From: Chloroflexota bacterium | Lineage (GTDB): Bacteria; Chloroflexota; UBA11872; VXOZ01 | NCBI GenBank assembly: GCA_026710945.1 | Contig: JAPOQA010000027.1 | Coordinates: forward strand, 1-64,000 | Direction: 5' to 3' | Length of the DNA: 64,000 bases | Shown: positions 1-64,000 of the stretch, piece by piece | Numbering within the stretch: the first letter of the stretch is position 1 | How the letters are laid out: every line of letters starts with the position of its first letter | Made by a program: the position numbers and the translations under genes | The notes under the pieces: generated by a model | Seen by the model: only the letters and a program-made list of their open reading frames with translations | The model's database searches: none | Told to the model about the DNA's origin: nothing

Positions 1-103
1 CGGTCTTGCCCTGGCCGCCGGGCAAAAGAGGCGCCAATACCTCCCACGCCCGGTCGGAAATATCGTGGCGGCGGTGCGCCGGCGCTGCGGCTGTTGCTGA
101 CAT
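1..103 (-). CDS. IS5-family transposase, N-terminus only (cut by window edge)
   Basis: Read on the minus strand from the ATG at 103, the 34 visible codons contain the motif R-A-W-E-V-L-A-P-L-L-P, which matches the conserved start of IS5-type (DUF4096) transposases. A GGGAG ribosome binding site lies just before the ATG. The rest of the gene and its terminal inverted repeats lie outside the window, so completeness cannot be judged. It is the only insertion-sequence gene apart from the RAYT near 43.5 kb. The family call rests on a short stretch. Confidence 0.65.
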   Translation of the reverse strand, partial: MSATAAAPAHRRHDISDRAWEVLAPLLPGGQGKT

Positions 104-147
104 AGCTCCCATCCTGCTACATTGGTTACTACCTCAGCTTACCACCA

Positions 148-1098
148 CTACCTTACTTTGACGACACACCCTAAGAAGCCGGCCAGCAAGCGGTACATGG
201 GTTTAAGCGGCGGATACGGGCTAAGGGCGTCCTGGAAAGTGAGGTCCAGCGGCAGAGCAGCCGGCACAACGCGCACATCTCGGGCGGCTGCGAAGGCTAC
301 CGACGCCGGTTGTCCGGCGGGGCCCGGCACGGATTGCAGCATCAGCGGCGGCGCATGCAGTGCCGACACGTAGCTGGCATGGGTGGTCACGCGGCGGTAT
401 TCGTCCTGATTAATCTTCAGTTTGCCGCTCACGGTGATCATGAGCGGAAGCGGCTCCGGCCACTGAAGGGTGAGAGGCTCGAGCCGGACGGTCTCGTTGC
501 GTATGCCAAAGACCCTCCCGGCTGCCACTGCTGCCGGCTGCCAACGGATTTGCGCCGGACCGTAGACAAGCCGCAGAACCACGGTCTCGCCGGGGCTGAG
601 CGTGCCGTCGTCGACAGCCTGGCGACCAATCCCCAGTGAAGGTGACTGCCAGTGCAGATTGGTCAGCAGCCAGTACCGGCTGGTGTTCGTGACGATGAGC
701 GTGTAGTGGGCGTCCTGCCCGGCGGCTACCGGCTCTTCGCTGCCTCTCAGTTCGACCTGCAGCGGCGAGCCCCGCCCCGACATTGCTGAAGCGAGGACTT
801 CGCCTTCAATGCTGTCTTCGCCCATGACGTTGCTTTGGTCCTGAGCCGCCGTCGGCTCGTGTCCACCCACGGAGGTTTCGGCTCCCGGGGCCCGCGCGTC
901 TGCCAAGTGGTTCAAGGCCACCGCGCCGGTCTGCTCGCTGGCCACGATCACAGAGGGTATTGTCGGTTCCCGGCGAGACTTTGCCGACTGGGAGGGTATC
1001 TGCACAACAGCGGACTTGCTGGGGGGAGCCAACCGAGGTCGCCTACTTGGCGACGAATGCGCAACGAGGGAATCCGCCAGTGCAAGCCGGTCAGCCAC
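148..1098 (-). CDS. C-terminal part of the split LRR surface protein (frameshifted)
   Basis: This frame completes the second DUF11-like domain. The segment P-S-V-I-V-A-S-E-Q-T-G-A-V parallels L-T-V-I-A-D-S-Q-E-T-V-A-A at the end of the first domain, which shows that this is the ancestral frame. A third domain copy follows (V-E-L-R-G-S-E-E-P, then H-Y-T-L-I-V-T-N-T-S), then an unrelated tail of about 100 residues with no recognisable anchor. The in-frame ATG at 1098 overlaps the upstream ORF by 151 bases and lies inside the second domain, so independent translation is doubtful. Either the gene is inactive, the C run varies in length, or the assembly has lost or gained a base. Confidence 0.6.
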   Translation of the reverse strand: MADRLALADSLVAHSSPSRRPRLAPPSKSAVVQIPSQSAKSRREPTIPSVIVASEQTGAVALNHLADARAPGAETSVGGHEPTAAQDQSNVMGEDSIEGEVLASAMSGRGSPLQVELRGSEEPVAAGQDAHYTLIVTNTSRYWLLTNLHWQSPSLGIGRQAVDDGTLSPGETVVLRLVYGPAQIRWQPAAVAAGRVFGIRNETVRLEPLTLQWPEPLPLMITVSGKLKINQDEYRRVTTHASYVSALHAPPLMLQSVPGPAGQPASVAFAAARDVRVVPAALPLDLTFQDALSPYPPLKPMYRLLAGFLGCVVKVR

Positions 1099-2723
1099 CG
1101 ATACCGGCTGGCATTCGTGATAACGAGCGTGTAATGGGACATTTGCCCATCGCTTGCGGGATCCTGGCTCCTTCTCAATTCGACGCGCAGCAGCGCTGTA
1201 GACGGCGGTCCCGCCGTCGCTTTGACGCTGACTTCGTCTCTGACGCCAACTTCGTCCTCAACGCTGGCCTCGTCTGCGGTCTCCGTCTCTGGTTCGCCGA
1301 GGGTCAAGAGCATTCCTGGCGCCAACGCCCGCACGTCCACTACGTGAGTAACGGTCGCCGCGACGGTCTCTTGGCTGTCGGCGATGACCGTGAGGGGCAG
1401 CGACGCCGGCCAGGGTACCGCCATGCGCGTCGGCTGGGTGGTAGTGCCGTCACCAAGGACCTGGGATAGCGCGAGTCCCGCCGCGTCGCGGCGGGGGCTG
1501 AGCGGTCCATAGGCGAGTTTCATGCGGATCGACCGGCCAGGCTCGAGCTCGCCGGGACGTTCCCACGGCCAGCCGGTGGGAAGCATCTGGGGACCTATCG
1601 CCAGCGTCGGCAACCGCCAGGTGATGTTGGTCAGAGTCTGTCCTCCCGCGTTCTTCAATGTCAGGGTACAGCGGAGGGTGTCTCCCTCGGTCAGCGGGCC
1701 GGGCGGGCACGTCAGCGTGACGGTCAAACGCGGTGGCCGGTTGCTCCGTGAATTATCAGTCGTGGTTCCGCCGGGCTGAGCGCCGGCGCAGGCAATCCCT
1801 TCATTGAGCTTGACCGGCAGCCCGGCCATGCTGGCCGGAATGCCGCCCGTGAGTTGGTTGCCCCGAAAATCCGCGCCACTCAGGGCCGTGAGCGCGCCGA
1901 GGGAGTACGGTATAGTACCCGTAAACTGATTGCAGTGGAGCCACAGATACTGCACATTGGTGAGCTTGCCCAACTCGGCAGGGATGCTGCCGCTCAGCCT
2001 GTTGTCGGGCATGAGGAGCCAAGTCAGAGCGGATAGGTTGCCCAACTGTGCGGGAATGGCGCCGTTGAGAGCCTTGTTGATTAGGGCAAGGTTAAGGACA
2101 CGTTGCGGCGTGCTACCGACCGAAATGCCGTCCCAACTGAAGATGCTCGTGTTCGCGTCCCAGTTCAGGGTGGCGGTCCCCTTCAAGGTATCTTCCCCGG
2201 CCAGCAGTGCCGCACAATCGGCGACCAGCCCAGCGTTGTTCGTGGGGTCGGACACCGCGCTGCCGGTGGTGCAGGCGGAGGCGAAGGTTGCCGTGGTGGA
2301 GAACTGGGTGGCGGTGAGGTTATTTGCGTTGTCGCTGATGCTCTGCGCCACTCCGGCGGGCACGTCCACCGTCACGCTGCCGTTGTAGCCGGCTGTCGGC
2401 GCGATGGTCACGCGGTACACCGTGGCGCTGTCCGCCGTGAAGCCGGTGGCGCTGCCGTTCCCCACCGTGACATCGCTCTGGGCGAATCCGGTGACGCCTT
2501 CCGAGAAGATGACAGTCACCTCGAAGGCTGCGCCGGTGACCTCCGCCGGTCCGGTGATGGTCACCGGCGCAGCTGCGGCTTGCGCACTTTGAAATGGAAT
2601 CGCGTTGCTGAGCAGCAACGCAAGTACCAAGGCTGCTTTCCTTATGGGCACTTTACCGGCACCCACCAAGCCGAAGCGTCGCGCGCCATAGAGAAGGCGC
2701 CAGCGCAATGAGTCTTGCCTCAT
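948..2723 (-). CDS. Secreted Ig-like/leucine-rich-repeat surface protein, N-terminal part of a split gene
   Basis: The product has a hydrophobic export segment at about residues 28-50 ending in Q-S-A-Q-A-A-A-A. A bacterial Ig-like domain follows at about 52-150, with the F-S-E-G-V-T-G-F pattern. Next come about four leucine-rich repeats of the G-x-I-P-x-x-L-G-x-L type (about 180-290), then two copies of a DUF11/CARDB-like beta domain. The second copy runs out of frame near 1021-1026, where the minus strand has six C in a row, and ends in about 25 unrelated residues. Its natural continuation is the next ORF (148-1098). A GTG at 2651 would put the signal peptide at the very N-terminus and is an alternative start. 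The likely role is adhesion or matrix binding at the surface; the ligand is unknown. Confidence 0.7.
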   Translation of the reverse strand: MRQDSLRWRLLYGARRFGLVGAGKVPIRKAALVLALLLSNAIPFQSAQAAAAPVTITGPAEVTGAAFEVTVIFSEGVTGFAQSDVTVGNGSATGFTADSATVYRVTIAPTAGYNGSVTVDVPAGVAQSISDNANNLTATQFSTTATFASACTTGSAVSDPTNNAGLVADCAALLAGEDTLKGTATLNWDANTSIFSWDGISVGSTPQRVLNLALINKALNGAIPAQLGNLSALTWLLMPDNRLSGSIPAELGKLTNVQYLWLHCNQFTGTIPYSLGALTALSGADFRGNQLTGGIPASMAGLPVKLNEGIACAGAQPGGTTTDNSRSNRPPRLTVTLTCPPGPLTEGDTLRCTLTLKNAGGQTLTNITWRLPTLAIGPQMLPTGWPWERPGELEPGRSIRMKLAYGPLSPRRDAAGLALSQVLGDGTTTQPTRMAVPWPASLPLTVIADSQETVAATVTHVVDVRALAPGMLLTLGEPETETADEASVEDEVGVRDEVSVKATAGPPSTALLRVELRRSQDPASDGQMSHYTLVITNASRYRWLTGLHWRIPSLRIRRQVGDLGWLPPASPLLCRYPPSRQSLAGNRQYPL

Positions 2724-2838
2724 GCGCTGCCACCCGCTTCACGCCTGACGCATCCCACTTTGCTACCCACAGCCATTAACAGTGCACTTTACCTAGATGG
2801 CTAGTAGTTGTTCGCAAAATGTCCATTATGTCGAAGCC

Positions 2839-2859
2839 CTAATATACTAGATATATTAG
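2839..2859. promoter_or_regulatory. Perfect AT-rich inverted repeat, possible operator
   Basis: CTAATATA and TATATTAG are exact inverted arms separated by five bases, within DNA much richer in A+T than its surroundings. It lies about 115 bases upstream of the ATG of the LRR surface protein. The function is inferred from position only. Confidence 0.35.
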
Positions 2860-3447
2860 ACATATGCAATAGTCAGAATATACTTACAGGATTGGGCTAG
2901 AGTACAGGGGCATAAGTAACAACATGCGAACCAAGACTTATGGTGGTTTTGCAATGTGTCACGCTAAGGTGGAAGCAATGAGGAATTTGGAGTGGGATGT
3001 TGGAAGAAATTCCTCCCCGTGTAAAACACGGGGCCGCTGCCTGCGCGGAATTGTAGAGGTCAGCTAATCCGTCGACAGACTTGAATACAAAGGACACTCA
3101 ACGCAGTACTAAACATGACAAGCACACAAGTCTTTCCGATCGAGGCGTTATGGAAGGTCGAGCCTTCTTCACTGAATTTAGAGGACTGAGCCTAGTGGAC
3201 AATATTCGACATTGATCCAATCCTCTGCAAACCTTGTGCGACGCTGTGATCAAGAAAACGTGCTCCGTGAACTCTTCAAAGTGGAAGGCGAATTCTGTAG
3301 ACGAAGTACTCAACACGTACGGAGAATGACAAGAAACGCAATGCCGCACTAGTTTCGCGGCTAGACCTACCGATTGCACAGTCAGATTGATGCACAAGCG
3401 GCTCGTTTAAGAACACCTGCTTCACGCGGCACGCTGGGCGGTGGCAA

Positions 3448-3476
3448 TCCACACCGGCGGCTGACTAGAGTACAAT
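3448..3476 (+). promoter_or_regulatory. Possible promoter of leuC
   Basis: TACAAT at 3471-3476 matches the -10 consensus at five of six bases. TCCACA at 3448-3453 matches the -35 at four of six, with a 17-base spacer. It lies about 80 bases upstream of the leuC start. Confidence 0.35.
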
Positions 3477-3555
3477 GATGAATGCAGGAAGCGTGCTGAC
3501 ATTGGGCGCACTTCCCCACGAAATGGGTTCGCCGCAGAAATAGTGAGAGACTGGT

Positions 3556-4956
3556 ATGGCTGGAAAGACGCTATTCGAAAAGGTTTGGGAAAGTCATGTG
3601 GTGCATGAGGAGCCTGACGGGCCGGCGCTGCTTTACGTTGATTTGCACCTCGTGCATGAAGTTACGTCGGCGCAGGCATTTGAGGGGCTGCGGCTGGGCG
3701 GCCGCACCGTGCGGCGGCCCGCTCTGACGGTGGCAACGGTCGACCACAACGTGCCCACGACAGACCGGGGGCAGCATATTGAAGACGACATTTCCCGTCG
3801 TCAAATCGAGACTATGGAGCAGAATGCAACGGAGTTTGGCCTGACGTTCTACGGGTACCGCAGCCCGAACCAAGGCATCGTGCACATCATTGGGCCGGAA
3901 TTGGGCTACACGCAGCCCGGCAAGTTAATCGTCTGCGGCGACAGCCACACCTCTACGCACGGCGCGTTTGGCGCGTTTGCCCTTGGTATCGGCACGTCTG
4001 AGGTGGAGCACGTGTTGGCCACCCAATGCCTGATACAAAAGAAGCCCAAGACCATGGAAGTGCGGGTGGATGGGACGCTGCCGCAGGGCGTGACGGCCAA
4101 GGACGTGATTCTCGGCATCATCGGGCGCATTGGGGTGGACGGGGGCGTGGGCCACGTCATTGAGTACACCGGTGAGGTAATTCGCTCGCTGTCCATGGAA
4201 GGCCGCATGACGATTTGCAACATGTCCATCGAGGGCGGCGCGCGTGCGGGCATGATCGCGCCTGACGAGAAGACGTTTGCCTATCTCAAGGGGCGCAAGC
4301 ATGCGCCGCAAGGCAAAGACTGGGAAGAGGCGCTCGCACATTGGCGGACGCTGTCCACCGATGCCGACGCCACCTACGATAGCGTCATTGAGATTGATGC
4401 CGCCACCCTCGTGCCCCACGTTACCTGGGGCACGAATCCAGGCCAGGTGGTTCCCGTAACCGGCTCTGTGCCCAGTCCCGGCGAGATGGCAACGCCGGAC
4501 GAGCAGGCCACTGCCGAGCGGGCGCTGACGTACATGGGGCTGGAGGGCGGCACGGCTATTCAGGATATCGCCGTTGATCGCGTCTTTCTGGGATCGTGCA
4601 CCAACGCTCGGTTGGAAGACCTGCGCGCGGCGGCCGGCATCGTGCGCGGCAAGCGGGTGCATCCCAACGTGAGAGCGATGGTGGTGCCGGGCTCGACGAT
4701 GCTCAAGCAGAAAGCGGAATCAGAAGGTCTAAACGAGGTCTTTCAAGCTGCCGGATTCGAATGGCGCGAGGCCGGCTGCTCCATGTGCCTGGGCATGAAC
4801 CCGGACATTTTGGCCCCCGGCGAGCGTTGCGCTTCCACCTCCAACCGCAACTTCGAGGGCCGCCAGGGCAAGGGCGGTCGCACCCATCTCGTCAGTCCGC
4901 AAATGGCCGCCGCCGCCGCGATAGCGGGGCGTTTTGTAGACGTTCGGGAGTGGTAG
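3556..4956 (+). CDS. leuC: 3-isopropylmalate dehydratase large subunit
   Basis: This is the catalytic iron-sulfur subunit of isopropylmalate isomerase, which interconverts 2- and 3-isopropylmalate in leucine synthesis with LeuD. At 466 residues it is full length. Early motifs D-H-N-V-P-T and [12 protein letters not shown] are typical of the aconitase fold. The three cluster ligands are present: Cys in G-S-C-T-N-A-R (about 347) and both Cys in [10 protein letters not shown] (about 407 and 410). The ATG is the first codon of the family's usual N-terminus. leuD follows after a small ORF, so the pair is probably one transcript ending at the hairpin at 5857. Confidence 0.97.
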
Positions 4957-5038
4957 GCAACGGGAAACCAAACAGCACTTGAATTGGCACGCGAATAGTC
5001 GATTAGTCTGCGAGCAAGAGTGATGTCAGGGAACGAGC

Positions 5039-5167
5039 ATGATGGTCAAAGCCGACCTGCGCGAATTTGAACGACGCCTGACGCTACGCTGGGGCGCGAT
5101 GCTAATTGCATCTGCCGTCTTGCAGGTAACAATTGTCGCGGTCATGTTGGTCATAATCGCGCGCTAG
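5039..5167 (+). CDS. Small single-pass membrane protein between leuC and leuD
   Basis: Two adjacent ATGs (5039 and 5042) follow an AGGGAACGAGC ribosome binding sequence and open a 42-codon frame. The product has a charged N-terminus (K-A-D-L-R-E-F-E-R-R-L) and one hydrophobic helix of about 22 residues ending in I-I-A-R. This resembles the last third of small CCDC90/DUF1640-type coiled-coil membrane proteins, so it may be a shortened relative. It lies in the leu transcript, with 82 bases before it and 50 after. It is too short for a firm family call, but the strong ribosome site and clean membrane segment argue that it is translated. Confidence 0.5.
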   Translation: MMVKADLREFERRLTLRWGAMLIASAVLQVTIVAVMLVIIAR

Positions 5168-5217
5168 TAACCGCCCACCCTTGATGCGGGTAAACTCCAT
5201 TTTATAGGGAAAGAACG

Positions 5218-5826
5218 ATGGAACCATTTGTTAGACTCACTGGCAAAGTAGCCGCTCTCGACCGGGCCAGTGTCGATACCGACCAGATAATTCCGAAGCA
5301 GTTTCTCAAGCGCATCGAGCGCACGGGATACGGTCCGTTTGCCTTCTTCGACTGGCGCTACTTCGAGGACGGCACGACGCTGAACCCGGATTTTGAATTG
5401 AATGACGCGCGTTACGAGGGCGCGAGCATTCTCGTGACCGGCAGGAACTTTGGCTGCGGCTCATCGCGGGAACATGCGGCATGGGCACTGAAAGAATTTG
5501 GATTTCTAACGATCATTGCCCCGAGTTTTGCCGATATCTTTGCCAACAACGCCGTGGAGAACGGCATGCTCACGGTGGTCCTGCCACCGAAAGACGTAGC
5601 CACGCTCACAGAACGGGCCCAGACCCTAGATGGCTACCGGATGACGGTGGATTTGGCAAACACCACAGTACAAGACGACCATGGCTTTGCGGCATCGTTC
5701 CCGATTGATGCTACCGTTCAACACCGCCTGCTCAACGGTCTGGACGCGGTAGGGCTTACGCTGCAGCGGGAAGACGCCATTAGCGCGTTTGAGGAACAGC
5801 GGCCGGCATGGCTGGGGGCATCCTAA
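5218..5826 (+). CDS. leuD: 3-isopropylmalate dehydratase small subunit
   Basis: LeuD is the swivelling subunit that completes the LeuC active site. At 202 residues it has the normal bacterial length. Recognisable family segments are D-T-D-Q-I-I-P-K-Q-F-L (about 20-30), G-R-N-F-G-C-G-S-S-R-E-H-A (about 78-90) and the motif around F-A-D-I-F-A-N-N-A. GGGAAAGAACG lies directly before the ATG. It is followed within 35 bases by a strong hairpin. Confidence 0.97.
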   Translation: MEPFVRLTGKVAALDRASVDTDQIIPKQFLKRIERTGYGPFAFFDWRYFEDGTTLNPDFELNDARYEGASILVTGRNFGCGSSREHAAWALKEFGFLTIIAPSFADIFANNAVENGMLTVVLPPKDVATLTERAQTLDGYRMTVDLANTTVQDDHGFAASFPIDATVQHRLLNGLDAVGLTLQREDAISAFEEQRPAWLGAS

Positions 5827-5856
5827 GCGGGAATATCAGCTAGTTTGGCAATAGTG

Positions 5857-5887
5857 AAGGACGCACCGGATTCCCGGTGCGTCCTTT
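5857..5887 (+). terminator. Terminator hairpin after leuD
   Basis: AAGGACGCACCGG and CCGGTGCGTCCTT form a perfect 13-base-pair stem with a four-base ATTC loop. The tail has only three T, so it is a strong hairpin with a weak U tract. Confidence 0.7.
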
Positions 5888-6259
5888 CGATTCACATGTG
5901 ACCGACGACGGTTAATGCTCTTTCTGAGCGGCTGATTCTGTGTCTCTGATGAGGATTCTAGATTCCTCACTCCGCTGCGCTCCGTTCGGAATGACATGCA
6001 GGCAAGCAGAGAGCTCTGCTGCGATGTTTCTTCTACCAAATCTGCCAACGAAGTAGTCAACACCTACAGGGAGGACACACCAACCTCAACAGCGGAAACT
6101 GAGCGTTGTAAATGTGCACAGCCAGCTCAATGAGTCGAAGTAAGGGGTTCTCCGGCTCTCACTGTCATGCCCAGTGTTGCTCAGCAGAGCTGGGAAGCCG
6201 CTAGTGCATCTCTTGGGCGCAATGTAGCGCGGGGGCTTGTCCCCCGCTCGGCGGCAGGA
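5888..6259. repeat. Intergenic repeats between leuD and terC
   Basis: There is no gene here. Around 5950-5996 lies a copy of a mobile-looking repeat reading toward GTTCGGAATGACATG. At 6041-6072 is a copy of the dispersed CTGTCAACGAA repeat. At 6224-6247 is a REP element: GTAG, then C, stem GCGGGGG, loop CTTGT, stem CCCCCGC. Confidence 0.7.
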
Positions 6260-7258
6260 TCACTCACTCTCGCGCGGGCGTAGCAGGGACGCGACTACAG
6301 AACCCCCCAAGAGCACACCAACCACCGCCAGTGAGTAGACCGGCTGCCCATGGAATGCGGATGCTACCACTTCGATTCCTTCTAGCACGGGTGTAAAGAA
6401 ATGGTCGCCCTTGGGTACGCCGTGAAAGTCCCCTACGACCATCTTGATGCCCACGAAAACGAGCACGAGACCAAGACCCACACCGAGATAGTGGAACCGG
6501 TCCATCAGGTTGGCGAGGAGGAAATACAGCGCGCGCAGGCCGAGAATGGCAAAGATGTTCGCCGAATAGACGATGAAGGGTTCGCGCGTGATGGCGAAGA
6601 TTGCGGGCACGGAATCCAGGGCAAAGACCACGTCGGTAACGTTCACAACGAGCAACACGAGCAGCAGGGGCGTTGCCAGCCAGCGGCCGTCGATCTTTAC
6701 GATGTAGCTGCCGCCGTGGTAGTTTTCGGTGCTCGGGAGAATCTTGCGAAAGATGCGGACAGCGAAGTTGCGCTCGGGATCGGTGTCTTCGTCGCCCTTG
6801 ATCAAAATGCGAATACCGGTATAGATGAGGAAGCCGCCAAAGACGAAGATCATCCAATGGAAGGTAGCCAAGAGGGCGGCGCCGACCAGGATGAACGCGC
6901 CGCGCAGGATGATGGCGGCGAGAATTCCCCAAAAGAGCACGTTGTAGCGATACTCATTGGGTACCGCAAAGTACGTGAAAATGATCAAGAAGACGAAGAG
7001 GTTATCGACACTCAGGGTCCACTCGATGAGATAACCGGTGATAAACTCAGTGCCGCGCTCGGGCCCGGCAAAGATGAACATGCCAACGGCAAAGGCCAAA
7101 GCAAGGCTGACCCAAATGGCAACCCAGGTCGCGGCCTCACGCGGTTTGATGACATGCGCGCCGCGATGAAACACCACGAGGTCAAGGATGAGGAGGGTGA
7201 CAACAACAGCGGTAAAGCCGATCCAGAGTAGCGGTGAGTTGAACGTTCCGAGCATCAT
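6260..7258 (-). CDS. TerC/Alx-family integral membrane protein
   Basis: The family includes manganese exporters and tellurite-resistance proteins. The 332-residue product has about nine membrane helices. It carries the conserved acidic motifs L-D-L-V-V-F-H (about 25-31), S-V-D-N-L-F-V-F and N-V-T-D-V-V-F-A-L-D-S-V-P-A-I-F-A (about 205-221), so the ion path looks intact. The start has two ATGs after AAGGAAGCA. The predicted transcript starts with three consecutive hairpins, and TerC-family genes are often under the manganese yybP-ykoY riboswitch, but I could not match that consensus. The substrate is inferred from the family and is probably Mn2+. Confidence 0.85.
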   Translation of the reverse strand: MMLGTFNSPLLWIGFTAVVVTLLILDLVVFHRGAHVIKPREAATWVAIWVSLALAFAVGMFIFAGPERGTEFITGYLIEWTLSVDNLFVFLIIFTYFAVPNEYRYNVLFWGILAAIILRGAFILVGAALLATFHWMIFVFGGFLIYTGIRILIKGDEDTDPERNFAVRIFRKILPSTENYHGGSYIVKIDGRWLATPLLLVLLVVNVTDVVFALDSVPAIFAITREPFIVYSANIFAILGLRALYFLLANLMDRFHYLGVGLGLVLVFVGIKMVVGDFHGVPKGDHFFTPVLEGIEVVASAFHGQPVYSLAVVGVLLGGSVVASLLRPRESE

Positions 7259-7320
7259 TGCTTCCTTCGAAAGAGTAGGAAAGAGCTAAGGTCTATTCTC
7301 CGCGTGCACGACACAATTAA

Positions 7321-7387
7321 GGCACCGGAGGTACGGTGCCAGTCTCCCATCTTCGGGAGAGAAGTGACGCGGAGGAGTACGTCTCCT
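7321..7387 (-). promoter_or_regulatory. Three-hairpin structured leader upstream of the terC-like gene
   Basis: Read on the minus strand there are three successive perfect stems: AGGAG/CTCCT (7387-7373), TCTCCC/GGGAGA (7360-7343) and GGCACCG/CGGTGCC (7340-7321). They sit 60-130 bases before the ATG. A metal-sensing riboswitch or attenuator is possible from context; no riboswitch consensus was confirmed. Confidence 0.4.
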
Positions 7388-7571
7388 ATAGTAGCGCAAC
7401 GACTATGTAAGCGTCACTTTCAGGCAGGACGGGTGCATTCGCAAGCAGCCTTGCTTGTTGGGGGCACCTGAAAGACTGCTTTAGAGGTTGGGACAAGACC
7501 GTCAGTGGGGAAGAGTGTATAATTGAAGGTAGTACTTGCAATGTGACACAATACTGAAGTATGCTCTGTCC

Positions 7572-8768
7572 ATGGTCAGACGTGAAATCACTCCCCGCCT
7601 TATTAGCTTGTTCAAGCAATACCCTTTTGTGACTGTGACCGGCCCGCGTCAATCTGGGAAGACGACGCTGTGCCGCACTGTATTCCCTAACTTGGCATAC
7701 GTTAATCTCGAAGCGCCCGACCAACGTGAGTTTGCAGAGTCAGATCCGAGAGCATTTCTCGCGCGGCTTGACGGCGGCGCGATACTCGACGAGATTCAGC
7801 GCGTGCCAAGTCTCCTGTCGTACCTGCAAGTAATCGCAGATGAGAAGAGGCGCAACAGCCTCTTTGTGCTGACTGGCAGCGAGCAATTCCGGCTCTCAGA
7901 TGCCATAAACCAGTCGTTGGCAGGACGGACGGCATTGCTGCGGCTCTTGCCGTTCTCTTTGGCCGAGCGACAACAGACAGGGGCAAGCAACGAGGTGGAT
8001 GACATCCTCTTATCGGGGTTCTATCCGCGCATTCACGACCAGGGACTGGACCCGCATCAGGCCCTTGGCGACTATTTCGAGACCTATGTTGAGCGTGACG
8101 TGCGGCAAATAGGTGAGATTCGCAACCTATCCAGTTTTCGACGATTTGTGCGCCTGTGCGCCGGACGTGTGGGACAATTGGTCAATCTCTCATCACTGGG
8201 GGCTGACGCGGGGGTCTCCCACACGACCGCACGCGAATGGCTCACGGTGTTGGAAGCTAGTTACATTGTATTCCAGTTGCAGCCGTTTCACTCCAACGCG
8301 CAGAAACGACTAATCAAGTCACCGAAGCTCTATTTCTACGACGTTGGGCTGGCGAGCTATCTCATTGGCATCGAAAACTCTAAGCAGATTGCGACGCACC
8401 CCTTGCGTGGACCTCTCTTCGAGAATGCAGTCGTCTTGGAAGCCCTCAAGCACCGGTTCAATCGCGGCCGGCAATCCAATCTATCGTTTTTCCGCAACGT
8501 CCAGGGTCTGGAATGTGACCTTTTCTACGAGACCGGGCAGGGCATCGGAGCCATTGAGATAAAGTCCGGTGCTACCGTCGCTTCAGACTATTTCGATTCG
8601 CTCAATCGCGTTGCCAAGCGGATGCCGGACGTTACTGCTAAGTTTGTCGTATTCGGCGGCACGGATCGCCAATCGCGCACCAATGGGGAGGTTATTCCAT
8701 TGGGTGACTTCGGTGGTGTTCTTGAACGCTTAGAAGTCGCGCAAGCGTCTGGCGGCACTGTGGAATAG
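7572..8768 (+). CDS. AAA-family ATPase with DUF4143 domain
   Basis: The N-terminal P-loop domain has Walker A G-P-R-Q-S-G-K-T-T-L (about 23-32) and Walker B G-A-I-L-D-E-I-Q (about 75-82). A T-G-S-E-Q-F motif at about 109-114 resembles sensor 1. The C-terminal half is a DUF4143 domain ending in a restriction-endonuclease-like I-E-I-K-S-G segment (about 340). Such proteins are common and linked loosely to mobile or toxin-antitoxin-like loci; the cellular role is unknown. The ATG at 7572 fits the family start. An in-frame ATG at 7536 lies only 12 bases from a TATAAT at 7518 and would lack a leader. It stands alone, with panC convergent 24 bases away. Confidence 0.88.
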   Translation: MVRREITPRLISLFKQYPFVTVTGPRQSGKTTLCRTVFPNLAYVNLEAPDQREFAESDPRAFLARLDGGAILDEIQRVPSLLSYLQVIADEKRRNSLFVLTGSEQFRLSDAINQSLAGRTALLRLLPFSLAERQQTGASNEVDDILLSGFYPRIHDQGLDPHQALGDYFETYVERDVRQIGEIRNLSSFRRFVRLCAGRVGQLVNLSSLGADAGVSHTTAREWLTVLEASYIVFQLQPFHSNAQKRLIKSPKLYFYDVGLASYLIGIENSKQIATHPLRGPLFENAVVLEALKHRFNRGRQSNLSFFRNVQGLECDLFYETGQGIGAIEIKSGATVASDYFDSLNRVAKRMPDVTAKFVVFGGTDRQSRTNGEVIPLGDFGGVLERLEVAQASGGTVE

Positions 8769-8792
8769 AACTTGGGATTGACGCCGACTACA

Positions 8793-9635
8793 CTATGTGT
8801 CGCTGCCTAGCTCCATGGCGTCGATGAGCCGCGTGGCGCCGATGCGGACGGCGAGTGAGGCGAGCGCCGAGCGCTCGATGGTGGTCAGTTCTTCCAGATC
8901 TTCGTCGTCGGCGATGCTGACGTAGTCCGCGTTTATAAGAGGCTCTTGTGCCAGCACGGCTTGCATGGCGGCGCGCAAGGTGTCAGCGTTGCGCTCACCG
9001 GCGGCGTACCGCTGCTGCGCTGCTTGGAGCGCCTGATACAGAACTCTCGCAGCGTGGCGCTCGTCCGGTTTGAGGTAGACGTGACGGCTTGAGAGGGCGA
9101 GGCCGTCCGGTTCTCGCACGGTTTCCACCGGTACGATGGTGGTGGGGATGTCGAGATCGCGCACCATGCGGCGGATGACGCGGAGTTGTTGGGCGTCTTT
9201 GCGGCCCAAGTAAGCGCGGTGGGGCTGCGTGATGTTGAGCAGCTTGCAGACAACCGTGGTGACGCCCCGGAAGTGGCCGGGCCGCGCTGTCCCCTCCAAG
9301 CGATCAGTGAGGTTTTCGACCTCAACGAATGAACTGAAGTCGCCCGCGTACATCGTCCCCGCTTCCGGCGCGAATACGACGTCTACGCCCCATGATTCGA
9401 ACATGGCAAGGTCGCGCGACAGGTCGCGGGGGTAGGTAGCAAAGTCCTCATTCGAGCCAAATTGCAGAGAGTTTACGAATAGCGTCGCCCAGCAGTGGTC
9501 GTTTTGGGTCCGGGCGGCGTGCACCAACGCCATGTGGCCGGCGTGCAAATACCCCATGGTAGGTACAAGTCCGACGCTGCCTAGCGCTTCCTGGCGGGCG
9601 GCGCGTACTGCTGGGATCGTGCGCAGAATCTGCAT
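8793..9635 (-). CDS. panC: Pantothenate synthetase
   Basis: PanC joins pantoate and beta-alanine with ATP. The nucleotidyltransferase signature is visible as P-T-M-G-Y-L-H-A-G-H (about 25-34), followed by F-V-N-S-L-Q-F-G and Y-P-R-D. The catalytic loop R-E-P-D-G-L-A-L-S-S-R-H (about 183-194) is present. The product has 280 residues. A longer frame to 9737 exists, but its extra N-terminus is translated from an intergenic repeat (the typical V-R-P-E-P-V-E-G readthrough), so the ATG at 9635 is chosen. It lies downstream of panB with about 230 bases of repeat DNA between, so co-transcription is likely but not tight. Confidence 0.95.
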   Translation of the reverse strand: MQILRTIPAVRAARQEALGSVGLVPTMGYLHAGHMALVHAARTQNDHCWATLFVNSLQFGSNEDFATYPRDLSRDLAMFESWGVDVVFAPEAGTMYAGDFSSFVEVENLTDRLEGTARPGHFRGVTTVVCKLLNITQPHRAYLGRKDAQQLRVIRRMVRDLDIPTTIVPVETVREPDGLALSSRHVYLKPDERHAARVLYQALQAAQQRYAAGERNADTLRAAMQAVLAQEPLINADYVSIADDEDLEELTTIERSALASLAVRIGATRLIDAMELGSDT

Positions 9636-9681
9636 GTGAGCGTGCTTCGTGGTTTTGGGGCGGCTGGGAGCGCCTTTGGTC

Positions 9682-9838
9682 TCGTGCGCAGAGTGCGTAA
9701 CTCGCCCTTCGACAGGCTCAGGGCGAACGGGACTCAACGATTTCGTGCGCGGAGCGCGTAACTCGCCCTTCGACAGGCTCAGAGCCTGCCCCGTACTCGA
9801 TACAGCGTATCGACACGATACGGGGGTGAACGGGTTTC
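9682..9838. repeat. Repeat cluster between panB and panC
   Basis: Two direct copies, about 61 bases apart, share TCGTGCGC, TAACTCGCCC and TTCGACAGGCTCAG. The second runs into a palindrome with arms of the type CCCCGTA and ATACGGGG around GATACAGCGTATCGAC. Related copies of the palindrome lie near 12390-12430 and 46430-46470. Confidence 0.7.
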
Positions 9839-9866
9839 TACTCTTGCGCGCAGAGGGGACACCCCA

Positions 9867-10739
9867 TTAGTCTTCGTCAGAGGCTGTTACCAGTGTCTCT
9901 TTGCGTAAGGCTCGCGCGACTTCAGTGGGCAGCATAAAACTGTGTTCACGCGTGGGAAACGTCCCGCTTTCAACGTCTTGCACGTAGCGGCTCACCGCTG
10001 CGCGCATTTCGTCTCCCAATTTCGCGTATGCCTTGGCATGCCGCGGGTGCACGGCGTGTGGATTCAGCCCGAGGAGGTCGTGCAAGACCTGTATTTGACC
10101 GTCGCAGTGGACGCCCGCGCCGATGCCGATCGTGGGGATGGAAATAGACTCCGTAATCTTCTGCGCTAGCGTCGCTGGAATGCTCTCGAGAACAAGAGCA
10201 AAGGCGCCCGCGCGTTCAAGGGCAAGTGCATCGCTCTGGAGTTCCTCCGCCTCAGCCAGCGTGCGCCCTTGCGCCCGATAGCCGCCGAGCTGATGGACAG
10301 ACTGCGGCGTAAGACCCAGGTGTCCCATCACCGGAATGCCGGCATCTACCAAATGCGCCGTTACGGTGACGGTTTGCTTGCCGCCTTCCAGCTTTACGCC
10401 CTGTGCGCCGCCCTCCTGGATCAATTGCCCGGCATTGAGCAACGCTCGCTCGTTGGACACCTGGTAGGACAGGAAGGGCATATCGGCGATCACAATGGCG
10501 CGGCGCGTACCGCGCACCACGGCCTGGGTGTGGCGCAGAATATCGTCCACGGTAACCGGCAGAGTATTCTCATAGCCCAACACCGTGTTGCCCAAACTGT
10601 CACCCACAAGAATTGCGGGCACACCGGCAGCTTCGACAAAGTGCGCCATCGGGGCGTCGTATGCCGTCAGCATCACGATTTTGCGCCCTTCCGCCTTCAT
10701 CTGTCTAAGGTCGGCGGTGGTAACACGCTGGGTACTCAT
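9867..10739 (-). CDS. panB: 3-methyl-2-oxobutanoate hydroxymethyltransferase
   Basis: PanB transfers a hydroxymethyl group from methylene-tetrahydrofolate to alpha-ketoisovalerate to give ketopantoate. The family signatures V-G-D-S-L-G-N-T-V-L-G-Y (about 46-57) and D-M-P-F-L-S-Y (about 86-92) are present, as are K-L-E-G-G and G-H-L-G-L-T-P-Q-S in the middle. T-I-G-I-G-A-G-V-H-C-D-G-Q follows. At 290 residues it is full length. Its ATG overlaps the stop of the upstream DUF2520 gene by four bases, implying coupled translation. Confidence 0.96.
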   Translation of the reverse strand: MSTQRVTTADLRQMKAEGRKIVMLTAYDAPMAHFVEAAGVPAILVGDSLGNTVLGYENTLPVTVDDILRHTQAVVRGTRRAIVIADMPFLSYQVSNERALLNAGQLIQEGGAQGVKLEGGKQTVTVTAHLVDAGIPVMGHLGLTPQSVHQLGGYRAQGRTLAEAEELQSDALALERAGAFALVLESIPATLAQKITESISIPTIGIGAGVHCDGQIQVLHDLLGLNPHAVHPRHAKAYAKLGDEMRAAVSRYVQDVESGTFPTREHSFMLPTEVARALRKETLVTASDED

Positions 10740-11611
10740 GGTGTTCCTCGGTTCTTGAGCATCGCGCTGAGATGTGACTGTAACTCTCGTGCGACAGCAT
10801 CTTTGCCAGCGGTTGATGCGAGATTATTGTATATCATCGCGAGTGCCATTGCAGCGTAGGTGAACGAATGTTGCGGTGCAGTGGCGGCTATGGCTTCAAG
10901 GTTCTTCTCTACAGTCGCCCAATCCCCACGTGCCACGGGGCCTGTGAGCGCCTCCGCAGGGCCGAGGCGGCGGAGGTTATGCACGGTGCCTTGCAGCAAC
11001 GGCGTCAAAGCCTGGAGGGCTTCCGCCTCGGGCTTACCCATCGCCTGCCAAAGCGCGACACCGGCATGAGTCAGGGCTACCGAGTAATTTGAAACCAGCA
11101 CCGCAGCGGCGTGATAGGCGGGCCGCGCATCAGGAGGCACGTAGCCCCACGTGCACGCAAGGTCGGCAGCTATGGCCGCCAGCCGCCCGAGAAGCGGCTC
11201 TTCCGCCTCAATAGCCACGTATGAGCCGGGCAGGTTTGTGAAGGCCGCTTGGGCGTCCGGGAGCGTCTGCAGGGGATGGAACGCGCCGGGCATGGCGCCG
11301 TTGCGTGCGACTGCGCCGAGAGCGGAAGCCGGTAACGCGCCGCTGCAATGGACCACGCCTTGTCCCTCCCGCCAGTCTGCGGCGCAGGCAACTTCGCCAA
11401 TGGCGTCGTCAGGGGTGGTGATGAAAACTAATTCACAGGAGTCCGCAACACCTTGTGCGGTGGTCGACTCACATGCCGGCAGGGCAGCGGCGAGCAGTTC
11501 GGCATGAACAGGGGTCTTGCCGGCTACGGCGCGAACGGCGTAGCCTCGTTCGGCAAGAAGTCGTGCTAGCCCTGTACCTACGCGTCCGGGCCCGATCACG
11601 CCAATGTTCAT
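10736..11611 (-). CDS. Rossmann-fold DUF2520 protein, candidate ketopantoate reductase
   Basis: The ATG at 11611 opens directly on a dinucleotide-binding motif G-V-I-G-P-G-R-V-G-T-G-L (about 4-15). T-T-P-D-D-A-I follows at about 72-78 and H-C-S-G-A-L-P at about 95-101. The C-terminal half is a helical DUF2520 domain (A-Y-H-A-A-A-V-L-V-S-N-Y). The fold is shared with 6-phosphogluconate-dehydrogenase-like enzymes and ketopantoate reductase. It overlaps panB by four bases and no panE is seen nearby. The NADPH-dependent reduction of ketopantoate is therefore the natural guess, from context only. An upstream in-frame extension to 11713 looks spurious. Confidence 0.85.
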   Translation of the reverse strand: MNIGVIGPGRVGTGLARLLAERGYAVRAVAGKTPVHAELLAAALPACESTTAQGVADSCELVFITTPDDAIGEVACAADWREGQGVVHCSGALPASALGAVARNGAMPGAFHPLQTLPDAQAAFTNLPGSYVAIEAEEPLLGRLAAIAADLACTWGYVPPDARPAYHAAAVLVSNYSVALTHAGVALWQAMGKPEAEALQALTPLLQGTVHNLRRLGPAEALTGPVARGDWATVEKNLEAIAATAPQHSFTYAAMALAMIYNNLASTAGKDAVARELQSHLSAMLKNRGTP

Positions 11612-11709
11612 CGCTGTCAACCTTGGGAAGCGATGCGCTGCATCAAATGGGGAAAGTCTAACGCCATCGCCGAATTCATACCTGGTACGTGGAGGACTGC
11701 TCCCGGCGG

Positions 11710-12240
11710 TCACCGGATCATGGCATCGATGCGGTCGCCGATGACTTCCAGCGTTTGTATGGGAAAGGTGCCCGTTTCCACGATGTTCTTGAGATCAGCC
11801 AGGAGGGTCTTGACTTCCTCGATCTGCTCAATCTGACCGAGAGAGCCCAATTTGGCAGCGGCGTTGAGCGATCGCTCCACTTCGGCCAGTTCGCGCACTG
11901 CGAGCCCGCTCTGGCGCTCCCGCAGATGCACGCGCGCGCGGCTGATGCGTACCGACGCCCGCAACAAGTGATTCTGGAATTGCAGCACATTCACTTCTTG
12001 ACTCAGAGTCTCCGCGTGTTGCTCAACGTCCGAGACGCGGGTATCCATCGCGCTGGTGATTTGCGCTGCGCTTTGCGACTGATCGGCAGCGGTCTGAATC
12101 GTGGGACGGTCGCGCCAAAGGAGAATGCCGAGCGCCAGGGCCGCTACGCCTGCGGCAACGCCGATCAAGGCGAGCGCTAGTGTGATTACTCTGATCCAGC
12201 TTCCGAGCCGGGCTGCCAAAGATGTTTTCGCATTTGCCAT
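11710..12240 (-). CDS. Single-pass membrane protein with coiled coil, unknown function
   Basis: The product has one membrane helix at about residues 18-42 (A-L-A-L-I-G-V-A-A-G-V-A-A-L-A-L-G-I). A long helical region follows, with a heptad-like pattern (V-S-D-V-E-Q-H-A-E-T-L) and many charged residues. No known domain is recognised. It lies about 100 bases upstream of the DUF2520-panB-panC genes on the same strand and could be their first gene. An AGGAG lies 12 bases before the ATG. Confidence 0.6.
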   Translation of the reverse strand: MANAKTSLAARLGSWIRVITLALALIGVAAGVAALALGILLWRDRPTIQTAADQSQSAAQITSAMDTRVSDVEQHAETLSQEVNVLQFQNHLLRASVRISRARVHLRERQSGLAVRELAEVERSLNAAAKLGSLGQIEQIEEVKTLLADLKNIVETGTFPIQTLEVIGDRIDAMIR

Positions 12241-12587
12241 GCTGTGGTTCTGCTCCTAAGAGGGAGAATCGGAATGTGGCGACACCTACCCTTTAAGCAT
12301 ACCAAAGTGCGGCTCGCGCAAGTGTGAAGCGGAGGGACAGCGCGGGCTAGAAGCGACTGCCGGATGCTCCGTCACTCCGGCGTAGAGTCTGCCCCGTGCT
12401 CGAAACAGCGTATCGCACGATACTGGGGCGAACGGATCTGCCGCGCCTGCTCCCATTCCATCCCCCATTCTCAAGATAGGAGGACGAACGGCATGCGCTA
12501 AGAGCTAATGCGACAACATTGGGGACAAGCCCCCGCGTGCGACACCGCTCGCTGCATACGCCATTGACGGACTCGCTGAGACCGGCC
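12241..12587. repeat. Intergenic repeats
   Basis: There is no convincing gene. A copy of the CCCCGT/GATAC palindrome family lies near 12390-12435, next to a GGGGCGAACGG stretch. A decayed REP copy is at 12521-12543: the hairpin is recognisable but the GTAG is changed. Confidence 0.6.
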
Positions 12588-13070
12588 TTACTCGTCCTTC
12601 GGCTCCAAGGGCATGGCGTAGAAGATCTGCCGTGCGACTTCCTCGAAGCCCAGGTCAGGGTAGAGATGACGTCCGATGGGATTCTGGTCCAGGGTCTCGA
12701 TCCGAGCGAGCGTGAGCTTCTGGGCACGGAAGTACTGGATGCAGTGCTCCAGCATTTTACGGCCGATCCCCTTGCCGCGAAACTGCTCGTCTACTGCCAT
12801 ATCAGGAATCTGCCCGGCGCTGTTTCTGCGATTGATGCGCGTCGTGGCAAAGGCTATCACTTCACCGTCGTGTTCGGCCACAAAGCAGTCTTCGGGGTGA
12901 CCAGTGAGATCCACGGCTACCATGGGCCATTTGCGTTCGCCCCATGGGAGCGGCAAGAGGCCGGGCCAGGACTTCTCGATGTTGTGCTCGATGCTCACGC
13001 CGGAAAAGGCGGCGATGGTGAGTTCCTTTACGCGCGCTTCGTCTTCCGGACGATACGTTCGTATGCTCAT
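12588..13070 (-). CDS. GNAT-family N-acetyltransferase
   Basis: This is a single acetyltransferase domain of about 160 residues. It has the acetyl-CoA loop V-D-E-Q-F-R-G-K-G-I-G-R-K-M-L (about 92-106) and a late N-P-I-G-R-H-L-Y-P-D-L-G-F-E segment, as in many GNATs. The substrate is unknown. M-S-I-R-T-Y-R-P fits the usual family start. A second ATG ten codons upstream (13100) is possible, and neither has a strong ribosome site. It stands alone between repeat-rich regions. Confidence 0.85.
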   Translation of the reverse strand: MSIRTYRPEDEARVKELTIAAFSGVSIEHNIEKSWPGLLPLPWGERKWPMVAVDLTGHPEDCFVAEHDGEVIAFATTRINRRNSAGQIPDMAVDEQFRGKGIGRKMLEHCIQYFRAQKLTLARIETLDQNPIGRHLYPDLGFEEVARQIFYAMPLEPKDE

Positions 13071-13632
13071 TTCATCTAGGAATTTCTCGTCAACTGGCAT
13101 TATTCACCGTCCAGATGTACTTGTCTTGCAACGGAATCTTGATTTTCATGAGTTGGAGCAGCGGTCGGGAGAGTTGTCCGATTGTCTCTCTTTCTGGCGT
13201 CGCAATTGACTTATAACATAGCGAGAGGAAAAGTGCATTTGAAGTGCCGTGCGTACCAACCCGCCAGGCGGGGGACAAGCCCCCGCGCTACTGAAGAACG
13301 CGTCAACCCTCAAGTCCGCATTGCCACAATCCGTCATTCCCGTGAAAACGGGAATCTATCTGCTCGGCCTGCCTTCATTCATACAGTCTCTGCAAGGTGG
13401 CCATACCATGCTACGGCAACGATACAGACTGGAGGTGCACCCTGACAAGGAACCACAGGGCAAAACGGCTTAGCTGTCTGCGAGGTTAGACCTCTCTCCC
13501 CGACTCTCGTCATGGTAGTTTCTTTACGGCGCGCATCTCCGTGAATTCGCATCTTCATCGAATCACAGCCAAGAGTGTGGGACTGCGAATCATTGTGCGC
13601 GACACCCATCAAGGGAAGCGCAGACCTCCCTG
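13071..13632. repeat. Intergenic region with REP and inverted CATTCCCG repeat
   Basis: There is no supported gene. A REP copy in the minus orientation lies at 13268-13291. A small hairpin repeat near 13332-13360 reads GTCATTCCCGTG, then AAAACGGGAATC. The rest shows nothing recognisable. Confidence 0.6.
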
Positions 13633-14376
13633 TCAGACGCCTCGGCCGCCGTCGATGACGAGTGTTTGGCCGGTTACCCACTCGGCGTTGCAGATGAGGT
13701 AGTGCGTTGCGCTGGCGATGTCCTCCGGCGTGCCCAGGCGCTGCGTAATGGTGGACTGGCGAATCTCCTCATTGCGTTCGGGGTGACCTTCCGTCCAGCG
13801 CGTATAGATAAGACCGGGCGCTACGCTATTCACAAGAATCTCCGGGCCGAGGGCGGCGGCCATCGACTTGGTAAGAGCAATCATTGCGGCTTTGGATGCG
13901 GCATACGGCACGGAACTGCCGCCACCGGTAATGCCGGCTACTGAGGAGATGTTGACAATGCGGCCGCTGCCCTGCGCCTTCATGATGGGCGCGACCGCGC
14001 GAATGCCGTAGAACGCGCCTTTCACGTTGACGGCAAAGATGCGGTCCCAGAGTTCGTCCGTCAGCTTGTCGAGTTCAGTATGTTTGATGAACTGCGTATA
14101 CCCGGCGTTGTTCACGAGTGCGTCCACGCTTCCAAAAGAATCATTGGCGAACGCCACCATCTCTTTGACCTTGTCTTCGTCGGCCACGTCGGCCTTGAAG
14201 GTTACGCTCCGGCCGCCTGCCGCGGTAGCGTCGCGGGCAGTCTGTTCGGCCTCTTTCTCCGACCTCGAGTAATTTACTACGACACTCGCCCCTTCGCGCG
14301 CGAGCGATAGGCAGACGGCACGGCCGATGCCGGTTGCGCCGCCGGTAACAATAGCGCTTTTTCCCTCTAATTGCAT
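13633..14376 (-). CDS. Short-chain dehydrogenase/reductase (SDR)
   Basis: This is a classical SDR of 247 residues. It has the cofactor motif T-G-G-A-T-G-I-G-R-A (about 11-20), N-N-A-G (about 89-92), and catalytic Ser, Tyr and Lys in I-S-S-V-A-G and Y-A-A-S-K-A. It ends with the usual W-V-T-G-Q-T-L-V-I-D-G-G. It resembles FabG and glucose-1-dehydrogenase-type enzymes, but the substrate cannot be read from sequence. AGGAGA lies eight bases before the ATG at 14376; the longer frame to 14469 lacks family sequence. It follows the small membrane protein at 14390 by 13 bases, probably in one transcript. Confidence 0.93.
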   Translation of the reverse strand: MQLEGKSAIVTGGATGIGRAVCLSLAREGASVVVNYSRSEKEAEQTARDATAAGGRSVTFKADVADEDKVKEMVAFANDSFGSVDALVNNAGYTQFIKHTELDKLTDELWDRIFAVNVKGAFYGIRAVAPIMKAQGSGRIVNISSVAGITGGGSSVPYAASKAAMIALTKSMAAALGPEILVNSVAPGLIYTRWTEGHPERNEEIRQSTITQRLGTPEDIASATHYLICNAEWVTGQTLVIDGGRGV

Positions 14377-14389
14377 AGACACATTCTCC

Positions 14390-14767
14390 TTAGCGAATGA
14401 TGAACCAGAGTCCGGCCAAAAGCAGCAACCCGATCCAGCAGGTTGCCACCATGAGCATGCGGGCGGCAAAGGAACTGTCCTTCACGAGGAATGCAATCAC
14501 CGCACCGTTGAAGATCGTCAGTAACGTCACACCGAGCGGCAAACGATAGAGATAGACCTTGTTGGCCACCAGATCGGCTTGTCCCTGCGCGTTGAAGAGA
14601 ATGGGCAGCCGTTCCGGGAGCTCCGGGAAGATGGTCAAAATGGCCCCGAGCAAGGCGAGGTTGATCAGCACGGCAAGGACTAGCAGAAAGTAGAACGCCT
14701 TGTCCTTCCAAAACCGGTAGGTAGGGGCAAGCTCAGTCTCTAGGTTGCCGTGTGTCTGCTCTGCCAT
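14390..14767 (-). CDS. Three-helix membrane protein, DUF1648-like
   Basis: The product has 125 residues with hydrophobic segments at about 24-44, 73-92 and 99-120. Between the first two, P-E-L-P-E-R-L-P-I-L-F-N-A-Q-G-Q-A-D matches the P-x-x-x-P-x-H-F-N-x-x-G-x-x-D pattern of DUF1648 proteins, which can accompany signal-transduction or SdpI-like immunity proteins. The function is unknown. The ATG at 14767 follows a textbook AGGAGGCAGG. It is probably co-transcribed with the SDR downstream. Confidence 0.7.
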   Translation of the reverse strand: MAEQTHGNLETELAPTYRFWKDKAFYFLLVLAVLINLALLGAILTIFPELPERLPILFNAQGQADLVANKVYLYRLPLGVTLLTIFNGAVIAFLVKDSSFAARMLMVATCWIGLLLLAGLWFIIR

Positions 14768-14921
14768 CCTGCCTCCTCGGCGGCGTCTCCCGAGACGCGT
14801 GTGCCACTCTGTTTCAGCGTGCAATCCGATGTGCGGCGGGATGGGTAAATACGGAGGGATTGGGCTTGTGGTGAGGCTGGGCGCTTAACTACCGTAGGGA
14901 GCTAGCGGACTTCACCTTTTC

Positions 14922-15887
14922 CTACCCTACGCTGGCGCCAACAGGATAGACGGCAGCGCACCAGTCGCTGTATTTCGGACTGCGGTTGCGCACCGCTTCA
15001 AAGAAGACCTCTTGGAGGCGGGCTGCTACCGGGCCGATCTCGCCGTTGCCAATTGTCCTGCCGTCCACCTCGCCAATGGCCGAAATCTGCGCGGCCGTGC
15101 CGGTAAAGAAGAGTTCATCGGCAATGTAGAGCTCGGTGCGTGCGATGCGCCGTTCCACCACTTCTATGCCGAGTTCTTCCCGCGCCAGGGTCATTACCGC
15201 GTGGCGGGTGATGCCTTCCAGGATGTTTGAATCCGGTCCGGTGGTAATGAGCTTGCCGTCGCGCAGCATGAAGATATTTTCGCCGGGGCCCTCCGAAACC
15301 GAGCCGTCGCCGTTCAACATGATGGCTTCGTCGAAGCCCAATTCCTTGGCTTGAGAGGTAGCGAGGGCGGAATTGATGTAGAGACCCGTCACCTTGGCGC
15401 GGGGCGGAATCACGTTGTCGTCGATGCGCCGCCACGGTGAGATGGTGACGCGGATCGGCTTGTCCAAGTCTAAGTATGCCCCAAAAGGCACGGTAAACAT
15501 GAAGAAGTCGTCGGGGACGTGCTCCAACTCGCCGTCAGGAGCCGTGCGCACCAGCGAAAGTCCCACTTGCTCGGCGCTCTTGTAAACGAGCGGACGCACG
15601 TACACGTCTTCTCTGTAGCCGGACTTTGCCACGAGGTCGCACGCAAGCTGCGTGAGCTCTTCCGGGCTGAGACGCACCTTCATGCGCAAGATGTGCGCCG
15701 AACGATGCAGGCGTTCGAAGTGCTCACGCGCGCGAAAGAGATAGACTTGCTCGTCTTCCGGCACCCAATAGCCCCGAATGCCCTCAAAGCAGCCGGTGCC
15801 GTAGTTGAGCGCGTGAGTCATGATGCCTACTTTGGCGTCACCAAGCGGCACCACATTACCTTCAAAATACGCGAACGGTTCTCCCAC
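14922..15887 (-). CDS. ilvE: Branched-chain amino acid aminotransferase
   Basis: IlvE is a PLP-dependent fold-type IV transaminase for the last step of leucine, isoleucine and valine synthesis. At 321 residues, family motifs include H-A-L-N-Y-G-T-G-C-F-E-G-I-R-G-Y (about 25-40), Y-V-R-P-L (about 96-100) and P-R-A-K-V-T-G (about 162-168) with the PLP lysine. S-E-G-P-G-E-N-I-F follows at about 196-204. The start is GTG at 15887 with AGGAGG six bases upstream. It complements leuCD at 3.5-5.8 kb. Confidence 0.94.
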   Translation of the reverse strand: MGEPFAYFEGNVVPLGDAKVGIMTHALNYGTGCFEGIRGYWVPEDEQVYLFRAREHFERLHRSAHILRMKVRLSPEELTQLACDLVAKSGYREDVYVRPLVYKSAEQVGLSLVRTAPDGELEHVPDDFFMFTVPFGAYLDLDKPIRVTISPWRRIDDNVIPPRAKVTGLYINSALATSQAKELGFDEAIMLNGDGSVSEGPGENIFMLRDGKLITTGPDSNILEGITRHAVMTLAREELGIEVVERRIARTELYIADELFFTGTAAQISAIGEVDGRTIGNGEIGPVAARLQEVFFEAVRNRSPKYSDWCAAVYPVGASVG

Positions 15888-15970
15888 GACCGACCTCCTA
15901 ACTGGCCCTTGAGCGCAAATGCTTACGCTTTATCATGCCCCATTTATGAGGGCCGTGCAAACTCTGTGTC

Positions 15971-16004
15971 CCACTTGCCAGCGGTGGCGCCTCTTGGCAA
16001 GTGG
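15971..16004 (-). terminator. Hairpin downstream of the ABC exporter genes
   Basis: CCACTTGCCA and TGGCAAGTGG are perfect 10-base arms around a 14-base loop, between the ABC gene stop and the ilvE start. No T run follows, so it may protect RNA ends rather than terminate. Confidence 0.4.
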
Positions 16005-16041
16005 TGCGTCCTCTGGGGCGGACGAGACACGCATATGCGTG

Positions 16042-17847
16042 CTAACGGTAAGCAGCAGCTTGGAGCCGGTAAAGCTCGGCATACTCGCCACCAGATGACA
16101 ACAGCGCGTCATGTGTGCCCTGCTCGACCAAGCGGCCCTCCCGCAGCACCAGGATCCGGTCCGCAATCTGGCATGACGCCGAACGATGGGATATGAGAAC
16201 AGCGGTGCGCTCTTGCGCCAGGTCGGCAAAATGGGCATAGACCGCCGCTTCCGCCTTGGCGTCGAGGGCCGAAGTGGGTTCGTCCAAAATGAGAATTTCG
16301 GCCGGCCGGAAGTAGGCCCGGGCTATCGCGAGCTTCTGCCACTGCCCCACCGATAGCTCCGCGCCGGCGTGAAACTCCTTGCCCAACGGTGTGTCAAGTC
16401 CTTCCGGCAGTGCTGCCGCCACCTCTTGCGCGCCGCTGCGTGCGAGCACTGATTCTAGATGCTCTCTGTCATCGGCTCCATCCAGCCAGCCGAAGGTGAT
16501 GTTCTCCTGCACAGAAGTCTGGTAGCGGAGGAAATCCTGAAAAACAGTCCCGAACTTCTTGTACCAATCAGCAAGTGCAATATTAGTAAGGTCAACTCCA
16601 TCTACGAGTATACGGCCCGACGTCGGACTATACAGGCCCATCAGGAGCTTGACGAGCGTGGTCTTGCCCGCGCCGTTTTCGCCCACGAGCGCGATCCGCT
16701 CGCCGGGCCGGAGCGAGAGATTGAGGCCGGAAAGGGCAGGTCGTTCCGCCCCCGGATAGGTGAAGGAGACGTTGTCCAATTCGATGGGTGCGGTCAGCGG
16801 CTGACGCAGCCTGCGGCCTGCTTTCAAGTCAATACATGGGCTGTCTATCAGCGTGAAGAAATCTTGCAGATAGCGGAGATCGTTATACACCAGGGACACG
16901 CCCCAGATCAGATCCGAGTAAGTCATTTGGAAGCTCTCAATCGCCGCAAAAAGTGCGACCGCCGTACCGACACTGATGTGACCGTTGACCAATAGGCCCA
17001 CACTCAATCCCAGCGCCAAGACATGTACCACGCCATTCAGCCCGTCGGATACCACGGTGCGTCTCTCCTCGCGGGCCGCAAGTTGTAGCCGCTCTTGGTT
17101 AAGAGCTTGGCGGAGTTCCCCAGCCTGATTGAGCAACCACCGCCCTAAACTAAATAGCCGCACCTCGGCGGCTGCCTCCCGACCGGTCATTAGTCCCGTA
17201 TAGACCGCGAGGCGGCGTTCTCGTGGAGTCTGTGCGCGCTGCATGAGGTACTTTTGGCGGAGCAGGCGCTCGCGCAGCAGCACGCCTGGCGTCGTTCCGA
17301 TTGCCAGCAACACCGGCAGTCCCCAGTGGAATTGCCCGAGGTACACGAGCAGGGACGTCAGCGTTACCACTTGTGAAAGACTCTCCCAAGAGAAGTGCAT
17401 GGTCGAACCCAGACGTTCGACCGTTCTGCGCCGCACTCGGTGCAAGAGGTCGTAATGCTCGTCGTGTTCGAACCACTCCAGCGGCATGGCCTGCGCCTGT
17501 TGGATGCAGCGCTCGTCAATAGAGGCAGCCAACACCTCCTGGTGGTATAGGGCCAGCGTATCCCTGCCGTAAAGCACGGCAGCGTGCGCGAGGGCAAGCA
17601 AGGCGAGGGCGAGCCCCCAGTAGAGAGCGGTACTAACCGGCGCGTTGCCTTCTAATACTTGCTGGGCCGTCTCTACGAGCCGGCGCAAGACATGCACGTC
17701 TGCCACGATAAACAGCCCCATGCCGGCGCTTATGACGGTCAGAAGCGCTGCGCCTCTGGCATCGGCGGCCAGTACCAAGCCAAGCGTACGCGGTAGGTAC
17801 GTGAGGCGCTGCCAGGGGCGAGCACTGGTGTTCTGTGAATCGCTCAT
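16042..17847 (-). CDS. ABC exporter half-transporter (permease fused to ATPase), second subunit
   Basis: The 601-residue protein has six predicted helices in the first 330 residues, then an ATPase domain. Walker A G-E-N-G-A-G-K-T-T lies near 388. The signature L-S-V-G-Q-W-Q-K-L lies near 500, and Walker B I-L-I-L-D-E-P-T-S-A-L-D near 520, all intact. The L-S-x-G-Q-W-Q signature is common among peptide and lantibiotic-type exporters. Its ATG overlaps the stop of the preceding ABC gene by one base, so the two are coupled and most likely form a heterodimer. The substrate is unknown and no peptide precursor was found nearby. Confidence 0.92.
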   Translation of the reverse strand: MSDSQNTSARPWQRLTYLPRTLGLVLAADARGAALLTVISAGMGLFIVADVHVLRRLVETAQQVLEGNAPVSTALYWGLALALLALAHAAVLYGRDTLALYHQEVLAASIDERCIQQAQAMPLEWFEHDEHYDLLHRVRRRTVERLGSTMHFSWESLSQVVTLTSLLVYLGQFHWGLPVLLAIGTTPGVLLRERLLRQKYLMQRAQTPRERRLAVYTGLMTGREAAAEVRLFSLGRWLLNQAGELRQALNQERLQLAAREERRTVVSDGLNGVVHVLALGLSVGLLVNGHISVGTAVALFAAIESFQMTYSDLIWGVSLVYNDLRYLQDFFTLIDSPCIDLKAGRRLRQPLTAPIELDNVSFTYPGAERPALSGLNLSLRPGERIALVGENGAGKTTLVKLLMGLYSPTSGRILVDGVDLTNIALADWYKKFGTVFQDFLRYQTSVQENITFGWLDGADDREHLESVLARSGAQEVAAALPEGLDTPLGKEFHAGAELSVGQWQKLAIARAYFRPAEILILDEPTSALDAKAEAAVYAHFADLAQERTAVLISHRSASCQIADRILVLREGRLVEQGTHDALLSSGGEYAELYRLQAAAYR

Positions 17848-19724
17848 CAGCCGCGCTCCGTGTTTGCGGCGGCGTTATACCAGTGCGCTTGCAGACGGAA
17901 CATCTGAGCATACACGCCGCCGAGGGATAGCAAGGCCGTGTGGTCGCCTTCCTCAACAATGCGGCCGCTGGCGAGTACCACGATCCTGTCGGCCAGCCGG
18001 GCCGCCCCGAGGCGATGCGAGACGAGGACCGCGGTGCGACCGGCGGCCACTTCAACAAACTGTCGATAGAACTCGACCTCGGCTCGTGGGTCCAAGGCGG
18101 CGGTGGGTTCATCGAGTGCAACGATCTGAGCGTCACGCAGATAGGCCCGCGCGAGCGCCAGGCGCTGCCATTGACCGGCGGAGAGTTCCATACCGCCCGG
18201 CCACTCTTTGCCGAGGTACGTCCAGTAGCCGGACGGCAGTTCCGAGACAAACCCGTGTAAACCGCTCTTTGCTGCAGCGGCGGTGATGCGCGGATGAATG
18301 ACATCACTCGCTTGGTCACCTTGCGCAAGCAAAGATGAATCGCCATAGGCGATGTTCTCAAACACCGTTGTGGGATAGCGGACGAAGTCCTGGAAGATGG
18401 CGGTTGCTTCGCGCCGCCACGTTGCGGGATGAATGGTCGTCAGGTCCGCGCCATCTACGGTGATAGTCCCCTGGGTAGGTTGGTAGAGTCCTAAGAGCAA
18501 GCGCACCAGCGTGGTCTTGCCCGCGCCGTTCTCGCCCACGAGCGCGATCCGCTCACCGGGCCGCAGCGACAACTCAAGGTCAGTCAGGGCCGGTCGAACT
18601 GCGCCCGGGTAGGTGAAGCTCACACGGTGAAACTGCATAGCCTGGCGTAGCGGTCGTTGAAGTTCTTGCTCTTCACCCTGTGTTGCCGGGGGTTCTGACT
18701 CTATGGCAAGAAAGTCTTGCAGATACTCCGCATACTGTAGATCCGAGTACACATTCCCCAGAGCGGCAGAGACGTTGTCAGCGAGGGTGCGAAAGCGGCT
18801 CAATCCGTACAAGAGCGCAACCACGCTGCCCAGCGTAATGTTGCCGCTGAGGGCGACCAGCAGGACGAGCACGACAATCAGCGCTACGCCCTCTTGCGCG
18901 GCTACACTCGCCAATCCTGGCAGCGCCATCTTGCGTTGGGCGGCCATCACCTCCCCCAAGAAGCGCTGAAAGACACCACGGCGGCGGCGGAGAAGATAGT
19001 CGGCAAGACCGGACAACCGCAGTTCGGGGACCGCTTCGCGGCTGGTGAGCAAGCGCGACCAGTAGGACATTTCGCGCCACCGAGGCGAGTTCCGGTACGT
19101 GACTTCAACCATATGTCGTTCGATCACGGATTGCACGATAGATCGCAACGCCATCACGGCTACCAAGGCCACACCAGCGAGCCAATGGGCACTGAAGAAT
19201 ATCACCATTAACCCGGTAGCGCCGACCAGCGAAGTCAGCAGCCACGACAGGTTCTCCAGAAGATCGCTGAGGGCGCTGCCTGCTTCTTTTCCGGCTACCT
19301 GCAGTTTGGTGTAGTATTCTTCCCGTTCGAAGGTGCTTAGAGGGAGTGAGATTGCCTTCTCACACACCATGTGCTGTACGGCGGCGCCGAGGCGCAAGCC
19401 TGTCAGTTGACTGAGGTAGTCTCCAAGAGCGCCGTCGAGGCTCCGGATGACAAAGGCTACCAGCAGCACCAGCAACCAGGGGACCACGGCGGGCCATACA
19501 TCGGACTGGTCGGAGCTTGAGCGGGGTAGAGCGTCGATGAGGCCACTGATGGCCCATACGATGAATGGCGTGGTGGCTCCGGAAGCAAGGCTCTGCACGA
19601 CGAGCAGAGATCCGGCAAAAGGAGCCTCTTTGCAGACAAGACTGGTGATGTAAGTAATCCGCGCCGTGGTGTTCCCCAGGAGCACTACGGGCTCCCGCAG
19701 CCAGGACGGGTATGCGAGATTCAT
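17847..19724 (-). CDS. ABC exporter half-transporter, first subunit
   Basis: This 625-residue partner has an N-terminal six-helix permease and a C-terminal ATPase. Walker A lies near 395, the signature L-S-A-G-Q-W-Q-R-L near 513 and Walker B I-V-A-L-D-E-P-T-A-A-L-D near 533. Both subunits keep the catalytic glutamate, unlike many heterodimers with one dead site. The start ATG follows GGAACGATC. The gene is first in the pair, with a 300-base gap upstream that holds no strong promoter signal. Confidence 0.92.
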   Translation of the reverse strand: MNLAYPSWLREPVVLLGNTTARITYITSLVCKEAPFAGSLLVVQSLASGATTPFIVWAISGLIDALPRSSSDQSDVWPAVVPWLLVLLVAFVIRSLDGALGDYLSQLTGLRLGAAVQHMVCEKAISLPLSTFEREEYYTKLQVAGKEAGSALSDLLENLSWLLTSLVGATGLMVIFFSAHWLAGVALVAVMALRSIVQSVIERHMVEVTYRNSPRWREMSYWSRLLTSREAVPELRLSGLADYLLRRRRGVFQRFLGEVMAAQRKMALPGLASVAAQEGVALIVVLVLLVALSGNITLGSVVALLYGLSRFRTLADNVSAALGNVYSDLQYAEYLQDFLAIESEPPATQGEEQELQRPLRQAMQFHRVSFTYPGAVRPALTDLELSLRPGERIALVGENGAGKTTLVRLLLGLYQPTQGTITVDGADLTTIHPATWRREATAIFQDFVRYPTTVFENIAYGDSSLLAQGDQASDVIHPRITAAAAKSGLHGFVSELPSGYWTYLGKEWPGGMELSAGQWQRLALARAYLRDAQIVALDEPTAALDPRAEVEFYRQFVEVAAGRTAVLVSHRLGAARLADRIVVLASGRIVEEGDHTALLSLGGVYAQMFRLQAHWYNAAANTERG

Positions 19725-20027
19725 GATCGTTCCAGTGTGGGTTGCTTAGGTTTATCGAATTGCAGGAATCGGTAGGCGGACTTGCGTTTTAGGTCGCGCC
19801 ATGCCTTTTCCGTTTGCCCTATGCGCAGCAAACGCTCAATTGCGGATAGATTCTGGTGAACGTCAGTTCAGCCAGAAGGCTGTAGCAAGCGCGAGCACCG
19901 CAAGGAAGAGAAAGAAGGGCAGTTTTCACTCCATGGTGTCAAGAGGAGTGGCTGCAGCTGGGCAGTGGGAGACAGCGTGAATCGCCCTACGTGTCGCAGG
20001 GCGATATCGCTTGAAAGGGGAGAGGAC
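19725..20027. other. Intergenic region with a small hairpin
   Basis: ATCGCCCT (19981-19988) and AGGGCGAT (19998-20005) form an 8-base stem just past the stop of the secreted-protein gene and may end its transcript. A hydrophobic stretch on the minus strand (19863-19929) has no start codon. Nothing else is recognisable. Confidence 0.45.
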
Positions 20028-21488
20028 TTATCTCGGAACGATCATGTTTATGGCTACCGTGTGGGCGGCTACACCCTGCACGTTCTCGTCAGTAGTTAGC
20101 TCGAGTTCTTGTGTCTCTCCTGGGAGGAGGTTTCTCACCAGTCCGGTGGTCATGCCGAGCACGTTGCCGTTGGCATCGAAAAGAGCGCCGCCGAGATCGA
20201 GGCTATAGGTGCGTGGGCCGTTATTCGTGACCGACCCGTGGAGGACGTGGAGACTTCCTTCGCGCTCGTAATGCACACCGCTAAAGCTGATATCGTGCTC
20301 GTAATTCTCGCGAACGGCCATCGTGCCGGAAAAGCCGAGTTCTACCGCTGCGGGAACAGCAGCGTATGGGTCAACGGATAAGAAACGAACCGCGCGCGTT
20401 GACCCTGGCAGCAGGGCTGTGATACTGCCGGTGGCATGCGTTAAGTCGGCGCCTCTAGCATCGAGCAAGTGCACCTCGGCAGCGGTGGAAATGGTCAAAC
20501 TGGAGTCATTGCGCAGTTGTACGTAGATACGGTAGTTGCCGTGGGGCGATGCAATGACAGATGGCGACCCTACGATGGACAACAGATCGGCAAGTCCGCC
20601 AGTGGCAATACGCACGATGTCAAGAGAATCCGATGTGCCTGCCGGCGCTCGGGGTGAAGTTAGGTCTCCGGTAGGAGGTTTCAATGCGCTCAAGATAGCG
20701 AGAGTCGCATCCAGTGGATACGTAGCCGCTGCCGGTATGAGGCCGGACTCTTTGGCAAGGTCCCCACCGTGCACTACCGTCACGTCACCGGGACTCGCTC
20801 CCCAGTCCGTATGTACATTCCAATACTGCAGAGCCACGCGCTGTGCGCGTATGACGACCATCGATCCGAAGTCCTGGATGGCCAAAGGCAAACCGTAGTG
20901 GAGCAGCCAGTGGGGATTGCTGAGAAACCGCTCTTTCAATGCGGCACGCGCGGCGTTTAGCTGCGGCGTGTCGCCGGGCTGCGGCTCAAAGATGGCAGTA
21001 AGATGATTCTGTACCGTGCCTTCCCAGTCGTTCACGGGATCGTCTGCCGACCAATCGAAACTCCTGGGAATCTGACGAAAGGCTTCAAGCCAAGCGTCAT
21101 AGCCGGCGTCAGAGAGCATATCGAACGTGTTCGCGATATTTACGCTGTTCGATGCCGGGTCCCACTGCAGGAGGACATTTTGAGTTGCCTGGTACACAAA
21201 GCCATCTAGAATGAAGCGTCCAGATACCGGGTACCCCACTGCCGGCACGCCGCCGAGTTGCTGAAAGCTACTCCAAAAGACTATGTCACCGTAGTTCGTG
21301 ATAGCGTAGCCCTTGCCGGTGCCGCTGCCGGTTTGTGTGTAGTACCAGCCGTCACCCGTGGCAAAGTCGGGTGCATTGGGCGCGTGAGTATGGTCGGCTT
21401 CATCGCCGTGCGCCTGCACGGCACTAGCCGCAGAGAGCCACACGAGAAGTATCACTATGAGGCTACTAAGAAGACGAAGTCGTTGCAT
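20028..21488 (-). CDS. Secreted protein with LGFP-like module and C-terminal FxLYD-like domain
   Basis: A signal peptide (about 1-27) ends at A-S-A-V-Q-A-H and is followed by a His-rich stretch. At about 70-110 is a G-G-V-P-A-V-G-Y-P-V-S-G-R-F module, resembling the G-Y-P repeats seen in the protein at 53950. The middle (about 130-230) is helical with no clear family. The last 110 residues contain a beta domain with G-S-V-T-N-N-G-P-R-T-Y and L-L-P-G-E-T-Q-E-L, like FxLYD domains that handle comparison of intrinsic versus extrinsic contacts at surfaces. GTG at 21497 is an alternative start. The function is unknown, probably extracellular. Confidence 0.7.
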   Translation of the reverse strand: MQRLRLLSSLIVILLVWLSAASAVQAHGDEADHTHAPNAPDFATGDGWYYTQTGSGTGKGYAITNYGDIVFWSSFQQLGGVPAVGYPVSGRFILDGFVYQATQNVLLQWDPASNSVNIANTFDMLSDAGYDAWLEAFRQIPRSFDWSADDPVNDWEGTVQNHLTAIFEPQPGDTPQLNAARAALKERFLSNPHWLLHYGLPLAIQDFGSMVVIRAQRVALQYWNVHTDWGASPGDVTVVHGGDLAKESGLIPAAATYPLDATLAILSALKPPTGDLTSPRAPAGTSDSLDIVRIATGGLADLLSIVGSPSVIASPHGNYRIYVQLRNDSSLTISTAAEVHLLDARGADLTHATGSITALLPGSTRAVRFLSVDPYAAVPAAVELGFSGTMAVRENYEHDISFSGVHYEREGSLHVLHGSVTNNGPRTYSLDLGGALFDANGNVLGMTTGLVRNLLPGETQELELTTDENVQGVAAHTVAINMIVPR

Positions 21489-21666
21489 ATGCGTCACTCT
21501 TGATTTGGTACATTAGAACTAACGGCAGTTGTAGGCGCTACCTATACTAGCCGAAGCGGTGCGTCGCGACAAGAGAGTGTGCTACGCTCAGTGCTGGGGA
21601 AGCAGTGTACGGAATGCGCCGGCCTGGCGCGACAGCGTACCGTGAACAACCAGCGTAGGAGAATTC

Positions 21667-22383
21667 ATGAGTCGCGTACCGCGAGCGTGGATGAAGCCGC
21701 TCGACGAAGACTACAAGGCAAAGCCGCTGCCCGAACGCAAGCGGCGGCCCTGGAGCGAGACGTTATTCGGTCGTGTCGCGATGGTGCCTATTCGCCGTCT
21801 CGACCCCTACGTACGCTGGGTTGAGCTCATCGAGCGTATGCTGCACGGCGTGATGTTGAACACTGATGTGTTCAAAGAAGTGCACGAGGATGAATCGGCA
21901 AATCTGCAAGCGCTGTCGGCGGTCTTGATCGTCGTCGTGGTGCAGAACATCAGCTTGTTCCTCATTGGGTTGTTCTGGTTCGGATTCTTCGGCTCTATCA
22001 GTTTCGTCGCCAGGGCCATGAGCGACGCGATGGTATCGTGGGCAATCTGGTTGATCGTGGCCTACGCGCTCTGCAAGGTACTCTTCCGCAGCCGTGCAGG
22101 CTTCATGCAGGTCTTCAGAACCCTCGCTTTTGCCTATGTTCCTGCCATATTCTTATTCTTCCAAGTGATTCCGCTCTACGGTGTCACGCTTGCCGCACTT
22201 ACCTACCTTGCGCTGATCGAGTATGGCGTATTGGCGCTGCGCCCGGCATTGAACGGTTCGATTGCCAAGGCGCTGCTTGCCAGCTTCGTGGGGTGGACGG
22301 GCTTGCTCGTGGTGAGCCTGATACTCAGCGAAAGCCAGCTCTTCACCTTGATCCAAGAGTGGATCGCGGAGCAATGGCTGTGA
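21667..22383 (+). CDS. Yip1-family integral membrane protein
   Basis: The 238-residue product has an N-terminal cytoplasmic segment. The short helix L-H-G-V-M-L-N-T-D-V-F-K-E-V is a usual Yip1 start, followed by five hydrophobic helices from about 88 to 230. Bacterial Yip1 proteins have no settled role. AGGAGA lies six bases before the ATG. It faces the secreted-protein gene divergently, with about 180 bases shared upstream. Confidence 0.75.
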   Translation: MSRVPRAWMKPLDEDYKAKPLPERKRRPWSETLFGRVAMVPIRRLDPYVRWVELIERMLHGVMLNTDVFKEVHEDESANLQALSAVLIVVVVQNISLFLIGLFWFGFFGSISFVARAMSDAMVSWAIWLIVAYALCKVLFRSRAGFMQVFRTLAFAYVPAIFLFFQVIPLYGVTLAALTYLALIEYGVLALRPALNGSIAKALLASFVGWTGLLVVSLILSESQLFTLIQEWIAEQWL

Positions 22384-22433
22384 GCGAAGACTATGCTCGT
22401 AGCAGAGACTATGCTTATAGCTCTTAGCCGAGA

Positions 22434-23591
22434 CTACGCTGGATGAGGGCGCGTGAACGCGGTCTCCGGCGAAAGCTCCACTCCCCATCCCGGCGCATCA
22501 CCTAACTGCACCTCACCGTTTGCAGGTAGCGGCTCTCCTGTGAGGAACGGATGAATAGGTGCGATCTCCGTACCGTCGCCACTGCCGAAAATGAACTCGG
22601 CCATAGGACACACGCCGTGCGCCGCGACGAAGTTGTAGCTCATCACGCCGCCGATGTGAGGAATGACCTGCAGGCCGTGGGTATCGGCCATAGCCGCCAC
22701 ACGGCGGGCAACGGTAATGCCGCCGCACCAGGCGAGATCGGGCTGCAAGACGTCGGCGCAACCCTGCTTGATGAGATCATGGAAGCCAAAGTGGGTGTAC
22801 TCATGCTCGCCGCAGGCAATATGCAGCCAGGGTAGACGCTTGCGGAGCGTGGCATAGCCGTCATAGTCGTCGGGAAAGAGGGGTTCCTCCAGCCAGTAAA
22901 TGTCGAACTGGCGCAGGCGCTCGGCCATGGCGATGGCATATGGCACGTCCCAGCCCATCCAGGCATCAACCATAAGAAGCCGATCCGGCCCAAGCGCGTC
23001 GCGGGCTTCAGCCACTTGCGTCTCATTGCGGCGCATGCCCTCGGGGCCGTCATGCGGCCCATAGCGCATGAAGACTTTGTTGCGGGTGAAACCCAAAGAC
23101 GGGTAGGCCTCGGAGCGGTTGCCGCTGGCGTAGAGGGACACGCGAGGCGGCTGTTGCCCTGATTCTTGCGATTTGCCACCAAGCAGCACATAGACCGGCA
23201 CAGCGGCGGCCTTGCCTTTAATGTCCCAGAGGGCGTTGTCTATCGCACTGATCGCCATGATGGGCAGACCCTTGCGCCCATAGGGGAGCGTGGCGCGGTA
23301 CATGAGGTCCCAGAGCAGATCGGTATCGCGGGGATCCCTGCCTGTGAGCAAAGGCTTGAGATGGTGTTCGATGATGTGGCAACTGGGCGCGCCGCCGCCC
23401 ACGCCGATGCCCGCGATGCCTTGATCAGTGGTGACACGGGCGATGGTGCGCGGCACCATGCCCTGCCACGAACTGCGCGTCTCGGCGTATTCGGGGTAGC
23501 CAGACATCGGACTGGCCATGCGCTCCGCCACGAGCCAGCTACGCCGCTTGGGTGTCTCAGGGATGAGGGCTTCGATGTCGATGATCTTCAT
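22434..23591 (-). CDS. Enolase-superfamily enzyme, L-rhamnonate dehydratase-like (copy 1)
   Basis: The 385-residue enzyme has the capping domain first (P-M-S-G-Y-P-E-Y near 28-35). The barrel carries metal-ligand segments M-V-D-A-W-M-G-W-D (about 195-203), E-E-P-L-F-P-D-D-Y (about 224-232) and C-G-E-H-E-Y-T (about 249-255), and the late base-bearing V-I-P-H-I-G-G. This layout matches L-rhamnonate dehydratases, which remove water from sugar acids, but the sugar acid is a guess. It lies in the same orientation as the paralog at 23938 with about 350 bases of repeat DNA between. The two differ mainly in loops near 140-160 and at the C-terminus. Confidence 0.87.
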   Translation of the reverse strand: MKIIDIEALIPETPKRRSWLVAERMASPMSGYPEYAETRSSWQGMVPRTIARVTTDQGIAGIGVGGGAPSCHIIEHHLKPLLTGRDPRDTDLLWDLMYRATLPYGRKGLPIMAISAIDNALWDIKGKAAAVPVYVLLGGKSQESGQQPPRVSLYASGNRSEAYPSLGFTRNKVFMRYGPHDGPEGMRRNETQVAEARDALGPDRLLMVDAWMGWDVPYAIAMAERLRQFDIYWLEEPLFPDDYDGYATLRKRLPWLHIACGEHEYTHFGFHDLIKQGCADVLQPDLAWCGGITVARRVAAMADTHGLQVIPHIGGVMSYNFVAAHGVCPMAEFIFGSGDGTEIAPIHPFLTGEPLPANGEVQLGDAPGWGVELSPETAFTRPHPA

Positions 23592-23937
23592 GGCAAGCGC
23601 GGCTATCTCATTTCTTCGTAACTTTCACAAACCATCAGCGACATGCTGATTGGGACCCATATTAACTGAATCACAGAAGAACTCACCCATGACGGTGTTT
23701 GTTCCAATGGTACCAAGAAGCGGGGAAAAGCCCCCGCGCTACGATTTGTTCGTCATTCCGGCGAACGCTGGAACCCAGGAGATGTCAGCTTGCCGCGCAA
23801 CCCGAATGTCCTCCATTTCGCCTTTACTGCAAAAAAAGGAGAACGGCATCCCAAAAAATACCGGACTTCCGTCCTTAGTTCCAGTTCCGTTGGTCTGTCT
23901 CACCCTGCGGTAACAGCTGCCCCAGTGCTCCTGGAGA
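23592..23937. repeat. Intergenic repeats between the two dehydratase paralogs
   Basis: There is no gene. A REP copy in minus orientation lies at 23720-23742. A repeat reading CGTCATTCCGGCGAACGCTG lies near 23751-23775. Confidence 0.6.
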
Positions 23938-25137
23938 CTACTCTCCTGTGCCGAGACCCGCCGATCCGGCCGCGGCTTCCTCTTTACTCTCGGACGTGGG
24001 GTGCGGGCGTTCCAGCGTAACCTCCGGCGCAATCTCATAGCCCCAGCCGGGCGCTTCCGGCGGGCGCACCCGGCCGTTCTCCGGCAGCGGCTCGCCGCTG
24101 AAGAAGGGCTGTACCGGCACAAGTTCGCTGCCGTCACCTGCGCGGAAGATGAACTCTACGAGAGGCGCATTGCCGTGGGCAATACAAAAGTGATAGCTGG
24201 CAGTAGCGCCGACGTGGGGAATGACGTCGATCCCGTGAGGTTCAGCCATCTGCGCGGCGCGATGGGCCTCGGTAATGCCGCCGCACCAGGCGAGATCTGG
24301 CTGCAGGATGTCGGCACAGCCCCGCTGGATGAGCTCGTGAAAGCCATAGCGCGTGTACTCGTGCTCGCCGGTGGTGATGCGCGTCCAGGTAATGCGACGC
24401 CGGATTTCAGCGTAACCCTCGTAGTCGTCGGGCGGCAGGGCTTCCTCGATCCAGTAGACGTTGTACGGGCGCAGGCGCTCGGCCATGCGCAGCGTGTACG
24501 TGACGTCCCAGGCCATGTAGCAATCCAGCATCAGCAGCATGTCAGGACCTAGCGCCTCACGTGCGTCCGCTACGTGCTTCTCGTTCAGCTTCATGCCCTC
24601 GACGCCGTCCCATGGGCCGTAGGGCATGGCGACTTTATTGCCTACAAAGCCCAGCGACTTGTACACGGCGGACTGATTGCCGGTGGCGTAGACCGGTATG
24701 GCAGGCTTGGTGGCGCCGCCCAGGAGTTTGTAGACCGGCTGGTCGGCGGCCTTGCCCTTGATGTCCCATAACGCGTTATCGATGCCGCTAATGGCCATGA
24801 GCGGCAACCCCTTGCGCCCATATGGAAGCGAAGCGCGAAACATCTGGTCCCAGAGGCGTTCGGTATCACGGGGGTCTTGGCCGACGAGCAAGCGCTTGAG
24901 GTGCTGCTCCACGATAAAGCACGCCGGATTGCCGCCGCCTCCAAGTCCGAGGCCCTCTAGTCCCTCATCCGTTCTGATGCGCACGATGATTGGCCCCAAA
25001 GGCCCTTGCCACAGCGCTCGCCGTTCGCCGTATTCAGGATAGCGCGACATGGGATTGGCCACCCGAATGTGCGAGAGCCAACTGGGCGGCTCCGGCGGCA
25101 AGTGAGGAATGAAGGCCTCAACATCAATGATCTTCAC
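23938..25137 (-). CDS. Enolase-superfamily enzyme, L-rhamnonate dehydratase-like (copy 2)
   Basis: This 399-residue paralog of the 22434 gene has the same order of motifs: P-M-S-R-Y-P-E-Y near 30-37, M-L-D-C-Y-M-A-W-D (about 194-202), E-E-A-L-P-P-D-D-Y (about 223-231) and T-G-E-H-E-Y-T (about 248-254). E-E-A-L-P-P-D-D-Y is closer to characterised rhamnonate dehydratases than copy 1. The C-terminal tail (T-S-E-S-K-E-E-A-A-A) is an addition. The start is GTG with GAGG nine bases upstream. Adjacent same-strand copies suggest local duplication followed by divergence in substrate. Confidence 0.87.
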   Translation of the reverse strand: MKIIDVEAFIPHLPPEPPSWLSHIRVANPMSRYPEYGERRALWQGPLGPIIVRIRTDEGLEGLGLGGGGNPACFIVEQHLKRLLVGQDPRDTERLWDQMFRASLPYGRKGLPLMAISGIDNALWDIKGKAADQPVYKLLGGATKPAIPVYATGNQSAVYKSLGFVGNKVAMPYGPWDGVEGMKLNEKHVADAREALGPDMLLMLDCYMAWDVTYTLRMAERLRPYNVYWIEEALPPDDYEGYAEIRRRITWTRITTGEHEYTRYGFHELIQRGCADILQPDLAWCGGITEAHRAAQMAEPHGIDVIPHVGATASYHFCIAHGNAPLVEFIFRAGDGSELVPVQPFFSGEPLPENGRVRPPEAPGWGYEIAPEVTLERPHPTSESKEEAAAGSAGLGTGE

Positions 25138-25637
25138 GTGTCCGGTCCTCTATTGGTGGTGTGTGACAAACCTGGATGGTATGGCAGAATCAGGCGAGCG
25201 GGGACACTCTCGGCAATTTGGCCAAGTGCATGTCATTCTCCCCTTAAGTAGATCCTTGCCAAACACACTTTGAAGGCGATGAGCGCCCTTTCCTCGCATG
25301 GGAAGGCTTGGGTGAGGGCTTATCGCTGCCAACCTACCCTAACCGTTCCGAAGAGGCGGTGTTCAGTAAGGAATCCATATTGTACCGTCTTATGATAACC
25401 GGCAGGACTTGTGTGTGTTAGTGCTTGGGATGTGCCCTGGCCCTTCAGCATCCCGCACAGCGGCCGGATCCAATGCCCATAGGCGCTCAATCCACGTAGA
25501 ATCTACGGTGAGCGCGAGTGAAGTGCCTTGAGTCGACCACCGGATGCGAATCTGATTGCGCGCTGGGGAGCGGGGGACAAGCCCCCGCGCTACGTCAGAG
25601 CAGACTGCCGGTCCGATCCGGCAAAGGAGAATCGTAG
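25138..25637. repeat. Intergenic region with REP
   Basis: There is no supported gene. Near 25250-25325 lies a stretch of the GGGAAGGCTTGGGTGAGGG type, a common intergenic repeat in this window. A REP copy in minus orientation is at 25570-25593, just before the next gene. Confidence 0.55.
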
Positions 25638-26396
25638 TTGGGATCCGAACAACCACGTCGGCAACCTGAAGAGTCGAACGAGCGCATTTACGTGGGCGTA
25701 AAGCCCGGAGTGATCGTGCTCTACCTCGTGGCGCTGGTGGTGACAACGGCGCTGCTCGTGTGGTTTCTCTACCTCGATCAGCGGCCGTGGTACGGCAACT
25801 GGCCGGCGGTCATCCTGTCAGTTACCTTCTTCTCTCTCTTTGTCGTGGGGTTTCTCGTGGCACTGCCGCGTCGCGACTGGCGGCAGACGGCGCTGGGGCC
25901 TGCGTTTCTCATCGCGCTCTTTACCGAGATGTTCGGCATTCCTTTTACCATCTACTTGCTGAGCAGCGTCTTTGGCTTCTCTATCGGGTTGGACGGCAGC
26001 GAAGGTCACCTCTGGGCCGTGGCCCTGGACTGGCTGGGCTGGGTACGGTTGAGCGTGGGTGTGCCCATGCTGAAATGGGGCGGCAGTGCCGTCGTCTTGA
26101 CCGGGCTCGTTCTCATGGGATGGGGTTGGTGGCGCGTGTACCGCGCTCGCGGCGCGTTGGTGACCGATGGCCTATACCGCCACGTACGCCACCCGCAATA
26201 CGTGGGGTTTGTGCTGGTCATGGCCGGCTTTCTCATCCAATGGCCGACGCTCATCACGCTGCTGATGTTCCCGGTGCTGCTTGCGGCCTATATCCGCTTA
26301 GCGGCGAATGAAGACGTTTACCTGGAACGTACCCACGGTGACGCCTTTCGCAGCTACAGGAAGAACGTGCCCGGCTGGCTGCCGCGCTTGCGGTGA
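25638..26396 (+). CDS. Isoprenylcysteine carboxyl methyltransferase-like membrane protein
   Basis: The 252-residue product has about five to six hydrophobic helices. The C-terminal SAM-binding segment carries R-H-V-R-H-P-Q-Y-V-G-F (about 179-189) and a late A-N-E-D-V-Y-L-E-R-T-H-G-D-A-F-R-S-Y, the pattern of bacterial ICMT/PEMT-like methyltransferases. The bacterial substrate is unknown, perhaps a lipid or small molecule. The start is TTG at 25638 with AGGAGA seven bases upstream; no better start exists. Confidence 0.88.
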   Translation: MGSEQPRRQPEESNERIYVGVKPGVIVLYLVALVVTTALLVWFLYLDQRPWYGNWPAVILSVTFFSLFVVGFLVALPRRDWRQTALGPAFLIALFTEMFGIPFTIYLLSSVFGFSIGLDGSEGHLWAVALDWLGWVRLSVGVPMLKWGGSAVVLTGLVLMGWGWWRVYRARGALVTDGLYRHVRHPQYVGFVLVMAGFLIQWPTLITLLMFPVLLAAYIRLAANEDVYLERTHGDAFRSYRKNVPGWLPRLR

Positions 26397-26621
26397 CGCC
26401 CAAGAGGAAATTCGCCTGAGTTCGGTGTAGTTGTGCGCAGTAAAATCTGCCAATCGCAATTTTCCGCATCCGCTCTTCATTGATCGAAATGGCACAAAGC
26501 GGCTATCCAAGACCAGAACAGGGGAGTTGCTCACAGTGCGCAAGCGCCCATGCTGAGCTTGTCGAACCGGGATGGGTTTCGATGGCCTAATGTGCGCGCA
26601 GGTCAGCAAAGGATATTCACG

Positions 26622-26630
26622 TGATATGAT
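26622..26630 (+). promoter_or_regulatory. Extended -10 element close to the DUF192 start
   Basis: TGATATGAT has an extended -10 form and ends six bases before the ATG at 26637. There is no ribosome site, so the transcript may be leaderless. Confidence 0.35.
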
Positions 26631-26636
26631 TCTGAC

Positions 26637-27194
26637 ATGAAGAGCACAAGGCAAATTGTAAGATGTATCGCAGCCGGGGCCGTGCTTGCAATCGCAGTTC
26701 TTTGTTTAGTCTCCTGTGGAGACCCCAATACGGAGTTGCTAGAAGGCATGGCCACGCGCGTCGCGTCAGATGAGCAGGTGCCGCTGGCGTTCGAGGATGA
26801 ACTGTGCGTCAACGAGGCGCGCATCCGTGTGCAGGTCGCCGATACGCCGTCAGAGCGGGCGGCCGGGCTGAGCGGCTATGCCGGACTGCCGGAAGACGCC
26901 GGCATGTTGTTCGTCTTACCAGAGCCGCAACAGCCGACGTTCTGGATGAAGGGCATGCTGTTTGCTCTAGACATAATCTGGATACGCGACGGTACCGTGG
27001 TGCAGATACATGCCTCTGTCCCACCCCAGCCGCCAGACACGCCGGACGACCAACTGCCGCGCTACCGTCCCGATGAACCAATCACCCACGTGTTGGAACT
27101 GAACGCCGGCTCGGCAGAACGTTTTGGCATCACCATCGGCAGCCGCATAGCGTCGTGCGCCGACGAGACCCCCACACCGCAAGACGCTGGTTGA
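26637..27194 (+). CDS. DUF192 lipoprotein
   Basis: The signal peptide (about 1-26) ends in a lipobox L-V-S-C-G, so the mature protein is probably lipid-anchored at Cys27. The DUF192 domain (about 60-170) shows the usual T-P-S-E-R-A-A-G-L-S-G, G-M-L-F-V-L-P, F-W-M-K-G-M-L-F-A-L-D-I-I-W and final F-G-I-T-I-G-S-R-I. DUF192 proteins are widespread and of uncertain function. No strong ribosome site is visible. The nearest neighbour downstream is on the other strand. Confidence 0.88.
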   Translation: MKSTRQIVRCIAAGAVLAIAVLCLVSCGDPNTELLEGMATRVASDEQVPLAFEDELCVNEARIRVQVADTPSERAAGLSGYAGLPEDAGMLFVLPEPQQPTFWMKGMLFALDIIWIRDGTVVQIHASVPPQPPDTPDDQLPRYRPDEPITHVLELNAGSAERFGITIGSRIASCADETPTPQDAG

Positions 27195-27270
27195 AAAGCG
27201 AGGGAGGCACGGAGGAAGGTTCCTATGCCGCGCTTCCAAAGGAGAAATCGGTTACGAGGACTGCCTCTGT

Positions 27271-27303
27271 GCTACGTGGGCGCAGGTTTTCAACCTGCGC
27301 TAC
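27271..27303 (-). repeat. GTAG-type REP variant with an AACCTGC hairpin
   Basis: Read on the minus strand: GTAG, then C, then arm GCAGGTT, loop GAA, arm AACCTGC. It is a second hairpin sequence that keeps the GTAG-C prefix of the main REP family. Confidence 0.5.
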
Positions 27304-27343
27304 CGGGCTGATGCCACGAATTGTTCCATGTGATACTGCCCCG

Positions 27344-27763
27344 TTACGGGAACAGCTTCAGCACAGCTATCACAATGCCGGACACCACGCCGGCAAGCGC
27401 GGAAATCGCCACAAGAAGCTGGAACGTCTGCTTCCCCAGTTGCTCCGCAATGTGCTTTCTCAGCCGCTCTTCCATCACCTGCATATCCGCCCGAATGGCC
27501 TGATCCGAAGCTTGCAGGTCGGCTCTGAGGGTTTGCAGGTCGGCTCTGAGAGCCTGTTCCGAGGCTTGCAGGTCGGCTCTGAGAGCCTGTTCCGAGGCTT
27601 GCAGGTCGGCTCTGAGAGCCTGTTCCGAGGCTTGCAGGTCATCATTGGTCGCCGCGTCCCCGCGCGCTTCGCTAACAGCATCGATCAGGGCTTCTGCTTG
27701 ATTCTCACTGAAGCCCGCGCCCGTCAGCGTCTTTACCGCTTTGTGGGTGTCGAACAATGCCAT
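27344..27763 (-). CDS. Coiled-coil membrane protein with hendecad repeats (CCDC90/DUF1640-like)
   Basis: The 139-residue product starts A-L-F-D-T-H-K-A-V-K-T-L-T-G-A-G-F, the typical N-terminus of CCDC90-like proteins, then E-N-Q-A-E-A-L. Residues about 42-90 are three nearly exact copies of the 11-residue unit L-Q-A-S-E-Q-A-L-R-A-D plus partial copies. After that comes an amphipathic helix and a membrane anchor (about 112-135). Eleven-residue periodicity favours a right-handed or straight coiled-coil stalk. The ATG at 27763 has GGGA eight bases upstream. The function is unknown. Confidence 0.8.
   Translation of the reverse strand: MALFDTHKAVKTLTGAGFSENQAEALIDAVSEARGDAATNDDLQASEQALRADLQASEQALRADLQASEQALRADLQTLRADLQASDQAIRADMQVMEERLRKHIAEQLGKQTFQLLVAISALAGVVSGIVIAVLKLFP
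27503..27640 (-). repeat. 33-base tandem repeat inside the coiled-coil gene
   Basis: Units of 33 bases (11 codons) occur about 3.5-4 times, with the shared core GGTCGGCTCTGAGAGCCTGT. One six-codon half unit lies at the downstream end. Near identity suggests recent expansion or a slippage-prone tract. Confidence 0.85.
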
Positions 27764-27925
27764 GTATCGATCCCTTTGCTCAAGGCTTGCCTCTTTCAAT
27801 GCCCTGCACGTTGTATGAACATTGTCGGCACGGTACGCATCCTCTACCTTCGTTGTCTATTCTGCCGACCTGCGCCCTCGTTAGTTTCGCAATTCTGTGC
27901 TTTCTGCTCCTCTAGCATACCATGC

Positions 27926-28489
27926 CTATGCCATAGGATCGGCACTCTTGGACAGCACGTCCTCGACACCGGCTTGGTGGTTGGCGAGGCGGGCGAGGGT
28001 GAAGAGCAGGTCGGAGAGGCGATTGAGGTAGATCAGAATGGGTTTGGAGAGGTCTTCTTCTTGGGCCAGAGCCACAGCGATCCGTTCGGCGCGGCGGCAG
28101 ACGGCGCGGGCCAAGTGGAGCGCGGCGGCTGCGGGCGTGCCGCCCGGGAGCACGAAGTCAGTCAAGGGAGGGAGTTGCGCGTCCGCTGCATCGATGGCTG
28201 TTTCTAAGGCTTTCCCATGTGCCGGTGTGATGCGGGGGATGGTGTAGGCCCGTGGCTCCTGCGGCGTGGCGACGTCCGCGCCCATGATGAAGAGCTCGCT
28301 CTGGATGCGCTGGAGCAGGCCGGAAAACTCGGCCTGTGCACTCGGCAGGTGTACTATCGCCACTCCCAGCACGGCGCTGAGTTCGTCGATGGTGCCGATG
28401 AGATCCATGCGCAGCGCGTGTTTTTGCACACGCTCGCCGCCAAAGAGGGATGTGGTGCCGTCGTCACCGCCGCCGGTGTAGATGGGCAT
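27926..28489 (-). CDS. Cob(I)alamin adenosyltransferase, PduO type
   Basis: The 187-residue enzyme adds the adenosyl group to cob(I)alamin. The N-terminal ATP-binding motif is Y-T-G-G-G-D-D-G-T-T-S-L-F-G-G (about 4-18). Later come I-D-E-L-S-A-V-L-G, V-L-P-G-G-T (about 117-122), A-R-A-V-C-R-R-A-E-R (about 131-140) and L-N-R-L-S-D-L-L-F (about 159-167). All are intact. No cobalamin-dependent mutase is seen in the window. Confidence 0.95.
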   Translation of the reverse strand: MPIYTGGGDDGTTSLFGGERVQKHALRMDLIGTIDELSAVLGVAIVHLPSAQAEFSGLLQRIQSELFIMGADVATPQEPRAYTIPRITPAHGKALETAIDAADAQLPPLTDFVLPGGTPAAAALHLARAVCRRAERIAVALAQEEDLSKPILIYLNRLSDLLFTLARLANHQAGVEDVLSKSADPMA

Positions 28490-29016
28490 TGAACTGCCGG
28501 CCTCCTGTGCCGGTCCCCGCTAACGCGCTTAGGCCGGATGGTGTTTCCACCTGGTTCGTGCAAGTTCCCGTTCGTGCTGAGCTTGCCTGTCCTGAGCCTG
28601 CCGAAGGGTCAAAGTATTGACAGCGAGACGCGTCGGCACGTCAAGATTCGCTTCTGGCAACACATCTCCTCGCCAGTCGTGAACGGGACTATAGTGCTCT
28701 GTAAGAGCGCTTTCTTACCATCGTTGGCCCTGCGACGGGCCTGTACTGAGCTTGCCGAAGTGCTCAGGGCGAACGGTTGTGGGTTGTGCCATTTGCCCTG
28801 CGACAGGCCTGCACTGAGCTTGCCGAAGTGCTTAGGGCGAACGGTTGTGGGTTGTGCTACTTGCCCTTCGACAGGCCTGTACTGAGCTTGCCGAAGTGCT
28901 CACGGCGAACGGCTATGAGCTTTTGCAGACAGAGAGCCTCATTAGGCGGATAGGTCTACGCTGCTTCTGCCAGTCAGTTGTTCCCGCAAGAGTTCATTGC
29001 CCCAACCGATTGATCG
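28490..29016. repeat. Intergenic region containing 68-base tandem repeats
   Basis: There is no gene. Three tandem copies of a 68-base unit occupy about 28728-28918, carrying the CTGAGCTTGCCGAAG and GGGCGAACGGTTGTGGGTTG segments. A single related copy lies near 28580-28610. Confidence 0.75.
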
Positions 29017-29934
29017 TTATTCCGTCGTGGCTGCGCGCAGCATGTCGCGCATGCGATGCACCAGGGCGAGTCCCTCGTCCCACGGCCGTTGGAAGCAATT
29101 GCGGCCGAAAATGAAGCCGGTAGCACCGGACTGCACGGCGAGGCGGGCCTTTGCCAAGGCTTCCTCATCACTGGCGCGCGAGCTGCCTGAGATCAGCACC
29201 AGTGTCTTTCCCGCCGACTGCACCGCCTTGGCCAGCGCCTCGTCGGGCGTGACTTCCATCGTGTTGTAGGGAGCAGGTGAGAGTTTGTCCCTTTCAAGAT
29301 CTATCTTGGGAATGTTGATCTTCACCACGTCCGCGCCAAGCTCGCACGCCACGCGCGCCGCGTAATCGATGGCGTAGAAGCTGTCGCGGCCGCCTTTGGC
29401 CTCCATGTGCTGGCCGCGGGGATACGCCCACATGATGGTCGGCATGCCGAAGCGGTCGGCGTCCTGCCGCACCTGCCGCCACTGGGCGAAGTCCTCATCC
29501 TGGCGCGACGAGCCCATGTAGAGGGTGTAGCCAATGGCGTCAGCGCCGATGCGCACGGCATCTTCGACCGTGGCATTGAGCGGATTGAGCGGGTCATCGT
29601 CGGGCGGAATGTTAGTCTTGCCGTTGAGTTTCACCACCAACGGCACCCGACCGGCATATGGACGCATGTACTTCAATGCGTTGCCGTACTGCAAGGCCAC
29701 GCCCGAGAACCCGCCTTCCACCGCCAGCCGCCAGATGTAGTCGGGATCGAGCGCATCCGGATTGTCGAAGAAGTCCACCGGCCCGTGCTCCATGCCGTGG
29801 TCTACCGGCAGGAGCATCATGGTGCCGTTGCCGGGACCGTAGCCGTAGAGCAGGCGCTGCAGGCGCACGTACTTTCCAGGACTTAGCTCTAGGTCGTCCA
29901 GCGTGACCCGCTGCTTTGTCATTTCATTTGCCAA
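29017..29934 (-). CDS. Class I fructose-bisphosphate aldolase, DhnA/archaeal type
   Basis: This Schiff-base aldolase of 305 residues is related to FbaB/DhnA and not to the zinc-dependent class II enzyme. V-D-H-G-M-E-H-G-P (about 44-52) starts the barrel, V-V-K-L-N-G (about 95-100) follows, and D-V-V-K-I-N-I-P-K-I-D (about 203-213) carries the catalytic lysine. S-G-S-S-R-A-S then contributes to the phosphate site. TTG at 29934 has an AAGGGGG site upstream and is chosen over ATG at 29922, which lies too far from it. With pyk, tal, rpiB and pgi this supports central carbon metabolism. Confidence 0.9.
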   Translation of the reverse strand: MANEMTKQRVTLDDLELSPGKYVRLQRLLYGYGPGNGTMMLLPVDHGMEHGPVDFFDNPDALDPDYIWRLAVEGGFSGVALQYGNALKYMRPYAGRVPLVVKLNGKTNIPPDDDPLNPLNATVEDAVRIGADAIGYTLYMGSSRQDEDFAQWRQVRQDADRFGMPTIMWAYPRGQHMEAKGGRDSFYAIDYAARVACELGADVVKINIPKIDLERDKLSPAPYNTMEVTPDEALAKAVQSAGKTLVLISGSSRASDEEALAKARLAVQSGATGFIFGRNCFQRPWDEGLALVHRMRDMLRAATTE

Positions 29935-30141
29935 GACAGCCCCCTTAGGTTTCGCCGTGAAGGCTCTTAAAGTTTACCAATTGCCCAACTCACCGAATTT
30001 GAGTCTTTCCTCGCCATCGTTATGCGACCCTTGGAAATTGTACCGCTTTTGCTGGAAATTGCGAGGCATTACTGCTGTAAATTCCGGCTGGACTTTCCCA
30101 TTAGAGCCCATGCGCAGCGCCAAGCGGGACCCGGAGTGAAG

Positions 30142-30560
30142 CTATGCGCCCAGAAGCGGCAGGTGTTTCAAGCGATGATACCTCAAAGCGAGTGAGACAC
30201 AGTGCTTCAATGCATCCGCCGGTAGCTCGTCGGTTTCGCAAAACACGATAGCCCTGTTCCCTCGAACGTAAAGAGGTCGTTGTAGAGTGCTTTGAACGTA
30301 TCAACCAACGACGTGCTGCAGTTGAAGTACAGCGCGTACTGGTGTGGCGACTTCTGCTTCCAGTCCATTCTAATTGTGCTGCCGCCTGTGGTGAGGTGGC
30401 TCGGCTCGCCCCACTTTAGGGTTTCTTCCACGGCAGCAACGCCCTCTGTTTCTGCTGCCGCTTCAAAGACGATCTGCCTAAGCCGCAGCATTTTCTTGCG
30501 CATAGCCTCCGGGTAACGGTCGAATACTTGCGCTACATTGGGGTTTTCGATTCTGTCCAT
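30142..30560 (-). pseudogene. DUF1801 protein gene, broken by a one-base frameshift
   Basis: From ATG 30560 the frame encodes a DUF1801 domain (A-V-E-E-T-L-K-W-G-E-P-S-H-L-T, then T-I-R-M-D-W-K). It then shifts after F-T-F-E-G at about 30259-30262 and stops early, at 30207. In the neighbouring frame the expected family ending continues: N-R-A-I-V-F, L-P-A-D-A-L-K-H-C-V-S-L-A-L-R-Y-H, ending at the stop at 30142. One base is missing in the GGG run. Either the gene is inactive or the assembly lost a base. The family's function is not settled. Confidence 0.75.
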
Positions 30561-30662
30561 GCCCGACGGCAAAGTCCTTTTTCGCATCCCGCTTTCACTC
30601 ATGCGGAGTGAGGACAAAGAAGCCGTACCCTCCGGCAATGAAGGAATGGCCGTCGCAAACTC

Positions 30663-31514
30663 TTAGAGCGTTGCGTGTTGCCTCACTGCTGCTTCCAACC
30701 GCGCCAGAGACTCTGCAGGCACGCTAACAGCGCCCAATTCCGCTTGGGTTAGAATGCCGCCGCCGTGAAAGTCGCTGCCGCCGGTGGGGATCAAGTCGAA
30801 GCGCGCCGCCATGTTCAGGATGTCGGCACGCTGCTCCGCCTCATATCCGGTGTAGTACGTTTCGATGGCGTCGAGGCCGGCCTCTGCAAGCTCGGGTACG
30901 AGTTTATCCAAGTCCACCTGGTCCGCCCCTTCCACGTTAAACGGATGCGCTAGCCCGGCGGCGGCCCCGGCGCGGTGCAGGAGCGCGACGGCTTCAACCG
31001 GCGTGAGCTTCGGTTGCTCCACGTAGGCCGGCATGCCGTGTCCAAGAAATTTGTCAAAGGCTTCGTTAGCATCGTTCACGTAGCCCTGAGCGAGCATGGC
31101 TTTGGCTATGTGTGGGCGTCCCACGGCGCCCCCGTCCGCATCTGCGAGGATGTCTTCCCATACGAGCGGCATATCGAGCGCGGCCAGTTTTTCAACTATT
31201 TTCTGCGCGCGGTAGAGCCGCCCGTCGCGTTGCCGGGCAACGACTGCCTGCAACTCCGGGTGCTCCGTGTCCACGAAATAGCCGAGAATGTGCACGGACT
31301 GGCCGTGCCACATGGTGTTAAACTCTATCCCCGCGATCACGCGCACGCCGCAATTCTGTCCGGCCTCCTGCGCGGCGGCGACGCCATCAGTGCTGTCGTG
31401 GTCGGTGATGGCGATGCAGTCGAGCCCGGCTTCATGCGCCATGCCCACGAGATCAGCAGGCGCGAACGCGCCGTCGGAGGCGGTAGTGTGCAGGTGGAGA
31501 TCAATGCCGGGCAT
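30663..31514 (-). CDS. PHP-domain phosphoesterase
   Basis: The metal-binding PHP motifs are present: D-L-H-L-H-T-T-A-S-D-G (about 4-14), I-T-D-H-D-S-T-D-G (about 36-44), G-I-E-F-N-T (about 62-67) and the late T-G-G-S-D-F-H-G-G (about 250-258). Bacterial relatives such as YciV cleave nucleoside 3',5'-bisphosphates or short RNAs. The exact substrate is a family inference. ATG 31514 is preferred to a TTG three codons upstream. The start is divergent from the methyltransferase gene at 31639. Confidence 0.88.
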   Translation of the reverse strand: MPGIDLHLHTTASDGAFAPADLVGMAHEAGLDCIAITDHDSTDGVAAAQEAGQNCGVRVIAGIEFNTMWHGQSVHILGYFVDTEHPELQAVVARQRDGRLYRAQKIVEKLAALDMPLVWEDILADADGGAVGRPHIAKAMLAQGYVNDANEAFDKFLGHGMPAYVEQPKLTPVEAVALLHRAGAAAGLAHPFNVEGADQVDLDKLVPELAEAGLDAIETYYTGYEAEQRADILNMAARFDLIPTGGSDFHGGGILTQAELGAVSVPAESLARLEAAVRQHATL

Positions 31515-31638
31515 GAGCCGCAACTAAGCTGCTTGGTAGGTGTGAAGTCATTGTGTGGCGCTGCTCAGTCATACTTCCCCTATGATACACTACGGCCTGC
31601 CGCCAAAGTATGTGCATGTGCAAAGAGGTTTCCGCGCG

Positions 31639-32271
31639 ATGTCGGTGTTTTGGGAGGAGCGTTACGCTGCTGAAGGCGCCATTTGGGGTGACCGGCCTAG
31701 TAAGTCGGTAGAGCGTGCCCACGCGCTTTTTAGGCAGCATGGCAGCCAAACCCTTCTGATCCCCGGTAGCGGCTATGGGCGTAACGCCCAATTCTTCGCG
31801 GACACTGGCTATGACGTGACGGGCATTGAGGTATCCGAGACCGCCCTCGCTATCGCACAGTCCCAAAGTCCCGGCAGCCGCTACATTCACGCCTCCGTTT
31901 TGGATGATGTCCTGACTGGCAAGACTTTTGACGCCATTTACTGCTTCAACGTCCTCCACCTCTTTCTGGCTGCGGAACGGCGAGATATGATCCGCCGCTG
32001 CCAGCGCTGGTTGCGTCCGGGAGGCTTGGCTTTCTTTGTGGTCTTCTCAGAGAAAGAGGCAACGTACGGAAAAGGCAAAGCAGTCGAACCGGAGACTTTC
32101 GAGACCCGTCCCGGACGGCCCGCGCACTATTTCACCGACGCCGATCTCCGTGCGCACTTTGCCGATTACATGATCCTCGAAACTGATTTGATTGCGGACC
32201 CGGAAGACCACAGCCCGGAAGGTTCGCATGTGCACGAACTGCGCTACATTTGTGGTATGAAGCCGCAGTAG
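31639..32271 (+). CDS. Class I SAM-dependent methyltransferase
   Basis: The 210-residue product has the SAM-binding motif L-L-I-P-G-S-G-Y-G-R-N (about 40-50), the acidic V-T-G-I-E-V-S (about 61-67), and F-D-A-I-Y-C-F-N-V-L-H (about 100-110). It resembles TehB/thiopurine-type enzymes in overall layout. The acceptor is unknown. ATG 31639 begins M-S-V-F-W-E-E-R-Y, the usual start of this group; earlier ATGs run into the promoter region. Confidence 0.87.
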   Translation: MSVFWEERYAAEGAIWGDRPSKSVERAHALFRQHGSQTLLIPGSGYGRNAQFFADTGYDVTGIEVSETALAIAQSQSPGSRYIHASVLDDVLTGKTFDAIYCFNVLHLFLAAERRDMIRRCQRWLRPGGLAFFVVFSEKEATYGKGKAVEPETFETRPGRPAHYFTDADLRAHFADYMILETDLIADPEDHSPEGSHVHELRYICGMKPQ

Positions 32272-32651
32272 AGCTTTGACTAGAGTTCGTCTCATAAATG
32301 CGTCGCTCTGCGTAAACCTGTCCTTCGACAGGCTCAGGGCGAACGAAAATGGTAAGAATCTGTTCGTGCTGGGTATTGCGCGAAACCTGCTGCGCGAAGC
32401 GCTTGTCGAAGCGCGAGTCGGCTTGTCGAGCCGATCTATGAAATAGCTTCTAGAGGCGTTCAAAACGCTAGAGTCTGCGTCCGCTGAAGACTCGCTGCCT
32501 AGGTACGACGCCATCATAGAGCCAAAGAGCGGGGGGCAAGCCCCCGCGCTACAGGAGATCTAGGGGACTTGGGTTGCATGCGGCTGGATTACGTCCCTCT
32601 TGCCCTGACCTTGCATGTGCGGTCTCGCACCCCATCAACCCAGGTAGAGAG
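32272..32651. repeat. Intergenic repeats
   Basis: There is no gene. A CCTTCGACAGGCTCAGGGCG repeat lies near 32323, and a REP copy in minus orientation at 32529-32552. The rest shows no pattern. Confidence 0.55.
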
Positions 32652-33422
32652 CTAATCGAGTCGAACGGGGACACCTTCCAGCTGGCCGGCTTGGTGCATA
32701 GACTTCCACTCAGCCATGAAGGTCTCGTTCCACGTGTCGGTGAGGGGGTGGTCCAGCATCTCCTGGAAGATAGGCCAGAAGATGATGATGCCGTCGGCGC
32801 CGTCGCGGAGGGCGGCGTAGGCGGTCTCGACGCTCCTGACAAGAGCGGCGGTGACGTAGGGGCGGTTTTCCCAGCCTGCGAACATGCGCACGCACTCACG
32901 GACGAGTTTGGTCGGATCGCCGCCCATCTGCTTCACCGGCTCGCAAAAGGGGAGGATGTGGGTCGCGCCCGCCTGGGCGACGGCGGCGGCTTGGGGCAAC
33001 GAGAATACGGTCGTGCAGTAGGTCTCGATGCCCTCCTCCGCCAAGCGCCGAAAGGCCCCCAACCCATGTACAGTACAGGGAATCTTGATGATGATCTGAT
33101 CTGACAGGCTTGTGAAGACGTGGCTGACATCGAGCAGTGCGTCCGTCGAGTGGCCGTCCACCTCGACGACCACGGGCTTGTCGGTGATGTCGAGATAGCG
33201 CTGCACGACGTCCCTAATCTGACCGTATTTCTTCACCATGTCGTTGAGTACGACCGTGTTCGTAACGATACCGGCGGCGCCGCGATCCATCCAGGGCTTG
33301 AGATCCGCGGGATCTCCCGCCAGCCAGATGGCGGGACCTCTGCCGGCGCGCCGGGCTTGCATCACGGGCCCGGTTACCACCGGCTCCACAGCGAACGAAC
33401 TGGTCTTGGAATCGGTTCCCAT
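32652..33422 (-). CDS. Transaldolase/fructose-6-phosphate aldolase-like protein
   Basis: The 256-residue barrel begins near W-L-A-G-D-P-A-D-L (about 32-40) and G-I-V-T-N-T-V-V-L (about 51-59). The catalytic lysine motif I-I-I-K-I-P-C-T-V (about 113-121) is present, then T-V-F-S-L-P-Q-A-A. This is the short transaldolase-like subfamily, distinct from the 375-residue tal at 62260. The ATG at 33422 follows GGAGGCGCAGC; the longer frame to 33479 is not supported. A dihydroxyacetone-transfer or aldol reaction is likely; the physiological substrate is unclear. Confidence 0.87.
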   Translation of the reverse strand: MGTDSKTSSFAVEPVVTGPVMQARRAGRGPAIWLAGDPADLKPWMDRGAAGIVTNTVVLNDMVKKYGQIRDVVQRYLDITDKPVVVEVDGHSTDALLDVSHVFTSLSDQIIIKIPCTVHGLGAFRRLAEEGIETYCTTVFSLPQAAAVAQAGATHILPFCEPVKQMGGDPTKLVRECVRMFAGWENRPYVTAALVRSVETAYAALRDGADGIIIFWPIFQEMLDHPLTDTWNETFMAEWKSMHQAGQLEGVPVRLD

Positions 33423-33599
33423 GCTGCGCCTCCAGCGTGTCCTAGTGCGATTGTGCTCAGTTTTCCCAAAGTATGACACATTTGGGCTTCAACCGATCGC
33501 GTTTGCGTGTTTCCACATAGATCTGCCAAACGGCCATTGAACGGTGCGCTCTAAACCTGCTGAGTGTCTACGTGAGAGACAAGAACGCGTAATTCTCAG

Positions 33600-34616
33600 C
33601 TACAGCCCCAGCATTTCGCGCAGCACAGGAGCGATATGCGCGGCGATGCGGTGCATGCCGGTGTCGTTGGGGTGCGTGCCGTCGGGAACAAGGGCCGCAT
33701 CGTTGGGACCGATGATGCAGGAGCCATCGATGAGGCGGATGTGCATATCGCCCGCCGCGATGCGCTCGGCGACCACCTCGTGCTCTGCCTCACGAAGCGC
33801 GGTCACTGTGACCCCCCGCGCGTCGGGCGTCGTATCCGTGAAGTCGCCGTGGCAACTAAGGATACTGATGACCAGGATCGGCGTGGTTGGATGCCCAATC
33901 CGCACGAGGTCGATGAAGTTGCGGAAGGTCTCGCGCCAGGCAGCGGCGTCGAGCCAGGACGAAACGCGCACGTTCACGCCCATGAGCAAGCTAAGCACGT
34001 CGAATTCCATGTCGGCGAGCAGCTTTGCCGCCGCCGGTTCGCCCCGCGCCCAACCGCGAAAGCCGAGATTGAGAGGCTCGACTCCCGCCAGACGCGCCGC
34101 CTGCGCCACGTACGTAAGGCCCGGGTCGGTCGCCGTGCGGCCTTGCGTAATTGAGTCTCCGTAGGCGGCCCAGACGTATGGCGCGGGAACAACGGGAGAG
34201 AGCTTCGCACCGTCCGTCACACCGAGCGCGATCGGTTCAAGGCGGGTAACGTAGGGCAAGTAAAGGGCATACGCCTGTGACCCCTCTCTTGGCAGCGGAA
34301 ACTCGGCGCGTACCTCGCCGCCCGGATTGCGTTGACTGTGGGTGGCAACAGGCGCGTCGTCCCGCCAAAGGCTGGTGAGGCCCTCTTCCTCCGGCTGATG
34401 GCCGGAATCCCAGGCGCGGAGCGTGACACTCGCTGCGGAAGTGGAAAAGACGAGACGCACGCCGGCCGTGGAGAGAGCATGCTGCCACGCGCCCACAGGA
34501 TAGCTGAGGGAATCCGCCGGATCCAGTCGCGCGACTCTCACCCGCCCGTTGGCCACGTCCACGAACGGCGCGCCGCGCAGAAAGGGGAGCAGTTCTTCAC
34601 CGGTATACCAGCGCAT
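33600..34616 (-). CDS. SGNH/GDSL hydrolase with N-terminal beta domain
   Basis: The first 145 residues form a beta-rich domain like the one preceding the SGNH domain in family 2 carbohydrate esterases. The SGNH blocks are present: A-A-Y-G-D-S-I-T-Q-G (about 149-158), G-F-R-G-W-A-R-G in place of the Gly block, G-V-N-V-R (about 213) for Asn, and D-G-T-H-P-N-D-T-G (about 312-320) for the Asp-His pair. Deacetylation or an ester cleavage on carbohydrates is the likely activity. No signal peptide is visible, so it may be cytoplasmic. AAGGACACAACCAA precedes the ATG. Confidence 0.88.
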   Translation of the reverse strand: MRWYTGEELLPFLRGAPFVDVANGRVRVARLDPADSLSYPVGAWQHALSTAGVRLVFSTSAASVTLRAWDSGHQPEEEGLTSLWRDDAPVATHSQRNPGGEVRAEFPLPREGSQAYALYLPYVTRLEPIALGVTDGAKLSPVVPAPYVWAAYGDSITQGRTATDPGLTYVAQAARLAGVEPLNLGFRGWARGEPAAAKLLADMEFDVLSLLMGVNVRVSSWLDAAAWRETFRNFIDLVRIGHPTTPILVISILSCHGDFTDTTPDARGVTVTALREAEHEVVAERIAAGDMHIRLIDGSCIIGPNDAALVPDGTHPNDTGMHRIAAHIAPVLREMLGL

Positions 34617-35244
34617 TTGGTTGTGTCCTTCTGATTGCTCGGGGTGCGTTGCTCACTGGAGGATTTTACATTCGACTACACTCGCAATGCGCTGCGAAGC
34701 GGGTTGGGAGTAGAGGGCAGCCGGATGAATCCCTCGCCCTTGCCCTCTCCCTAAGGAGAACTTTGCATAACCCTTCATCTTTGGGGGAGGGGAAGGTTGG
34801 GATGTGGGTGAAATGACTTAACGTCATGCTATCTCTAGTTACGAAGGCGCACTGGATTCCGGCTTTCGCCGGAATTGTAAGTGTTGAGTAAATCGTTGAC
34901 AGAATCCGCTTTCCATTCTGAGGAGTTGACGGTGCATGTCATTCCGAGCGGAGCGTCGAACAGGGTTCGCGGAATCTAGGGCCCATGCAACGTGTCGCCC
35001 AATAGTCTCAACATCTTAGATTCCTCTCTTCGCTGCGCTCCGTTCGGAATGACATGTGCACTGTTCATGTAGAGTACTGCGTTCAGCTGCTTTTGTTCTC
35101 AAATCTGTCAACGAATTACCTGACATTTACAGGGGAATGACGGAGTTACGCAAAAGTCTCTGCCGTGAGAGGGAGAAGTTCTTGCGCCTCCGGCCGGGGT
35201 TTCGCAAAATTCTCCCAAGGAGAGGAAATTCTCGCTTCAGCGTC
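34617..35244. repeat. Repeat-rich intergenic region upstream of argJ
   Basis: There is no gene. CCTCTCCCT and GGGGGAGGGG stretches lie near 34740-34800. An inverted copy of the CTGTCAACGAA dispersed repeat is at 34877-34909, and a direct copy near 35100-35135. Between them, about 34936-35052, two inverted copies of a CATTCCGAGCGGAGCG-type end face each other (rightmost reading GTTCGGAATGACATG), giving a short element of about 115 bases that looks like a miniature inverted-repeat element. Confidence 0.6.
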
Positions 35245-36468
35245 TCACGTGCGGTAGTCGCTGTTGAAGATGACGTATTCGGTAGTGAGATCGCAGCCCC
35301 AGGCGGTGGAGGTGGCGTCGCCGTCCGCCAGGTCGAGGATGAACATCGACTGTTTCTTATCTAAAAGTGCGGAGGCAGCGTCCTCGTCGAAGTCCGTGGG
35401 CGTGCCGTTGTGGAAGAGGAGAATGTCTTCCAGCCAGAGCGATGACTTGTCAGGGTCGAAGTCCACGCCGCTGTAGCCTGCCGCGCACATGATACGCCCC
35501 CAATTCGGGTCGGAGCCGAGCACCGCGGTCTTTACCAAGCTGGAGCTCGCCACACTGCGGCCTATAGTGCGGGCGGCGTCCAAAGAGGCCGCACCGCGCA
35601 CCTCAACGCCGAAGACCTTGGTGGCGCCTTCTGCATTGCGTACGATTTCCTTAGCCAGGAAAACTGCAACCGCGCGCAAGGCGCTCTCAAGAGCTGCGCC
35701 GGCCGCGCCGCCGTCGATTTCCGGTCCCCCGGCAGCCCCGTTTGCCAGGACCAGCACCGTATCGTTGGTGGAAGTATCGCCATCCACGCTAATCATATGG
35801 AAAGAATCATCCACGACCCGCTTCAACGTCGCATGCAGAAAGTCTCTGGCGACCGGGGCGTCTGTGGTGAGGTACGCGAGCATGGTCGCCATGTTGGGAT
35901 GTATCATGGCCGCGCCTTTGCACATGCCGCCCACCGCATAGGTGGTGCCGTTGGCTTCAAACTGGGCCGCGGCTTCTTTGGGCCACTCATCAGTGGTCAA
36001 CATAGCCGTTGCCGCTTCATGGTGGCGCTTTTTGGCCGGCGCAAGCCGACTGATACCCTCCCGAACAATTTCCATGGGCAGTTGGTGGCCGATCAGGCCG
36101 GTTGAGCAGACGAGAATGTCTTCGGCGTCCACCCCGACCTGAGCTGCCAGCAGTGCCGTCATTTCCCGAGCGTTCGCCATGCCCTGGTCGCCGGTGCAGG
36201 CGTTGGCATTGCCGCTGCAGTACACAATGCCGCGGGTTGTCCCGCGCTGCATGCGCTCCTGGTCGAGGAGTACTGGCGCGGCCTTCACCTTGTTTTTCGT
36301 GTAAACCCCGGCCACGGTCGCAGGCCGTTCGGAGACCAGGCACCCCACGTCGCGTTTCTCAAGACTTGCATCGTACTCTTTGATGCCACAGAAGACACCG
36401 TCTGCGAGGAATCCGGCAGGGCGTGTTGCGCCCCCGGCAACCAGTCCTTCCGCGAGTTCTTCAGCCAT
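35245..36468 (-). CDS. argJ: Bifunctional glutamate N-acetyltransferase/amino-acid acetyltransferase
   Basis: ArgJ transfers the acetyl group from N-acetylornithine to glutamate and closes the cyclic arginine pathway. The 407-residue precursor carries the autocleavage motif K-G-A-A-M-I-H-P-N-M-A, then T-M-L-A-Y-L-T-T-D (about 183-203), where cleavage before the Thr gives the alpha and beta chains. N-A-N-A-C-T-G-D-Q-G near 88-97 and the C-terminal N-S-D-Y-R-T are typical. AAGGAAAGAATTCA precedes the ATG. argC lies 5 kb downstream in the same orientation but separately. Confidence 0.95.
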   Translation of the reverse strand: MAEELAEGLVAGGATRPAGFLADGVFCGIKEYDASLEKRDVGCLVSERPATVAGVYTKNKVKAAPVLLDQERMQRGTTRGIVYCSGNANACTGDQGMANAREMTALLAAQVGVDAEDILVCSTGLIGHQLPMEIVREGISRLAPAKKRHHEAATAMLTTDEWPKEAAAQFEANGTTYAVGGMCKGAAMIHPNMATMLAYLTTDAPVARDFLHATLKRVVDDSFHMISVDGDTSTNDTVLVLANGAAGGPEIDGGAAGAALESALRAVAVFLAKEIVRNAEGATKVFGVEVRGAASLDAARTIGRSVASSSLVKTAVLGSDPNWGRIMCAAGYSGVDFDPDKSSLWLEDILLFHNGTPTDFDEDAASALLDKKQSMFILDLADGDATSTAWGCDLTTEYVIFNSDYRT

Positions 36469-36699
36469 TGAATTCTTTCCTTAGCTGTGTTTGCACGCCC
36501 ATCCGGTCGTTTGCGCGAGGCGTTCTGGCCAGAGCCGGCTCGTGCACCGATTCACTCGTGCAGCGCATGCCGCTCTTGACTGCTTACGGCGTGGCGCCAG
36601 CACATGCTGCGTACTGTGAGATTCCCTATGATGATACACGAGACCGCCCAGGGCTGCGCGGCCGCTGGGTCTGCGAGCTGAATTCAGAGAAGTGGGATC

Positions 36700-37434
36700 T
36701 CACTCTTTCCCATCGTCGAGGAATGCCGCAAGCATTTCCCGCGCGTTTTCCCTGATTGGCGGGAAGTGGCTAAAGCAGATGGTGGTAAAGTCCACGTCGA
36801 GCAGTTTGGCGAGCGATTCGCGAGCGAGTTCGGGGTCGCGGGTAAAGAGCCACGAAGGGTATTGCAGCTTGCGGAATCGATATTGCAGCGCATCGCCGAC
36901 TATGAGCAATTTCGCCGGCTCCACGTAGAAGCAGATGCTCCCTTGTGTGTGGCCGGGCGTATGGATGACGCGAACCTGCTCGATTTCAGGTAGATACTCG
37001 CAGTCTTCGAGGGGGTATTGTACCATTACCGGAGCACTGTTTATGAAAGAGACGGCGGAAGGCACTTGTGGGAGCGCTTCGCGGCGCAAGAAGCTGGGCG
37101 CAGGTTCGTCGCCGCAAATAATCCCGGCTTCAGTGCGGTGGATCGCCACTGGCGCGCTGGTTGCTTCAGCAAGTTCCGCCAGGCCCCCGGCATGATCGGG
37201 GTGACTGTGAGTCAAGGCAATGAGCCGCACTTGTTCCAGCGCAATGCCGAGCGCTCTCAAGCCAGCCTTGATGGCTTGCAGGCTGCCGCGACTGCCTGCG
37301 TCTACCAGCACAACCCCGTCATGGGCTTGCAGCACGGTGACGCGCGCTCCCAGTGCGCGCAATTGATGCACACCGGGCGCGATTGCGAATGGTCCTAACA
37401 GTGGGATGTCCCGCACCGCTTGCTTGCACTCCAT
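36700..37434 (-). CDS. MBL-fold metallo-hydrolase
   Basis: The 244-residue product has the metal motif T-H-S-H-P-D-H-A-G-G-L (about 74-84), a later H-T-P-G-H-T-Q-G-S (about 158-166) with the third ligand, and G-D-A-L-Q-Y-R (about 178-184). The C-terminus has the conserved H-F-P-P-I. It is glyoxalase-II-like; the substrate is unknown. ATG 37434 is used. A GTG at 37500 adds 22 residues with no family sequence and no clear ribosome site. Confidence 0.85.
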   Translation of the reverse strand: MECKQAVRDIPLLGPFAIAPGVHQLRALGARVTVLQAHDGVVLVDAGSRGSLQAIKAGLRALGIALEQVRLIALTHSHPDHAGGLAELAEATSAPVAIHRTEAGIICGDEPAPSFLRREALPQVPSAVSFINSAPVMVQYPLEDCEYLPEIEQVRVIHTPGHTQGSICFYVEPAKLLIVGDALQYRFRKLQYPSWLFTRDPELARESLAKLLDVDFTTICFSHFPPIRENAREMLAAFLDDGKE

Positions 37435-37531
37435 CAGCGTAGTGGTAGGTACGCATTCTAAACTGGGTGAACTTGTGCCGCCGTGAAGCCGCCAAAGCAC
37501 TTACTAATTCCACGGTACCACGTGCGGCTGG

Positions 37532-37560
37532 TTTTCAGAAACCTGAGCGGCGCGTATAAT
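37532..37560 (+). promoter_or_regulatory. Promoter of the AMP-ligase fusion gene
   Basis: TATAAT at 37555-37560 is a perfect -10. TTTTCA at 37532-37537 matches four of six at -35, with a 17-base spacer. It ends 40 bases before the ATG. Confidence 0.55.
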
Positions 37561-37600
37561 ACGCTTTAGATTCTCCCAATTCAACCTCTAGGAAAGCCGC

Positions 37601-40078
37601 ATGCAAACGCTCAACGATCTCTTGGAGAATTCGGCAAACCGCTTTGGCGACTCGCCCGCGTTGCTCATCAAGCCGGGCATCCGCGTGCGTTGCTGGCGGT
37701 ACGGCGAGCTCTGGGAAGCTTCCGGCCGGGTCGCAGCATTCCTACACCGTCAGGGCATAGCGAAGGGCGACCGAGTGGTCATCTGGGCGCCGAACCGGCC
37801 CGAGTGGGTATTGGCTCTCTTTGGCTGCCTGCGGCTCGGGGCGATTGCCGTGCCGTTCGACATTCGCAGCGCGCCGGATTTTGTCGCCGCAGTGCTTGGG
37901 CAGACGGAGCCGAAGTTCGCCTTTGTCTCCCAATTTACGCCGGAGAATGCAGAAATCGAAGCCTTGCCGCATGTGAACATTGAAGACCTGGAGGACGCGC
38001 TGGAGGGTAACGATGCGGAGATTCCCCGTGTCGAAGTGGCGGCAGACGACATCGCGGAGATAATGTTCACGTCCGGTACGACGGGTGCGCCCAAGGGGGT
38101 GATTCTGACCCATGGCAACATCGTTTCGAATGTGGTTGCCGGATGCCGGGAAGTGATGCCGCAGCCGCAGTGGCGCTTGCTTTCGCTGCTACCACTGAGC
38201 CACATGTTGGAGCAGACGGTGGGTCTCCTCGCGGTGCTCTTTGGGGGTGGACGCATTGTCTATCCCGTCAGCCGCCAGCCGAGCATCCTGGTGCGCACTA
38301 TGCAAGAGAACGGCATCACCAGCATCGTGCTCGTGCCCCAGGCGCTGGAACTCTTCATGAACGCCATCGAGCGGCAGGCGGAACTCACCGGAAAGAAGGA
38401 GACACTTGCGAAGTTGCTCCGCATGGCGCCGCGCCTTCCCGTGTGGGCGCGCCGGAAGCTCTTCGGTCAGGTGCATCGCCGCTTTGGCGGCAAACTGCGG
38501 TTTGTCATGTGCGGCGGCGCGCGCTTAGACCCGGCGTTGGCGGAGAAGTGGGAAGCGCTGGGCGTCATAGTGCTGCAGGGCTACGGCACGACCGAAGCAG
38601 CGCCGATCATTGCCTGCAACAGCTTTCAATACAAGAAGCTGGACGCATTGGGCAAGGTACTGCCGGGCCAGGAAGTAAGGATCGCGTCAGATGGCGAGAT
38701 TCATACCCGGGGGCCCAACGTCACACCGGGCTATTGGCGTCAACCGGAGATTACGGAGGCATCCTTTGAGGATGGCTGGTACAAGACCGGCGACTTGGGC
38801 TCTATCGACGAGGATGGGTTCCTCTATTTCAAGGGCCGCAAGAAAGACCTGATCGTGCTGGCCAACGGTCAGAACGTCTATCCGGAAGACATAGAACCGC
38901 TCTTGCAGAACCATGAGGCAGTGGAGGACGCGGTAGTCGTGGGCATGCCGAGTCCGAACGGCGGCGAAGACGTGCACGCCGTGATTGTGCCAAGCGACGG
39001 ATTCGATGGCGGCACGGTGGTAGCGGAAGTAAATCCGCAGCTCGCCGCCCATCAGCAGATCAGAGGGTTCAGCACTTGGCCTGACGAGGAATTTCCTCGC
39101 ACGCACACCCTCAAGGTAAAGAAAAACCTGGTGCTGGAGCGCCTCATTGCCGATGCGCAAGGGGAGGCAACTGCTGTGGAAACTCCGGCAGAGACTCCCA
39201 AAGAAGCCCAAACTCCATTGGAACAATTGATCGTCCGCATTTGCGATGTCTCACCCGCAGACGTACATGCCGACTGCATTCTGGGCGTCGACATCGGCCT
39301 GGATTCCCTCGGTCGGGTGGAATTGCTCTCGGCAATCGAACAGGAACTCGGTGTCTACATCGATGAGACCGAGGTGCATCCGGAAACGACGGTTGGGGAC
39401 CTGGAAGCGCTGCTGGCACAGGGCAGCGCGAGTGAAGAGGAACGATTTCCAAGTTGGAGCCGCTCTGCGTGGTGTCGAGTGCTCCGTTCTGTACTGCACT
39501 ACACATTCGTCAAGCCCGGTATAGCGCTGCTCTACAAGGTGCAGGTCGGAGGCAAGGAAAACTTGGAGGGTCTATCGGGGCCGGTGCTCTATGCGGCGAA
39601 CCACAATTTGAAAGTGGATGCCGGTATGATTCTGTCAGCGCTCCCGGCGTCAATGCGCGGCCGGCTCGGGATCGCGGCGGCAGCCGACAACTATTTCTCG
39701 TCACTTTGGTGGCGGGTCTTTAGCCCGCTCTTGGGAAACACTTTTCCGTTTGCCCGCCAGGGCCCCGTGCGCCGCAGCCTGGAAAACCTGGGAAACCTGC
39801 TAGACAGCGATTGGTCGGTGCTCATTTTCCCGGAGGGTGATCGGACGGATGGAGAAGTAAAGGCCTTCAAGCCCGGCACCGGCTTTGTCGCCATGGAATC
39901 ACGGACGCCAATCGTCCCGATTCGCGTCACGCTTGTGAAAGAAGGGCTGTACGAGGGGGCTACCTTCCCATCGCGCGGCCACGTGAAGGTGCAGATTGGC
40001 AAGCCCCTGATCTTTTCGCCCGGTACGGACTATCTGGAAGCCACGGAAAAGCTCGAGCAGGCGGTACGGGAGCTCTAG
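37601..40078 (+). CDS. Three-domain fusion: AMP-dependent ligase, acyl carrier domain, PlsC-type acyltransferase
   Basis: Domain 1 (about 1-510) is an acyl-CoA/ACP synthetase with M-F-T-S-G-T-T-G-A-P-K-G (about 153-164) and G-Y-G-T-T-E-A-A-P (about 326-334). D-G-W-Y-K-T-G-D-L-G and K-D-L-I-V-L follow. Domain 2 (about 535-610) is a carrier domain whose phosphopantetheine serine lies in G-L-D-S-L-G-R (about 566-572). Domain 3 (about 630-825) is a lysophospholipid acyltransferase with the H-x4-D catalytic motif in A-N-H-N-L-K-V-D (about 664-671) and F-P-E-G-D-R-T-D-G (about 740-748). The natural reading is self-contained fatty-acid activation, loading on its own carrier domain and transfer to a lysolipid, functionally like Aas but in the opposite order and with the carrier built in. 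AGGAAAGCCGC precedes the ATG. Confidence 0.9.
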   Translation: MQTLNDLLENSANRFGDSPALLIKPGIRVRCWRYGELWEASGRVAAFLHRQGIAKGDRVVIWAPNRPEWVLALFGCLRLGAIAVPFDIRSAPDFVAAVLGQTEPKFAFVSQFTPENAEIEALPHVNIEDLEDALEGNDAEIPRVEVAADDIAEIMFTSGTTGAPKGVILTHGNIVSNVVAGCREVMPQPQWRLLSLLPLSHMLEQTVGLLAVLFGGGRIVYPVSRQPSILVRTMQENGITSIVLVPQALELFMNAIERQAELTGKKETLAKLLRMAPRLPVWARRKLFGQVHRRFGGKLRFVMCGGARLDPALAEKWEALGVIVLQGYGTTEAAPIIACNSFQYKKLDALGKVLPGQEVRIASDGEIHTRGPNVTPGYWRQPEITEASFEDGWYKTGDLGSIDEDGFLYFKGRKKDLIVLANGQNVYPEDIEPLLQNHEAVEDAVVVGMPSPNGGEDVHAVIVPSDGFDGGTVVAEVNPQLAAHQQIRGFSTWPDEEFPRTHTLKVKKNLVLERLIADAQGEATAVETPAETPKEAQTPLEQLIVRICDVSPADVHADCILGVDIGLDSLGRVELLSAIEQELGVYIDETEVHPETTVGDLEALLAQGSASEEERFPSWSRSAWCRVLRSVLHYTFVKPGIALLYKVQVGGKENLEGLSGPVLYAANHNLKVDAGMILSALPASMRGRLGIAAAADNYFSSLWWRVFSPLLGNTFPFARQGPVRRSLENLGNLLDSDWSVLIFPEGDRTDGEVKAFKPGTGFVAMESRTPIVPIRVTLVKEGLYEGATFPSRGHVKVQIGKPLIFSPGTDYLEATEKLEQAVREL

Positions 40079-40097
40079 CCCTGCAACCAACCGTTCC

Positions 40098-40231
40098 TAC
40101 TTCGACAGGCTCAGCACAAACGGTTGGGTGACAAGCTCAGCACAAACGGTTGGGTGGGCCGCAATAGAAGTGGCATGGAACGGTGTTTGAGGATCGTAGC
40201 AACCGTTCGTCCTGAGCTTGTCGAAGGATGG
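40098..40231. repeat. CTTCGACAGGCTCAG repeat cluster
   Basis: Two direct partial copies (CAAGCTCAGCACAAACGG type, at about 40102 and 40133) are followed by an inverted copy (GTCCTGAGCTTGTCGAAGG) at about 40210. Together they could fold into a long hairpin between the ligase gene and convergent argC. Confidence 0.6.
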
Positions 40232-40243
40232 AAGGTTGTCCTG

Positions 40244-41272
40244 CTATGGATACAGCGGCTTGGTCTCCAAACCCATAGTCTCAGGTAAACCGAGCATGGC
40301 GTTGGCGTTCTGCAGTGCCTGGCCGGACGCACCCTTCACCAAGTTGTCGATGGCGGTAGTGACAATGAGATGCCCCGTCCGCTCGTGCACGACCGGATGA
40401 ATAAGACAGTGGTTACTGCCGTAGGTCCACTTGGTCTTGGGCGAGACGGCAAGTACCTCTACGAATGGCTCATCGGCGTAGCGGGCCTGGTAGAGACTCG
40501 CCACTGCTTGCTGGGAAATGGGGCTGGCAAGCGACGCATAGCATGTAGCCAGGATGCCGCGGGTCATGGGAATGAGGTGCGGAACAAAGGTGACCTGCAC
40601 GTCGGTATCCGCCACCGCGCTCAGTTCCTGCACGATCTCCGGCATGTGCCGGTGGCCCTGCAGCGCGTAGGCTTCCACGCTCTCATTGACTTCCGAATAG
40701 TGATTGGTCAGCGTCAGACTGCGTCCGCCGCCGGAAATGCCGGACTTGGCGTCCACGATCACGTGCGGGGGAATGAGACCTTCTGCAAGGGCAGGCGCCA
40801 GACCCAGAATTGCGCCGGTAGGATAGCAGCCGGGGTTGGCTACGATCTTGGCCTGCCGCACTTCATCCCGGTGCAACTCTGTGAGACCATAGACGGCGCT
40901 CTCCAGAAATTCTGCGCAGGGGTGTTCTTGATACCACTCCTGGTACGTTTGCGGATCATGCAGGCGAAAGTCTGCGGCGATGTCGACGACCGGCACACCG
41001 TCCTGAATGAAGGGCAGCAATGCCTCCGCCGATGCCTTGTGCGGCAATCCGGAAAAGACGAGATCTACGTTGGCATTGATTTCTTCCGTGATCACCTTGT
41101 CTCCCAGATGGCCTTTGGGAAAGAGGCTAGTGAATGGAAAGACTTCAGCCAGGCGCTTACCGGCTTGGCTGCGGCCGGTGACGGCTACGATTTGCATTTC
41201 CGGATGGCCGGCCAATAGCCTGATGAGCTCCAGCCCGGCATAGCCGGTTACGTTCAATATGCCGATGTTCAT
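40244..41272 (-). CDS. argC: N-acetyl-gamma-glutamyl-phosphate reductase
   Basis: ArgC makes N-acetylglutamate semialdehyde with NADPH. At 342 residues it begins I-G-I-L-N-V-T-G-Y-A-G-L-E-L (about 3-16), a variant of the usual dinucleotide loop. The active-site cysteine is in N-P-G-C-Y-P-T-G (about 142-149) and the general base His is in G-H-R-H-M-P-E-I (about 202-209). GGAGTACTGCG precedes the ATG. argB and argD are not in the window. Confidence 0.95.
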   Translation of the reverse strand: MNIGILNVTGYAGLELIRLLAGHPEMQIVAVTGRSQAGKRLAEVFPFTSLFPKGHLGDKVITEEINANVDLVFSGLPHKASAEALLPFIQDGVPVVDIAADFRLHDPQTYQEWYQEHPCAEFLESAVYGLTELHRDEVRQAKIVANPGCYPTGAILGLAPALAEGLIPPHVIVDAKSGISGGGRSLTLTNHYSEVNESVEAYALQGHRHMPEIVQELSAVADTDVQVTFVPHLIPMTRGILATCYASLASPISQQAVASLYQARYADEPFVEVLAVSPKTKWTYGSNHCLIHPVVHERTGHLIVTTAIDNLVKGASGQALQNANAMLGLPETMGLETKPLYP

Positions 41273-41649
41273 CGCAGTACTCCGCGTGCATGCTTAGTTG
41301 CGTCTGCGGACAATTCACCTCGTCCAAGCAAGACGACTAATCTCAATTTTAGGCCAAGAACTCTCAGTCTTTTCGCACTCTAACATAACGAATGTGCCTC
41401 AATGCGGGCGTTTGTTCCCGCCATCTTGGCCAAGATGTTTAGCCGTAGCGCGGGCGCTTGTTCCCCGCAACCTGACACCAATGTGCTCCGCCGTAGCGCG
41501 GGGGCTTGTCCCCCGCCTCTCAATTGTAAACACAAGCGCTAGGTCGACTAATTGACGAGAATCCCTACTGCACAGACTCGAATGACAGATAGAGAAACAC
41601 AGTGGGGAATAGAAGTCTAGTGTAGCGAAACGCAGCAGAGTCGTAAAGC
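41273..41649. repeat. Intergenic region with three REP copies in a row
   Basis: There is no gene. A decayed copy at about 41404-41420 is followed by intact copies at 41445-41468 and 41493-41516. All three are in the plus orientation and about 45 bases apart, each intact one starting GTAG. Confidence 0.7.
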
Positions 41650-42522
41650 TCACCGCATCACGAGCATCAAGACGATAACTGCCGCCAGCCCAATACGATA
41701 CAGCGCCAGCGGCCAGAGGCGGCCGCGCTGTAAGTAGCGCAAGAATACTCGAATGCAGAGATACCCCACCACCAGTGCGCTCAAGAACCCGACAACGAAT
41801 ATGGTACCGCCGTCACCGCTCAGGGCTGCGCCATCGAGATGGCGCGCTTCCCACACCCCCGCGCCAAAGATGACCGGCGCCATGAGTAGGAATGAAAACC
41901 GTGCCGCTTGCACTCGGCTCAAGCCTAGCAACATACCCATTGTGATGGTGCTGCCCGAGCGCGAGACCCCGGGCACGATGGCCAAAGCCTGGGCAAGACC
42001 GATAAGCAAGGCTCCCCGCCAATTAAGGTGATCGCAACCGCGCTCGCCGGTGTGTCGGGCGTCCACAATCCAAAGTATGACCCCAACCCCGGCGAGCGTA
42101 GCTGCAATGATCCATGGTGAGCGCAGCACTGTCGCCGCAGCCTCTTCGAGCAGCAGACCGGCGACTACCGCGGGCAGCGTGGCGAGCACGAGCAGCCACG
42201 CCAGCCGGCGGTTGGGTTCGGCCTGGATGTCCCGCTCGCGGATGGAAGTGAGAAACGCAAGCGCAAGCGCCAGGACGTCACGCCAGAAAACCATAAGCAC
42301 GGCAAGGAGCGTGCCGACGTGAAGCGCCACCGCGAAGGGCAGACTATTCAATACTGGCGAAGACCATTGGAAGGCCCAGGGCAGAATGGCGAGATGGCCT
42401 GAACTAGAGATCGGCAGGAACTCGGTTATTCCTTGCACGACCCCCAAAATTGCGGCTGCAGCGACATCGTTTCTCCACCACGCCGTCGCTTGGGCGGCAT
42501 TCGCAATGCCCTGATATGACAT
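41650..42522 (-). CDS. uppP: Undecaprenyl-diphosphatase
   Basis: UppP (BacA type) recycles the lipid carrier for peptidoglycan and confers bacitracin tolerance. The 290-residue protein has about eight helices. Active-site motif 1 is V-V-Q-G-I-T-E-F-L-P-I-S-S-S-G-H (about 28-43) and motif 2 is P-G-V-S-R-S-G-S-T-I-T (about 177-187). Its first 25 residues are an extra tail compared with most homologs. AAGG lies seven bases before the ATG. It is 20 bases downstream of the inositol monophosphatase gene and probably co-transcribed. Confidence 0.94.
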   Translation of the reverse strand: MSYQGIANAAQATAWWRNDVAAAAILGVVQGITEFLPISSSGHLAILPWAFQWSSPVLNSLPFAVALHVGTLLAVLMVFWRDVLALALAFLTSIRERDIQAEPNRRLAWLLVLATLPAVVAGLLLEEAAATVLRSPWIIAATLAGVGVILWIVDARHTGERGCDHLNWRGALLIGLAQALAIVPGVSRSGSTITMGMLLGLSRVQAARFSFLLMAPVIFGAGVWEARHLDGAALSGDGGTIFVVGFLSALVVGYLCIRVFLRYLQRGRLWPLALYRIGLAAVIVLMLVMR

Positions 42523-42541
42523 TAATGACCTTGGTTCCTGT

Positions 42542-43327
42542 CTAGGTGTTGCGGCGTGTTTGTTCTACGTGCTTAATGCTGCTGACGATTGCGGCATTTC
42601 CTGCGACGACGGAGCCAATCTGCGGTTGGAGCACAGGGGAACCGTCCATTGTGATAATCTCTCCGCCGGCTTCTCGGACGACTAACACTGCTGCGGCCAT
42701 ATCCCAGGCTTCCAACCGGTGGTGAAAGAAGCCGCTGAGACGTCCAGCCGCTACATAGCACAAAGCCAGCGCTGCCGATCCGGTGATGCGCAGCCCCGCT
42801 ACCTGGGGCCGCAGCGCTGCCGCGAGTGCCATGCTCTCCGAGGAGGCCGGTTCGTTGTGTCCCAAGTCAAAGCCGAGCAGTGCATCATGCCAAGCAACAT
42901 CTTGGCGCACGGCAATTGGTTCGCCGTTCCACGTCGCGCCCTTTCCTGCCTCGGCCACGAAGAGGTCGTCCAGCAAGGGATCGTACACCACGCCCACGAC
43001 AGGCCGCTTTTGCTCGACAAACGCAATGCTCACAGTGAAGAGCGGAAAGCGATTAGCAATGTTGAGGGTGCCGTCGATAGGGTCGATGATCCACGTCGGC
43101 TCATCGGACAGCGGACGGTTGACCGTCTCTTCGGTGAGAAAGCGATGATTGGGAAGCGCAGAGCGTATCTGCTCTTGGATGAGGTCGTTTGCGGCCAGGT
43201 CGAGGCCGGTGACGAAGTCACCGCGCCCTTTGGTCTGCACTATGGCAGCGCTGGCAGCGTTGTCACGTAGGTACGCCCCGGATTCCTGAGCTGTGTCAAT
43301 GGCGACCGCAATAGGTGACGGAGGCAT
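42542..43327 (-). CDS. Inositol monophosphatase family protein
   Basis: The 261-residue lithium-sensitive-type phosphatase has metal motif I-I-D-P-I-D-G-T-L-N (about 78-87), T-E-E-T-V (about 64-68) and late A-W-D-M-A-A-A (about 205-211). Substrates of bacterial members range from inositol phosphate to NADP and PAP, and the sequence alone does not settle it. The gene begins 66 bases from the left REP-like palindrome of the RAYT locus. It is followed by uppP. Confidence 0.9.
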   Translation of the reverse strand: MPPSPIAVAIDTAQESGAYLRDNAASAAIVQTKGRGDFVTGLDLAANDLIQEQIRSALPNHRFLTEETVNRPLSDEPTWIIDPIDGTLNIANRFPLFTVSIAFVEQKRPVVGVVYDPLLDDLFVAEAGKGATWNGEPIAVRQDVAWHDALLGFDLGHNEPASSESMALAAALRPQVAGLRITGSAALALCYVAAGRLSGFFHHRLEAWDMAAAVLVVREAGGEIITMDGSPVLQPQIGSVVAGNAAIVSSIKHVEQTRRNT

Positions 43328-43392
43328 GATTAAAGGTTACCTTTGCGCGTTGTTGGGAGCGGACCTCTGGGAGCACGGTCGTCTCCGGGAGC

Positions 43393-43409
43393 GCGGGCGT
43401 CCCGCCCGC
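43393..43409. repeat. Left RAYT-flanking palindrome
   Basis: Arms GCGGGCG and CGCCCGC flank TCC, preceded by GGGAGC. This is the exact reverse complement of the element at 44141-44157. Confidence 0.8.
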
Positions 43410-43512
43410 ACCCTACCATACACGAGCCACCGTCGAACCGGAACAGCTACTATTGAGGCACCTGGGCTTCTCGCGCTGCGTGGAGCGCTGGCGCAGCCTC
43501 GCAACGTTCACG

Positions 43513-44055
43513 TTAAGTCTCTAGTTCACAACCACTAAGCCCATTCTCCGCCCGAGCATACGCGCTGCTAAAGCGCCAGTCTACGTTTCGTTGGCAGAGA
43601 CCGGCCTTCACGGGATTGGCTTCTATGTAAGCGATGGCTGCTGTGAAATGACGCTCATTCCGAATATAGCGATCAAAGTAATCCTGGCTCCAAAATGGCG
43701 CGGAGCAGCCGAATCGCTTGACCGCTTGATGGGCTGTAAATGACTTCCAGCTATGTATGATCGCGGATAGGGCAAGCCCTGCCAATGGCGTAAAGAGCAC
43801 GTGAACGTGTGTCGGCATCACAACCCATGCGTGCAAATGGTAGCGTGTGTTAGCGAAATAGAGCAAGGCAGCTTCTACCATCGCTGCAAGCTGTGGGTTG
43901 CGTAAGGGCGTGTCTTTGGTCTCTTGATCAAGGTACGCCTCAAGCCGGCGGCGCAAGGCGGTCTTCTTGTGCGTTGCGCTGAGATGGCTAAGCTCTTGGC
44001 GCCAGCTTTCGAGTACGTCCGGCGGCAACGTTCCGGCAAGCCGGAAGGTAACCAT
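43513..44055 (-). CDS. REP-associated tyrosine transposase (RAYT, Y1_Tnp/HUH)
   Basis: The protein contains the HUH motif in V-V-M-P-T-H-V-H-V-L-F (about 78-88) and a catalytic tyrosine region in Q-D-Y-F-D-R-Y-I-R-N (about 124-133). This is the signature of single-strand-nicking REP-associated transposases, which act on hairpins preceded by a tetranucleotide. The family's conserved beginning G-W-H-S-R-G-Y-L-P-H-F-D-G-G lies in the same frame upstream (about 44056-44112), but no ATG, GTG or TTG exists there. The true start is therefore unclear and the 5' end may be damaged. It sits between two inverted palindromes. Confidence 0.85.
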   Translation of the reverse strand: MVTFRLAGTLPPDVLESWRQELSHLSATHKKTALRRRLEAYLDQETKDTPLRNPQLAAMVEAALLYFANTRYHLHAWVVMPTHVHVLFTPLAGLALSAIIHSWKSFTAHQAVKRFGCSAPFWSQDYFDRYIRNERHFTAAIAYIEANPVKAGLCQRNVDWRFSSAYARAENGLSGCELET

Positions 44056-44140
44056 CTGCGGGATCGCGCCGCCGTCGAAGTGTGGCAGGTAGCCACGAGA
44101 GTGCCAACCGCGTGGCTCAAGGGTGGGAGACGGCAGTGAT

Positions 44141-44157
44141 GCGGGCGGGACGCCCGC
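44141..44157. repeat. Right RAYT-flanking palindrome
   Basis: GCGGGCG, GGA, CGCCCGC: the inverse of the left copy. It lies 12 bases past the stop of the downstream-facing hydrolase gene. Confidence 0.8.
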
Positions 44158-44168
44158 GTTCCTGGGTC

Positions 44169-46277
44169 TTAGATACCCAACTCACGCGCAAGCCTATCGG
44201 ACGTGAGGGCATCTTCACGGTAGCGCAGTGACTGAGGCGCGGCATAGGCGCGGTAGGCGGCAGTTGTGCGTCCATACGCGGCCAGCAAGGATGCCATGCT
44301 AGCCGGTTGCCGCTGGTGGTCGTGGGGTGTCCACACCACCAGACGACGTGGCGCGACCAGCGCAGCGGCATCGCAGATATCGAATTCGCGTAATACGCCA
44401 AAGAGAAACCAGGACGCATCGTAGGCGTAGAGTTCGTTCTCCACCAGCCAGCGGTACGAAGCCAAGCACTCGTAGGCGATAACTCCTGCGGCGCGCTGGT
44501 CCAGGGCGGCTGCAAACAGGGCTATCAGGGCTCCACCGCCACGGCCCCCCAGCATAATCTGCTTCGCGGTTGTCGCTGGAATTGTCGCGAGCGCGTCCAA
44601 CCCACGCAAGACGTCTTGCACACGCATTCCCAGCAGTGGACGAGCCTGCAAGAATCCCATATAGGCTACTTTGTGGCTAATGTGCCCGTTGTCGCTCGTG
44701 CGAGGGTCATCAGAAACGGAGAAGCCGGTCTCTCCCATACCTCTCGGGTCAAGCGCCAAGGAGGCTATCCCGCGAACCGCCAAGGCATCGAGCAAAACGG
44801 CAGTATCCTCTGAGTCTTTACCTGCCTCATCAATCCAGAGCAGCATCGTGTCTTCCTGGGCGTCGACCGGAGTGCGCAGTACGCAGGGAACCATGATGCC
44901 AGGTTCCGATTCGAACACGATGCGTTCACGCTGCACGCGTTCACTGGATTCAAGTGGCACTTGCGTGACATCCAATTCGCCGGTCAACGGGGAGGAGGAG
45001 AGTACACGGCGCACGCGCTCACGCACAACCTGCTGGTAATTTGCAGCTTCGCTCTCGGTGCCGATTTCAGGCAAAGCCGGGTCTATGTCCGCCAATTCTT
45101 TGCGGTTGAGCGAGAACACGGTCTCGCTACCCAACTCGTAGACGTTTCCCGTTTCCGTGCACCAAAGGTCTTCGTCGGGCTCGAGTGTAATCTCCGTCTC
45201 GTCGATACCTTCTTCTTCTTTATCGAATAAGCGGTTGAACCACGCATACGCAGCTTGGCGCATCGGCAGATGGTAGCCGTGGTTCTGTTCCGCCACGGCC
45301 AGCGAGAGGAGGTCGGGTACGTCAAGTGCGGCGTAGACGCGCTTTGCGCTTGCCACAGAGTCGCGCGCGCCCGCCAACGGGAAGTAGTCTCCCGTAGCGG
45401 CGCCCACGCATAGTGGGCGCGGCGCGACGAGCGAAACATAGTCTTCGTGGTCAAGGCCTACGGCAAGTTGACCAAAGAGGTTCTGCTCAGCATCCTGGGG
45501 CCCGACGCTGTCCAAGAGGGCGGGGAAACCGGCTATGTAGCAGGTAGGCATAGCTGCTGTCACCCGGTCGTCGAAGGGCACGTATTGGGCAGTATTCGTA
45601 CCGCCGCCGGAAACTCCCGTACAGCCGATGCGGGACGGGTCCACGTCTTCCCGGGAGAGGAGGTAGTCGAGAGCGCGAATACTATCCCAGATCATGAATT
45701 GAGCCAGGTTGGTTCCCAGCAACATACACTGCGCCCCAACGTTGCTGTGCTCGCGAGTCGACGAAGTGAAAGCGGAATCTTTCTTAATCGGATCCCAGTT
45801 CTGCCAGCGCTCGCCCTGGCCGAGGGGATCGTAGGCCAATACGAGATAGCCTTTCTCGGCAAAACCTGCGGGTGTGCGTTGATAGCCGTCCGCGGCCTTG
45901 CCGTTGCGGCTGTGGCCGAGCGGGAACAGAATCCCTGGGAAAGGCGCTGTGTGCTGTTTTGGCACATAGACAAGCGCGGTCACGTAGAATCGGGGACGGC
46001 TTTCGAAGATGATCTTGTGGATCGTGTAGCGTTCACGTTCCAACTTCCCTATCACGCGCGTATTGAGGGAACACCTTTCTTCCGGAAACGGCCCAATGGC
46101 CTGCTCGAATGCGGTCATGAGGCGAGCCCGCCGCAGCTTCCATTGTGCCGATGTCTGGATTGCAGCGCGCTCCTTCTCCGCATGGTCGAATAGCACGTGG
46201 GCCTGCTGAATCAAGTAATTTTGGAGCATGTCTCCTGGGATTGTGTCAGTGGCGAAGAGTGCGCTCGAAGTTGCCAT
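44169..46277 (-). CDS. Tandem alpha/beta-hydrolase protein, acetyl-xylan-esterase/dienelactone-hydrolase-like
   Basis: The 702-residue protein carries two hydrolase folds. The first has the nucleophile elbow G-V-S-G-G-G-T (about 219-225) and the catalytic His in E-Q-N-H-G-Y-H (about 327-333). The second repeats the layout with D-P-R-G-M-G-E-T-G (about 510-518), but its elbow reads G-G-R-G-G-G-A, with Arg where the Ser should be. The second unit is therefore probably not catalytic, perhaps binding or scaffolding. The absence of a signal peptide suggests an intracellular or unusual location. The right palindrome of the RAYT lies just behind its stop. Confidence 0.8.
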   Translation of the reverse strand: MATSSALFATDTIPGDMLQNYLIQQAHVLFDHAEKERAAIQTSAQWKLRRARLMTAFEQAIGPFPEERCSLNTRVIGKLERERYTIHKIIFESRPRFYVTALVYVPKQHTAPFPGILFPLGHSRNGKAADGYQRTPAGFAEKGYLVLAYDPLGQGERWQNWDPIKKDSAFTSSTREHSNVGAQCMLLGTNLAQFMIWDSIRALDYLLSREDVDPSRIGCTGVSGGGTNTAQYVPFDDRVTAAMPTCYIAGFPALLDSVGPQDAEQNLFGQLAVGLDHEDYVSLVAPRPLCVGAATGDYFPLAGARDSVASAKRVYAALDVPDLLSLAVAEQNHGYHLPMRQAAYAWFNRLFDKEEEGIDETEITLEPDEDLWCTETGNVYELGSETVFSLNRKELADIDPALPEIGTESEAANYQQVVRERVRRVLSSSPLTGELDVTQVPLESSERVQRERIVFESEPGIMVPCVLRTPVDAQEDTMLLWIDEAGKDSEDTAVLLDALAVRGIASLALDPRGMGETGFSVSDDPRTSDNGHISHKVAYMGFLQARPLLGMRVQDVLRGLDALATIPATTAKQIMLGGRGGGALIALFAAALDQRAAGVIAYECLASYRWLVENELYAYDASWFLFGVLREFDICDAAALVAPRRLVVWTPHDHQRQPASMASLLAAYGRTTAAYRAYAAPQSLRYREDALTSDRLARELGI

Positions 46278-46673
46278 CGGGGATCATCCCTTCCTGCGGT
46301 TCACACGAGAGTGTCACTTGGAGGCGAGTATAGGTGCAATCCACTCGCCACGTCAATTGGCCGCCGCGCTTTTCCTATGATTGCAGGCGAGCATATCGTC
46401 ATATGAGAACAGGCGGTCACACCGGTCGCCCTCGTTTCGTGTCGATACGCTGAATCAAGTACGGGGCAAGCTCTGAGCATCATCGAAGGCTGAACGCTGG
46501 AGGAATCGGTTTACAGTTTTCACCGTTTTTCTCTCCGTTCGTGCTGAGCCTGTCGAAGTGCTCAGCACGAACGGAGAGATCCGAGATCACTTTTCATTCG
46601 CTTGTGCGACCTTGCGCTTGTGCGACCTTACCGCAATTCCCTACGGTCGCCAATGCTGTAACAGCAATGCGCC
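46278..46673. repeat. Intergenic region with long hairpin repeat
   Basis: There is no gene. A perfect 18-base inverted repeat (46531-46548 with 46561-46578, arms CTCTCCGTTCGTGCTGAG and its complement) around a 12-base loop is the strongest structure. A copy of the CCCCGT/GATAC palindrome family lies near 46425-46475. Confidence 0.7.
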
Positions 46674-47378
46674 CTAGCGCTGACGAAAGATGCGCTCTAG
46701 CTCTATGCCGGTGAGACTCCGAATACCTACCGCAGTATAGATGATGGCAATGGAAAGGATGATAATTGCCGGCACAGAGATAACAGGAAAACTCAAGGCC
46801 GTCATCTTGCCCAGTTCTTCGTTGAATGCCGTAGTCCCCGGCTGGCTTACCACCACAAGACGCGCCAGGATGTAATTCAAGACTGAGGAAAGAAAGAACG
46901 ACGCCGCTACGATGTAGGTGGCATGTACCAGGCGCTTTTCGTAGGCTGCTCGTGTGCCGCGATCATCGAGGGCGGTGTCCACCGCCTCGCTATCGATGAC
47001 CTGATTCAGCAGCATGGAGAGGAGTGAAAACCGGGTCTTGAGCGAACCGAGCACAGCAATGCCGATGAGAAGCGGAATGGCCCCTTCTTTGACGGCAATC
47101 CACATGGGATCGAGTTTGAGCAGCCCAATGCCACCGGTGAGCAGAATGCCCACGATGCCCACAACTGGGAGAAAGTTGAAAGTGCGCCGCAGCGAAAAAT
47201 CAATAATCCCGTATGCCAGTGGGAAGGCCAGCGCGACCAATAGTCCGTTGACCGGGCCCAACCATTCGTCATTGCTGAAGCGCATGAGAATGATAGCGGG
47301 AACCACGATATTCAGCAGCAGACTGAGCAAGGGATTCTCGCGTCTTGCAACCGTGTTGTTCTGCGCGGAGTCACTCAT
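46674..47378 (-). CDS. VC0807-family integral membrane protein
   Basis: The 234-residue product has about seven hydrophobic helices and a family-typical G-I-I-D-F-S-L-R-R-T-F-N (about 57-68). The middle L-N-Q-V-I-D-S-E-A-V (about 122-131) and the late T-G-I-E-L-E-R-I-F are also characteristic. VC0807 proteins resemble intracellular septation protein A; the role is unknown. AAGG lies 10 bases before the ATG. Confidence 0.75.
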   Translation of the reverse strand: MSDSAQNNTVARRENPLLSLLLNIVVPAIILMRFSNDEWLGPVNGLLVALAFPLAYGIIDFSLRRTFNFLPVVGIVGILLTGGIGLLKLDPMWIAVKEGAIPLLIGIAVLGSLKTRFSLLSMLLNQVIDSEAVDTALDDRGTRAAYEKRLVHATYIVAASFFLSSVLNYILARLVVVSQPGTTAFNEELGKMTALSFPVISVPAIIILSIAIIYTAVGIRSLTGIELERIFRQR

Positions 47379-47684
47379 CGAAAGTTTGCCTTCTTCGTGC
47401 GGCTACAATTCTGACTTTGATTGTACAACGTAGGGGGTTGGGAGGGCACGCGACGAGGCGCCCCGCAATCCATCGATAAGTCTAACGGGAACACAAGATT
47501 GGTGCTACGCCAATTGTGATGTCCGGCTGCGTCGTCCTTAGGAGGTGTATTTAGGGAGATGGTATTTAGACCGGGGTGATGGTTGACTTGCTGGATAGGC
47601 CAAGCACAGGATTTGACCCAAGGTGATTTAGTGTGTTCTGCTTGCTGTGCGTAGAAAATCTGCCCGAGGAGTAGTGATTTACAT
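47379..47684. other. Intergenic region, nothing recognised
   Basis: No gene, hairpin or repeat copy was recognised here. Confidence 0.5.
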
Positions 47685-48659
47685 ATGGTGCGCCAACTGG
47701 CGAGAGTCTCGCTCAAGAGCGGGGAGCGGATGCATTGTCTGCTGATAGAAGAACCGGAGGCAAGCTGGGCCGAAGACGTGCAGCGTTTGCTTGTGCATAA
47801 GCGCGACCACGTGCACTGGCATATCGCGCGTGCTATTGAGGGGCCGCTCGATGAACTGGAAACACGTTTCTACCTGGGTGTGGTAAATGGTCAGGCGGTT
47901 GGCAACATCATGACGGTAGAACACGACGGCATCGGCATACTTGGTCACGTGTTCACGAGTCCCGAGCAGCGGCGCAAAGGCATCGCGAGCCATATCATGG
48001 CAGCGCAAATGCGGGACTTCCAGGAGCGCGGCGGGCGGGTGCTCACGCTCGGGACGGGTTTTGATTCGCCGCCGTACTGGATATATCACGGCTATGGCTT
48101 TCGCAGCATCGTCGAAGGCAGCGGTGCTATGTGGTACTGGCGGCAGCCGGAGCAGGCGGCAGAACTCTGGCGCGCCCCGATCACCGGCGTTGCGTCTCCG
48201 CTTTGGCAGCATTGGCCGCTGGTCAATTTGCTGTGCATTCAGCCGGGTGGCGACCGCCTGCGGCTCGCCGCGCGCCGCCTGTGGGGACCCCGCAATTTCG
48301 AAGGTGACTTCACCCAGTATAAGCGCGACTTAGAATCTGAGGATTCAACTATTGTGTCGCGCGTGCTGGAGAATGAGGCCGGGCTGGTCGTGGGTTTCGC
48401 CAGTCTGGAGGACGATCCGTTGTGGGGCGGCACGGCGGCCTTGCTCGATCTTGTCATGCATCCTACGGCATGGCACGCGGCGGGAGACTTGCTCGATGCT
48501 CTGCCTCTAGCGTCAAGACCAATCTTCGCCTACGCCGATCACGATTCTTCCAAGAATGACGTGCTACGCGCCCACGGCTTTACCCAAGTAGCCTCCTGGC
48601 CGGAGTGGCTGCCGGTCGGCGGCGAATTGCACGGCGTGAACTGCTGGCTGCGGCGGTGA
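47685..48659 (+). CDS. Tandem GNAT-domain protein
   Basis: The first domain (about 60-150) has F-T-S-P-E-Q-R-R-K-G-I-A-S-H-I-M (about 90-105), the acetyl-CoA loop. The last 110 residues (A-L-L-D-L-V-M-H-P-T-A-W, then Y-A-D-H-D-S-S-K-N-D-V-L-R-A-H-G-F) look like a second, weaker GNAT fold. Double-GNAT proteins occur in antibiotic-modifying and mycothiol-type enzymes. The substrate is unknown. A second ATG at 47730 directly after GGGGAG is an alternative. Confidence 0.8.
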   Translation: MVRQLARVSLKSGERMHCLLIEEPEASWAEDVQRLLVHKRDHVHWHIARAIEGPLDELETRFYLGVVNGQAVGNIMTVEHDGIGILGHVFTSPEQRRKGIASHIMAAQMRDFQERGGRVLTLGTGFDSPPYWIYHGYGFRSIVEGSGAMWYWRQPEQAAELWRAPITGVASPLWQHWPLVNLLCIQPGGDRLRLAARRLWGPRNFEGDFTQYKRDLESEDSTIVSRVLENEAGLVVGFASLEDDPLWGGTAALLDLVMHPTAWHAAGDLLDALPLASRPIFAYADHDSSKNDVLRAHGFTQVASWPEWLPVGGELHGVNCWLRR

Positions 48660-48857
48660 GATAATGCCCCAGAGCGGGAACCACGCGGCAGCCCTCTGTT
48701 GAATTCCCTTGCTAGGCCCTGTCCTCGCCTCGCTCTCCGCGCAAACGCGAATCGCGTCTTGCGAACTCTCACCGCGCCGAGACGGTACTGGGAATGGACT
48801 AGTGCCAATGAAGGGCATCTTGCGAATCTGGGAATAGAGCTTGCCATGGATTCTGCC

Positions 48858-48885
48858 TTGAGTGATTGCCATCGTACGTTATTAT
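48858..48885 (+). promoter_or_regulatory. Promoter of the solute-binding lipoprotein
   Basis: TTGAGT (48858-48863) and TATTAT (48880-48885) match four and five of six bases, with a 16-base spacer. They lie about 90 bases before the ATG. Confidence 0.5.
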
Positions 48886-48977
48886 AGAAAATGGAAGATG
48901 AGGGTCTCCAACGCGTGCTGATTGGATATGAGGTGAGGGGATGGGAACAGAGAAGCGTTCTTACTAAGGAGTGCGTG

Positions 48978-50264
48978 ATGCTCTCGCGACGGACATTCAT
49001 AGCGAGCACAGCGGCGCTGGCGGCGGCCGCCTGTGGCGCCCCCGGGTCTGCGACGTCGCTGCCGACCCGAAGTGGCGAGGGAGATCTCATCTGGGCATCC
49101 ACGTGGTTTAGCGAACTGCGTGTATCGACCGGTTTTGCCCGGCGTATGATCAATACGCTTGAAGCGGTAATGGCGGCATTGGAGGCGGACACGGAAAACC
49201 CCAATGGTCCCGCTAAAGGGGGCTACACCCTGAAGTCGGGCCTCGTTTCTCCAGAGCAAGCTAATCCCCGCCCCAGAAATCAGGATGAGTTTCTGGCGTG
49301 GTACCAGAATCTCGACGCAGACCTATTCACCGTGAATCCGACTCTAGCGCAAGGGCTGGGAGAACAAGGCGTATTAGCGCCCTTGGACGAGTTCATCGCC
49401 GCCGACGACGCGACTCTCATCCAAGGTCACTACCCGTACCTGGTCGACCAGTTTCGATCGGCGAGCGGGCTGTTCGCTTTGCCGGTCGATGCAAACCCCT
49501 TGATGGTCCACTATGATCCTGAGTATTTCGCGGAGCGGGGCGTGCCGCCGGTGGACGACAGTTGGAGTTGGGATGACGTAGTGGAGAACGCGGTCCAATT
49601 GACGCAACGCAATGAAAGCGGCGACGTGCAGCGCTGGGGACTGTTTACACAAGAGAGCGGATACTGGTGGGCGTTGTGGCAAAACGAGGCAGAGCTGGCC
49701 GACCCGGCGACACTGAGGTGCCGGCTACAGGATGCGGCGGCCGCGGAGGCCCTGCACTTCTGTAGCGACCTATTGCACACCCACCGCGTTTCCCCGCCTG
49801 CGACGAATGTGTTGGAATGGCAAGTTTCTGAACCGGCGTCACGTCTGTGGCCAGCAATGCTCTACCTGCCGCAGCAGCACTTCTCGCGAGCCGGCTATCG
49901 CTGGGCGGCGTTGCCACAGGGCAACGTGCGCAGCGTGCCCGTGGCCGGCAATATGGGCATTGCCATTGCCGCGCGATCGCAGCACAAGGAGACGGCCTAT
50001 ACGGCGCTCAAGGGTCTCGTCGACGTCATGCAGCCGCTCGCAAAAGTGCCCGCGCGGCAGGATGCGGTCGCGCGCCTGAGCGATTTCGATGAGGACCTTC
50101 TCCCCGCAGAGATCGCGGCAATTCAGCAATCCATGGAGCATGGACGCGGCCTGCCCCCGAACCCCCTCATGCAGCGCGCCATGGATGCTATGGTGGAAGG
50201 CCTCGCGCGCGGGGATAGCGTGGCGACCGTAGTGAACGCTACCTGCTCAGCGCTGTCCGAATAG
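48978..50264 (+). CDS. Extracellular solute-binding lipoprotein, orphan
   Basis: The signal peptide has a twin-arginine-like S-R-R-T-F-I-A-S and ends in a lipobox A-A-A-C-G (Cys20). The mature part matches type 1 sugar-binding proteins: L-F-T-V-N-P at about 110-115, V-D-A-N-P-L-M-V-H-Y-D (about 170-180), and S-W-S-W-D-D-V (about 190-196). The ATG at 48978 follows AAGGAGTGCGTG; the longer frame from 48891 is not supported. No permease or ATPase partner is nearby, so it must work with a transporter encoded elsewhere or be a receptor. The solute is unknown, probably a sugar. Confidence 0.85.
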   Translation: MLSRRTFIASTAALAAAACGAPGSATSLPTRSGEGDLIWASTWFSELRVSTGFARRMINTLEAVMAALEADTENPNGPAKGGYTLKSGLVSPEQANPRPRNQDEFLAWYQNLDADLFTVNPTLAQGLGEQGVLAPLDEFIAADDATLIQGHYPYLVDQFRSASGLFALPVDANPLMVHYDPEYFAERGVPPVDDSWSWDDVVENAVQLTQRNESGDVQRWGLFTQESGYWWALWQNEAELADPATLRCRLQDAAAAEALHFCSDLLHTHRVSPPATNVLEWQVSEPASRLWPAMLYLPQQHFSRAGYRWAALPQGNVRSVPVAGNMGIAIAARSQHKETAYTALKGLVDVMQPLAKVPARQDAVARLSDFDEDLLPAEIAAIQQSMEHGRGLPPNPLMQRAMDAMVEGLARGDSVATVVNATCSALSE

Positions 50265-50333
50265 CGGCAGATCGGGTTTGACGCGCCTATCTCACGATGC
50301 CTCTGAACACGTAGGGATTCAATCCGCGAGATT

Positions 50334-51929
50334 CTACCCGCGTTCGGCGAAGACCGGCGCGAGCATGTTGTCCACCGGCGCGTAGCTGTCGGTGAGTATG
50401 ACGGCGGGGCGGCTGTCCACGTACTCCCGTAGGCGTGCGGGGTCGAGTATCGTGCTCACCGGCCCATCCGGCAGCAAATCTCCCACAGTGGTATGCAGCG
50501 TTGCTTCTGTGAGCGGCTGCTTGCCGGCGACCAACACAAAGGTATTGCGTCCTTCTTGTTCCCAGCCGGGACCTTCTGCCAGCAGATAGACATGGGGGAA
50601 CACCTGCTCCAGGGTCAGAATCAGCGAGGGCAGAAAGACTCCGTGCTCGAAGGTGTCCACCACGTTTAGCATGTAGTACCCGTCGGGGGTCAGGAGATCG
50701 CGCACGATCTCCGCGAACTCCCTCGTCGTCAAATGGTAGGGCACAGAGAGATCGTTAAAGGCGTCGCCGATGATGGCGTGGTATTGCTCGGTTTCCAAAC
50801 GCTTTACGACAAGGCGAGCATCTTCGTTGTACGTGATGACGCTCGTATCGCGGGGGAGTCCCATCCTCGCATGCGCGATTTCGGTAACCGCCGGATCGAT
50901 CTCCGCCACCTCGATCACAGCATCGGGATAGACCACTTCCAAGTAGCGGGGGAAGGTGTAACCGCCACCGCCAATGGAAAAGGTACGTATGTCTGTGCGG
51001 TCACCGGCGATGAACCGCACAAGTTCAGCATATATCTTGACATAATCGTAGTCTAAGCGCGTGGGGTCTTCCAGGATGCTGTAGCTGTGGATGAGGTGGT
51101 CGAGCACGAGGCGGCGCTGGGTGACGTTTTCTTCGAGCTTCTTTTCAGTGACGCGGATGCAAAAGTAGTTGGTTTCAACGTGGCAGGGGGCGGCGAAGGC
51201 GCCGCGGGGTTGCAGCGTAATGGCGTCCTGCGCCATTTGCCGGACATAATTCCAGCCGAAGGGCAGACGGTAGGCTTCGCGGCCATAGCTGTAAATGCTC
51301 AGCCCGATGAGGAGCAGGGCCCCGCCCCCAAGGAGCAGGCGGCGGTTCCAAAGGTTGCCGAAAATCACCGCCACGAGCAGGAGCAGCAGCGCTACCAGCA
51401 AGATGATTGTGCGCGTGCCGAACCACGACACCAGGAAAAATCCGGTGGCAAATGTTCCGGCAATGGCCCCGACCGTGGAGAGGGCATAGATGCGTCCCAC
51501 GACGCCGCCGGTGCGACTGAGGTCTTCCAACGTCAGCTTAACGACGACCGGTGTGATGGTGCCCATGAACACGCTGGGCAAGAAGAAGACGACGGCAGTG
51601 AAGAAGAGAATCTTCAGCATGAGGTGCACGGGGAGGTCTTGCGCGATGCCGGAGATTATGGCTGTCAGGGGCAGGATGGTCAGCGTAAGGATACTGGAGA
51701 GGAGAAAGAGCGCGCCCAGCGTAGAGACCGCTGGAAAGCGATCGCCGATGCGCCCGCCCAAGTAGTTCCCGAGGCTGATACCCGCCAGCATTACGCCAAT
51801 GACGCTGGTCCAGGTGTACAGCGAGACTCCCAGGTAGGGGGCAACCATGCGCCCCGCGGTAAGCTCGACGACCAGAGTGCAAAAACTCGCTATGAAAACA
51901 ATTGTGCCCGCCCGCCAAGTTCCGCGCAT
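50334..51929 (-). CDS. Fused membrane/spermidine-synthase-like protein
   Basis: The first 215 residues form about seven hydrophobic helices in an MFS-like layout. The C-terminal 250 residues form a Rossmann fold resembling spermidine synthase. I-G-G-G-G-Y-T-F-P-R (about 316-325) is a SAM-binding-like loop, E-V-A-E-I-D-P (about 336-342) the acidic strand, and I-G-D-A-F-N-D-L (about 386-393) resembles the catalytic Asp region. Such fusions are common in bacteria; whether they make polyamines is not known. It stands alone, facing the glycerate kinase gene divergently. Confidence 0.85.
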   Translation of the reverse strand: MRGTWRAGTIVFIASFCTLVVELTAGRMVAPYLGVSLYTWTSVIGVMLAGISLGNYLGGRIGDRFPAVSTLGALFLLSSILTLTILPLTAIISGIAQDLPVHLMLKILFFTAVVFFLPSVFMGTITPVVVKLTLEDLSRTGGVVGRIYALSTVGAIAGTFATGFFLVSWFGTRTIILLVALLLLLVAVIFGNLWNRRLLLGGGALLLIGLSIYSYGREAYRLPFGWNYVRQMAQDAITLQPRGAFAAPCHVETNYFCIRVTEKKLEENVTQRRLVLDHLIHSYSILEDPTRLDYDYVKIYAELVRFIAGDRTDIRTFSIGGGGYTFPRYLEVVYPDAVIEVAEIDPAVTEIAHARMGLPRDTSVITYNEDARLVVKRLETEQYHAIIGDAFNDLSVPYHLTTREFAEIVRDLLTPDGYYMLNVVDTFEHGVFLPSLILTLEQVFPHVYLLAEGPGWEQEGRNTFVLVAGKQPLTEATLHTTVGDLLPDGPVSTILDPARLREYVDSRPAVILTDSYAPVDNMLAPVFAERG

Positions 51930-52107
51930 AGGGTTGCCCTTTCGTAGCAGTGCTCGGTAATTTACTTGCTGGGTCGCCGCCCGGCGTACTACCTAATTGA
52001 AGTCGGTATCGTTTCTATTGTAGCTGTCACCTTGCCTAGCTCGCATCCTCTACGGTGCTCCGCTAGACTAAGATGAAACGCACGAAGAGAGATTGGAATT
52101 CCGTGAT

Positions 52108-53451
52108 ATGTCGATGAAGGGTATCACAGCGCGACAGCGTGAAGACATGATGGCGGTGCTGGCGGCTGCTTTGAAGGCGGTGGATCCGGCGCAGGCGGTA
52201 CGCAACTGCGTGCGCCGAGAGGGTACGCGCTTGGTAGTCGGAGACAACGCATATGATCTCGATTCTTTCAAACGAATTCTCGTCGTTGGCGCCGGCAAAG
52301 CCAGCGGGCCGATGGCGCAGGCGCTGGAAGAGATTCTTGAAAGCCGCTTAGAGGGCGGCGTGGTTAACGTCAAGGAGGGCTACGCCGTTGACACGCGACG
52401 GATCGAGCTGATCGAGGCCGCACATCCCGTGCCGGATGAGAGTGGCTTGCGCGGTACCGACCGCATTCTGCGGCTGGCGGCGGAGGCGAATGCAGACGAC
52501 TTGGTTTTCTGCTTGATTTCCGGTGGTGGTTCGGCGCTCATGGAGTTGCCGGCGGGCGAAATCACGCTGGACGATCTTCAGCAACTTACCGACCTGCTGC
52601 TGCGCAGCGGCGCCACCATCAACGAGGTAAATACGGTCCGGAAACACATCTCCCAGGTGAAGGGCGGGGGGCTGGCGCGGGCGGCTGCCCCTGCCACGCT
52701 GATCGCCCTCATTCTCTCCGACGTGGTAGGGAATCCGCTCGACTTCATTGCTTCGGGTCCTACCGTCCCTGACACGACCACGTTCCAAGATGCGTGGAAT
52801 CTGCTAGGGAAGTTCAACTTGCAGGACGCAATACCGCAGAGCGTGCGCGCGCAACTTGAGCGCGGCCTGAACCAATCCATACCGGAAACGCCCAAGGAAG
52901 GCGACCCAATCTTTGCGCGCACGGCAAGTGTGCTCGTTGGCAGTAACGAGATCGCGGCCCGTGCGGCATTGGACGCTGCACAGAAACTGGGGTATAATGC
53001 ACTCCTAGTCACCACCTGGGTGGAAGGTGAGGCGCGTGAGGTGGCCAAGGTGATGGCTGGAGTTGCCAAGGGTCTGATTCGTCACCACTCTCCTCTCCTT
53101 CCGCCGGCGTGTCTTATCTTCGGTGGTGAAACCACGGTTACGGTGGGCGGTGAGGGCAAAGGCGGGCGCAGCCAAGAAATGGCGCTTGCCGTATCCCTTG
53201 CGCTCGACGGCTGGGAAAACGTGGCGGTGATGGCAGTGGGGACAGACGGCACCGACGGTCCCACCGACGCGGCCGGTGGCATTGCGGACGGGACGGTAGC
53301 TGCAAGGGCGCGAGCGCTCAACCTGGACCCACTTGCATACCTCGATTCCAACGACTCCTACCATTTCTTGCGGCAGACCGACGCCCTCTTGGTCACCGGG
53401 CCAACCAACACCAATGTGAATGACCTGATCTTTGTCTACGCCTTTAGCTAG
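52108..53451 (+). CDS. Glycerate 2-kinase (MOFRL family)
   Basis: The 447-residue enzyme phosphorylates D-glycerate at C2. The N-terminal domain has V-G-A-G-K-A-S-G-P-M (about 58-67), S-G-G-G-S-A-L (about 140-146) and N-T-V-R-K-H (about 174-179). The C-terminal MOFRL domain has G-G-E-T-T-V-T (about 337-343) and G-T-D-G-T-D-G-P-T-D-A-A-G (about 379-391). Its product feeds pyruvate kinase via enolase, which fits pyk 2 kb away. ATG 52108 is chosen over an upstream TTG (52093). Confidence 0.92.
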   Translation: MSMKGITARQREDMMAVLAAALKAVDPAQAVRNCVRREGTRLVVGDNAYDLDSFKRILVVGAGKASGPMAQALEEILESRLEGGVVNVKEGYAVDTRRIELIEAAHPVPDESGLRGTDRILRLAAEANADDLVFCLISGGGSALMELPAGEITLDDLQQLTDLLLRSGATINEVNTVRKHISQVKGGGLARAAAPATLIALILSDVVGNPLDFIASGPTVPDTTTFQDAWNLLGKFNLQDAIPQSVRAQLERGLNQSIPETPKEGDPIFARTASVLVGSNEIAARAALDAAQKLGYNALLVTTWVEGEAREVAKVMAGVAKGLIRHHSPLLPPACLIFGGETTVTVGGEGKGGRSQEMALAVSLALDGWENVAVMAVGTDGTDGPTDAAGGIADGTVAARARALNLDPLAYLDSNDSYHFLRQTDALLVTGPTNTNVNDLIFVYAFS

Positions 53452-53528
53452 GAAGATCTTCTAGCTGCCTCGTTCGTTTCCTTCGTTCGGCCGAGTCTCT
53501 CGTTCAGTCGTTGGCAGGTATTCTCCAC

Positions 53529-54005
53529 ATGGAACTAAGAAACGAGTCCTACCCTCCACTTGATTCGTCAATTCTTCCCCGTGCTCCCGCGCAGCGCTGG
53601 CACTCGGTAAGCAGGCGCAGCGACCTGCGGCCCTTATCTCAAGGCCGCAGCAACAGGATATTTCTTGCTCTCGGTATCGGCGTCGTTGTGTTGCTGCTAG
53701 GGGTTGGCGCAGTGTGGCTCGTCAGTCAGGTCCTGGCGTCCAATGGTCCTGCGCCGGCCATACAAGACACCGAAGTTGCTCCCGTTACACCTGTTGCACC
53801 CACTACCAACGCCCCTACCAATGCGGCTACGGCGGAAGTACCTGCCGCGCCTGAATTCCATGTCGTGCAGCCGGGCGAGGTGCTGACTGCCATTGCGAGG
53901 AAGTATAATACGACTGTGGAATACTTAGCCGAATTGAATAACATTGAAAATGTTGACTCGATCCGGGTTGGTCAACGACTGCGACTCGTGCCGGAAGAGC
54001 AATAA
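53529..54005 (+). CDS. Membrane-anchored LysM protein
   Basis: The 158-residue product has a cytoplasmic N-terminus of about 40, one membrane helix (about 42-65), a Pro/Thr/Ala-rich linker and a single LysM domain (about 108-152: V-V-Q-P-G-E-V-L-T-A-I-A). LysM binds peptidoglycan or chitin-like sugars, so the protein likely tethers the membrane to the wall or a matrix. An alternative TTG start lies at 53511. It opens the four-gene run to 59374. Confidence 0.85.
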   Translation: MELRNESYPPLDSSILPRAPAQRWHSVSRRSDLRPLSQGRSNRIFLALGIGVVVLLLGVGAVWLVSQVLASNGPAPAIQDTEVAPVTPVAPTTNAPTNAATAEVPAAPEFHVVQPGEVLTAIARKYNTTVEYLAELNNIENVDSIRVGQRLRLVPEEQ

Positions 54006-55542
54006 TGCTCGGACGAAGCGTGCATGTGCCAAGTGGAGCATTTGCCACAGCCTGCTCGCACTCTTCCTAGCATTCGTGCTCTGGCTGAGTCTTACCAGTG
54101 TTGCCGGCGCGGCGTCGGGCCCGCCGTGGCATTCGGCGCCCGGTGTACTGTCGGGAGAAGTGCTGGCTACCTGGCAGCTTTGGGAAAAGGCGCTTGAGGC
54201 CGAGGCATGGACGCAGGATGATCAGTCGTGGGTCCCAAGCAGCCTGCCCTGGCTAATTACCGCGCATCCCACCACCCCTAATGCGGCACTGGCTGCCGGT
54301 TCCATGGGACTGCACCGCACCGTGGACGGCGGAATGACGTGGAGCCAACTGCCAGGAATCGTCGCCCCGGTCATCGCAATTGCTTACAAGGCGGGTAATC
54401 CTCAGATAATCTTCGCCGGGACAGAATTGGACGGCAACTACCGTAGCGAAGACGGTGGAGTTTACTGGCGCCGCATTAACGCCGGTCTCCCCCGGGACCA
54501 ACTCGGCAACGTGGTGGGCGCAGTGGCGCTGGCTGCCGACCCAGCCTTGCCGAATACGCTCTTTGCCGCGACGGCGTCGGCGGGAGGCGTTTACCGCTCG
54601 CAAGACGAGGGTACCACCTGGCACCTGGCGAATAGCGGGTTGCCGGAGGAGACGATCTCTAGCATTGCAATTTCTGAGAGCGGCTCACCTGCGCTCTATG
54701 CGGCTACGCCGAGTGGTCTGTACCTCTCAAGTGATCGTGCGGGCGCGTGGTCGCTAGTCGGCACGCTGCCAATTGAGACGTCCTTAGAACTGCTCCTGGA
54801 ACCCGGTGCTCCGGGGTTGCTGCTGTTGGTGGCCGAGGACACGATCTATCGCTCGACAAACGGTGGGCTTACCTGGATTGACCTCGACCTGCCGGCTGAT
54901 ATGCCGCCCATTCGCGATGCAGTTCTTGTGAGCGGCGCAGAATTTGCCTACCTCTTCGTCGTCAGCGCGAACGGTCCACATTGGTTACGGCTTACGCCCG
55001 CTTCGCCGCAATCGCCCCCACAGACGGAATCGGACACGGCTTCATATATCGATGTTACCGGGCATACCATTCGCGAACCTTTTCTCTCATTCTTCAATTC
55101 CCACGGCGGCGTAGCGCGGTTCGGCTATCCGCGAACCGATGCCATCAGCGAAGACGGCAGCACCGTACAATACTTTCAACGGGCTCGGTTGGAGATCACG
55201 GAGGAGGAAGCCGGCGAGCGAGTGGTGCAGTCTCAGCTAGGCAGGGCCCGGAGCACGGGTGTGGACCTATCTGTTGCCTCCACACAGTCGGACTCGAATG
55301 GAACACAAACGCAGTATGCGGTGGACCAGGTGTTTGCAAACTTCTATGCGAACAACAATGGACGTGAAGCGTTTGGCGTCCCGATTGCTCCGGCGGCGGA
55401 CGAAGCGCAAATCAACGGCGCTATCCTGTATACACAATACTTTGAATTTGCTCGACTCGAACACCATCCCGGCGCCGCAGCACCAATTCTGTTGGGGCTG
55501 ATTGGCGATGAATACTTGCTGCAGAAGGGCTGGCTGGAGTAA
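53950..55542 (+). CDS. Secreted BNR/propeller-like protein with two LGFP-like modules
   Basis: An export helix (about 27-50, L-L-A-L-F-L-A-F-V-L-W-L) is followed by a beta-propeller of about six repeats ending in blades like G-V-Y-R-S-Q-D-E-G-T-T-W and S-T-N-G-G-L-T-W, the Asp-box form seen in sialidase/photosynthesis-factor proteins. The C-terminal 160 residues hold two modules, F-F-N-S-H-G-G-V-A-R-F-G-Y-P-R and F-Y-A-N-N-N-G-R-E-A-F-G-V-P, related to the G-Y-P module of the protein at 20028. The start is uncertain: only TTG 53944 and ATG 53950, inside the LysM gene, fit before the hydrophobic segment. The ligand is unknown. Confidence 0.7.
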   Translation: MLTRSGLVNDCDSCRKSNNARTKRACAKWSICHSLLALFLAFVLWLSLTSVAGAASGPPWHSAPGVLSGEVLATWQLWEKALEAEAWTQDDQSWVPSSLPWLITAHPTTPNAALAAGSMGLHRTVDGGMTWSQLPGIVAPVIAIAYKAGNPQIIFAGTELDGNYRSEDGGVYWRRINAGLPRDQLGNVVGAVALAADPALPNTLFAATASAGGVYRSQDEGTTWHLANSGLPEETISSIAISESGSPALYAATPSGLYLSSDRAGAWSLVGTLPIETSLELLLEPGAPGLLLLVAEDTIYRSTNGGLTWIDLDLPADMPPIRDAVLVSGAEFAYLFVVSANGPHWLRLTPASPQSPPQTESDTASYIDVTGHTIREPFLSFFNSHGGVARFGYPRTDAISEDGSTVQYFQRARLEITEEEAGERVVQSQLGRARSTGVDLSVASTQSDSNGTQTQYAVDQVFANFYANNNGREAFGVPIAPAADEAQINGAILYTQYFEFARLEHHPGAAAPILLGLIGDEYLLQKGWLE

Positions 55543-55547
55543 CGCAC

Positions 55548-57044
55548 ATGCGCCGCACTCGGATCGTTGCCACAATCGGACCCTCGACGGCGAATGAAGA
55601 CACGCTCCGCGCCTTGCTGCGGGCCGGCTTGGATGTTGCGCGCATCAACTTTTCACATGGCGACCATCAGACTCAGGCGCGTTCCATTGGTTTGTTGCGC
55701 CAGATAGCGGCAGCGGAAGGCGCCAACCTACCTATCATTGGCGATCTTCAAGGCCCCAAGGTACGTGTAGGTGTCGTTGCTGACGAACCCTTGCTGCTTT
55801 CCCCGGGTGGTCTGCTTATTCTCGTGGTAGATGGTGACTCAGCCGGTGCGACCGCAAGTGATGGGCTCCACGAATATGCCAGGTCTGTCGATCCCGATGC
55901 GCCACGTGTGGATGTCGCGCCGGTGCGATTTGCAGGCCTTGCAGCCGAAACGCGTCCGGGCGATACTGTCCTGTTTGACGATGGACTGATCGCGGTTGAG
56001 GTAGTGACCACACGCGTCCAAGCAGGGCAGACCGCAGTCGTTACACGGGTGGTGCGTGGTGGCGAATTGGTGAGCGGCAAGGCGGTTGTAGTGAGGGGTC
56101 GGAGCCTCAACCTGCCGAGCCTGACCGCCAAGGACTGGGAGGACGTGCGCTTTGCCGTGGAACAAGAGGTGGACTGGGTTGCCCTCTCCTACGTCCGGTC
56201 GGCAACGGATGTAGAGATTCTGCGGCAACTGATGCTGAACTACGGCGCGACGATACCCATAATTGCAAAGATCGAAACCCAGGAGGCGATTGCGCACTTT
56301 GACGAGATTCTCGCGGCCGCGGACGGCATCATGGTGGCGCGGGGCGATCTTGGGGTGCAGGTGCCGCCGGAGGAAGTACCGTTGCACCAGAAGGCGATCA
56401 TTGCAAAGACGCGCGTGCAAGGAAAACTAGTGATAACGGCGACCCAGATGCTCGAATCGATGATGCAGCACCCGGTGCCGACCCGGGCAGAAGCCAGTGA
56501 CGTGGCAAATGCAATCCTGGACGGCAGTGACGCCGTGATGCTCTCCGGGGAAACCGCCGTCGGCCCGTATCCGGTGGAGGCTGTGGCGGTCATGGCGCGC
56601 ATTGCGACCAGCGTCGACCCGCACGTGGAGAGTTCTGCCGCAATTGACGACGCGAGCGATGCTACCGACGCTATTGCGGCGGCGACCCACCGCATTGCGG
56701 ATAAGCTATGCGCTACCGCGATCTTTGCGCTTACGCAATCGGGCTATACGGCGCGTATGCTGGCCCGCTTGCGGCCGCACGTACAACTGCTCGCGGTGAC
56801 GCCGGACAAGTCGATTTGGCGCCAGCTTGCCCTGAGTTGGGGTACGGAACCCTTGCTGGCAACAGTGGAAACGGACACCGACATGGCGATGCGCGAGGCG
56901 GTAGAACTGGCAAAGCAAGCGGGACACGTGAAGGATGGCGATACGGTGGTCTTTACGGCCGGCATGCCGTTCGGCGTAGGCGGCACGACGAATCTCATCC
57001 GCATCCACGAGATCGGCAAACCGCTCAGCCTCAAAGGGGACTAG
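55548..57044 (+). CDS. pyk: Pyruvate kinase
   Basis: Pyk makes pyruvate and ATP from phosphoenolpyruvate. The 498-residue enzyme shows R-I-N-F-S-H-G-D (about 29-36), D-L-Q-G-P-K-V-R-V-G (about 65-74), and the active-site signature I-I-A-K-I-E-T-Q-E-A-I (about 239-249). M-V-A-R-G-D-L-G-V and T-Q-M-L-E-S-M follow. CTGGAG of the preceding gene serves as its ribosome site and the ATG lies five bases after that stop. It is therefore translationally coupled to a surface-protein gene, which is unusual. Confidence 0.96.
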   Translation: MRRTRIVATIGPSTANEDTLRALLRAGLDVARINFSHGDHQTQARSIGLLRQIAAAEGANLPIIGDLQGPKVRVGVVADEPLLLSPGGLLILVVDGDSAGATASDGLHEYARSVDPDAPRVDVAPVRFAGLAAETRPGDTVLFDDGLIAVEVVTTRVQAGQTAVVTRVVRGGELVSGKAVVVRGRSLNLPSLTAKDWEDVRFAVEQEVDWVALSYVRSATDVEILRQLMLNYGATIPIIAKIETQEAIAHFDEILAAADGIMVARGDLGVQVPPEEVPLHQKAIIAKTRVQGKLVITATQMLESMMQHPVPTRAEASDVANAILDGSDAVMLSGETAVGPYPVEAVAVMARIATSVDPHVESSAAIDDASDATDAIAAATHRIADKLCATAIFALTQSGYTARMLARLRPHVQLLAVTPDKSIWRQLALSWGTEPLLATVETDTDMAMREAVELAKQAGHVKDGDTVVFTAGMPFGVGGTTNLIRIHEIGKPLSLKGD

Positions 57045-57046
57045 CG

Positions 57047-59374
57047 TTGCCTAGGCGTTTCCCCAACCCGTCCGGCGGCCGGTGGGGATGGTTGTGGGAC
57101 ATCGTTATACTTGCGGTTCTCATGTACGGTAACGTGCTACTCTGGGGCAATCTTGGCGTTGGGTGGGATGACGTTGGTTCGGTCATTGCTGAGGCGCGAA
57201 TTGCGGCTGTCTCAATTGCGCAAGACGTTGCTAGTTTTGCCCTCCCGCATGCATCACCCACCCCTTCAGTTGGGCCGGCCGCCACGGCCGCTCCTTCTGT
57301 TGCGTCAACTGATTCCGTTTCTCCCACTAAATCAGTTCTATCCGTCTCTCTGCGGGACTTCAAGAACGGCCCCTGGCTGGAGCAACAAAACCCTCGGTTG
57401 GCTTTCGCCATAAAAGGGCTTGGCTGGATAGGTGACGGTATCGACGGCACGGAGGCCGAGGTAATCCAGGACCTACTCTACATCGCGTTCGTAAGCCTTC
57501 CTGTCACTGCATCTCTCGTCTCCTTGGGCTGGGTACAGGACGGTATCGATGAAGTAGAGGCTGGAGCATTTCGCTGGTTGAGCAATATGAATGCCGCGGA
57601 GGTTGTAGAGTCTGTCGTTGCTTTGGGCTGGGTTCAAGACGGCATCGATAACATAGAACTGAAGACTATTGAGAACCTGTCCTACATAGCGTATGAGGAC
57701 TCGGTAGTTGCAGCGTCCGTCATTTCCCAGAGTTGGGTCCGGGACGGCATCGACGACGTTGAGTCCGGAGCGATCCGCTGGCTGACCAACATTAAGGCCG
57801 TCGAGGTGGCCTCGTCAGTTCTCTCTTTGAGTTGGGTGCAGGACGGCATTGACGATGTTGAGGTGCAGGGCATTGAGAATCTGTCTTACATTGCATATGG
57901 GGACACGGCAGTTGCTTCCTCTATCCTCTCACTAGGCTGGATTCAGGACGGCATCGCAGAAGCGGAGATCGACCTAATCGAGAGTCTTGCTGCGCTAGCA
58001 AGAGACACGGAAGCGGCCTTGTGGATCGTGGATATGCCGTTTCTCGCAAGCATCGAGCCGCCCGATATTGCGGCCGCCATGTCACTGCGCCGGCTTGCGG
58101 CCTTAGAGCCGGAGGCGTTCGCGAGATTGATGTCCCATCCTGCACTGCGAGATGGCATATCGAACGATACTGCACACATTGTCGCTACGCTGTATGGCGT
58201 AGCAAGAACGAACTCCGACCTGATCGATGTCTTGCTCGACCCCGCCAGAGTTTCTCTGGAACAGCGCACCGTCACGCTGCCGTTGGCGGGCGAGGTTGTT
58301 CTAACGATCATACGTACGGGTCCACCAGGCGTAGAGAAGTCAATGGAATTGCTGGAGCGTTCCGTGCGCCGCGCTGAAGAGTACATGGATGCGCCACTGC
58401 CGACCAACTACGTCGGCCTGCTCTATGAAAACGCCGTCGTCGGTGACGTCGCTGGTACGAATTTTGGCACGCACATTGCCATCCTGTCTAAGTACGACGT
58501 CGACGACGGCGGTCATGAAGCGGCGTACGCCAGCCATATAAGCGCTCACGAAGTAGCGCACTACTACTGGAGCGGCAACGAGGACTGGGTAGATGAGGGC
58601 GCGGCGGAATTCATGGCCTTAGTCATTGATGGCGCGCGGCTCGATCGACCGATGGGTGTTGCCAGATACCCTTGCGCCTATGCCGACTCTATTGCCGATC
58701 TGAAGAATCTTGACATCGAGCGGGGCGATATTGAGTTTTCCTGTAACTACGCACTCGGGGAACGGCTATTCGCAGATCTCCATCGCGCACTGGGCAATGA
58801 GAAATTCCGAGAGGGGTTCCGCGCCCTCTACTCGGCGTCGGAAATGGAAGACGACGCCGATGAACGCCGCGGCACGTCAGTGGGGATCGACCATATCAGG
58901 GCGGCCTTTCGCTCGGAGGATGGAGCGGAAAGTTCCGTCATTGCTCGCTGGTACGACGGAACCAAACCCTACGACCTCTCCCGTCTTGATGCCAGTCCCG
59001 CGGATCCGCGCTTGCCCAGCATCAAGGGGCGTATCGAAGAGGCTTACATATCTACAGAAAAGGACGGCCCCCCAGTGTCCGGTTTTGCTGTGCAGGATGT
59101 TACTGACCGGGTGTCTCTCGTCTTGAAATACTCGTACAATGTATCGGGAGGCTCGCATAGCATACCCTTGGAGATCGTGGAGTACTACAAGGACGGATTC
59201 GAATACAGGCGCCGGAGCGGGGAGTTGACTGCAGAAGCAAAGTACATCGGCGGGACGAGGTGGTATTCGGTCGGGCCGCCGCCGGCGCAAAGGTGGGCGC
59301 CCGGGCGCTATTGGGTCTATGTGTATGCGGGCGAACGGAAATTAGCTGAAGTGCCATTCGAGGTCACATTCTGA
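57047..59374 (+). CDS. Membrane-anchored metallopeptidase with W-x-x-D-G-I repeats
   Basis: The TTG start is set by GGGGA seven bases upstream, directly after pyk, and gives 775 residues. One membrane helix (about 12-34) is followed by a Ser/Pro/Thr-rich linker. Then come about eight repeats of 33-35 residues (about 124-400), six with clear L-G-W-V-Q-D-G-I-D or close forms, alternating between two helix variants. The last two are diverged. The peptidase part has H-E-V-A-H (about 500-504) and W-V-D-E-G-A-A-E (about 513-520), where the Glu of W-x-x-E-G is the likely third zinc ligand. A C-terminal beta domain (about 665-775) follows. The target is unknown. Confidence 0.75.
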   Translation: MPRRFPNPSGGRWGWLWDIVILAVLMYGNVLLWGNLGVGWDDVGSVIAEARIAAVSIAQDVASFALPHASPTPSVGPAATAAPSVASTDSVSPTKSVLSVSLRDFKNGPWLEQQNPRLAFAIKGLGWIGDGIDGTEAEVIQDLLYIAFVSLPVTASLVSLGWVQDGIDEVEAGAFRWLSNMNAAEVVESVVALGWVQDGIDNIELKTIENLSYIAYEDSVVAASVISQSWVRDGIDDVESGAIRWLTNIKAVEVASSVLSLSWVQDGIDDVEVQGIENLSYIAYGDTAVASSILSLGWIQDGIAEAEIDLIESLAALARDTEAALWIVDMPFLASIEPPDIAAAMSLRRLAALEPEAFARLMSHPALRDGISNDTAHIVATLYGVARTNSDLIDVLLDPARVSLEQRTVTLPLAGEVVLTIIRTGPPGVEKSMELLERSVRRAEEYMDAPLPTNYVGLLYENAVVGDVAGTNFGTHIAILSKYDVDDGGHEAAYASHISAHEVAHYYWSGNEDWVDEGAAEFMALVIDGARLDRPMGVARYPCAYADSIADLKNLDIERGDIEFSCNYALGERLFADLHRALGNEKFREGFRALYSASEMEDDADERRGTSVGIDHIRAAFRSEDGAESSVIARWYDGTKPYDLSRLDASPADPRLPSIKGRIEEAYISTEKDGPPVSGFAVQDVTDRVSLVLKYSYNVSGGSHSIPLEIVEYYKDGFEYRRRSGELTAEAKYIGGTRWYSVGPPPAQRWAPGRYWVYVYAGERKLAEVPFEVTF
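57418..58245 (+). repeat. W-x-x-D-G-I protein repeat array
   Basis: Six clear and two diverged units of about 100-105 bases each lie within the metallopeptidase gene. Units alternate between a W-L-S-N type and an E-N-L-S-Y-I-A-Y type, so the real period may be a pair of about 68 residues. Confidence 0.8.
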
Positions 59375-59443
59375 TCTCTGTTCCCGACATCACAACCCTC
59401 AGTGTTTCTTATCTCAATGTGGCGTATGCTGAATATCATGCTT

Positions 59444-59461
59444 GCACAATTGCAATTGTGC
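59444..59461. promoter_or_regulatory. Perfect 18-base palindrome, probable operator
   Basis: GCACAATTGCAATTGTGC is exactly self-complementary. It lies 49 bases before the start of the deacetylase-like gene, in DNA otherwise free of repeats. A second CAATTG half site lies at about 59471. Confidence 0.5.
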
Positions 59462-59509
59462 CCTGCGTACGCAATTGAGGAAAACTACGCCAAAACACGG
59501 AGCTAATAC

Positions 59510-61255
59510 ATGCATCCTGGCGCCCAACCCCTTGGGGTCTTTCTACAGGAAGGTTGCTACGCGCCGCGCAGCGCATATATATTGGAGATTTTGGCTCACG
59601 CGGGCATCCCTTTCGTGCGCGTGGACGCCGCCACCTTGCCGGAAGCGCTGGCAACTCTTAAGGTGCTGATCTTGCCGCACCACGAGGTCACCACTCCTGA
59701 GATGGGCCGGCTCTATGGCTTCGTGACGGCGGGCGGCGCCCTGATCGGGCTGGGAGGCACGAGCGGCTTGGATGACCTCTTCGGCGTCCGCACGCAGGCA
59801 GGCACCCGCGAGGCTTACTTGAAAGTTACTCAGGGAGATCATCCTCTGGTGCGCGATCTTCACTCATCCTTGCACGTCTGGGACGCCGCGACCGCTCGCG
59901 CGGCCGGGGCCGGTGTGCTGGCCAACCTCTGTGATGGAGAAGGGAATCGCATTGGTGTGGGCGTAAGCGCCTACCGCCTCCAGCGGGGACTGAGCATCTT
60001 CTCCGCCGCAGACTTGCCCTGGTGCGTCTTACACATGCTGCAAGGCAAGCCCGTGCGTCAAGATGGCCTGCCGGCGCCGGATGGGACTGCTAACATCGAT
60101 GAAGGAATTCTCAAGTGTGACGACGGCATTGTATTGAATTGGGAAACAGACCGCTCTCCAGGCACAGAAGTACCCTTTTTCTTAGAGGCCGTCGGCGATG
60201 AGCTCCGCGCCATACTGTTGCGCAGCATCTTCCTCGGCGCGCAGTTCACCAATACCGCGCTTCCCTTACTCTGGTATTGGCCCGGCGAAATTGAGGCGGT
60301 GGCGCACCTCTCCCACGATTCCGACAACAATGTGCTTGACCGCGCGTTCCAACTCTTAGAGAATACCCGCGCGCTCGGCGTGCACTCCACGTGGTGCATT
60401 CAGTACCCGGGCTATACACCCGAACTCTACGCGGCGGTAGCAGAATACGGCAGCGAAATCTGCCTCCACTTTGACGCCCTTTCAGGTAGGGAGCCTAACC
60501 GCTGGGACTATGGCGATCTCGTCTTCCAGTGGGAGTTCCTGCGGCGGGAGGCCGGGCTGGACACCATTACGACCAACAAGAACCACTACACGCGCTGGGA
60601 AGGGTCGTTAGAATTCTTCCATTGGCTGGAGAAGGTGGGTATTGCCTCCGATCAGACGAAAGGGCCATCCAAGGATGGCAACACCGGCCACCTCTACGGC
60701 AGCACCCACCCCTGGTTCCCGATGGATTCAGACTCCGGTCATTTTTATGACGTGCTGGAAGTCAACTTCTTGACCCAAGATATTGTGCAACCGGTCGGCC
60801 ACCCGGATGCGCCGGTAGACGCATATGCGCCATACAGCATCGCGGAACCGTTAGTCGACCGCGTACAGAAGCACTATGGCGTTGCGCACTACCTCTTCCA
60901 TCCTCACCACTGCCTGCGGCCCGGTGTGCCCGCGGCTATGGCGCAGGTTGTGGCGTACGCGCGGCAGCAGGGCTTACCGTGGTGGACCTCTGAAGAGATT
61001 AACGCGTGGGAACGGAGCCGCCGCACGTTGTCGTTTGGCGAGGTGGAGAGTTCCGGTTTCAGTGTCCATGTTGGCGCACCTCTTGAGGACGCGACGCTGC
61101 TCCTGCTGGAAACCGGCAGCGAGCGGCGCGCTATTTCTGTAGATCGCCGGCCGATGCCCACCCGTAGTGTGGAACGATACGGTTTCCGGTTCCAGGCGGT
61201 CACGCAGACGCTTGCTGCCGGGGAGCATAGATTGCAGTGGGGCGAGGTAGACTGA
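59510..61255 (+). CDS. Protein with GATase-like and polysaccharide-deacetylase-like domains
   Basis: The 581-residue product has an N-terminal domain (about 1-185) like class I glutamine-amidotransferase folds (L-I-L-P-H-H-E-V-T-T, G-G-A-L-I-G-L-G-G). The central domain (about 260-500) resembles NodB-type deacetylases. A-H-L-S-H-D-S-D-N-N (about 264-273) stands for the metal motif, and H-Y-L-F-H-P-H-H-C-L (about 457-466) carries histidines. The C-terminal 80 residues form a beta domain. CGGAG lies eight bases before the ATG. Carbohydrate deacetylation is likely; the first domain's activity is unclear, as no nucleophile Cys is visible. Confidence 0.7.
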   Translation: MHPGAQPLGVFLQEGCYAPRSAYILEILAHAGIPFVRVDAATLPEALATLKVLILPHHEVTTPEMGRLYGFVTAGGALIGLGGTSGLDDLFGVRTQAGTREAYLKVTQGDHPLVRDLHSSLHVWDAATARAAGAGVLANLCDGEGNRIGVGVSAYRLQRGLSIFSAADLPWCVLHMLQGKPVRQDGLPAPDGTANIDEGILKCDDGIVLNWETDRSPGTEVPFFLEAVGDELRAILLRSIFLGAQFTNTALPLLWYWPGEIEAVAHLSHDSDNNVLDRAFQLLENTRALGVHSTWCIQYPGYTPELYAAVAEYGSEICLHFDALSGREPNRWDYGDLVFQWEFLRREAGLDTITTNKNHYTRWEGSLEFFHWLEKVGIASDQTKGPSKDGNTGHLYGSTHPWFPMDSDSGHFYDVLEVNFLTQDIVQPVGHPDAPVDAYAPYSIAEPLVDRVQKHYGVAHYLFHPHHCLRPGVPAAMAQVVAYARQQGLPWWTSEEINAWERSRRTLSFGEVESSGFSVHVGAPLEDATLLLLETGSERRAISVDRRPMPTRSVERYGFRFQAVTQTLAAGEHRLQWGEVD

Positions 61256-61396
61256 CGTGGGTAGGAACTTTTCGCATGCGGCCACAACTCTTAGCTTGCA
61301 GTCTCAAACGATTCGACCTATCTGCGCCAAAGTGGGCCGTAGCGAAACATAGCGCCAATCTTGCAGATTCCGGTAGGATAGAGCGGGAGTGAGTGG

Positions 61397-61888
61397 ATGC
61401 GCATTGCAATCGGAGCCGATCACAACGGATTAGCCAGCAAGAACGAGGTCAAGCAGTGGCTTGAGCTTGCCGGCCATACTGTGGTTGACGTTGGCCCGCA
61501 TGAACTCGATCCGTACGACGATTACCCGGATTTTGCTCGCCTTTTGGGTGCGGCCCTGCAACGCGGAGAGGCCGATCGGGGCATCCTGCTCTGCGGCAGC
61601 GGCGTGGGTGCGAGCATCGCCGCCAACAAGATGCGCGGCATTCGCGCGGGCCTGTGCCACGATGTCTACTCAGCACATCAGGCGGTCGAACACGACAACG
61701 TGAATGTGCTGTGTTTGGGCCCTCGAGTCGTGGGTCCCGCCCTGATGGAGGAACTGGTAACGGCATTCTTGGCCGCCTCGTTTACGGGCGAAGAGCGGCA
61801 CGCCCGTCGTCTCGCTAAGGTGACGGCCTTGGAGCAGGCGGAACGGGAGGCAGGCCTCGGCCAACAGGAGGAAGTGGAAACAACGTAG
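61397..61888 (+). CDS. rpiB: Ribose-5-phosphate isomerase B
   Basis: RpiB interconverts ribose 5-phosphate and ribulose 5-phosphate. The 163-residue product starts I-A-I-G-A-D-H-N-G (about 3-11). It carries the active-site Cys in I-L-L-C-G-S-G-V-G-A-S-I-A-A-N-K (about 63-78), then H-D-V-Y-S-A and E-H-D-N-V-N-V-L-C-L-G-P (about 99-110). A Gln/Glu-rich tail extends about 15 residues past the usual end. It stands with tal and pgi as a pentose-phosphate group. Confidence 0.93.
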   Translation: MRIAIGADHNGLASKNEVKQWLELAGHTVVDVGPHELDPYDDYPDFARLLGAALQRGEADRGILLCGSGVGASIAANKMRGIRAGLCHDVYSAHQAVEHDNVNVLCLGPRVVGPALMEELVTAFLAASFTGEERHARRLAKVTALEQAEREAGLGQQEEVETT

Positions 61889-62259
61889 GCGGGGATGCCG
61901 ATCGTGCACTTCGTGGGTGAATGAGACGGGCATCGGTTGTTGCCGCTATCTTTTTACTTTGCGAGTGATTCGAGAGTGCAGGATTAAGATGGATTCCCGC
62001 TTTCGCGGGAATGACGGAAAAGAGTTTGTGGGAATGACGGAAAAGAGTGCACGTGAAATGGCGGAAGAAAGTTCACGGGCAAGACGGAGAAGAGCTCACG
62101 GGCGTGACGGAAGAGAGTTCACGGGAATTACGGATGAGAGCTCACTTTCTGGGTAATACCGGACCGTCCGCAATCACGTAGAGCGCAATCAGGTAGAGCA
62201 GGAACTGAACCGGGCACACAAGGCTAAGTCGCCGTCTGTGTGTTTACAAGGAGGTAACT
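61889..62259. repeat. Intergenic minisatellite between rpiB and tal
   Basis: There is no gene. About seven degenerate units of about 24 bases lie at 61986-62155, built around GGAATGACGGAAAAGAG. They start at a hairpin GATTCCCGC/GCGGGAATG that also occurs near 13340. A short frame crossing it encodes only repeat (M-D-S-R-F-R-G-N-D-G). Confidence 0.75.
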
Positions 62260-63387
62260 ATGGCAGAGAAGAACAGGCTTGTACAACTGCAAGACTACGA
62301 CCAGAGCGTGTGGCTGGATAGCATCAGCCGCGGCCTCATGCAATCGGGCCAGCTTCAGGCCCTGGTGGACAACGACGGTCTGCGGGGGATGACCTCGAAC
62401 CCCGCCATCTTCGAGAAGGCGATTAGCGGCAGCGATGACTACCGCGATCAATTGCGCGCGCTGCACGCCGCCGGCAAGAGTACGACGGAAGTCTACGAAG
62501 CAGTTGCGGTTACCGACATTCAATCGGCCTGCGACGTGCTGCGGCCGGTGTACGACGCCAGTGACGGCGAGCACGGCCTGGTAAGTCTTGAGGTCTCGCC
62601 GGAACTCGCCTTCGATACGGCGGGCACCATTGGTGAGGTGCGACGCCTCTGGCAACAGGTGGACCGCCCGAATCTGATGATCAAGATACCGGCCACTGAC
62701 GAGGGCATACCCGCGGTGCAGCAGATGCTCGCCGAGGGGTACAACGTCAACATCACGCTGATGTTCTCGCTCACGGACTACGATAACGTGGCCGAGGCGT
62801 ATATTTCGGCTCTCGAGGCGCGTGCCGCGGCGGGTCAGCCGGTAAACCGCATTGCTTCCGTGGCGAGTTTCTTTGTGAGCCGCATCGATACATTGGCCGA
62901 TGAGTTGTTGGAGGCACGGGCTGAGGCCGGCGAGAGTCGCGCGCGGGAGCTCTTGGGAAAAGTGGCGATTGCCAACGCGAAGATTGCCTACCAGCACTTC
63001 CTCGATTTCTTCAAGTCGGAGCGCTTTGCCAAGCTGGAGGCTAAGGGCGCGCGCGTGCAACGCGTGCTCTGGGCGAGCACAAGCACGAAGAACCCCGACT
63101 TCTCCGACGTGATGTACGTGGACAATCTCATCGGCCCGCACACCGTGAATACCTTGCCGGACGACACTATGGACGCTTTCCGCGATCACGGCACGCTGGC
63201 CCAGACTGTAGATACGGGTGTGGCAGAGGCGCAAGCCGTGTTGGACGCCCTGTCGGCTGTGGGCGTGGACTATGACGCCATGACCCGCCAACTGCAGCAA
63301 GAGGGTGTGGATAAGTTCGTGCAGCCGTATCACGCCTTGCTGGAACGCATTGAGCAGGTGTGCGCAGAGCTTGTCGCAACTACCTAG
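62260..63387 (+). CDS. tal: Transaldolase
   Basis: The 375-residue long-type transaldolase transfers a dihydroxyacetone unit in the pentose-phosphate pathway. G-M-T-S-N-P-A-I-F-E-K-A-I (about 43-55), L-M-I-K-I-P-A-T-D-E-G (about 138-148) with the Schiff-base lysine, and W-A-S-T-S-T-K-N-P (about 271-279) are present. AAGGAGGTAACT precedes the ATG. The stop is two bases before the next start (pgi). In many bacteria the two form one fused protein; here they are separate. Confidence 0.96.
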   Translation: MAEKNRLVQLQDYDQSVWLDSISRGLMQSGQLQALVDNDGLRGMTSNPAIFEKAISGSDDYRDQLRALHAAGKSTTEVYEAVAVTDIQSACDVLRPVYDASDGEHGLVSLEVSPELAFDTAGTIGEVRRLWQQVDRPNLMIKIPATDEGIPAVQQMLAEGYNVNITLMFSLTDYDNVAEAYISALEARAAAGQPVNRIASVASFFVSRIDTLADELLEARAEAGESRARELLGKVAIANAKIAYQHFLDFFKSERFAKLEAKGARVQRVLWASTSTKNPDFSDVMYVDNLIGPHTVNTLPDDTMDAFRDHGTLAQTVDTGVAEAQAVLDALSAVGVDYDAMTRQLQQEGVDKFVQPYHALLERIEQVCAELVATT

Positions 63388-63389
63388 CG

Positions 63390-64000
63390 ATGGCGCGCCA
63401 ACCTTTATTGGCGGGAGACGCCGACAACGCAGAAGCTGCGATCCTGCAAGCATTAGCAACGCTCGCGCGCGAAGACGTTGGCGCGCGTCTTTGGCAAAAG
63501 GACGCCAGCCTCTGGTCTGACGATCTGCAAGAGCAAGCGGCAATTCGCCACCGCTTGGGTTGGCTGAACGTCGTTGCGGACGTGCGGCGCTCCGGGCTGG
63601 ATGAGATTTTCACGTCCGCTGAAACAGTCCGGGCAGCAGGCTATACTGACGCCGTAATTCTCGGCATGGGCGGGAGCAGTCTGTGCCCCGACGTCTGCCG
63701 CGCTACCTTTGGCGCCGCTCCCGGCTGGCTGCGGCTGCATGTGCTCGACAGCACCCATCCCCGCGCCGTGCAGGCCGTGCACGATGCGGTGGATGTAAGG
63801 CGCACGCTCTTCGTGGTGTCGAGCAAGTCCGGCACCACCGGTGAATCGAACGCCTTCTATCAGTACTTTTGGGACCGCGTCAGACAGGCCGGGATCACGC
63901 CGCCTGGCGCCAACTTCATCGCAATTACCGACCCCGGCACTCCGTTGGATGAGGAAGCCACTGCGCGCGGCTTCCGCCACGTCTTCCGCAATCCCGCTGA
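63390..64000 (+). CDS. pgi: Glucose-6-phosphate isomerase-like protein, N-terminal part (cut by window edge)
   Basis: The ATG at 63390 opens a frame running to the edge without a stop, 203 codons visible. I-L-G-M-G-G-S-S-L-C-P-D-V (about 91-103), L-D-S-T-H-P-R-A-V (about 122-130) and V-V-S-S-K-S-G-T-T-G-E (about 144-154) are the sugar-isomerase core seen in the isomerase half of fused transaldolase/isomerase proteins. The start lies two bases past the tal stop, so it is translated with tal. The catalytic Lys and His near the C-terminus lie outside the window. Confidence 0.9.
   Translation, partial: MARQPLLAGDADNAEAAILQALATLAREDVGARLWQKDASLWSDDLQEQAAIRHRLGWLNVVADVRRSGLDEIFTSAETVRAAGYTDAVILGMGGSSLCPDVCRATFGAAPGWLRLHVLDSTHPRAVQAVHDAVDVRRTLFVVSSKSGTTGESNAFYQYFWDRVRQAGITPPGANFIAITDPGTPLDEEATARGFRHVFRNPA

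Follow-up and report, generated by a model that had tools for sequence, protein, structure and literature searches.

Why does a predicted zinc peptidase from a Chloroflexota bacterium carry an array of unfamiliar repeats between its putative membrane anchor and its catalytic domain? The question is raised by a gene at positions 57,047–59,374 (+) of the 64,000-nucleotide stretch of DNA analyzed here, which we call the window. An earlier note, made from the letters alone, had suggested an extended solenoid holding a protease away from the membrane.

Gene and Domain Order

The reading frame is open throughout and encodes 775 amino acids, with the stop codon at 59,372–59,374. It starts 2 bases past the stop of a pyruvate-kinase-like gene with a TTG codon, whereas the nearest orthologue (L002; relatives carry such labels throughout) has CTG, and the first codon is thus likely but not certain; the N-terminal residues of the two proteins are conserved from the proposed start onward. 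The window genome contains a single copy of the gene.

From the N to the C terminus, and with all features on the forward strand, the protein begins with a hydrophobic putative anchor or uncleaved signal sequence (residues 13–35; 57,083–57,151), recognized by eye from the translation and conserved in L002. This is followed by a Ser/Thr/Pro/Ala-rich linker (residues 66–100; 57,242–57,346), which varies in length among the relatives and has low confidence in the structure model, and by a conserved N-cap, LRDFKNGPWLEQQNPRLAFAIKG (LRDFxNGPWLEQ; 57,350–57,418), found also in L002–L004 and in L005, a protein consisting of repeats only. Six strict and two degenerate repeat units then lead to a gluzincin-type peptidase domain and to a C-terminal domain (59,018–59,371), common to L002, L003, and L156, which is beta-rich in a low-confidence model. 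Reading by eye for export or anchor signals gave the hydrophobic stretch in the window protein and lipobox-like sequences in L004, L005, and L097, and from these sequences the 775-residue peptidase is probably surface-anchored.

Other features of the window were recorded alongside the gene. A secreted protein encoded at 53,944–55,542 (+) has BNR/sortilin-like propeller repeats and, after these, FGYP-type segments that resemble the N termini of some of the peptidase relatives. Positions 27,498–27,640 and 28,727–28,912 hold, in that order, a perfect 33-bp tandem repeat of 3.3 copies and a 68-bp array of 2.7 copies (92%); the TGAGCTTGCCGAAG-like core of the latter is similar to a dispersed REP-type element. 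A 23-bp tandem array (62,002–62,145; 6.2 copies, ~74% matches) lies downstream of an RpiB-like gene.

An Alternating Repeat with a Predicted Solenoid Fold

The strict W-[IV]-x-D-G-I motif occurs six times, at residues 127, 162, 195, 230, 263, and 298, giving spacings of 35, 33, 35, 33, and 35, and is followed by two degenerate versions, MPFLASIE at 330 and HPALRDGI at 364. The corresponding units are unit 1 (35 residues, a cap-like B form; 57,419–57,523), unit 2 (33, A form; 57,524–57,622), unit 3 (35, B form; 57,623–57,727), unit 4 (33, A form; 57,728–57,826), unit 5 (35, B form; 57,827–57,931), unit 6 (34; 57,932–58,033), unit 7 (34, degenerate and of the MPFL type; 58,034–58,135), and unit 8 (35, degenerate; 58,136–58,240). 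Unit 7 is conserved in most of the family, and unit 8, which adjoins the peptidase, is the counterpart of the sole unit found in the smallest members. The count of about eight repeats of 33–35 residues, six of them strict, made in the earlier note is thus confirmed.

The note had also seen the units alternate between two forms and suggested that they might pack as pairs; the alternation is real, and the units do pair. Within the window, the A forms (units 2 and 4) are 58% identical and the B forms (units 3 and 5) 66%, and the alternation is visible in the DNA as an A/B pair repeat of 204 nt, present at 57,509–57,712 and again, with 70% identity, at 57,713–57,916. A relative with 12 units, L004, includes five A/B pairs, and its units match those of the window by form: the identity is 53% between A forms, as opposed to 36–41% with the other form, and 54% between B forms, as opposed to 41–45%. 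Permutation of the form labels supported the alternation in L004 (P = 0.004, 11 units); on the window's five units alone, the same permutation cannot give a P value below 0.1. Close relatives differ mostly by whole pairs, and the orthologue L002, despite a peptidase ~80% identical to that of the window, has only three strict units. The copy-number differences in L002 and L004 indicate that the array grows and shrinks in the window's clade, mostly by A/B pairs. The alternation is limited to this clade; L158, for example, has a run of uniform 35-residue units. Three genes, with 33 units among them, give the consensus L-x-W-V-[QR]-D-G-I-[DE]-x-x-E-x-x-A-I-x-x-L, with the W and the helix-starting E/D conserved in 33 of 33, the D in 32, and the G in 30.

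We modeled the repeat with AlphaFold2 from an alignment of segments of the window protein, L002, L003, L004, and L005. The outcome was a confident helical solenoid (mean pLDDT 88.4, pTM 0.82), two of the five models being much weaker (61 and 55), and not the disorder that would have spoken against the earlier proposal. The array is thus predicted with high confidence to be an alpha-solenoid, its tandem helical units forming a continuous superhelix. The suggestion of a two-helix solenoid stands as to the solenoid but not as to the number of helices, as the model divides each unit into three helices, of which the first is short and covers WVxD, the second is the long helix A, and the third is helix B, of ~8 residues. 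Helix A is predicted to span 16 residues in the 35-residue units compared with 11–12 in the 33-residue units. A model of the full protein from four alignment rows was poor (pLDDT 44.6), and the peptidase domain was left without a confident model.

The earlier impression that the repeat lies outside the named families agrees with our searches. Neither Pfam nor NCBIfam has a model for it, and there was no credible match to a Pfam repeat family for the full protein, for 16 unit pairs, or for repeat-rich relatives. Neither the full protein nor the repeat profile picked up anything meaningful among PDB sequences, and a Foldseek comparison of the solenoid model with PDB and viral structures gave no match at E ≤ 0.001, the best of the nonsignificant PDB matches being a designed nanofiber (E = 0.20) and a TAL effector (E = 0.48, TM-score 0.19). 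Other candidate identities were rejected. A BRCT_2 match on L004 (28.1 bits) contained no single passing stretch and was judged an artifact of the repeats, as was an Apo-CIII score on the same protein, and an EF-hand or dockerin reading of D-G-I-x-x-x-E fails because the motif is one residue too short.

A Predicted Gluzincin outside Family M1

The peptidase domain (58,241–58,963) was recognized with a profile of intact family members and an alignment to M1 enzymes. As the earlier note had read it, HEVAH is followed by WVDEG, and the zinc-peptidase residues appear intact. HEVAH (residues 501–505; 58,547–58,561) contains the predicted zinc ligands and general base, and Glu517 of WVDEG (residues 514–518; the Glu codon at 58,595–58,597) is the predicted third ligand, aligning with the WLNEG of M1. 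In the 23 intact members, H501, E502, H505, and E517 are invariant, as are the motif W and G. Tyr568 (58,748–58,750) is nearly invariant and aligns with the YFKG of M1 as the counterpart of its catalytic tyrosine, and the nearly invariant Cys543 (58,673–58,675), part of a conserved Cys pair, may form a disulfide with Cys566 (58,742–58,744). Between the window protein and L002, dN/dS in the peptidase is about 0.19.

By its HExxH and downstream Glu, the window protein is, in sequence, an MA-clan gluzincin. The profile of the 23 intact members matched M1 aminopeptidases over ~160 residues (E = 1.8e-8), covering HExxH, W-L-x-E-G, and Y-x-x-G. Membership in M1 itself was considered and rejected. 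The distance from HExxH to the Glu is x11 in the window protein, with a range of x11 to x16 among the relatives read, and not x18, the place of GAMEN is taken by AGTNFG, without a Glu, and the PF01433 scores of 11.2 bits for the full window protein, 14 for the domain, and 25.1 for the best relative are under the gathering threshold of 27.7. By the spacing and the missing GAMEN Glu, defining features both, the enzyme is a gluzincin but not M1, and from the absence of that Glu we infer endopeptidase rather than aminopeptidase specificity.

Distribution, Architectures, and Loss of Catalysis

The earlier note had called for a profile search to see which lineages carry the repeat, and among Chloroflexota genomes the family has a patchy distribution in two classes. 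The full protein matched 23 of 400 genomes of the phylum, nearly all from two families of the window's class, to which the repeat profile likewise points. In a second class, 10 of 197 genomes carry the family, 8 of these 10 also having a repeat profile match. Non-family matches at E-values of 1e-6 to 1e-13 were apparently ordinary M1-type enzymes and were left uncounted. No relative was found in the viral contigs and the phage and plasmid collections searched.

The relatives contain from 1 to about 12 units. The open frames of the smallest members, L167 (373 residues) and L026 (486 residues), consist of one unit and the peptidase; against a profile of array units, this single unit scored higher than all 500 shuffles, with a modest 7–10 bits. 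At the other extreme, L005, with 21–22 units, and L097 are putative lipoproteins consisting of repeats only. The array is C-terminal to the peptidase in L104 (3,586–6,732, −), long and uniform in L158, and accompanied by C-terminal leucine-rich repeats in L159 and L166, the latter also with CARDB. Several genomes have tandem arrays of paralogues. The single unit beside the catalytic domain in the smallest members suggests that the array probably grew from such a unit, although loss of an array could produce the same sequences. Two N-terminal domains were seen among the relatives. The repeat-peptidases L156, L158, L161, and L166 of the second class have a tandem domain, VWRSVANPxxLYxSTRxxGGxW, with no Pfam match, and the f2 family relatives, including L014, L017, and L032, share a domain TITGGDTPEPDDGFAVTN...GYPISQRW..., which has no Pfam match in L014.

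The HExxH is absent from 13 paralogues, which keep the peptidase-plus-array architecture. A tree built from 34 peptidase domains requires at least four changes of the catalytic label, and the catalytic residues have thus been lost at least four times independently. The dN/dS was 0.185 and 0.202 in two pairs of dead genes, indicating that these genes are maintained and not decaying, and 0.284 between the active L009 and the dead L015. Several independent losses of catalysis, under selection where tested, offer a ready test of a scaffold role without cleavage.

What the Array May Be For

The reading that we prefer, and to which we give an about even chance of being right, is an exported gluzincin zinc endopeptidase with a solenoid that, besides being a spacer, takes hold of partners and positions them. 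The protein would be exported and membrane-anchored, to judge by the anchor or lipobox-like sequences, the low-complexity linkers, and the conserved Cys pair. Its N-terminal alpha-solenoid of three-helix units of ~34 residues would change in length by duplication and loss, the last one or two units being part of the catalytic module and the preceding ones a scaffold capturing a substrate or partner. The gluzincin domain would cut as an endopeptidase, and in the window protein the same scaffold would also carry it outward from the membrane. The relatives with repeats only, with a C-terminal array, or with a dead peptidase suggest that the rod probably has a binding role in addition to that of a spacer; as the solenoid has no significant likeness in PDB, the argument for binding is one of analogy to other alpha-solenoids. 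The apparent anchors of L005 and L097, on the other hand, are consistent with a structural rod and count against binding.

Alternatively, the array could be inert, a rigid rod that keeps the protease clear of the cell wall on its outer side and whose length is tuned by A/B pairs. Such a stalk fits the window protein, where the array lies between anchor and peptidase, and agrees with the conserved unit positions being structural ones and with unit numbers that vary, mostly by pairs, while the L002 peptidase stays ~80% identical. The proposal of a protease held off the membrane survives for this protein but is not supported as a general purpose, given that some putative lipoproteins consist of repeats only (L005 and L097), that the array of L104 follows the peptidase, that dead paralogues retain the units and the architecture, and that the units adjoining the peptidase seem to belong to the catalytic module; the low-complexity linker, moreover, is already there and could be the spacer. 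We regard a stalk and nothing else as somewhat unlikely. By another reading, the solenoid is an active-site cap or regulator that folds back over the cleft and sets substrate entry, as domain IV does in M1. M1 aminopeptidases have an alpha-solenoid, the helical domain IV, next to the gluzincin domain, and the kinship to them, the position of units 7–8 directly before the catalytic domain, their conservation in most members, and the one unit retained in the smallest would all be in keeping with a cap. Yet unit number ranges widely among otherwise similar enzymes, repeat-only forms exist, and the solenoid is N-terminal here but C-terminal in M1. We regard a cap as improbable, the least favored of the readings; it could hold for units 7–8 only.

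An adhesin-like or recognition protein with a secondary peptidase, its array diversifying to vary the surface repertoire, perhaps where the cell meets a host or prey, is also unlikely in our estimation. It draws on the tandem paralogue arrays of several genomes, the loss of catalysis on at least four independent occasions, under purifying selection in the pairs compared, the LRR and CARDB fusions, and the expansion of eukaryote-like repeat proteins reported in sponge-associated Chloroflexi (PMC6306507), but the window genome has one copy with an active site that is intact and constrained. Beyond our preferred reading of a partner-capturing endopeptidase, we tentatively entertain a broader idea, rather short of an even prospect: that an uncatalogued three-helix repeat, born by duplication of a gluzincin's own N-terminal helical module, became an independent surface module of Chloroflexota, a lineage-specific recognition repertoire carried by active enzymes and selected dead ones, at either end of the peptidase, or alone. 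The smallest and largest members do suggest growth of the solenoid from the enzyme's own domain, by pair duplication in the window's clade.

Comparison with Known Systems

Two known kinds are involved, the alpha-solenoid repeat and the gluzincin. To the former the locus would add a repeat for which we found no Pfam, NCBIfam, or PDB counterpart and to the latter a family outside the M1 definition. With TPR, PPR, HEAT, ARM, Pumilio, ankyrin, and TAL repeats it shares units of 33–35 residues, here predicted to stack in a helical solenoid, but its W-x-x-D-G-[IV]-x-x-x-E signature is unlike theirs. M1 enzymes of the MA clan (PF01433; ERAP1/2, LNPEP, and LTA4H) have in common with it the HExxH, the Glu of W-L-x-E-G, the Tyr of Y-x-x-G, and an alpha-helical solenoid; they differ in having HExxH-x18-E and the GAMEN Glu, where the window protein has x11 and no such Glu, and the window's solenoid is N-terminal and variable in length. 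The BSP family of plants and bacteria (PF04450) shares the gluzincin-type motif, and five members of our family match it (best E = 0.0018), but these matches are weak, most members lack one, and there is none for the window protein. The repeat proteins of sponge-associated Chloroflexi (PMC6306507) resemble the present family in being expanded repeat proteins, two of the relatives here having LRRs, and differ from it in that the repeat is another one and the window protein is predicted to be exported.
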